This document shows positions 1 to 23,855 of a DNA stretch of 23,855 nt, piece by piece. The DNA comes from a virus: the IMG/VR virus record IMGVR_UViG_3300027365_000639, positions 1 to 23,855 of that record, one strand, 5' to 3'. The position numbers and the translations under genes are program-made. Each line of letters opens with the position of its first letter. Position 1 is the first letter of the stretch. The notes below the pieces were generated by a model. The model saw only the letters and a list, made by a program, of their open reading frames with translations, was not told the DNA's origin and made no database searches.

Positions 1-30
1 AGGACAACGGATTTTGAATCCGTCTTGTTT
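1..30 (+). other. Putative attachment core: tRNA-Gln(UUG) anticodon-arm fragment
   Basis: Bases 7-23 form a perfect 5-bp anticodon stem (ACGGA/TCCGT) around the 7-nt loop TTTTGAA, whose anticodon would be TTG (Gln). The flanking bases also fit the middle of a tRNA-Gln, but no T-arm, variable loop or acceptor end follows after about base 25. The tRNA is therefore cut here. It lies just outside the 3' end of an integrase gene, the usual place for the attachment core of a prophage integrated in a tRNA gene. The 5' half lies outside the window, so whether a whole tRNA gene is rebuilt at the other prophage end cannot be seen. Confidence 0.5.
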
Positions 31-167
31 ATATGTTTAGAATTGAATTGATTTGCACCAGTTTTGATATAACAGCCCTTAAGCCCTTTTTTTAAATTTT
101 ATATTTGTTTGTATTTGTTCCAATTTGCATTGTTTTTAAGAAATTTGGGAACACAAATGGAACGTCT
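31..167. other. Non-coding flank between attachment core and integrase
   Basis: AT-rich sequence with no credible gene. It contains the short direct repeat AGCCCTT at about 75-88 followed by a T-run. It also holds an imperfect inverted repeat (TTTGTTCCAATTT at about 114-126 against AAATTTGGGAACACAAA at about 141-157) that could be integrase arm-binding sites or a weak terminator for the leftward operon. Neither role can be proved from sequence alone. Confidence 0.3.
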
Positions 168-1313
168 TCATTCAAAATTTATTGCTTTTTCCAAAGCATT
201 AATTGCATCATTTTGTTGATCTAAATCTCCGTGATAATATAAATCAATAGTGGTTTTTATTGTAGAATGGCCAAGCATTTCCATCACGGTTTCTCTTTTT
301 ACATCATCATTAACGTTAATTGTTGCGAAAGTATGTCTTAAAGTATGGATAGAATATTTTTTAGGAAGTTCAGCTTTCTCTAATATTTCATTAAAATGAT
401 CATTATAATAATCAGGACGAAAAGGTGTTTTATCCAGTCGGCAAAAAACAAAATCTTTTTCATAATCACTTTTTCTGATACCATGTTTTAATCTGGCTTC
501 CTTTCTTCCTAATCTATATTTTTTTAAGACCCCAACAAGAGTTGGAGATATTTTAATTTGTCTCCGACTAGATTTATTTTTCATTTTTTCTTTGTGTATA
601 TAGCCACCTCTGACATTAACCATTGATTTTTTTATGTCAATGATTTGCTTATCCAAATCTACCTCTGTCCACTCTAAACCTAAAAGCTCGGATCTTCTCA
701 TTCCTGTCATTAATGCTGTAAATATAAAAGTAAACATTAACAGATCATCTTTTGCTGCTGTTAGTAGTTTTTGATATTCCTTTTTATTCATTACTGGAGC
801 TTCTTTTTTCTCTGGCCGCGGGGGATCTATTGCATCTAATGGATTGTATTTTTTTAAGCCCAACTTGATTGCCTTTTTTAATGCAGCATTTAAAAAAACA
901 AAGTGCTTGTGAAGGGTATTTTCTGAAAGACCTCCTTCACCTTTTTTTCTACCGTGATCTCTCATATTTTGAAAATAAACTTCTAAATGATAAGATTCAA
1001 GTTTTTGAACTTCAATATTGCCGAAATGAGGAATAAGATAACTCTCTAATATTCCTTTATATCCTTTGTAAGTAGATTCTTGAATGTTGGGTCGCTTATG
1101 GTTTTCTAACCACCTATCCAAATAATCCGACATAGTTACTTTTACTGGATCTACATAAGTTCCAGTTTGTTGAGAAGATTTAATTTCAACTATCCACTCT
1201 TGAGCTTCTTTTTTCTTATCAAATATTTTAGTTCTTCTTTTTCTTTTTTCACCACTGTCAATTTCAACAAAAGCCCTGTATTTACCATTATCAGTTTTTT
1301 GAATGTGAGGCAT
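168..1313 (-). CDS. int: Phage tyrosine recombinase (integrase)
   Basis: Catalyses site-specific integration and excision of the phage DNA at the attachment site. From the chosen start (381 residues) there is an N-terminal arm-DNA-binding domain (about 1-50), a SAM-like core-binding domain (about 60-155) and a C-terminal catalytic domain. Catalytic residues visible are Arg206 in TGMRRSE, a Lys in the KNKSSRR beta-hairpin, His323 and Arg326 in HTLRH, His349 in LGHS and the nucleophile Tyr359 in the LYYH segment. All are present, so the enzyme should be active. I chose the ATG at 1313 because a GTG four codons upstream lies inside the AAAGGTGG ribosome binding site. It is the last gene of the leftward lysogeny operon and sits next to the attachment core, the standard arrangement. 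Length and domain order match the Tn916/phage integrase family of Firmicutes. Confidence 0.96.
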   Translation of the reverse strand: MPHIQKTDNGKYRAFVEIDSGEKRKRRTKIFDKKKEAQEWIVEIKSSQQTGTYVDPVKVTMSDYLDRWLENHKRPNIQESTYKGYKGILESYLIPHFGNIEVQKLESYHLEVYFQNMRDHGRKKGEGGLSENTLHKHFVFLNAALKKAIKLGLKKYNPLDAIDPPRPEKKEAPVMNKKEYQKLLTAAKDDLLMFTFIFTALMTGMRRSELLGLEWTEVDLDKQIIDIKKSMVNVRGGYIHKEKMKNKSSRRQIKISPTLVGVLKKYRLGRKEARLKHGIRKSDYEKDFVFCRLDKTPFRPDYYNDHFNEILEKAELPKKYSIHTLRHTFATINVNDDVKRETVMEMLGHSTIKTTIDLYYHGDLDQQNDAINALEKAINFE

Positions 1314-1337
1314 TTTGTTTACCACCTTTCTTGATTG

Positions 1338-2300
1338 CTACCTTTTGATTTTATAACCTCCCAATATTTTTGGAGTAGCTAGATCTTTGCTGTAAGTATC
1401 AACTAAATAAACCATTACGCTTTCAGTTTCATCAACTTTTCCTGTATTCCAAATTATATTTTGTATAGTAGATCCTAATTGTTCAGCTAATCTTTCTTTT
1501 TCATGTTCGGGTGAATAATACCAATCATCACTTATAAAAACATTTACAAACTTCCAGCTGCCATCACCGTGCCTGGGGCTGACATCAACAATTACTCCAT
1601 TACTTTTGTCTATTAATTCATTAACAGCATTTTCAAAAGTATGATTTTGTTTTTGTTTTACTGCACTTTCAGTCGGATAATAAAAATCTATATCATTTAT
1701 TTGACCAAAATAAGATTTTCCGTCAGTTTTTTGAGCTTTTTGATCGCCTAACATTTTAGATCCATCTTTGCCGTATGTATTAATTATATTTTCCGGCTGA
1801 TTATAATCTTCGGAATTAAAACTAAAAGATGCCATTCCTAAATATGTCCCGACAGGAGCATCCTCAGGCATAATAAATGTCTTTTTCGCTACTCCATCTT
1901 TAATAACAGTGGTATCGCTTTTCATATTATAATCACTATCTAATAAACTCAACTCAAATATTCCACCGTCCGGCACATTAGACTTAATTTTTAGAATAAC
2001 TTTATTATCTTTAACATTCGCAAATAAGTCAGCCCTAAACTCTCTATTAACCTTATTCTTAGTTTCTTCCACTTTTTTTGTTTCTACAGCAGTATTTGCG
2101 GAATTGCCATTTTCCTCTTCGGCACCTCCAAAAACAAGACCTATTAAAAATATACCTAACCAGGCACCAGATATTGTTTTACCCACTTTTGAAAACTTGT
2201 CTGACCTTAAAACTAATATTGGTCCAATAACAGGAATAAAGACAGCCGCTAAAATAAGTAACAATTTCTTTGAATCAAACCCTTTGTTATTTTCTTTCAA
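1338..2300 (-). CDS. Membrane-anchored protein of the lysogeny module, function unknown
   Basis: A 320-residue protein with two hydrophobic segments (about 12-31 and 43-60) joined by a basic loop, then an acidic, Asn/Ser-rich linker (60-85) and a soluble domain of about 230 residues. Residues 85-170 alternate like a beta-sandwich and resemble Ig-like domains (segments around DGGIFELSLL and MPEDAPVGTY). I do not recognise the C-terminal part. No Cys and no lipobox are visible. The start has a strong AAGGAGG site. It lies between repressor and integrase in the same orientation, so it is probably expressed in the lysogen. Such extra genes often serve superinfection exclusion or alter the host surface; that is inference, and membrane topology is uncertain. 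Confidence 0.85.
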   Translation of the reverse strand: MKENNKGFDSKKLLLILAAVFIPVIGPILVLRSDKFSKVGKTISGAWLGIFLIGLVFGGAEEENGNSANTAVETKKVEETKNKVNREFRADLFANVKDNKVILKIKSNVPDGGIFELSLLDSDYNMKSDTTVIKDGVAKKTFIMPEDAPVGTYLGMASFSFNSEDYNQPENIINTYGKDGSKMLGDQKAQKTDGKSYFGQINDIDFYYPTESAVKQKQNHTFENAVNELIDKSNGVIVDVSPRHGDGSWKFVNVFISDDWYYSPEHEKERLAEQLGSTIQNIIWNTGKVDETESVMVYLVDTYSKDLATPKILGGYKIKR

Positions 2301-2318
2301 TTTTAACTCCTCCTTTTT

Positions 2319-2954
2319 TTAAAATGATCTAGTTAATCCAACAACTTTACCTACAATTCTTGCATCTTTACTTTTAATCATGATTGGATCATACTTTTTA
2401 TTCTCAGGTTGCAAAATCACACTACCATTTTGTTTAAAAACTCTTTTTAAGGTAGCATCGTGAGCATTAACCATTACTACAGCAATATCTTTATGGTTAA
2501 CATCACATTGCTTTCTTACTAAAACCAAATCACCTTCATAAATACCGGCGCCTATCATACTATCTCCAGAGACTTCTAAGTAAAAATATTGCCCATCCCT
2601 AACCTTTTCAGAAGGAACTTTTTCATAACCTTTTATGTTCTCCTGGGCTAATATAGGTTGTCCAGCTGCAATTGAACCAAGCACTGGTATTTCCTCAAAT
2701 CCCTGATACCCATCAACTTTTTTATGTTTTGGTTCATCATATCCTAGTAACCAAACTGGATTCACATTAAAATAATCAGCTATTACTTTCACTGTAGGTA
2801 TCTTAGGTACCATTTTATTATTTTTATATCTTGAAATAGTTGCTGCAGATAAGTCTGTAATCTCAGCTATAACATCTAAATTAATACCTTTTTCTTCAAT
2901 CAATTGACTTAACCTTTTAGCAAAAACTTCACTTTTTAATTTATCTTCTTTCAT
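2319..2954 (-). CDS. CI/LexA-like repressor with S24 self-cleavage domain
   Basis: The lysogenic master repressor. Residues 8-72 form an XRE-type helix-turn-helix (DVIAEITDLSAATISRYKN is the core). Residues 88-211 form a LexA/CI S24 peptidase domain with the expected cleavage site Ala97-Gly98 in GSIAAGQP, nucleophile Ser132 in SGDSM and general base Lys170 in ATLKR. All three are intact, so the protein should autocleave when RecA is activated, which makes the prophage SOS-inducible. The start follows GGAGGTG with a 6-nt gap. It is transcribed away from the early operon, and 15-bp palindromes fill the divergent gap. These are the probable operators, so it should also autoregulate. Confidence 0.96.
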   Translation of the reverse strand: MKEDKLKSEVFAKRLSQLIEEKGINLDVIAEITDLSAATISRYKNNKMVPKIPTVKVIADYFNVNPVWLLGYDEPKHKKVDGYQGFEEIPVLGSIAAGQPILAQENIKGYEKVPSEKVRDGQYFYLEVSGDSMIGAGIYEGDLVLVRKQCDVNHKDIAVVMVNAHDATLKRVFKQNGSVILQPENKKYDPIMIKSKDARIVGKVVGLTRSF

Positions 2955-2987
2955 TTTTGCACCTCCAATTACTAATAATGTAATTAT

Positions 2988-3016
2988 ATTATAATACTTT
3001 ATATTGCATTTTGCAA
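2988..3016 (-). promoter_or_regulatory. Leftward repressor/lysogeny promoter
   Basis: Read on the minus strand: -35 TTGCAA (3016-3011), 17-nt spacer, perfect -10 TATAAT (2993-2988), about 34 bases before the repressor start. The -35 box lies wholly inside a 15-bp operator-like palindrome (3003-3017), which suggests autorepression. Confidence 0.7.
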
Positions 3017-3110
3017 GAATAAATTAATATTTATCAGAAAATATTGCGAAAAGTATTGACAAGTTTTTTTAGTTATGTTAGTATTTTAATTAAGAATTAC
3101 GAAACGCAAT
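3003..3110. promoter_or_regulatory. Repressor/Cro operator array (three 15-bp imperfect palindromes)
   Basis: Three related sites: ATTGCATTTTGCAAG (3003-3017), ATTGCGAAAAGTATT (3043-3057) and ATTACGAAACGCAAT (3096-3110). They share ATTRCR, a 3-bp centre and a YGYAA-like right half; the middle site has the weakest right half. The first covers the -35 of the leftward promoter. The second touches the -35 of the rightward promoter. The third lies just after its expected start point. This is the arrangement of a lambda-type operator region. Which protein binds which site is inferred. Confidence 0.65.
3056..3084 (+). promoter_or_regulatory. Rightward early promoter
   Basis: Perfect -35 TTGACA (3056-3061), 17-nt spacer, -10 TAGTAT (3079-3084), transcription expected from about 3091. 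It would drive the Cro-like gene and the whole early operon and is flanked by two operator-like palindromes. Confidence 0.8.
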
Positions 3111-3127
3111 AAAAGGAGGTGGAACTT

Positions 3128-3343
3128 TTGGCTGACTACACAAAAATGTGGGAACTCAAAAGAAAGATCAAAGAAGAAGGCTATACTTACGCCGAGTTAG
3201 CTGTTGAAATAGGGATGGGCGCAAATACTCTTAGTGATAAATTGAACGGTAAATCTACTTTTACTATTGATGAAGTTCAATTAATAGTCGAAATTCTTGA
3301 TATTGATCCTAGAGAAATTCCTAAATATTTTTTTAATTTATAA
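3128..3343 (+). CDS. Cro-like XRE-family regulator
   Basis: A 71-residue protein that is essentially one helix-turn-helix domain (core YTYAELAVEIGMGANTLSDKL). It resembles the short Cro-like/DUF739 regulators found first in the early operon of Firmicute phages. I chose the TTG at 3128, which sits 6 nt after AAAGGAGGTG; an in-frame GTG at 3119 is part of that ribosome binding site. It lies opposite the CI-like repressor and should compete for the same operators, favouring lytic growth. An operator-like palindrome follows directly after its stop codon. Confidence 0.85.
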   Translation: MADYTKMWELKRKIKEEGYTYAELAVEIGMGANTLSDKLNGKSTFTIDEVQLIVEILDIDPREIPKYFFNL

Positions 3344-3357
3344 TTACGTAACGTAAG
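3343..3357. promoter_or_regulatory. Fourth operator-like palindrome, upstream of the antirepressor
   Basis: ATTACGTAACGTAAG matches the consensus of the three sites in the divergent promoter region and begins on the last base of the Cro-like gene's stop codon. It ends 11 bases before the antirepressor start, close to its ribosome binding site. A repressor bound here could block elongation into the antirepressor gene. Confidence 0.5.
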
Positions 3358-3368
3358 GATGATATAAA

Positions 3369-4103
3369 ATGAATGATATTAAGATTTTTGAAAATTATCA
3401 GTTTGGAGAAATAAGAGTTAGAAAAGAAAATGATCAAATTTGGTTTGTTGCTAAAGATTTATGTAATGCATTAGATATTTCTCATTATAGAGATGCAGTT
3501 TATAGATTAGATGATGATGAAAGGGGGTCGCTAATAGTCGACACCCCTGGAGGAAGACAAGAAATGTCAGCAGTAAATGAACCAGGAATGTATTCTTTGG
3601 TTTTGAAAAGTAGAAAACCAGAAGCGAAAAAATTTAAGCGCTGGATAACTCACGATGTAATTCCTGAAATCAGAAAGACTGGACAGTATGCTGCTAAACC
3701 TAGATCAGTTGAGGATCTTATTATTATGCAGGCTGAATCAGTTAAGGAATTGAAACAAAAGGTTGATCATCAGGAAAAGCAAATTAAGTCAATGAAAAAT
3801 TCGCTTATTCACACGGATCAAGATTGGCGTGACTGGGCTAATAAACAACTTAACACTATAGGCTACCAAATGGGAGAAAGATATAGAGAAGCTAGAAGAA
3901 TGAGCTACACTATATTAGAAAACAGAGCGCGCTGCCGTTTAGATGTTAGATTATCAAACCTAAAAAACAGGCTAAGAGAAGCTGGAGCGACTGAAACAAG
4001 AATTAACGATGCAAATAAATTAGATGTTATTGGTGAAGATCCCAGGTTGAAAGAAATATACAAATCAGTTATAGAAAAACTTTCTATCAAGTATTCAGTC
4101 TAA
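3369..4103 (+). CDS. Phage antirepressor, BRO-N domain
   Basis: A 244-residue two-domain protein. Residues 5-105 are a BRO-N domain (features include WFVAKDLCNALDI, the conserved NEPGMYSLVLKSRKPEAKKFKRW and VIPEIRKTGQY). A coiled-coil stretch follows (about 112-145), then a charged C-terminal domain (about 150-244) that looks like the ORF6C-type ends of Firmicute phage antirepressors. Proteins of this family bind or displace the CI-like repressor and trigger induction. It is the second gene of the early operon, preceded by its own operator-like site, so its expression is probably tightly held off in the lysogen. The BRO-N call is confident; the C-terminal family is less so. Confidence 0.92.
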   Translation: MNDIKIFENYQFGEIRVRKENDQIWFVAKDLCNALDISHYRDAVYRLDDDERGSLIVDTPGGRQEMSAVNEPGMYSLVLKSRKPEAKKFKRWITHDVIPEIRKTGQYAAKPRSVEDLIIMQAESVKELKQKVDHQEKQIKSMKNSLIHTDQDWRDWANKQLNTIGYQMGERYREARRMSYTILENRARCRLDVRLSNLKNRLREAGATETRINDANKLDVIGEDPRLKEIYKSVIEKLSIKYSV

Positions 4104-4118
4104 GAGGAGGTGTTTGAA

Positions 4119-4364
4119 TTGAAGCCAGAAATTCAAGCTAAAGAGATCATAGAGAAAAGGGTTAGTGAAGAAGTTAAAAAATACCCGTTATTAATGAAAG
4201 TAGATGAAGTTAAGGAAGTGTTAGAAATTAGCGATGATGGCCAGATATATAAAATGCTTAATAAAGGCCAGGTACCCGGAGGAAAGAAAATACCTGGTTT
4301 AGGTTGGAGAATTAATAGAGATGTCTTTTTTACCTGGCTTTATTCTGGAGGTGATTCAAATTAA
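4119..4364 (+). CDS. Excisionase-like helix-turn-helix protein
   Basis: An 81-residue protein whose residues about 24-78 fit the HTH_17/excisionase fold: MKVDEVKEVLEISDDGQIYKML, a basic wing (GGKKIPGLGWRI) and the final NRDVFFTWL. I chose TTG at 4119, which is 6 nt after the ribosome binding site GGAGGTG; the GTG at 4110 is part of that site. The family includes phage Xis proteins, which bend attachment-site DNA during excision, and small early regulators. The integrase lies 3 kb away on the other strand, so the excisionase role is plausible but not shown. Confidence 0.75.
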   Translation: MKPEIQAKEIIEKRVSEEVKKYPLLMKVDEVKEVLEISDDGQIYKMLNKGQVPGGKKIPGLGWRINRDVFFTWLYSGGDSN

Positions 4365-4398
4365 AAAAATCATCTTTAAATTAAAAGGGGCCTTAGAA

Positions 4399-4650
4399 AT
4401 GCTCATCATCGCTTTAAAAGTTTCAGAAAGTGAAGAGGATAAAGAAATAGTTTTTAGAGCTCAACAGAAATTAGGAATGAAGAACGGCCTGAGGTATGCG
4501 AAAAGAGATTTTGTAGATGAAGTTGCTGACCAATTAGTATTATCAATTATTGAAACTTTAGAAAATCAAATCTCAGAAGTTAAAGAACACCTGGAAAATA
4601 AATTAAAAAATAGAAACTCTGGAGAGGATGAACTAAATGAAATTAACTAA
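4399..4650 (+). CDS. Hypothetical helical protein
   Basis: An 83-residue, charged, mostly helical protein of no recognised family; its C-terminal third (ETLENQISEVKEHLENKLKN) looks like a coiled coil. ATG 4399 follows AAAAGGGG with an 8-nt gap. The frame is open further upstream, and the sequence before this ATG (KKIIFKLKGALE) continues the same helical pattern. A strong GGAGGTG lies 6 nt before an ATT codon at 4360, so translation may instead begin there at a rare AUU codon (96 residues). The upstream GTG at 4351 is inside that ribosome binding site. Confidence 0.65.
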   Translation: MLIIALKVSESEEDKEIVFRAQQKLGMKNGLRYAKRDFVDEVADQLVLSIIETLENQISEVKEHLENKLKNRNSGEDELNEIN

Positions 4651-4894
4651 AAAAGAAAAAACAGCCAGTTTGTTACTTGATTTATTTGTAGATTTCAATG
4701 ATAAAGCTGAGGTTATTTATTATGTTGATCCAGTAGATGAATTAGTAATGTGTTCGACGGGAAAAGAAACAAAACTCATTTGTCCTATAAATGAGGTAGA
4801 AAGCGCAACCAGTACTGAAGATGATGTTTTATTCATTGAAGCGGACAAAACCTTTAAATTGACTAAATCTGGACCTATGGAGGTGCAAAAATGA
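4637..4894 (+). CDS. Hypothetical small acidic protein
   Basis: 85 residues, no recognised family. The sequence looks like a small alpha/beta or beta-barrel fold with alternating hydrophobic strands (AEVIYYVDPVDELVMC, TKLICPINEV, DVLFIEADKTFKL). Two Cys are spaced too far apart for a zinc finger. ATG follows GGAGAGG. It overlaps the preceding gene by 14 bases and the next by 4 (ATGA), indicating translational coupling in the early operon. Confidence 0.7.
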   Translation: MKLTKKEKTASLLLDLFVDFNDKAEVIYYVDPVDELVMCSTGKETKLICPINEVESATSTEDDVLFIEADKTFKLTKSGPMEVQK

Positions 4895-5085
4895 AGATAG
4901 ATATCAGTTTATCTGAGGAAATGACTATCAAAAGTGCTTTGCAGATGAGGTTGGCCAACCTGAAATCGATAAAATATAAAGATGAATATGTAAAAAAAGA
5001 AATTAAGAAAATTGAATTACTCTTGGAGAAACTAAATAAAGAAGATGAAAAAGAAGCTAAGAGAATAATGAGAGGTGAAGGTTAA
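4891..5085 (+). CDS. Hypothetical small helical protein
   Basis: 64 residues, Lys/Glu-rich, predicted to be nearly all helix with a leucine-rich coiled-coil-like segment (KKEIKKIELLLEKLNKE). No family recognised. The ATG follows ATGGAGGTGCAAAA, a strong ribosome binding site inside the end of the preceding gene. Confidence 0.65.
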   Translation: MKIDISLSEEMTIKSALQMRLANLKSIKYKDEYVKKEIKKIELLLEKLNKEDEKEAKRIMRGEG

Positions 5086-5086
5086 G

Positions 5087-5389
5087 ATGGGAACTATTAG
5101 AGAATGGCAACTTGTTATAATGGGTTTTCTTTGGGCCTTCCTTCTGTTCGTATTATTTCCACCAATGATCAAAGATATAATAGACACATTTAAAGAATTG
5201 TTTATACTGCTGCTGGCCCGGATAATTATATTTTTTAAGCGAATCAGAAAATTTTGGGCTATCTGGCGAAAGACTAAAGAAATCCCAGCTGATGGCACAG
5301 CTGAGATTCAAAAGAAAAAGCACTCTAAATACATTATAACAAATAGTTGCACTGATTTCCATAGGCAAAACTTAGAGAGGTGGAGATAA
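5087..5389 (+). CDS. Small membrane protein of the early operon
   Basis: 100 residues. Two hydrophobic segments (about 7-28 and 38-50) are followed by a strongly basic stretch (FFKRIRKFWAIWRKTK) and a polar tail, suggesting a membrane hairpin or one anchored helix with a cytoplasmic tail. I chose ATG 5087 rather than the in-frame GTG at 5075, because the latter is part of the GAGGTGAAGG ribosome binding site. No family recognised. The stop codon overlaps the next start (TAATG). Confidence 0.7.
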   Translation: MGTIREWQLVIMGFLWAFLLFVLFPPMIKDIIDTFKELFILLLARIIIFFKRIRKFWAIWRKTKEIPADGTAEIQKKKHSKYIITNSCTDFHRQNLERWR

Positions 5390-5646
5390 TGAAATTATTT
5401 TTAAAATTTAAACTTTGGTTAATTGGAATACTGATCCCTTCAATTCATAAAGATTTAGATTTCTTAGAGCTGAACTATGACAGAAGCAAGAAAGGTCCTC
5501 TGATTATTTTATCAAATAAAGGAGCTGGCCAGATCAAGGACTGGGAAGGTAAATATTATCACTCTTATCAAAAAACTATAGGTAAAACAAAATTAACCCA
5601 TTATGATACTACAGAAATTTACAGAGCAGAAGAAAATGAAGCATAA
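5389..5646 (+). CDS. Hypothetical protein with N-terminal hydrophobic segment
   Basis: 85 residues. The first 20 (LFLKFKLWLIGILIPSI) are hydrophobic with two Lys and could be a membrane anchor or amphipathic helix; the rest is polar (LIILSNKGAGQIKDWEGKYY). No family recognised. ATG 5389 overlaps the preceding stop by one base and follows GAGGTGGAG, so the two membrane-associated products are probably made together. Confidence 0.65.
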   Translation: MKLFLKFKLWLIGILIPSIHKDLDFLELNYDRSKKGPLIILSNKGAGQIKDWEGKYYHSYQKTIGKTKLTHYDTTEIYRAEENEA

Positions 5647-5666
5647 AAATTTGGTGGTGATAAAGC

Positions 5667-6605
5667 GTGGCTGGATACTTCAAACTCTATCGAGATATAT
5701 TTGAAAGCAGCATATGGATGCAGCCAGTTGATTTAAGATTGTTCATATACCTAATTGGACAGGCCCGCTATAAAGAAGAACCTAACACCAAATATAAGAC
5801 TTATGGAATCAATATTAAACGCGGGCAGTTCCTCAGGTCCTATAGAAAAATAAGAGATGATCTTGAGTATTTTGAGAACAATGCTCTTAAGCATTATAGC
5901 CTTTCAGTAATCAAACGTTCGGTGGATAGATTGGTAGAACAAGAAAGAATAGAAATTGAACAAACTAAGCTTGGAACACTCTTTACAGTCGTTAATTACT
6001 GTCAGTATCAGGATTATCAAGAAAAATGCGACCAGCTTGGAACAGACTTGGAACAGGGTTGGAACGGCGCTGGAACGGACGCGGAACAATACAGTAAGAA
6101 GGGGAAAGAAGGGGAAAGAAAGGAGAAAGAAAAACGTTCGGACTATGAAAGCCCGAACCCTCCTTCTAAAACCGAAGAAGATAACCCTAAATATGGAGAA
6201 GATTCTAGACCTTATAAAGCAGCAATGCATTTAAGAAAAAGAATTTTAGAAAATAATGAAAAGGCCCAGGTCCCTCAACCAGATCCAAAGTCAATGGAAA
6301 AATGGGCTTACGAGTTAGATAAGTTAAATAGACTGGGTCCGGTAGGTAGAAATGATGCCGGTTATGATTGGAAAGAGATCGGAATGATTATGGAATGGTG
6401 CCAGGATCATCACTTCTGGAACACTAATATTTTATCAGCCGGTACTTTTAGAGAACAAATAATCAAATTAGAAAATCAAATGAAAAGCGATATTAATAAT
6501 GGAGAATGGAAAGCATCTAAAAATTCAAAACAAAAAGGGAATAAGAGAAAAGAGTTGTTTTTAAAATATAAAAATGAAGAAGAAAATAATTCTGGAGGTG
6601 AATAG
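5667..6605 (+). CDS. Replisome organizer / phage replication initiator
   Basis: A 312-residue protein with the build of Firmicute phage replication initiators. Residues 1-115 form a winged-helix DNA-binding domain (YFKLYRDIFESSIWMQP, then ALKHYSLSVIKRSVDRLVEQERI). Residues about 120-185 are a low-complexity Lys/Glu-rich linker. Residues 185-285 form a helical C-terminal domain (WCQDHHFWNTNILSAGTFREQI) of the type that recruits the helicase loader. It starts with GTG, 6 nt after GGTGGTGA. The gene segment encoding the linker contains an 11-bp iteron array and a purine tract, matching the lambda O arrangement in which the origin lies inside the initiator gene. The next gene is a G39P-like helicase loader, supporting the assignment. 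Confidence 0.85.
   Translation: MAGYFKLYRDIFESSIWMQPVDLRLFIYLIGQARYKEEPNTKYKTYGINIKRGQFLRSYRKIRDDLEYFENNALKHYSLSVIKRSVDRLVEQERIEIEQTKLGTLFTVVNYCQYQDYQEKCDQLGTDLEQGWNGAGTDAEQYSKKGKEGERKEKEKRSDYESPNPPSKTEEDNPKYGEDSRPYKAAMHLRKRILENNEKAQVPQPDPKSMEKWAYELDKLNRLGPVGRNDAGYDWKEIGMIMEWCQDHHFWNTNILSAGTFREQIIKLENQMKSDINNGEWKASKNSKQKGNKRKELFLKYKNEEENNSGGE
6037..6091 (+). repeat. Five 11-bp iterons inside the initiator gene (putative replication origin)
   Basis: GGAAC occurs at 6039, 6050, 6061, 6072 and 6083, exactly 11 bp apart, within units TTGGAACAGAC, TTGGAACAGGG, TTGGAACGGCG, CTGGAACGGAC and GCGGAACAATA. A sixth copy of the longer word AGCTTGGAACA lies at 5968-5978, exactly six periods (66 bp) upstream of the copy at 6034-6044. 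Because 11 is not a multiple of 3, the encoded residues are not periodic, so selection is on the DNA. One site per helical turn suits cooperative initiator binding. Confidence 0.75.
6096..6134 (+). repeat. 39-nt homopurine tract next to the iterons
   Basis: An unbroken purine run containing two copies of GGGGAAAGAA (6101-6120) and a third degenerate copy, starting 5 bp after the iterons. It could be an unwinding or triplex-forming element of the origin. It also encodes the Lys/Glu-rich linker of the initiator, which is an alternative explanation. Confidence 0.6.
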
Positions 6606-6606
6606 A

Positions 6607-7179
6607 TTGGAAAAATCAGAAGTTGTGCAGCTACTTAGTATTTTAGATAAATATTACAATCATAAATTTAACTTTCCGGTTGAAGACGATGATGAAAATG
6701 CTTTGATGATAGAAACTTGGCACGATTATTTAGGAGATTATGATTATCATCCAGCGTCAGTAGTATTGAAAAAATTAATGATTGAAAAAGAGTGGCCACC
6801 AACGCCAGGTGATTTAATTAGAGGGATTCAAAAAGCAATGACCAGAGATGAACCGGTAATGAAAATAAGCGGACCGAAAGCCTGGAATATGGTTTTAAAT
6901 GCAATCAGCAAGCATAGTTGGGTATACAACCCTAAGGAAGTGAAAGAAGCACTCCCGGAACCAGTATTAAAGGCTGCAGAAGTAACTGGGTTTAGTTTGA
7001 TTAATAATAATGCTGATGACAGTTTCATTATGAACAGATTTATTAAGACTTATGAACAGATTCAGGAGCATGAAAAAGAAAGAATGCTGTTACCTGGAGG
7101 AATTAGAAAAGATATCGAGAGAATTGAAAGACCAGAAGTAAAACAACTTGCAGAGAGGATAAGTGATAATAATGAATAA
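6607..7179 (+). CDS. G39P-like replicative helicase loader/inhibitor
   Basis: 190 residues. The N-terminal 70 (segments LLSILDKYYNHKFNF, ETWHDYLGDYDYHPASVVLKK and EWPPTPGDLI) match the helical domain of the SPP1 G39P family, which carries the replicative helicase to the origin-bound initiator. The C-terminal part is polar and probably flexible, also as in G39P. No phage DnaB gene is visible, so it should act on host helicase. I chose TTG 6607, 6 nt after GGAGGTG inside the end of the initiator gene. Its position immediately after the initiator is the SPP1-like order. Confidence 0.75.
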   Translation: MEKSEVVQLLSILDKYYNHKFNFPVEDDDENALMIETWHDYLGDYDYHPASVVLKKLMIEKEWPPTPGDLIRGIQKAMTRDEPVMKISGPKAWNMVLNAISKHSWVYNPKEVKEALPEPVLKAAEVTGFSLINNNADDSFIMNRFIKTYEQIQEHEKERMLLPGGIRKDIERIERPEVKQLAERISDNNE

Positions 7180-7615
7180 TGAAATTTTCCCTAATTGGAA
7201 AAATGCTAATCAAGAATTAGAAAAATTAACAGAAGCGACATTTATTTATCCGGATTTTTCCAAACCATCTGGCCAGATAGCAATTAACTTATTTTTTGTA
7301 GATGAAAAAGCTCTTGATGTAAAGATACCTCAGGGGCAAAAGAGAAAATTCGAGAACATACTTGTAGCTTTAACTCAGGAAGTGATTCAAAAAGTCGGAC
7401 TTAATGTAATTGGAATGGCCTATAGAAACCAGGAGTTAACAGGTAGAGTCAGAGAAATGATGGCCCGGGATGCAATTAGTAGATTCAAGAAATACTCTGA
7501 AGATCATGATCTAAAAGATTTTTTAGGAAGGAGACTTAGAGAAAGATTAGGACTGCCGGTTGAAGATAATGCAGAATATACTATTGGATTAGCCTGGGAG
7601 GATGAGGAAGAATGA
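7172..7615 (+). CDS. Hypothetical protein in replication module
   Basis: 147 residues, no recognised family. The first half is beta/alpha (FIYPDFSKPSGQIAINLFFVD), the second half helical and basic (MMARDAISRFKKYSEDHDLKDFLGRRLRERLGLP), and it ends in an acidic tail. ATG 7172 follows GAGAGGAT; a GTG at 7163 is in frame but lies too close to that site. It overlaps the loader gene by 8 bases and the next gene by 4, so it is coupled to the replication genes; a role at the fork is only inferred from this. Confidence 0.7.
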   Translation: MNNEIFPNWKNANQELEKLTEATFIYPDFSKPSGQIAINLFFVDEKALDVKIPQGQKRKFENILVALTQEVIQKVGLNVIGMAYRNQELTGRVREMMARDAISRFKKYSEDHDLKDFLGRRLRERLGLPVEDNAEYTIGLAWEDEEE

Positions 7616-7845
7616 AACCGATTATAGTAAACGGAAACATTGATCCAGAAACCAAAAATGATATGGCCGACCTGCTCAGAGACTTTAAGAATGACAACAA
7701 GGGCAAAAGAATTAAAATTGCAGGACCGTTTATTGAAACTGCATTAAGCACTGCAAATTATGAGAATGTTGAAATTGAATTAAGTGAGAATTATAAAGAA
7801 ATCAGACTTAATATTATTGATAAAAACGCTGAGGTATCAGCTTAA
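7612..7845 (+). CDS. Hypothetical small protein
   Basis: 77 residues with a beta-alpha-beta pattern (PIIVNGNID, MADLLRDFK, KRIKIAGPF, KEIRLNIID). No family recognised. ATG overlaps the upstream stop (ATGA) after GAGGATGAGGAAG, so translation is coupled to the preceding gene. Confidence 0.65.
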   Translation: MKPIIVNGNIDPETKNDMADLLRDFKNDNKGKRIKIAGPFIETALSTANYENVEIELSENYKEIRLNIIDKNAEVSA

Positions 7846-7857
7846 GAGGTGATTTAA

Positions 7858-8256
7858 GTGCCAGTTGTTAAAGCGAATGTCAAAGAAATAGGTTATGCTG
7901 CATTAGCTCTGGCCATAATCGAAGGATATACACCAGAAGGAGCTCTGCAGGTAGTAGAAACAGGTGAAGAACCGACAACTAAGTTCAATGGAACCAATGA
8001 TGTACTGGATATGATCATTCTAAAATATACCGATGATATGACCTATAAAGAAGTTGGAAGAGTTTATAATCTCAGTGCGGATAATGTCTATAACAAAGTG
8101 AGAAGGTTGGCAGCCAAAAAAAGAACTGAAGACATGGTAAAACTTTATGATGCCGGACTTAATTTTAATCAGATAGCAAAAGTTTTTAGGATGTCCCGGC
8201 AGGGAATCTGCTACAGATATAACAAAGCCAGGGGTGGAGATAATGAAAAGTCATGA
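7858..8256 (+). CDS. Putative DNA-binding protein with two helix-turn-helix segments
   Basis: 132 residues. Residues 55-78 (MTYKEVGRVYNLSADNVYNKVRR) and 98-122 (LNFNQIAKVFRMSRQGICYRYNK) each look like a sigma-70 region 4/resolvase-type helix-turn-helix, so the protein carries two tandem DNA-binding motifs. The N-terminal 50 residues are helical with no recognised family. GTG 7858 follows AGAGGTGA at normal spacing. It may regulate early genes; no target is visible. Confidence 0.7.
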   Translation: MPVVKANVKEIGYAALALAIIEGYTPEGALQVVETGEEPTTKFNGTNDVLDMIILKYTDDMTYKEVGRVYNLSADNVYNKVRRLAAKKRTEDMVKLYDAGLNFNQIAKVFRMSRQGICYRYNKARGGDNEKS

Positions 8257-8422
8257 GGTTATTTTCAAGAAAGACGGCCGGGTTAGAAAAGAGGTTATTA
8301 AAGCAAGGAACCAGTCAGCTGCAGTCGAAAAAATAAAAAAGAAACACAGGACCACTCATATTATTAAAGTCAGAAAACCAAAAGTAACTTTTGATGAGAT
8401 ATTAAATAAGTTGTTAGGGTGA
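8243..8422 (+). CDS. Hypothetical small basic protein
   Basis: 59 residues, very Lys/Arg-rich, with a beta-hairpin start (SHEVIFKKDGRVRKEVIKA) followed by a helix (QSAAVEKIKKKH). Similar short basic phage proteins bind nucleic acid, but no family is recognised. ATG 8243 is preferred over GTG 8234, which lies in the GGGGTGGAG ribosome binding site. Overlaps the preceding gene by 14 bases. Confidence 0.6.
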   Translation: MKSHEVIFKKDGRVRKEVIKARNQSAAVEKIKKKHRTTHIIKVRKPKVTFDEILNKLLG

Positions 8423-8427
8423 TCAGG

Positions 8428-8676
8428 GTGAGTAAGAAAATTGAAGTAGGTGATACAGTTCAAAGAAAATATACTTTCGGAACTGGAGATAAGACAATCG
8501 AGGGAGTAGTGCTGGGGAAAGACATTAATAAGGTATCTGGAGAGTCCTGGCTAAGAATAGCAGTTAAAGGTAATTTGAATTATAAAATTCTTTCACCAGA
8601 GAAAAGATGCAAGAAAATAGATAAAAAATATAAGCTGCATGAAGATGGGAAAATGAAACTTTTTGAGGAGGTTTAA
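8428..8676 (+). CDS. Hypothetical small beta-rich protein
   Basis: 83 residues. The first 50 look like a small SH3/KOW-type barrel (KIEVGDTVQRKYTFGTG, EGVVLGKDI, LRIAVKG); the rest is a basic tail. GTG 8428 sits 6 nt after AGGGTG; an earlier GTG at 8419 is part of that site. Function unknown. Confidence 0.6.
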   Translation: MSKKIEVGDTVQRKYTFGTGDKTIEGVVLGKDINKVSGESWLRIAVKGNLNYKILSPEKRCKKIDKKYKLHEDGKMKLFEEV

Positions 8677-8678
8677 GG

Positions 8679-8921
8679 ATGGAAGATAAAATTTTAGTAG
8701 CTGAAGTTGATTATAAAGGAATAGGAAGCTATACATTACTGCCCAGTCAGTTTAAGAGTTATGATGTTGAAATGATGAAAGAAGAAGTTGTAACTGAATG
8801 TCTGGATGGAATGGGGGCAATTGATGAAGAAAATTATGATTCTGAAATAGAAGTGACCATTACTTTTAAAAATATGACTAAAGAAGAAGTGGAGAAAATG
8901 GGAGAATTTAATGGCTTTTAA
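8679..8921 (+). CDS. Hypothetical small acidic protein
   Basis: 80 residues, acidic, with alternating strands (DKILVAEVDYKGIG, SEIEVTITFKNM) and a short helix. No family recognised. ATG follows GAGGAGGTTTAAGG and starts 3 bases after the preceding stop codon. Confidence 0.65.
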   Translation: MEDKILVAEVDYKGIGSYTLLPSQFKSYDVEMMKEEVVTECLDGMGAIDEENYDSEIEVTITFKNMTKEEVEKMGEFNGF

Positions 8922-8933
8922 GGAGGGTCAGAA

Positions 8934-9095
8934 GTGAGTGATTATGTTTGGTTGCAGATTATAAAACATGCACTTCAACATTATGTTCAAAGAGAAGGTG
9001 CGAGTGAAGAGGATCTAAAGCAGGAGCGAAAAGTGATGAGGCATTATGAGGATAGAGTTGATAGTTTTAAGGCAAGGCATAAAATAGGGGGTTAA
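8934..9095 (+). CDS. Small hypothetical protein (53 aa)
   Basis: Open frame from GTG 8934, preceded by AAGGAGGGTCAGAA, a strong ribosome binding site. Product begins MSDYVWLQIIKHALQHYV and continues with a charged helix (SEEDLKQERKVMRHYEDRVD). Tight fit between neighbours and the strong site support a real gene; no family recognised. Confidence 0.6.
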   Translation: MSDYVWLQIIKHALQHYVQREGASEEDLKQERKVMRHYEDRVDSFKARHKIGG

Positions 9096-9097
9096 CA

Positions 9098-9232
9098 ATG
9101 GGCGGTTATCGTACAAAAATTAAAGATAGAATTAAGCAAGAATATAGCAAGTTATCTGATGTAGAAATAGAAGAGATCATTAAAGAAGCTGAGAAAAAGG
9201 TGGAAAATCATGAAAAAGAAAAAGCAAAATAG
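9098..9232 (+). CDS. Small hypothetical protein (44 aa)
   Basis: ATG 9098 follows AGGGGGTTAACA and lies 2 bases after the preceding stop. Product starts MGGYRTKIKDRIKQEYSKLS and is a charged helix with many Glu and Lys. It overlaps the next gene by 23 bases. The site and spacing support translation, but the composition is simple, so confidence is moderate. Confidence 0.5.
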   Translation: MGGYRTKIKDRIKQEYSKLSDVEIEEIIKEAEKKVENHEKEKAK

Positions 9233-9419
9233 ATTTATTTATAGAATTCATTATAGAGCTGCGAACGGAAGTGGAGGATGGAAAAGAATAATTACTAGAG
9301 ATAGAATGACTGTCGCGAGAAGAGACCAGCTAGAAAAAGAATTGATGGATAAATATGAATTTTTAAGAAAGCAAAAAATATTAATAACTAAAGTGGAATG
9401 GGTTAATAAGATAGGGTAA
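9210..9419 (+). CDS. Hypothetical small basic protein
   Basis: 69 residues, strongly basic, with a two-strand start (RFIYRIHYRAANGSGGWKRI), a helix (RRDQLEKELMDKYEFLRKQ) and a final strand (LITKVEWVNKIG). This beta-beta-alpha-beta pattern is common in small phage proteins of unknown role. ATG 9210 follows AAAAGGTGGAAAATC. Confidence 0.65.
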   Translation: MKKKKQNRFIYRIHYRAANGSGGWKRIITRDRMTVARRDQLEKELMDKYEFLRKQKILITKVEWVNKIG

Positions 9420-9434
9420 AGAGGTGGTATAAAA

Positions 9435-9770
9435 ATGGATTTAACAGTATTTTACGAGCTGCTTAATGATATAGAACAGAATCCAGAAGCTAAAACAATA
9501 ATAATGCCATTAGATATTTGGTTTAATTTTAAAGGCACAGAGATATTTATGAATTATGGTCGGTTCATATCTGCTGAAGACGGACATATAAGATATTTTG
9601 AAGATGGCCCAAAAGATAAAGTGGAGCTTTTTGATTTAGAGATCATTAGAGTTTCTCCGCATATGATGGAAAGTGATTATCTATTAACAGAGAAAGCGAT
9701 TACTAAAACCGGCACTGAAAAGATCATTGAACTAGAAAAAATAATAGAAGAAGCTGAAGGAGGTAAATAA
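9435..9770 (+). CDS. Hypothetical protein
   Basis: 111 residues, acidic, mixed alpha/beta. No family recognised. Hydrophobic strands (KTIIMPLDIWFNF, VELFDLEIIRVS) suggest a compact globular fold, and a Glu-rich helix ends the protein. ATG follows AAAGAGGTGGTATAAAA. It ends one base before the GTG start of the next gene, which has the same length. Confidence 0.7.
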   Translation: MDLTVFYELLNDIEQNPEAKTIIMPLDIWFNFKGTEIFMNYGRFISAEDGHIRYFEDGPKDKVELFDLEIIRVSPHMMESDYLLTEKAITKTGTEKIIELEKIIEEAEGGK

Positions 9771-10106
9771 GTGGAAGATAAACTTAAAGGACCCTGGGAG
9801 TTTATAGAGTATGAAAATTCAATGTTTACAATTTTAGAAGTTAAAGACAAAAACAATAATAAGATGATCGCAAATTTTGTTGCTAATGATGAAGATTATC
9901 AATATAAGAAAAGGCTGGCCCTGGCTATTTCTCAAATACCTGATTTGTTAAAGTTATTTGAGACCATCAAAATAGAAGTTAAGCTAAAAGAACAGAAAGA
10001 AAATAACTCTGATGATCAGAACATAATGATTAATTATTTGATTAAAGAGAACTCAGAGGAGCTGACCCGGATTATTCAAGAAATAGAAGTGGATCTAAAT
10101 GGATAG
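9771..10106 (+). CDS. Hypothetical protein
   Basis: 111 residues. N-terminal half is beta-rich with aromatic residues (GPWEFIEYENSMFTILEVKD), then a helix (KKRLALAISQIPDLLKLFETI) and an acidic helical tail. The helix resembles the A/L-rich helix of small phage proteins paired with recombination genes, but the match is too weak to name. GTG 9771 follows AGGAGGTAAATAA. Confidence 0.65.
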   Translation: MEDKLKGPWEFIEYENSMFTILEVKDKNNNKMIANFVANDEDYQYKKRLALAISQIPDLLKLFETIKIEVKLKEQKENNSDDQNIMINYLIKENSEELTRIIQEIEVDLNG

Positions 10107-10170
10107 CACATATTTGTTCTGGTTTATATTTATTTGGTGCTTAATAACAATGGCCAGAGCAAGAAAATAG
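10099..10170 (+). CDS. Possible 23-residue membrane peptide
   Basis: Open frame for a 23-residue peptide: STYLFWFIFIWCLITMA is one transmembrane helix, followed by the basic end RARK. It fills the gap between two genes and overlaps the upstream stop by 8 bases. The ribosome binding site (GTGGAT) is weak, so expression is uncertain. Confidence 0.35.
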   Translation: MDSTYLFWFIFIWCLITMARARK

Positions 10171-10180
10171 GGAGGAATAG

Positions 10181-10621
10181 ATGAATTTAGGAAATATATT
10201 ATTTGCAATTGGTGGAGTAGTTTTCGGAACAATAGTTACAGCTATAAAATTGCATAAAGAAAATTATGAGCAGCAGAAAATGATCAATAAATTAAATGAA
10301 AAATTAGTTTTTGAAAAAACCTCAAAGAAACTTTTTATGAAAATGTATGAAGAACAAATAAGGAAAAATGTAAATGATAAATATACCAGAGCTTGTGACC
10401 CACCTGAGGAAGAATTCAAAAAGATTGAGTTTGACAATGAACCAATATTTCCTGGACTGGGAAGGAATTATTTTGTACCTGGTGGACGAAATAAAAATTA
10501 TTGCGGTGTGAGAAAGCCTTTTGAGTGGACAAAAACTTATTATAGCCCGTGTTACTTGCCATATTCAGCCAGAAAAGAATTAGAAAATAATAAAGAGGTG
10601 AAAAACAATGATGAAATATAG
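10181..10621 (+). CDS. Membrane-anchored hypothetical protein
   Basis: 146 residues. Residues 3-24 (GNILFAIGGVVFGTIVTAI) are a transmembrane helix followed by His/Lys, so the rest should be cytoplasmic: a coiled coil (about 27-68), then a Pro/Gly/Tyr-rich segment with three Cys. No family recognised. ATG follows AGGGAGGAATAG. It overlaps the next gene by 14 bases. Confidence 0.7.
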   Translation: MNLGNILFAIGGVVFGTIVTAIKLHKENYEQQKMINKLNEKLVFEKTSKKLFMKMYEEQIRKNVNDKYTRACDPPEEEFKKIEFDNEPIFPGLGRNYFVPGGRNKNYCGVRKPFEWTKTYYSPCYLPYSARKELENNKEVKNNDEI

Positions 10622-11111
10622 AACTGATTGCGGAATGGAATTTAATTCAACAGAGCATACATGCAAAAAGAATGTAAATATAGAAAGAAAATTAATTGAA
10701 GGTAACCGACCCAAAAATATAAAAGTTGAATTTGGAATGAATGAAAAATGTAAAGATTGTGCAGCAGTGAAACAAAAAATAGATAAACTGCTAAATACTG
10801 AGGATGGGACAACTTTCAAAATTAAAGTTAAATACTGTGAAGCTAGATCAATAACCCCTGAAGAAAGATACTGGTTGCTTTTGGATAGTTTAAGAGAAAC
10901 TATTTCGGTATCAGTTAATGATTATGAAACCAGAGAAGGGTCCTTTGAGCGGCTGGATGAATTACACAGAATAAATAACAAACTCTTGAAAGCGGTAAAA
11001 ATGTCAAAGGATTTACTCTTAAATTTAGAAGCTAATTCAGATGCCTGCGGGATAATGGATACAGTTGAATATTTAGAGGGAGCAATCAGAGATGCGGAAG
11101 GTGAAAAATAA
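10608..11111 (+). CDS. Hypothetical Cys-containing protein
   Basis: 167 residues. The N-terminal 60 contain Cys pairs (C8, C19, then CKDC) and end in a helix, suggesting a zinc-bound module. The C-terminal half is helical and acidic (YWLLLDSLRETISVSVNDYETREGS onward). No family recognised. ATG follows AAAGAGGTGAAAAACA and lies inside the end of the preceding gene. Confidence 0.65.
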   Translation: MMKYRTDCGMEFNSTEHTCKKNVNIERKLIEGNRPKNIKVEFGMNEKCKDCAAVKQKIDKLLNTEDGTTFKIKVKYCEARSITPEERYWLLLDSLRETISVSVNDYETREGSFERLDELHRINNKLLKAVKMSKDLLLNLEANSDACGIMDTVEYLEGAIRDAEGEK

Positions 11112-11206
11112 TGACCTGCTTAAAATGTGGAAAAGTAATCGTTACAGATACTGATCAGCCAGAATTTGGAGTCTGCGATAATTGCATAAAGAAGAAAGGG
11201 GATTAG
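11111..11206 (+). CDS. Small zinc-ribbon protein (31 aa)
   Basis: ATG 11111 overlaps the preceding stop (TAATG) and the frame ends directly before the next ATG. Product begins MTCLKCGKVIV and ends CDNCIKKKGD: two CxxC knuckles 18 residues apart, the spacing of a minimal zinc ribbon. Such mini zinc fingers are common in phage early regions, where they bind nucleic acid or host proteins. Confidence 0.65.
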   Translation: MTCLKCGKVIVTDTDQPEFGVCDNCIKKKGD

Positions 11207-11413
11207 ATGCTTTTAACTGTTATAGTAACATATTTGGTGTTGGGTGTGCTGATCACTATGACCCTGGGAGATCTTTTTAGTTCAGTTTATGTGGATTGGC
11301 AAACGTTTTGGTTTGATGTATTATTATTTGTTTTTGCAGTAATTACTTCTCCTGTATTAAGTTTAATTTTTATCATCCAGGGAGTGGTTGAAAAATTAAA
11401 AGGGAGGTTCTAA
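11207..11413 (+). CDS. Small membrane protein with two transmembrane helices
   Basis: 68 residues with helices at about 2-22 and 33-57 (WFDVLLFVFAVITSPVLSLIF), ending in a basic tail (VEKLKGRF). The short acidic loop between them suggests both ends face the cytoplasm. No family recognised. ATG directly follows the preceding stop codon, 7 nt after AAAGGGG. Confidence 0.65.
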   Translation: MLLTVIVTYLVLGVLITMTLGDLFSSVYVDWQTFWFDVLLFVFAVITSPVLSLIFIIQGVVEKLKGRF

Positions 11414-11415
11414 AT

Positions 11416-11598
11416 TTGGCAAATTATATTTTAGATGAAATAAAAGGTCAATTGATTGAACAACAAAAACCAAAACTTTTAAATTGCTGGAATTGTCCTA
11501 ATCATAATAAATGTTCAAAGATTAAAAGGTATTGTCCTACATTTAATTTAAGCACAGAAGATTTTTCTAAAAAATATATCGAAGTGGAGATTGGGTAA
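11416..11598 (+). CDS. Small Cys-rich protein, probable zinc binder
   Basis: 60 residues with CWNCPNHNKCSKIKRYC in the middle: four Cys in a CxxC-x5-C-x6-C pattern typical of small metal-bound knuckles. It starts with TTG 8 nt after GGGAGG. Function unknown. Confidence 0.6.
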   Translation: MANYILDEIKGQLIEQQKPKLLNCWNCPNHNKCSKIKRYCPTFNLSTEDFSKKYIEVEIG

Positions 11599-11600
11599 TT

Positions 11601-11813
11601 ATGATTAAAAATACTATAGTTCAATGCAAAATATATGATGATCCAGAGTTAGGACCAGATACTATAGATATTTGGGAAGGAGTCAGAAAAAAGGAAGGAG
11701 AAGACGCTGATAAAAAATTTAATATAACAGACTTTAATATTTTATCTTATACCGAACAAAAAAACAGAGTTTTAATACGTGTTACTTTAGAAGAAAAAGG
11801 AGCTGATGAATGA
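11601..11813 (+). CDS. Hypothetical small protein
   Basis: 70 residues of mixed strands and loops (TIVQCKIYDDPELGPDTIDIW, NRVLIRVTLEEKGADE). No family recognised. ATG 11601 follows GTGGAGATTGGGTAATT. Its TGA overlaps the next ATG by one base. Confidence 0.6.
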   Translation: MIKNTIVQCKIYDDPELGPDTIDIWEGVRKKEGEDADKKFNITDFNILSYTEQKNRVLIRVTLEEKGADE

Positions 11814-11971
11814 TGCCTAAATTTAAAAATCGAATTCATAATCACCCTATGATGGAAAAGAAATTAGGATTAGATGATGATCATGTAATTATTGATAGAG
11901 AACTTTTTGAAGAATTAAAATATAAGCAGCACGGAAATTGTCGCTTTATAAATGTAAGGGAGAGTGAATAA
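11813..11971 (+). CDS. Small hypothetical protein (52 aa)
   Basis: ATG 11813 overlaps the preceding TGA by one base, which indicates coupling; AAAAAGGAG lies 11-14 nt upstream. Product MPKFKNRIHNHPMMEKKLGL continues with an acidic strand and ends CRFINVRESE. No family recognised. It ends 2 bases before the SSB start codon and carries the GGGAG site for it. Confidence 0.55.
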   Translation: MPKFKNRIHNHPMMEKKLGLDDDHVIIDRELFEELKYKQHGNCRFINVRESE

Positions 11972-11973
11972 TT

Positions 11974-12504
11974 TTGTTAAATAGAATAGTACTTATTGGC
12001 CGGCTAACACGCGATCCAGAACTTAGATACACCAGTAATGGAACACCGGTTTGTAACTTCACACTGGCTGTAGAAAGAAATTATACCAATCGAAACGGTG
12101 ATCGTGATGTTGATTTTATCAGTATTGTCACCTGGAGGGGCCTAGCTGAAAACTGCGCCCGCCATCTTGGAAAAGGTAGACTTGTGGGAGTAGATGGCCA
12201 GCTGCATATTAGAAAAAGCGAAAATAACAACAGAACTTATATTAACCCTGAGGTTAATGCAGATAATGTCCGATTTTTAGATTTTGCAAATAACAACAAT
12301 CAGAGAAATAATTCACAAAATAATAAAAAACAGCAGCAAAACTCTAAAAATAATAATCAAGGAAAAGGGAATAAAAAACAGCAGTCACAGAACAATCAAA
12401 ACAGCCAGAGTCAGCAACAACCTCAAAATCAGCAGCAAAATTATAATCAGAATCAAGGCGGTAACGGAAATTTTGACCCTGACGACTTCGATGTTCCCTT
12501 TTAG
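11974..12504 (+). CDS. ssb: Single-stranded DNA-binding protein
   Basis: 176 residues. Residues 1-103 are a clear OB-fold SSB domain (NRIVLIGRLTRDPELRYTSNG, CNFTLAVER, DFISIVTWRGLAENC, GVDGQLH). A long Gln/Asn-rich disordered linker (about 105-165) follows, then the acidic tip DPDDFDVPF that in bacterial SSBs recruits other repair and replication proteins. It coats single-stranded DNA at the phage fork. It starts with TTG after GGGAGAG. All features of a full-length functional SSB are present. The linker is unusually Gln/Asn-rich. Confidence 0.97.
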   Translation: MLNRIVLIGRLTRDPELRYTSNGTPVCNFTLAVERNYTNRNGDRDVDFISIVTWRGLAENCARHLGKGRLVGVDGQLHIRKSENNNRTYINPEVNADNVRFLDFANNNNQRNNSQNNKKQQQNSKNNNQGKGNKKQQSQNNQNSQSQQQPQNQQQNYNQNQGGNGNFDPDDFDVPF

Positions 12505-12544
12505 CCGCGATGATTATTAATCAAAAAAATAGAAAGGAGATAAG

Positions 12545-13054
12545 ATGGGATATATAAGCAGAGAAGATCAAAAAATAGCAGAAGTATTAAGTCACTTCCA
12601 ATTATATCTAAATGACAAAATTGATAAGTACAAAGAAATTGAAACAGTAGAAAAGTCACCTAAGTTTATGCGCTCTATCAAGATGGCCCGGACCTATACC
12701 GGCAAAGTAAAAGATATGCTTATTGTAGATGCAGCCAAAGAGCAAAAAGAAAATATTGCTCAGAAAGTCCAGGAAACTAAGCTTTCTCTAGATTATACCA
12801 GAGTGGCCAAAAAGAAAAAGAGGAAAATGAGGAAAGAGGACGATGTCACTGTAGTAGAGACTGATGATCTTTATGACATTATTGATAAAACCGTAAAAGT
12901 TCACTGTCTAGAATGCACTAAACCAAAAGAAGAGATTGAAAAATGTAAATTAAGGAAGCATCTACTCAAATATGACATTCCAGTAATACATGATGATCCA
13001 GAACATAGTGCTTGTCCTTTCAAAGTGCTGCCGGATATGGTGCAAAATGAATGA
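12545..13054 (+). CDS. DUF5651-like phage protein with Cys cluster
   Basis: 169 residues. Helical N-terminal half, a very basic stretch (about 95-103, AKKKKRKMRK) and a C-terminal Cys-rich region (CLECTKPKEEIEKC, then SACPF). The C-terminal pattern resembles the DUF5651 family of clostridial phage proteins, of unknown function. Four Cys could bind a metal. ATG follows AAAGGAGATAAG. Confidence 0.7.
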   Translation: MGYISREDQKIAEVLSHFQLYLNDKIDKYKEIETVEKSPKFMRSIKMARTYTGKVKDMLIVDAAKEQKENIAQKVQETKLSLDYTRVAKKKKRKMRKEDDVTVVETDDLYDIIDKTVKVHCLECTKPKEEIEKCKLRKHLLKYDIPVIHDDPEHSACPFKVLPDMVQNE

Positions 13055-13316
13055 TTACTATATCTGTGATATTGAAGGCTGCGGGGAACAGATCAGGAAT
13101 GGCCGGTTTTGTCACTATCATAACTCATTAACCAGGTACCGGCCATGCGCCTGGTATTACCACAATGATTTGGGTACAGCTGCAGTTGAATGGTGTGGCA
13201 AAAAAGATAAAAGATTTATTGAAGTTAGATGCAAAGGTTGCGAGGATCATATAAAACCAGAGAACGGAATTGAAATCATTGAAAAGTTGACTGGACTTAA
13301 TGGAGGTGGAGAATGA
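13047..13316 (+). CDS. Small zinc-finger-like protein
   Basis: 89 residues. N-terminal CDIEGCGEQIRNGRFCHYH is a clear Cys/His zinc-finger pattern; two further pairs follow (CGKK and CKGC near the middle). No family recognised. ATG 13047 overlaps the preceding gene by 8 bases after a weak GGTG; the frame is open further upstream, but that stretch reads as out-of-frame sequence of the preceding gene. Confidence 0.65.
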   Translation: MNDYYICDIEGCGEQIRNGRFCHYHNSLTRYRPCAWYYHNDLGTAAVEWCGKKDKRFIEVRCKGCEDHIKPENGIEIIEKLTGLNGGGE

Positions 13317-13684
13317 ACATCAACAAAGAAATTGAAAAAATAATGAAAGATGATGATCAACCATTTATTCAAGTGAGAAAAAGATACACTGATAACAGCA
13401 AAAATATAGGTTGGATTTTTGACTATAAATTATCATTGCAGGCTTATGGCTTAATGGCTTATTTGTGGTACGCAGTTGAAAGAACAGATGATTTGGAATT
13501 GAAATATTTAGCTTTAAAATTTGAAACCACAGAAAACCATATAAAAGAATCAATAGATGAATTAATAGAAAAAGGTTATCTTCAAATTTCAAAAGTTCCA
13601 AAACCAAAGAAAGTATATAGGTTTGATATATTCAGAAATAAGTACAGAACAAGTAGTAGATACACTTCAAAAGATTTACTTTAG
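13313..13684 (+). CDS. Winged-helix protein, initiator-like
   Basis: 123 residues. Residues 15-110 resemble the N-terminal winged helix of phage replication initiators: FIQVRKRYTDNSKNIGW, then LSLQAYGLMAYLWYA, LALKFETTENHIKESIDELIEKGYLQI and a basic end. It lacks the C-terminal partner domain, so it may be a regulator rather than an initiator. ATG overlaps the preceding stop (ATGA) after GGAGGTGGAGA. Confidence 0.7.
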   Translation: MNINKEIEKIMKDDDQPFIQVRKRYTDNSKNIGWIFDYKLSLQAYGLMAYLWYAVERTDDLELKYLALKFETTENHIKESIDELIEKGYLQISKVPKPKKVYRFDIFRNKYRTSSRYTSKDLL

Positions 13685-13695
13685 GAGTGAACTAA

Positions 13696-14064
13696 ATGGG
13701 AAATTTAAAACTAATAAGAAATAGTGGGAAGATTACTTTTAAAAAATCAGAGGATAATAAAAATAGTGCAATGATTGCTGGGTGGATATCAGCTAAAAGG
13801 ACCGGCATCTGGCTTAATCATATTAGAGGATTAGAAAATAGGTTTTTCGATATTGAAGAAAGATCAGAAATCAATGAAAATCACATTACTCTTTATGAGT
13901 CTGGCCAGATAATTGGATGGATAGAAAAAGATTATAAAAAAGAAATTGAGGACATGCTCTGGAAGCATCTAAAACATTATACTCATGAACCGGTAGAAGA
14001 AAAAGAAGTTAAAGAAGAGATTAAAGAGGAGCCGGCAGAGTTTGGCCAACTGGCATTATTTTAA
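13696..14064 (+). CDS. Protein with C-terminal sliding-clamp-binding motif
   Basis: 122 residues. Residues 1-95 form a compact domain of no recognised family (MIAGWISAKRTGIWLNHIRG, HITLYESGQIIGWIEKDYKK). Then comes a Glu/Lys-rich linker (about 96-113), and the last five residues are QLALF. This matches the bacterial beta-clamp-binding pentapeptide QL(S/D)LF. Its position, at the very end after a flexible linker, is the usual one for clamp binders. The protein could tether itself to, or block, host DnaN at the phage fork. Domain identity is unknown; motif match is by eye. ATG follows TAGGAGTGAACTAA. Confidence 0.75.
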   Translation: MGNLKLIRNSGKITFKKSEDNKNSAMIAGWISAKRTGIWLNHIRGLENRFFDIEERSEINENHITLYESGQIIGWIEKDYKKEIEDMLWKHLKHYTHEPVEEKEVKEEIKEEPAEFGQLALF

Positions 14065-14081
14065 TAGACAGGAGTGGAAAA

Positions 14082-14663
14082 ATGATTTTATCAGATCAAG
14101 AAATTATGAAAGCTCAAACAGAACACAATATAATAAGTGATTTTAATCCGGACCAGGTGGAACCAGCATCATACGACCTGAGGTTAGCAGATAAGATATT
14201 ACTTGAAAGAAATTATTCAAGACCAATCGGAATGAATGAAGAGGTTGAATATATACCGACATCAATCAATGACCGGCCACTTAATCCACAAGAATTTGTT
14301 TTAGGCAGCACAGAGGAATACATCTTATTGCCGGACAATCTGGCTGCATTTGTTACCGGCAAGTCTACAATCGGTAGAAAAGCAATAGAAGTTCATCAGA
14401 CAGCTGCATGGATTGATCCGGGGTTCCAGGGTAACATCACTTTAGAGATTATTAATAACTCTTCAAACAAAAGAAAACTTAAGGCCGGAGAGTTAATTGC
14501 TCAGATTGTTTTCTTTAAAGTGTCCGGCGCGGTACTGGAACCTTACGATGGTAAATATCAAAATTCAGATGGTGTAATTGGCAGCCTGATAAATAAAGAA
14601 ACTGAAATTAAACCGCTCTTTATCGGTGGCCCGGGCCAGAAGGTAAATCAGAATGAAATCTAA
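14082..14663 (+). CDS. dcd: dCTP deaminase
   Basis: 193 residues, the normal length. It converts dCTP to dUTP, the first step of dTTP supply, or alternatively lowers the dCTP pool for phage purposes. Signatures: VEPASYDLRL (27-35), GKSTIGR with Ser95 and Arg99, and AAWIDPGFQGNITLE with the probable catalytic Glu122. A dUTPase activity in the same protein, as in bifunctional family members, cannot be told from the sequence. Phages often carry this gene among nucleotide-pool genes. ATG follows AGGAGTGGAAAA. It overlaps the next small gene by 11 bases. Confidence 0.93.
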   Translation: MILSDQEIMKAQTEHNIISDFNPDQVEPASYDLRLADKILLERNYSRPIGMNEEVEYIPTSINDRPLNPQEFVLGSTEEYILLPDNLAAFVTGKSTIGRKAIEVHQTAAWIDPGFQGNITLEIINNSSNKRKLKAGELIAQIVFFKVSGAVLEPYDGKYQNSDGVIGSLINKETEIKPLFIGGPGQKVNQNEI

Positions 14664-14796
14664 ATTATCAGTTTTAATTGTCACTTTGGCAATATTCTTG
14701 GGCTATTCAATACTATGGGAAACTCAAGAAGGTAGAATGTTTGCTGCTAAGTGGTTAGTAATTTCGGGGACTTTTATCTTAACCTTTAAAGAGTAG
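14653..14796 (+). CDS. Small membrane protein (47 aa), first of a related pair
   Basis: ATG 14653 follows AGAAGGTAAATCAG inside the end of dcd. Two hydrophobic segments (about 5-21 and 31-44) surround WETQEGRMFAAKW. The downstream neighbour has the same plan with KTEEGKIYLAKF, so the two look like diverged tandem copies. Function unknown. Confidence 0.6.
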   Translation: MKSKLSVLIVTLAIFLGYSILWETQEGRMFAAKWLVISGTFILTFKE

Positions 14797-14818
14797 AGTA
14801 TAGAAAGGGGGTTATTAG

Positions 14819-14959
14819 ATGCCGGACTTTTTAAAACAGTTAATATTTTTAATCATAATGAATATAGCAGCATACAGAATAGCGAAAACAGAAGAAGGAA
14901 AAATATATTTAGCCAAATTTACATTGATTATTGCGTTTATTTTACTTATATCAATTTAA
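14819..14959 (+). CDS. Small membrane protein (46 aa), second of a related pair
   Basis: ATG 14819 follows GAAAGGGGGTTATTAG, a strong site. Two hydrophobic segments (about 5-21 and 32-46) surround KTEEGKIYLAKF. Shares T-x-EG, AK and FIL positions with the preceding 47-residue protein. Function unknown. Confidence 0.6.
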   Translation: MPDFLKQLIFLIIMNIAAYRIAKTEEGKIYLAKFTLIIAFILLISI

Positions 14960-14971
14960 GGAGGAATACAG

Positions 14972-15304
14972 ATGAGTAAAAGAATTAATAAAAAAGACTT
15001 ATTAAATAAAGCAGAAGAAATAAAGAATAAAGGGCAGCACCTAGCATTAACAATAGTTACACCGGGCAACAGAGAAGTTATTATTGTACCTAACGATGAT
15101 ATAGAAAATAAACTTCGCTATATTGATAATGCTTATGATTCTAATCTTGATCATAAAAGCTTGATAAGTGGAGGGGTAAAAATAACAGATGTTTGCAACC
15201 TCGAGAAATGGATTGAAGAAGTCCAGGAAAATGGATTTTATGGTTTATCTGATGTTTATAGAGAACTCAAAGATAAAATTGAATCAGAAAGTGAAAACCA
15301 ATGA
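14972..15304 (+). CDS. Hypothetical protein
   Basis: 110 residues, mixed alpha/beta, polar (HLALTIVTPGNREVIIVPNDD, then acidic helices). No family recognised. ATG follows AAGGAGGAATACAG. It overlaps the next gene by 4 bases (ATGA). Confidence 0.65.
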   Translation: MSKRINKKDLLNKAEEIKNKGQHLALTIVTPGNREVIIVPNDDIENKLRYIDNAYDSNLDHKSLISGGVKITDVCNLEKWIEEVQENGFYGLSDVYRELKDKIESESENQ

Positions 15305-15708
15305 CCGGGCCAGAAATTAAAATAAATAGAATTGTCGGACCTGAGGACGAACCAGAATGTGTAGTTTCACCTATAGATGATGATCAAATAACTTTTTATA
15401 GGGATTATGTTAAAGCACCGTGGTCAGTCAGAGAGGTGCAGAATAGAGATGAGATTCAGTTTAAGATTCTAGATAATGAAGAAAAAATAATCTGCCAGGT
15501 AACTACTAAGTTAAAAGACCAAAAATACGGCAAGGTTATAGCAAGATTAATTGCCGGAGCTCCCAGAATGGTAGATAAAGCGACTAAAGTACATGGGGCT
15601 TTACTTCTTGAAAATGGTGGTGATCCCATGGAAGAAGTTCAAAAACTCATCCGGATAGCGTCAACAATTAAGCATGGCACTGTTGAGATGTGGGAGTGGG
15701 AAGAATGA
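15301..15708 (+). CDS. Hypothetical phage protein with ARLIA-AP motif
   Basis: 135 residues. Residues about 78-90 (KVIARLIAGAPRMVDKA) resemble the 'NARLIAAAPEML' helix common in small accessory phage proteins. The N-terminal part is beta-rich with many Asp/Glu. Function of such proteins is unknown. ATG overlaps the preceding stop. It ends WEWEE and overlaps the next ATG by 4 bases. Confidence 0.65.
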   Translation: MTGPEIKINRIVGPEDEPECVVSPIDDDQITFYRDYVKAPWSVREVQNRDEIQFKILDNEEKIICQVTTKLKDQKYGKVIARLIAGAPRMVDKATKVHGALLLENGGDPMEEVQKLIRIASTIKHGTVEMWEWEE

Positions 15709-16244
15709 AACCAATTGTAAATCAGGTAATGAACGCCACTAAAGTGGCTGCTGAATTTTTATATATAAATGAGGAGGTGGAAGAATTGACCGGGCCAGCA
15801 CTAAAGGACGAAAAGATAACTTACAAAGATCAAGAAATGAACTATTATCATTTTATAGAAATGCTGATATCTAAATCATATAAATTAAATGCAGCTATCT
15901 TTGTAGATAAAACTGGAATTGATCTAAGAGTAGTGGATTTAGAAATTTTAGGTCAGATAATATTAGATACTAATCGTTCAAATGAATTACTTAAATTATC
16001 ACATAAAAAGTTATATAATTTCATGGTTGAATTCTATTTTAAATTCAATTATTTTGATGAATTAAAAAGATATCAAAATAGAGATATACATCTCGGTAGA
16101 ATTGAGATAGAGAATGATTTTAAAAAAATGGTAAATAAATTTGAAGTTGATCATGGTTTGGATATGAAGAAAGTTTTAATGGGCGCATTGGGAGTACCCT
16201 GGCATAAATATAAATATGAATTGTTCAAAAGAATAAAAACCTAG
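15705..16244 (+). CDS. Hypothetical helical protein
   Basis: 179 residues, mainly helical, basic in the second half (FEVDHGLDMKKVLMGALGV and the end KYELFKRIKT). No family recognised. I chose ATG 15705, after GTGGGAGTGGGAAGA; an in-frame GTG at 15690 lies too far into the preceding gene. A 3-nt shifted TTG at the GAGGAGGTGGAAGAA near 15780 could also start a shorter form. Confidence 0.65.
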   Translation: MKPIVNQVMNATKVAAEFLYINEEVEELTGPALKDEKITYKDQEMNYYHFIEMLISKSYKLNAAIFVDKTGIDLRVVDLEILGQIILDTNRSNELLKLSHKKLYNFMVEFYFKFNYFDELKRYQNRDIHLGRIEIENDFKKMVNKFEVDHGLDMKKVLMGALGVPWHKYKYELFKRIKT

Positions 16245-16249
16245 ATCAA

Positions 16250-16286
16250 GACCGGCCGGGGGAAGTTCAAGAGCGATGGCCCGGTC
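16250..16286 (+). other. GC-rich stem-loop in an intergenic gap
   Basis: GACCGGCC (16250-16257) pairs with GGCCCGGTC (16278-16286) with one bulged base, across a loop of about 20 nt. No T-run follows, so it is not an intrinsic terminator. It stands out in an AT-rich operon where genes usually overlap, and could be an RNA-processing or stabilising element for the downstream mRNA. The gap 16245-16313 holds no gene. Confidence 0.45.
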
Positions 16287-16313
16287 AATGAATAAAAATA
16301 GGAGGTAAAGAGA

Positions 16314-16709
16314 ATGGATTACAGAGGTAGTTATGATTTTGAAAAAATGCATGATAAAGCGAAAGAGATTATAGTAGATTATTTTAAAGAAAATTATCCT
16401 TACCCTGAGGAAGAGATTGAATATTTCACAGAAAAACTTAGTTTATATTCTTTTCCTCAAACATGGTCAAGTACAGCCTGTGGGTTTGGTGGTATTGCTG
16501 GACAAGCAATTACTGGAGCACAAACAGTTGCATTCTTTTCAGACGGATTAGGAGTATTTGTAGTATTTATTGCCGGTAGGTTTGCTTATATGGTAGAGCC
16601 ACAGGGTTCAGAAGTTATTGAACTCATTATGCAGCATAGATTGCCGGGCAGATTTGATGCAAGTAGAAAATTTAAAGAGAGCAAAATACTTAAACTGGGA
16701 GGAAATTAA
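16314..16709 (+). CDS. Hypothetical phage protein
   Basis: 131 residues. Helical, acidic N-terminal half; the middle has a Gly/Ala-rich stretch (TACGFGGIAGQAITGAQTVAF) and a hydrophobic strand pair (GVFVVFIAGRFAYMVE), then a basic tail. This Gly/Gln stretch looks familiar from unnamed phage proteins but no function is known to me. ATG follows AGGAGGTAAAGAGA. Confidence 0.7.
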   Translation: MDYRGSYDFEKMHDKAKEIIVDYFKENYPYPEEEIEYFTEKLSLYSFPQTWSSTACGFGGIAGQAITGAQTVAFFSDGLGVFVVFIAGRFAYMVEPQGSEVIELIMQHRLPGRFDASRKFKESKILKLGGN

Positions 16710-16710
16710 A

Positions 16711-17163
16711 ATGGCACAATATACTCAAGCCCCTGAGGTAGAAAATATTGCTAATAAATTAATAGAAAAATATCATAATCACCTACAGGGTTTTAAGATA
16801 ATTTACTTATTTAGAGACAAAGCGATGAAATCAAAAGGAAAAGAGGTTTATGGTAAAGCTTCAAAAGTACAATCTAAGTACCAGGCTATCACTGGAGCAA
16901 CATTTGTCATTGAGATAGCTGAACCAGCATTTGCTTCAATGGACCACAAACATCAGGTAGCTTTAATAGATCATGAACTGATGCATTGCTTTATTGATGA
17001 AAATGATCAACCAACTATTCTTTCTCATGATTTCGAAGGATTCAACAAGGAGCTTAAGAGACACGGCTTCTGGGCTTCTGATCTGCAGATCATGAAGAAG
17101 CAGCTGCAGCAGATGGAACTGCCTTTTAATGAAAAACCAGAGCTTAAGGTGGTGAGTGGGTAG
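16711..17163 (+). CDS. Putative phage zinc metallopeptidase with clamp-binding-like tail
   Basis: 150 residues. His88-Glu89-Leu-Met-His92 in DHELMHCF is the HExxH zinc site of zincin peptidases, with candidate third ligands His106 or Glu113/114. The whole fits the 'putative phage metallopeptidase' family. Residues 125-139 form a helix ending QMELPF (134-139), which matches the hexapeptide form of the beta-clamp motif (QLxLPL/F, as in Hda). A protease tethered to the clamp would recall the eukaryotic Spartan protease, which carries a PCNA-binding motif and digests DNA-protein crosslinks. ATG 16711 follows GGGAGGAAATTAAA; the frame is open upstream but has no site there. Neighbours are an XRE regulator and two nuclease genes. 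Activity and clamp binding are inferred. Confidence 0.82.
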   Translation: MAQYTQAPEVENIANKLIEKYHNHLQGFKIIYLFRDKAMKSKGKEVYGKASKVQSKYQAITGATFVIEIAEPAFASMDHKHQVALIDHELMHCFIDENDQPTILSHDFEGFNKELKRHGFWASDLQIMKKQLQQMELPFNEKPELKVVSG

Positions 17164-17378
17164 TGCCAATCAATCACAAGAATCTGGCCCGGGCCAGAGA
17201 AAAGAGCGGAAATACTAAAACGTACTTAGCTAAAAAGTGCGGGGTAACAATAACTACCTATAGCAAGTGGGAAGACGGAGAAACAGTCCCGGGAGTCGAT
17301 AAAGCTAAGATACTTGCGGATATATATGAAACAACAGTTGATGTATTATTTTTCAGCAGAGTATTTAGACTAATTTGA
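17163..17378 (+). CDS. XRE-family helix-turn-helix regulator
   Basis: 71 residues. Residues 5-62 form a full XRE helix-turn-helix (LARAREKSGNTKTYLAKKCGV, then TYSKWEDGETVPGVDKAKIL). GTG 17163 overlaps the stop of the metallopeptidase gene by one base, so the two are coupled. It is a third Cro-like domain in this prophage; its target is not visible. It could regulate the middle genes that follow. Confidence 0.8.
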   Translation: MPINHKNLARAREKSGNTKTYLAKKCGVTITTYSKWEDGETVPGVDKAKILADIYETTVDVLFFSRVFRLI

Positions 17379-17388
17379 GGTGAGGTAA

Positions 17389-18228
17389 TTGGATTTTAGA
17401 TGCAGTTTAAGTAAATGGAGAACTAACAAAAGGTCGGCCAGGTTAACATTACTGGTCGGCCCCAAAGATGCACCAATGGATTTATATAACTTTGAAGACA
17501 AACCACTTGATATTATATTAAACAGCAAAGTTAAGATAAAAGGAGAAATCAAAAATATTGAGCAGCTGGTAAAAGGAAAAATAAAAATCGTGATCGTTAC
17601 TGCTGAAGATTATAAAAAAGAAATTATTAGCGGTGGCCCGGGCCTTAAAAATTCAGAAGAAATAAAAGCTACTTTTTTGATTGATGCTGATGAACAGGTT
17701 AAGCGAATGAATATGATCAGTGGCCGGCAAAGAAGAAAAGCTTTTGCAACTATAAAAGACATCGCGGAAGGCACTGGCCATGAAACTAATGAAATGTATA
17801 GAATCATAAAAGATAAATTCTCAGAAGTTACCGGTTATGGTGAGATCAGCCTTTCTGATTGCACTAGAGAAACCGCTGCTCTTTTTATTGAATATTGCAT
17901 AAGGCTTGGGTATGAAAGTGGAGTTGAATGGAAAGAGCACCCCAGAGAGAGAATGGACAATCTTTATAGATGGCTGCGGCTATGTCTTGATCAGAAAATT
18001 TGTGCAGTGTCTGGACTGCCGGGAAAAGAATATTTAATTGATAATTCTGGGGCTATAATTCACGCTCATCACACTGATGCAATAGGGATGGGGAGAAACA
18101 GACAGAAATTTGATGACAGTAAACTCAAAAAGATATCTTTATCAGCTAAATATCATAATGAAGCGCACAATATGGGTTGGGAATCATTTAAAGAAAAATA
18201 TCATGTTGAGGGCATTATTTATCCGTAA
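17389..18228 (+). CDS. Putative HNH nuclease (HNHc_6 family)
   Basis: 279 residues. The C-terminal domain has HAHHTDAIGMGRNRQK (225-240) and KYHNEAHNMGWESF (254-267), the core of the 'putative HNHc nuclease' phage family, with metal ligands His227/228, His256 and His260. Cys205 (KICAVSG) stands where CxxC is usual in other HNH enzymes. Residues 105-200 are helical and resemble recombination proteins of the NinB type. These genes lie in recombination/replication modules of Firmicute phages and probably cut branched or specific DNA. It starts with TTG, 6 nt after GAGGTG. Confidence 0.85.
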   Translation: MDFRCSLSKWRTNKRSARLTLLVGPKDAPMDLYNFEDKPLDIILNSKVKIKGEIKNIEQLVKGKIKIVIVTAEDYKKEIISGGPGLKNSEEIKATFLIDADEQVKRMNMISGRQRRKAFATIKDIAEGTGHETNEMYRIIKDKFSEVTGYGEISLSDCTRETAALFIEYCIRLGYESGVEWKEHPRERMDNLYRWLRLCLDQKICAVSGLPGKEYLIDNSGAIIHAHHTDAIGMGRNRQKFDDSKLKKISLSAKYHNEAHNMGWESFKEKYHVEGIIYP

Positions 18229-18267
18229 CGGATTAGGTGTTGGCCCGGTGATCGGAGGAGGTTGATT

Positions 18268-18684
18268 TTGTTGGCCTGGAGAAATGTAAGCGAAAAACAA
18301 GCAAAAGATTTGATTAAGAAAAAGAGAAAAGGTGCCGGTGTTAATGTTTTAGAAGAGGAAGAACAGAAAAAGCTAGCTCAATATCTTGATTATAAATATA
18401 CGGAAGGCGATTGGTGCCATGTTCCTAATGAAGGTGACCACAAAGTCCAGTATTATGCTAAACAGAAGACTTTAGGTGTTAAGTCAGGCGTGCCGGATGC
18501 ATTAATTTTCAAACCGGTTACCGGCTATAATGGAATTGCTATTGAGCTTAAAAGACTAAAAGGTGGCCGGGCAAGCGAAAGCCAAAAGAGATGGCTTAAG
18601 AGGTTTAAAGAGAATGGCTGGGCTGTTAAGTTAGCAGAAGGAGCAGATGCTGCTATAGAATTTATTGAAGAACTGGAGGGGTAA
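18268..18684 (+). CDS. VRR-NUC domain nuclease
   Basis: 138 residues. GVPDALIF (Asp77) and GIAIELKR (Glu93, Lys95) form the PD-(D/E)xK active site of VRR-NUC nucleases, a family of small phage Holliday-junction-type or flap nucleases. Ser/Gln-rich SQKRWLKRFKENGW follows, also typical. I chose TTG 18268, 6 nt after GGAGGAGG; TTG codons at 18262 and 18271 are also in frame. It pairs with the upstream HNH gene and the SSB gene as recombination and repair functions. Confidence 0.88.
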   Translation: MLAWRNVSEKQAKDLIKKKRKGAGVNVLEEEEQKKLAQYLDYKYTEGDWCHVPNEGDHKVQYYAKQKTLGVKSGVPDALIFKPVTGYNGIAIELKRLKGGRASESQKRWLKRFKENGWAVKLAEGADAAIEFIEELEG

Positions 18685-18685
18685 A

Positions 18686-19012
18686 ATGATCTGGATAGAT
18701 TTTTTTGATGATACAAAAAACAAAATTAAAAATATAAAAGATATTAATAATATTGAAGTAATAAGATTTGATTTTATAGTGGATGGTCATGCAGACCAGA
18801 TGTACATTTATTTAGAAGAAAAAAGGTTATTATCATTAACAAAACCTTCTATAAAAATTAATTATAAATATTTGAGAATCAATAATATAAGTGCCACTAT
18901 GTTTATTGAAAAAGCAATAACAGAACTAGAATACCAACCAGATGGTTTTTTCTTAGATGATTCCATAACATTAAGAATTAACCAAGGTCATGATATCGAA
19001 ATAAAAATTTAA
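18686..19012 (+). CDS. Hypothetical protein
   Basis: 108 residues, acidic, alternating strands (IEVIRFDFIVDGHADQMYIYL, ITLRINQGHDIEIKI) suggest a beta-rich fold. No family recognised. ATG 18686 follows CTGGAGGGGTAAA. Confidence 0.65.
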   Translation: MIWIDFFDDTKNKIKNIKDINNIEVIRFDFIVDGHADQMYIYLEEKRLLSLTKPSIKINYKYLRINNISATMFIEKAITELEYQPDGFFLDDSITLRINQGHDIEIKI

Positions 19013-19024
19013 TGAGGTGAAGTC

Positions 19025-19306
19025 ATGAAAAATATAGTTGATATAATTGATAACTTTCTAAATGAAATACAAAAAGAAACTGAAAACAGACCTTATTTAG
19101 ACATGATGTTTTTTGTAAGTGAAAAAGAATATAAAAAAATAAAAGATGTTTTTATGAGTTCAGCCAACAAAAAAGAATTAGTGATCAAAAGGAGCATGGC
19201 TCATAGTGACCCAGAAGCAAGATATGAAACTTATCGTTTTGAAAAACGGTGGATAAAGTTTAGTTTTAGAGTTGATACGAGTTCTGGTGAAGATAATGAA
19301 GATTAA
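19025..19306 (+). CDS. Hypothetical protein
   Basis: 93 residues. A helical start, then FVSEKEYKKIKDVFM and strands (ELVIKRSMAHSDPEA, WIKFSFRVD), ending in an acidic tail. No family recognised. ATG follows TGAGGTGAAGTC. Overlaps the next gene by 11 bases. Confidence 0.65.
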   Translation: MKNIVDIIDNFLNEIQKETENRPYLDMMFFVSEKEYKKIKDVFMSSANKKELVIKRSMAHSDPEARYETYRFEKRWIKFSFRVDTSSGEDNED

Positions 19307-19463
19307 ACTTAGGTTTGAAAATCATGAAATAGGAACAATTATCAAAATAATGGCTGATAAATATAATGATGCCGGAGAATTATTAAGCTCAAAAAGTGTT
19401 GGCTATGTTAGCAGCAGATTAATCGCTAAAGGTGTAGAATTTAAAGACATAAATTTTGATTAA
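19296..19463 (+). CDS. Small hypothetical protein
   Basis: 55 residues: strands (KIKLRFENHEIGTIIKIMAD), a helix and VGYVSSRLIAKGVEF. No family recognised. ATG 19296 follows TGGTGAAGATA inside the preceding gene. Confidence 0.55.
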   Translation: MKIKLRFENHEIGTIIKIMADKYNDAGELLSSKSVGYVSSRLIAKGVEFKDINFD

Positions 19464-19467
19464 AGGA

Positions 19468-19692
19468 GTGATCGCTATCGAACTAATAAAAAACGTTCCT
19501 TATTTTATTTATAAATTATTTTTAATTCTTATAATGTTTGAATATATACTTGTTAAAGTAAAATTTATAAACCAAGTATTGAATACTCCTGGAATGATTG
19601 AAGAAAAAGTAGTAGAAAATTTAGTTAAAGAATATTTTATGAAGATAATTGGTGGGATATTAATTTTAAGATTTTTGTTAATAAAACTTTAA
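19468..19692 (+). CDS. Small membrane protein, start codon uncertain
   Basis: About 71-74 residues with hydrophobic segments VPYFIYKLFLILIMFEYILV and IIGGILILRFLLIKL. The strong AAAGGAGTG at 19463-19471 is spaced 6 nt before ATC 19477, the gap used by most genes here, so translation may start at a rare AUC. The only upstream alternatives are GTG 19468, inside that site, and TTG 19456, with no site. The next ATG lies within the first hydrophobic segment. Function unknown. Confidence 0.5.
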   Translation: MIAIELIKNVPYFIYKLFLILIMFEYILVKVKFINQVLNTPGMIEEKVVENLVKEYFMKIIGGILILRFLLIKL

Positions 19693-19707
19693 AAAAGGAT
19701 GAGAAGA

Positions 19708-20031
19708 ATGAAAACTGATTTAGAAAGACTTCACGATGTAGCTTTAAAAGAAAATCACGGTCCTAGAGAAGGTAAAACTTTTTATGATTGTCATTTAGTT
19801 GCCGGAGCCTTAGAATTAGAAAATGAAGAGGTTATAATCTGGCTCCCATCTTTACGCAGTGCGAAGCATATAAAACCAATGCTCAAAAAGGTATTACAAG
19901 ATCATGATATTTCTATAGCAAGCAAACCAAATAGAAATTGTTGGATATTAGATAATAATTCGAGAATCATTTTTGCTTGGGGAAATATTAATGGTTACTC
20001 TCATGATTCGGCAGTAGTGACTTTTTGGTAG
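19708..20031 (+). CDS. Short P-loop-like protein
   Basis: 107 residues. NHGPREGKTFYDCHLV (16-31) resembles a Walker A loop one residue short (GxxxGKT instead of GxxxxGKT). VIIWLPSLRSAKHI and SRIIFAWGN follow as in terminase or helicase N-terminal halves, but the protein ends where Walker B would begin. It may be a non-hydrolysing nucleotide binder or a remnant fold. ATG 19708 is preferred, 9 bases after AAAAAAGG; ATG 19699 is also in frame. Confidence 0.6.
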   Translation: MKTDLERLHDVALKENHGPREGKTFYDCHLVAGALELENEEVIIWLPSLRSAKHIKPMLKKVLQDHDISIASKPNRNCWILDNNSRIIFAWGNINGYSHDSAVVTFW

Positions 20032-20040
20032 GAGGAATCT

Positions 20041-20289
20041 ATGATCACTTCCAATAAACGATATAATATAATTACAAGATGCATGAAAGTATTATTTATG
20101 ATAATAAATGAAAGTGGTTTAAATAGAAATTTGATTGCCGGCCGGTTGGGGGTGAGCTCTAAAACGGTCAGTAGATATATTAATATCTTAAGAACAGCAG
20201 GTTTTGAAATAGTTTATAACTTTAAAAAGAAAGAATATGAAGTAATTAATTATCAAATGGTGGAGGGGTTGGGCGGAAATGCTAAATGA
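20041..20289 (+). CDS. Helix-turn-helix DNA-binding protein
   Basis: 82 residues. LNRNLIAGRLGVSSKTVSRYINILRTAG is a clear DeoR/HTH_11-type helix-turn-helix, followed by a short beta-hairpin wing (FEIVYNFKKKEYEVI). ATG follows GTAGGAGGAATCT. It may regulate middle or late genes; no partner domain is present. Confidence 0.75.
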   Translation: MITSNKRYNIITRCMKVLFMIINESGLNRNLIAGRLGVSSKTVSRYINILRTAGFEIVYNFKKKEYEVINYQMVEGLGGNAK

Positions 20290-20533
20290 ATCTAAATTAA
20301 TTTGTGAATACCAGGGTATTAAAAGACATATTCAAGTGCCAGTATTATGTCCTAGGTGCAACAGAAGGACTTTCATTTTAGATAATAGAAAAGAAAAAGG
20401 TAAATGTATAAGGTGTGGCAAAGAAATGACTGCTGATGAATTACTAGAAGTTGCAAAGGCTGATTACTTAGAAAAACACAGTGCTATTGACTATCAAATT
20501 AGAAATAACAGAGGTGACTGCGGCAATGCCTAA
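20279..20533 (+). CDS. Small zinc-ribbon protein
   Basis: 84 residues. CPRCNRR at about 24-30 and CIRCGKE at about 43-49 form a zinc ribbon with 15 residues between the knuckles; a helical tail follows. ATG 20279 follows GGGCGGAA and overlaps the preceding gene by 11 bases. Neighbouring regulators make a role in transcription control likely, but this is inferred. Confidence 0.7.
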   Translation: MLNESKLICEYQGIKRHIQVPVLCPRCNRRTFILDNRKEKGKCIRCGKEMTADELLEVAKADYLEKHSAIDYQIRNNRGDCGNA

Positions 20534-20978
20534 TAAAGAGAAAGAAATCATAGAAGAATTGTTGAATAATTACAGAAGGATAAAAGCAAAAGTTGCAACA
20601 GAAGCAATAAAAGATGCTCCTGAATATGCACTGCAGGCTATTAATTATAGTAAAGTAGGATCTGGCGAAACTAATAATACATATTCTGATGTTGAAGAGT
20701 TTGTTGCCAGGAAGTCTGAACAGGACAGTAAATATAAAAATCTAGTCAAAGCAAGAAATATCATCTATCACGCTTATATTAATTTGCCTACTGAGATGAG
20801 AAGAATAGTTGAGTATCTATATTTTAATGACTTGTCAGCAAAGAAAACTGCAGATCGAGTTGGTTGCTCTAAAAGCACAATAGATAATAGAAAATCAGAA
20901 ATATTTGCAGAATTAAAAGTTCACGGCCTTATGTCCGCCTGGGAGTTTTGGATTAAAAGTCGAGAATTATTGAGTTAA
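20526..20978 (+). CDS. ArpU/sigma-like late transcription regulator
   Basis: 150 residues. Helical N-terminal part, then DLSAKKTADRVGCSKSTIDNRKSEIFAEL (about 102-130), a sigma-70 region 4-type helix-turn-helix, the hallmark of ArpU/RinA-like regulators. It is the last gene before the terminase genes, where such regulators activate the late promoter. A strong promoter candidate with 11-bp phased repeats lies directly downstream. ATG 20526 sits after GAGGTGACTGCGGCA. The frame is open further upstream without a site. Confidence 0.8.
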   Translation: MPNKEKEIIEELLNNYRRIKAKVATEAIKDAPEYALQAINYSKVGSGETNNTYSDVEEFVARKSEQDSKYKNLVKARNIIYHAYINLPTEMRRIVEYLYFNDLSAKKTADRVGCSKSTIDNRKSEIFAELKVHGLMSAWEFWIKSRELLS

Positions 20979-20996
20979 TTTTAATAAAAACATTAG

Positions 20997-21040
20997 TTTG
21001 GTAAGATTTTGGTATGATTTTGTGCTGTTTTTGAGTGGAT
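20997..21040 (+). repeat. 11-bp phased direct repeats upstream of the late promoter
   Basis: Four units in register: TTTGGTAAGAT (20997), TTTGGTATGAT (21008), TTTGTGCTGTT (21019) and TTTGAGTGGAT (21030). TTTG recurs exactly every 11 bp, ending at the -35 region of the late promoter. This suits binding of an activator to one face of the DNA; the ArpU-like protein encoded just upstream is the obvious candidate. Confidence 0.7.
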
Positions 21041-21063
21041 TTTCTATATAGAAAGAATATAAT
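21035..21063 (+). promoter_or_regulatory. Late promoter (activator-dependent type)
   Basis: Perfect -10 TATAAT (21058-21063). At 17 nt upstream the -35 position reads GTGGAT (21035-21040), a poor match, as expected for a promoter needing an activator. Phased repeats lie immediately upstream. Transcription would start near 21070. Confidence 0.65.
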
Positions 21064-21072
21064 GATAGTATG

Positions 21073-21102
21073 AAGTAATTATGAGTTTTTCCATTATTAC
21101 TT
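21073..21102 (+). other. Leader hairpin at the 5' end of the late transcript
   Basis: AAGTAATTATG (21073-21083) pairs with CATTATTACTT (21092-21102): 10 base pairs and one T-T mismatch, 8-nt loop. It would begin within a few bases of the expected transcription start. No long T-run follows directly, so it is not a simple terminator. Confidence 0.55.
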
Positions 21103-21126
21103 ATTTATTTCCTATTTGGTTTTTTA

Positions 21127-21160
21127 CCGGCTTAATTCCACTATTTAGGCCGGGTTTTTT
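21127..21160 (+). terminator. Intrinsic terminator
   Basis: CCGGCTTAA (21127-21135) pairs with TTAGGCCGG (21145-21153), with one G-T pair and a 9-nt loop, followed by G and six T. It can end the early operon. It also lies about 60 bases after the predicted late start, so the late transcript must read through it. Confidence 0.75.
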
Positions 21161-21174
21161 CATACTACCTCTAT

Positions 21175-21320
21175 TATAATATGTGTGGCTCGGGCTCTAT
21201 GTCCGGGCCATTACTCGTTTATAGAGCTATGAATCAGCCATACTGCAGCACGAACTACCCGCCGCAGCTACTGGATATCAGAGTAGAAAGGTGTCAGCTC
21301 AGCACTCCCGCTGGCTCCAC
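21175..21320 (+). ncRNA. GC-rich structured non-coding stretch, possible RNA or packaging element
   Basis: This part is clearly richer in G and C than the surroundings and has no credible frame. TGGCT (21186-21190) pairs with AGCCA (21236-21240), enclosing GCTCTAT (21194-21200) with ATAGAGC (21221-21227). A competing hairpin pairs GGCTCGG (21187-21193) with CCGGGCC (21203-21209). Further hairpins: CTACT/AGTAG (21268-21286) and CAGC/GCTG (21295-21313). A TATAAT at 21175-21180, without a clear -35, lies just before it. Either a structured RNA or part of the cos region. Confidence 0.4.
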
Positions 21321-21411
21321 AGGCCCTCAGAATTCGCGGGTCCTTCTGAGAATCTAGAGCCTTGCGGTGACGCTGAATCCCAAAAACTGGCTAGATTTCG
21401 GTGAAAAAAGT
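21321..21411 (+). other. Putative cos (packaging) site
   Basis: CTCAGAA (21326-21332) pairs with TTCTGAG (21344-21350); GGGTCCTT at 21338-21345 is followed 26 bases later by GCGGTGACGC (21364-21373). From memory, lambda has GGGTCCTT about 32 bases before the GCGGCGACC of its nick site. AATCTAG (21351-21357) pairs perfectly with CTAGATT (21391-21397). Position just upstream of lambda-type terminase genes fits a cos site. Exact nick positions are not determined. Confidence 0.55.
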
Positions 21412-21575
21412 TCGATTTCATACAGTCGATAAATTTTTATATTTTTTAAAGTTGAATATTAATCTTTTATAATAACTGTCATGACAGCGCTCGTGGCAGT
21501 TTTATTTTTACCATTTTAAAAACATTTGTTTACAGTATTTTACTGAACTTACGGTGATTTTAATTTCAGTGAAAA
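21396..21575 (+). repeat. Separated direct repeat TTTCRGTGAAAA
   Basis: TTTCGGTGAAAA at 21396-21407 and TTTCAGTGAAAA at 21564-21575 match at 11 of 12 positions, flanking the second hairpin and lying between the putative cos nick site and the small terminase start. They could be terminase-binding sites like the R sites of lambda cosB. The second copy is next to the ribosome binding site of the small terminase gene. Confidence 0.4.
21474..21509 (+). terminator. Terminator-like hairpin upstream of the terminase genes
   Basis: AACTGTCATGA (21474-21484) pairs with TCGTGGCAGTT (21491-21501), 11 pairs including two G-T, 6-nt loop, followed by a T-rich tract (TTTTATTTTT from 21500). It could end a short RNA from the 21.2-kb region or act as an attenuator for the late operon. 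It is also the second obstacle between the late promoter and the terminase genes. Confidence 0.65.
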
Positions 21576-21585
21576 GGAGGGTCCT

Positions 21586-22143
21586 ATGAAATTCGCAGTT
21601 TCAGCCGAAGAGCTCGCAGAATTTATAGATATTTCCGAGCGCAGAGTTTATCAATTGGTCGATGCAGAAATTATAGATAGAGTTACAGAAGGAAAATATG
21701 ATCTCAAGGAATGTGCCAAAAAATATTATGAATTTAAATTTGGAAGCGGTAATAGAGATTTGAATGAAGTAAAAGCTGAGCATGAAGAAATCAAAAAACG
21801 GATTAGTGAAATTAAACTTGCTAAGCAGCAAAATAAAGTTCATGAAGCTTCAGATGTAGAATTTGCAATGACCAATATATTGACTACCTTTAGAAATAGA
21901 ATTTTAGCGATACCTCCAAAATTATCTCCTCAAATAACAGGAATGAAAAACACAAATAAAATTAGTGATCTAATGAACTCTGAATTAAAAGAAGCTCTTG
22001 AAGAATTGTCAGGGTATGATCCATCTTTATTTGTTGATGATGAAGATCTATACGAAGGTGATGCAGTTGAAGTCGAAAACAAAAAAGTTATTCAAGAAGG
22101 TTCTCAAGACAGTAGCACCTCCACCGGATCTAAAAATAAGTGA
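21586..22143 (+). CDS. Terminase small subunit, Nu1-like
   Basis: 185 residues, close to lambda Nu1 (181). The N-terminal winged helix (VSAEELAEFIDISERRVYQLVDAEIID) binds the packaging site. A long helix (EVKAEHEEIKKRISEIKLAKQQNK, about 62-87) is typical of the family, and the C-terminal part contacts the large subunit. It recognises phage DNA at cos and starts packaging together with the large subunit. ATG follows AAAAGGAGGGTCCT. The C-terminal tail is Ser/Thr-rich. It overlaps the large subunit gene by 77 bases, more than usual. Confidence 0.88.
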   Translation: MKFAVSAEELAEFIDISERRVYQLVDAEIIDRVTEGKYDLKECAKKYYEFKFGSGNRDLNEVKAEHEEIKKRISEIKLAKQQNKVHEASDVEFAMTNILTTFRNRILAIPPKLSPQITGMKNTNKISDLMNSELKEALEELSGYDPSLFVDDEDLYEGDAVEVENKKVIQEGSQDSSTSTGSKNK

Positions 22144-23855
22144 CTGGGCTGATCAATATAGAAAATTACCTCGCGAAACATCAGCCGAGCCTGGACAATG
22201 GAGAACAAACCGAGCACCTTATCAACGAAAAATAATGGATTCTATCAATGATCCAGAAGTTGAAAAAGTTGTTGTAATGAGCAGTTCTCAGGTTGGAAAG
22301 TCTGAAATAGTTATTAATGTTATGGGCTATTATATTGATATTGATCCGTGTCCAATGTTATTAGTGCAGCCAACTGTAGATGATGCACAGGATTTTTCAA
22401 AAAGAAGGATAGCTCCATCAATTAAAGCTACAGATTCATTAAGAGAAAAAGTTTCGGAAAGCAAAAGCAAAGATAGCAGCAATACTATTTTGATGAAATC
22501 TTTCCCTGGTGGTTTTTTAGCTCTTGCTGGTTCCAACTCTCCTTCTGGTTTGGCAAGTAGACCAGTAAGAATTTTATTGTGCGATGAAATTGATAGGTAT
22601 CCATCTTCTGCAGGAAGTGAAGGAGATCCGTTAAAAATTGCAGAAAGAAGAACAACTACTTTTTGGAATAAGAAAAAAGTTTACGTTTCCACACCGACAA
22701 TTAAAGATGCGTCCAGAATTGAAGATGAATATAAAGCTGGAACTCAGGAAAAGTGGAAACTTAAATGTCCTCATTGCGGAGATTATCAATATATACATCT
22801 TCAAAATGTTAAATTTGAGTATGAGAAAGATAAAAAAGGTAATTATAAAGTCTGGGATCTAAAGTATGAATGCACTGAATGTCATAATAAATTCGATGAA
22901 CACACCTGGAAGAATCAGCCAGGTAAATGGATAGCAGAAAATGATGATGTAATTAAGACAAGAAGTTTCCACCTTAATGCTTTTGTAAGTCCCTGGACTC
23001 CCTGGGAAGAAATTATGGAAGAATGGCTGACTGTGAAAAAGGATCCGGAGCAGTATAAAGTATTTAAAAACACAATGCTCGGTTTGCCCTGGGAGGAAAA
23101 AGGAGAAATTGAAGATGAAGAGTTTCTCTTAAAACGCAGGGAAGAATATGAAGCAGATGTGCCGGATGGAGTTCTACTTTTAACCGCTGGTGTCGATGTT
23201 CAGGATGACAGACTAGAATATGAGATAGCAGGCTGGGGAAAAGGACAGGAGTCCTGGGGTATTGAGTACGGTATGATAATGGGTGCTCCTGATATGCCTT
23301 CAACCTGGCAGATGCTATCAGATAAATTGGACCAGACTTTTAGAACAGAGTCAGGCAAAGGAATGAAAGTCGCCTGCACCTGTGTTGACTCGGGTGGCCA
23401 TTTTACTTCGGATGTTTATAAATTTTGTAAAAAGAACGAACATAGAAGAATATTTGCTATTAAAGGCCGGGGTGGCCCGGGTATTCCTCTGATAGATAAG
23501 ATTTACCGCAGTAAAAAAGAAAATGCTGCGGTTTTTATTTTGGGTGTTGATTCTGGTAAATCAACTATCATGTCAAGACTTAAGATAAAAGAAAGAGGTG
23601 ACGGATATTGTCACTTTCCCGCTAATAAAGAAAGAAATTATGATCGCAGTTATTTTCAAGGTCTTATATCTGAGAAACTGGTCCGAAGAAAAAGAAGTGG
23701 CCAGTACAGAATGGTCTGGGAAAAAATTAGCCCTAATCAGAGAAATGAGCCTTTAGATTTAAGAAATTATGCTTTAGCTGCACTTAATATACTTAATCCT
23801 AGCTTTGATGCACTTGAAAAAAGGCTAAAACAAAAAGGAAATGGCAGTGTTAGTA
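22067..23855 (+). CDS. Terminase large subunit, GpA family (partial, runs off the window)
   Basis: About 596 residues are visible and the gene continues past the edge. Packaging motor and nuclease of the lambda gpA type. Walker A SSQVGKS (73-79), Walker B ILLCDEID (169-176), a zinc ribbon (CPHC 234-237 and CTEC 269-272), and the nuclease domain with Asp377 in AGVDVQDD and Asp441 in CVDSGGH. I chose TTG 22067, 6 nt after GAAGGTG; ATG 22061 is also in frame. The first conserved residues (ISDWADQYRKLP) lie only about 24 residues in, so the start must be upstream of the preceding gene's stop. GpA enzymes cut at cos, consistent with the cos-like region upstream. Confidence 0.95.
   Translation, partial: MKSKTKKLFKKVLKTVAPPPDLKISDWADQYRKLPRETSAEPGQWRTNRAPYQRKIMDSINDPEVEKVVVMSSSQVGKSEIVINVMGYYIDIDPCPMLLVQPTVDDAQDFSKRRIAPSIKATDSLREKVSESKSKDSSNTILMKSFPGGFLALAGSNSPSGLASRPVRILLCDEIDRYPSSAGSEGDPLKIAERRTTTFWNKKKVYVSTPTIKDASRIEDEYKAGTQEKWKLKCPHCGDYQYIHLQNVKFEYEKDKKGNYKVWDLKYECTECHNKFDEHTWKNQPGKWIAENDDVIKTRSFHLNAFVSPWTPWEEIMEEWLTVKKDPEQYKVFKNTMLGLPWEEKGEIEDEEFLLKRREEYEADVPDGVLLLTAGVDVQDDRLEYEIAGWGKGQESWGIEYGMIMGAPDMPSTWQMLSDKLDQTFRTESGKGMKVACTCVDSGGHFTSDVYKFCKKNEHRRIFAIKGRGGPGIPLIDKIYRSKKENAAVFILGVDSGKSTIMSRLKIKERGDGYCHFPANKERNYDRSYFQGLISEKLVRRKRSGQYRMVWEKISPNQRNEPLDLRNYALAALNILNPSFDALEKRLKQKGNGSVS

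Follow-up and report, generated by a model that had tools for sequence, protein, structure and literature searches.

Members of the phage protein family PF18894 combine a zinc-peptidase domain with a C-terminal tail in which a putative binding motif for the bacterial sliding clamp occurs far more often than expected by shuffling, and the member analyzed here is likely a clamp-tethered, SprT-like protease. The gene lies at 16711..17163 on the plus strand of a 23,855-nucleotide stretch of viral DNA, hereafter the window. Its 150-aa product matches PF18894 with a Pfam E value of 2.2e-32 and scores 112.3 bits against a cut-off of 23.7, which indicates full family membership. Pfam names the family PhageMetallopep, 'putative phage metallopeptidase', and its description assigns no function. 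The PHROG match of the protein, phrog_513, is labelled 'transposase', and many phage records call PF18894 members either 'transposase' or 'hypothetical protein'; phi105 (L008, NC_048631) is among the former. The 'transposase' label is likely a misannotation, because a zinc-protease site does not fit it.

The gene is preceded by a GGGAGG ribosome-binding site read from the sequence (16697..16702, plus strand), 8 bases before the ATG. All elements of the protein described below are encoded on the same strand. The preliminary description had placed a HELMH zinc site at residues 88-92 and a QMELPF motif at residues 134-139, and both are confirmed in the 150-residue translation. HELMH (16972..16986) is the zinc and catalytic site according to sequence and family columns, and His106 (17026..17028) is the probable third zinc ligand. 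The latter column is invariant in an alignment of 95 family proteins, which were selected by their intact H and E with no regard to the distal His. In the same alignment, the conserved domain ends at RHGFW (residues 117-121; 17059..17073), in which G119 and W121 are invariant and R117 is kept in at least 90% of proteins. QMELPF (17110..17127), recognized as a putative beta-clamp-binding motif through family comparison, follows beyond the last helix. Close to the C-terminus, an LKVV sequence (17143..17154) recurs in some Bacillota members according to a tail pattern count. Of 222 proteins, 31 have the pattern L[KRQ][VARLI][VI] in their final 12 residues, yet just 5 of 107 cluster representatives do. 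Endings resembling L[K/R]VV[K/S/G] are also found in L376, L379, L380, L382 and a Bacillus group, and form a second conserved C-terminal element.

The nuclease neighbors named in the preliminary description are real, with a small gene intervening before the first of them. This gene encodes an HTH_3 regulator (17163..17378, plus strand), its start overlaps the metallopeptidase stop, and it is followed on the same strand by an HNHc_6 nuclease-family gene (17389..18228; PF16784, E 3.8e-21) and a VRR_NUC nuclease-family gene (18262..18684; PF08774, E 7.8e-10). A phage SSB (11974..12504, plus strand; PF00436, E 2.4e-30) and a G39P-like helicase loader (6574-7179; PF11417, E 2.1e-13) together suggest a phage that relies on host replication. 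A 47-kb contig encoding an identical protein, which may itself be a fragment, matched neither the beta clamp nor any of the polymerase families A, C and B. The window phage also encodes an integrase, an S24 repressor and a Bro-N protein, and looks temperate.

QMELPF fits the published clamp-motif consensus Q-phi-x-[L/M]-x-[F/L] when Met is counted as phi (PMC11139829, in the part available). Within the window alone, this fit means little: 57 mechanically chosen ORFs contain 2 consensus matches, compared with 2.0 +/- 1.4 in shuffles, so the single QMELPF occurrence is no more than chance. The motif gains significance through comparison across relatives only. Loss of the motif among close homologs had been set beforehand as the outcome that would speak against it; within the window's cluster (60% identity), Q-M-x-L-[P/S]-F is present in each of the seven unique proteins. 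Counting the window's own protein, this cluster reads QMELPF three times, QMKLPF twice, and QMQLSF and QMQLPF once each. The free x position thus varies and P changes once to S, while Q, M, L and F stay constant.

A second tail of this kind occurs in the same phage. The very last residues of the 122-aa protein at 13696..14064 (plus strand), which belongs to no family, are QLALF (14047-14061); a charged linker precedes this complete five-residue clamp motif. Six relatives in viral contigs share 82-100% identity with it, and QLALF is kept in those read; no match was found among named phages. Its predicted structure is poor (pLDDT 46.9).

For the family comparison, 322 loci were gathered from phages and from viral and genome contigs, and many of these loci repeat a single contig. 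Once ORFs open at a contig end were left out, they yielded 222 unique proteins. Seven with a core shorter than 90 residues were dropped, and the other 215, cut after the conserved RHGxW, gave 107 clusters when their cores were grouped at 60% identity. Motifs were counted in the first 40 residues of each tail; the domain end was placed less surely by alignment in divergent members such as cluster L198. Two patterns were used. The published one, Q-phi-x-[L/M]-(x)-[F/L], was taken from the accessible part of PMC11139829, and a broad pattern of our own was fixed after the first tails had been viewed.

Both patterns are strongly enriched. Of 107 clusters, 21 contain the published pattern; shuffling predicts 1.5 (never more than 7 in 5000 shuffles), and reversed tails give 1. 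For the broad pattern, the count is 54 of 107, where shuffling predicts 4.5 (maximum 13 in 2000) and reversed tails give 2. Over all 222 unique proteins, the respective counts are 32 and 98. Broad matches amount to 15.4 per 1000 residues in tails versus 0.2 in cores. An unguided scan of three-residue patterns placed QL.L at the top (29 vs 1.7), then Q..LP, with Q..LF also high. The enrichment is stable at clustering thresholds from 50 to 90%; at 40%, 7 clusters remain, too few to judge. Five- and six-residue forms of the clamp motif both occur in the family, as in QLGLF, QLSLF and QVDLF or in QLALPF and QMPLPL. Descriptively, acidic residues make up 25% of positions after the motif and 17% before it in 44 tails; the flanks of published clamp motifs are mostly negatively charged (PMC11139829, available part).

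A later sample of genomes gave the same picture. PF18894 matches were collected from 400 Chloroflexota and 398 Bacillota genomes, which produced 26 loci and, since the profile recovered no ORF at some of them, 20 ORFs. Six of these were excluded (five sharing 60% identity or more with the first set, one scoring low), leaving 14 proteins. The published pattern was found in 5 of them against 0.23 expected (maximum 3 in 3000 shuffles), and the broad pattern in 10 against 0.97 (shuffle maximum 5), with tails such as QLALF, QLNLF, QLSLF, QLAMF and QASLF. Some of the 14 proteins, which were counted without clustering, resemble one another: identity is 60-83% among L384, L385 and L394, 60% between L380 and L382, and 54-56% between L379 and the latter two. 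The five proteins with the published motif fall outside those related pairs, and none is related to another at 45% identity or more.

The shuffled and reversed tails argue against a composition artefact. A general property of phage C-termini was considered as well, and neighboring proteins argue against it. In the last 40 residues, the published pattern occurs in 3 of 261 co-oriented neighbors of at least 80 aa and in 4 of all 405 neighbors; the broad pattern gives 14 and 17 matches, respectively.

The distribution of the motif is patchy. Even the broad pattern is missing from 53 of 107 clusters, including the 44-member cluster L198 (0/44), whose closest relatives with a name are phages infecting Pseudomonas, Acinetobacter and other Gram-negative hosts. 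Six tails viewed in this cluster end in N-I-[S/A]-R-A-C-G-T-C-L-L-K-S-A and have no clamp motif, an ending that is possibly a different tail module of phages with Gram-negative hosts. The cluster of phi105 matches the broad pattern in 32 of 33 members and the published one in 3 of 33, and phi105's own QLTI is weak; such forms imply that the broad counts include weak ones. On the best tree, in which 30 of 104 inner branches are well supported, the motif label changes 25 times, at least 7 of them forced by supported branches. Where the motif is present, its distance from the domain is 11-16 residues in 46 of 54 cases.

Members from large phages seemed to have no motif, and a link to phage-encoded polymerases was sought for this reason. 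Among 50 contigs (46 of at least 40 kb and 4 of 37-39 kb, representing 50 of 107 clusters), the broad motif is present in 0 of 8 with their own polymerase versus 30 of 42 without (Fisher p 2.3e-4), and the published pattern in 0 of 8 versus 13 of 42 (p 0.09). No weight is placed on this link, because the tree offers only two well-supported independent pairs and the sign test has no power. Archaea use PCNA, and a comparison with the PIP box in archaeal members had too few of them, with 2 of 392 genomes over the cut-off. One of these two (L395) is a fragment with neither motif after the domain, and the other (L398) does not resemble a full member; Sulfolobus acidocaldarius, a control genome, gave a PF18894 match over the cut-off.

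In one 12-kb viral contig, the metallopeptidase (L151; tail QESIF) is followed immediately, and on the same strand, by a complete beta clamp gene. This gene (L151:3509-4609) encodes a 367-aa DNA polymerase III beta clamp with all three domains (PF00712, PF02767, PF02768). It was found in a Pfam scan that covered 10 of the 30 neighbors whose length fitted, and a phmmer search for a clamp gene among neighbors gave no match. As one case among the nearest neighbors examined, it illustrates the clamp link and does not prove it. A beta-clamp match occurred in 3 of 50 contigs scanned, one below the cut-off; the phage contigs of L144, L146 and L232 carry beta-clamp-like genes elsewhere (PF02767; L144 below cut-off). 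The metallopeptidase of L144 has QLAMF in its tail. In the L232 phage, which also has the beta-clamp gene, an upstream gene at 2092 carries QLSLPL at its very end, and a downstream neighbor in L020, at 3730, has QLELF in its last 40 residues. Each of the 25 commonest neighbor families listed accounts for at most three (Pfam) or four (PHROG) of 130 scanned neighbors. Gene context thus gives no substrate, because no neighbor family recurs widely.

The predicted structure points to a zincin. An AlphaFold2 model built from the 95 aligned family proteins has a mean pLDDT of 86.4, with the last helix at 123-134 and tail blocks of 66 and 51; QMELPF lies just past this helix, in the low-confidence block of mean pLDDT 66. 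In VIA-align comparisons, the best structural matches are the archaeal selecase and proabylysin (Z 7.5-9.2 over 78-100 residues). Human SPRTN follows with Z 8.0 for 6mdx (96 residues, 3.0 A) and 7.9 for 6mdw (102 residues, 3.5 A), values that are borderline since models without a clear match often reach Z 7 to 8. VIA-align compared only the top chains of Foldseek itself, so other folds may fit as well, and the Foldseek matches are weak (best E 0.012; SPRTN E 0.05-0.09). By hhalign, the family aligns with nine bacterial SprT rows (eight distinct) at a probability of 52.5% (E 1.4e-4, 62 columns) and with five other zincins at 2.6%, an unclean control in which four of the five weakly pass the PF10263 cut-off. 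We take these five proteins to be YgjP-like.

The metallopeptidase has no match to SprT-like PF10263 up to E 0.1, which by sequence puts it outside the SprT Pfam family, and searches of PDB sequences with it returned nothing meaningful. Hence, the likeness to Spartan suggested in the preliminary description holds in part: the predicted fold (6mdx Z 8.0, borderline) and the conserved distal His agree with it, and membership of PF10263 by sequence does not. As modelled, the fold may plausibly be SprT-like.

Of 222 unique family proteins, 210 retain every one of the H, E, H and distal H columns. In the later sample, a Bacillota branch (L384, L385, L394) has lost HExxH and reads DDVFR or DDVLR where DHELC is expected. 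L384 and L385 nevertheless keep QTNIF, and L394, the third of the branch, has QTKMD; elsewhere, L255 combines HQxxH with QLDL. The tails of L384, L385 and L255 imply that this region can have a role apart from proteolysis; in some members, a connection to the clamp may be important even with proteolysis absent. Further members whose site is altered carry no motif, namely five that read HLAP or HLTP, L042 (HLHY) and L370 (HVHH). In a separate branch (L009, L069, L082, L088, L089), HLLC stands where HELxH is expected, so that the zinc site is lost, and there is no clamp motif; L009 and L082 are located in very large phage contigs.

These observations can be assembled into a working model. A compact zinc metalloprotease, built around HExxH and a distal His, would dock on host DnaN, the clamp, through QMELPF in its flexible C-terminal tail. 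Kept at the fork in this manner, it would cut proteins that obstruct replication of the phage genome, possibly DNA-bound or crosslinked proteins or host proteins present at the fork. Its working mode would resemble that of Spartan with PCNA. The predicted zincin fold, the intact catalytic residues and the repeated motif enrichment count as the established part of this explanation. Judged from the motif, the tail very probably binds DnaN, and the intact ligands make it just as probable that the enzyme is an active protease. The substrate is less certain: by analogy with SPRTN, fork-blocking proteins are about as probable as a particular host or defense protein. The reading as a whole, a clamp-docked fork protease that clears proteins blocking phage replication, is accordingly given an even chance. 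No DNA-binding part is recognizable in the metallopeptidase, which counts against this reading, as SPRTN needs its own (PMC5128726, in the part available).

The alternative that shares most with this model keeps the clamp-tethered protease and changes its target to one host replication protein or a fork-acting defense protein, in the service of host takeover or counter-defense. The same domain and tail evidence applies, the phage looks temperate, and the gene sits among HTH, nuclease and replication-related genes. Members reside on contigs assigned to many phyla, though, which speaks against one narrow host target, and no defense-related neighbor recurs among the 25 commonest families listed. 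We regard a dedicated host target as possible but unlikely, roughly one case in four. More doubtful is the idea that the tail fills the DnaN pocket and thereby alters replication or polymerase traffic, with proteolysis secondary or lost. It would account for the proteins that keep QTNIF or QLDL on a changed zinc site, and this same DnaN pocket is the reported site of action of the bacterial toxins SocB and RipA (PMC12795458, in the text available); yet the four ligand columns are intact in nearly all family proteins, and the other altered-site members have no motif.

The two remaining alternatives do without the clamp. The tail motif could belong to the protein's own structure, as a cap or a strand, or bind another partner, and merely resemble a clamp motif. 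The fairly even spacing after the domain would suit such a role, as would the many members that read QLxL or QMxI without a final F or L. The occurrence of both five- and six-residue clamp forms, the position of the window's motif in a low-confidence tail, and a motif label that comes and goes on the tree make this explanation improbable, slightly more so than occupation of the pocket. A chance match in this one protein, to which the two matches seen and two expected in the window might lend credit, is contradicted by the family data, since the motif is kept throughout the window's cluster and enriched in both the family and the hold-out set; its probability is very small. The clamp-docked fork protease stays the preferred reading.

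Among the titles and abstracts of the matches listed in open-licence literature, nothing connects the sliding clamp with PF18894 or with a phage protease, and the name PhageMetallopep was not found there. In the portion available, the publication there that names PF18894 describes a phage accessory gene of unknown role and makes no mention of a clamp motif. To our knowledge, the design of a clamp-tethered protease is known from eukaryotes only; bacterial viruses would possess one as well if the present reading is true. On this reading, an annotated but unexplained phage family becomes a testable replisome enzyme. The analogy between phage proteins and the SPRTN fold is not new, because a mycobacteriophage protein has been likened to human SPRTN (PMC12363180, 2025, in the part available). 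What may be new is the clamp motif together with its statistics and the pseudoproteases that carry it. The family also supplies many natural candidate peptides for the clamp pocket, an antibiotic target (PMC11139829, available part). In the broadest terms, we tentatively propose, at somewhat less than even probability, that a widespread phage family is a bacterial counterpart of Spartan, a SprT-like protease moored to the clamp that removes protein obstacles to phage replication. The family would have met the same design independently, gained and lost the motif repeatedly, and become protease-dead in one side branch in which the motif was kept.

Among known systems, SPRTN/Spartan shares HExxH and a zincin fold match with the phage protein and differs from it in size (489 aa vs 150 aa) and composition. 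SPRTN comprises a Zn-binding subdomain, a basic DNA-binding region, SHP and UBZ (PMC9240642, in the text available); the phage protein has none of these, just a short tail after about residue 121, and carries a bacterial clamp motif where SPRTN has a PIP box. The tail of SPRTN binds PCNA (available parts of PMC9240642 and PMC5128726). SPRTN lacking its DNA-binding region is inactive, and its recruitment upon formaldehyde is mostly independent of PCNA binding (PMC5128726, same part), so that even in this model system, crosslink repair is not closely bound to the clamp.

Archaeal minigluzincins such as selecase and proabylysin share a zincin core of about 110 residues with the phage enzyme. As gluzincins, they use Glu as third ligand; the invariant distal residue of the phage family is His106, a probable ligand. 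We know of no clamp-motif tail in minigluzincins. The mycobacteriophage SprT-like protein MPC00488 has already been reported to be structurally like SPRTN 6MDX, and the part of PMC12363180 available does not mention a clamp motif. In ArdC, a mobile-element protein, the metalloprotease domain has been superposed on the SPRTN SprT domain, and an ssDNA-binding domain is added; the word 'clamp' is absent from the portion of PMC7213743 available. The N-terminal ssDNA-binding domain of ArdC is absent from the phage enzyme, whose PF18894 match starts at residue 3 of 150.

The tail itself has its nearest counterparts among bacterial clamp-binding proteins, which use the same short motif. No clamp partner in the table of PMC11139829, the part available, is a protease. 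Within PF18894, the tail of L312 is the exact Pol II form QLGLF, and L113 and L117, two family copies in one chromosome of Alicyclobacillus sp. ALC3, both carry QADLF, which differs by a single residue from QADMF, the internal clamp motif in Pol III alpha.
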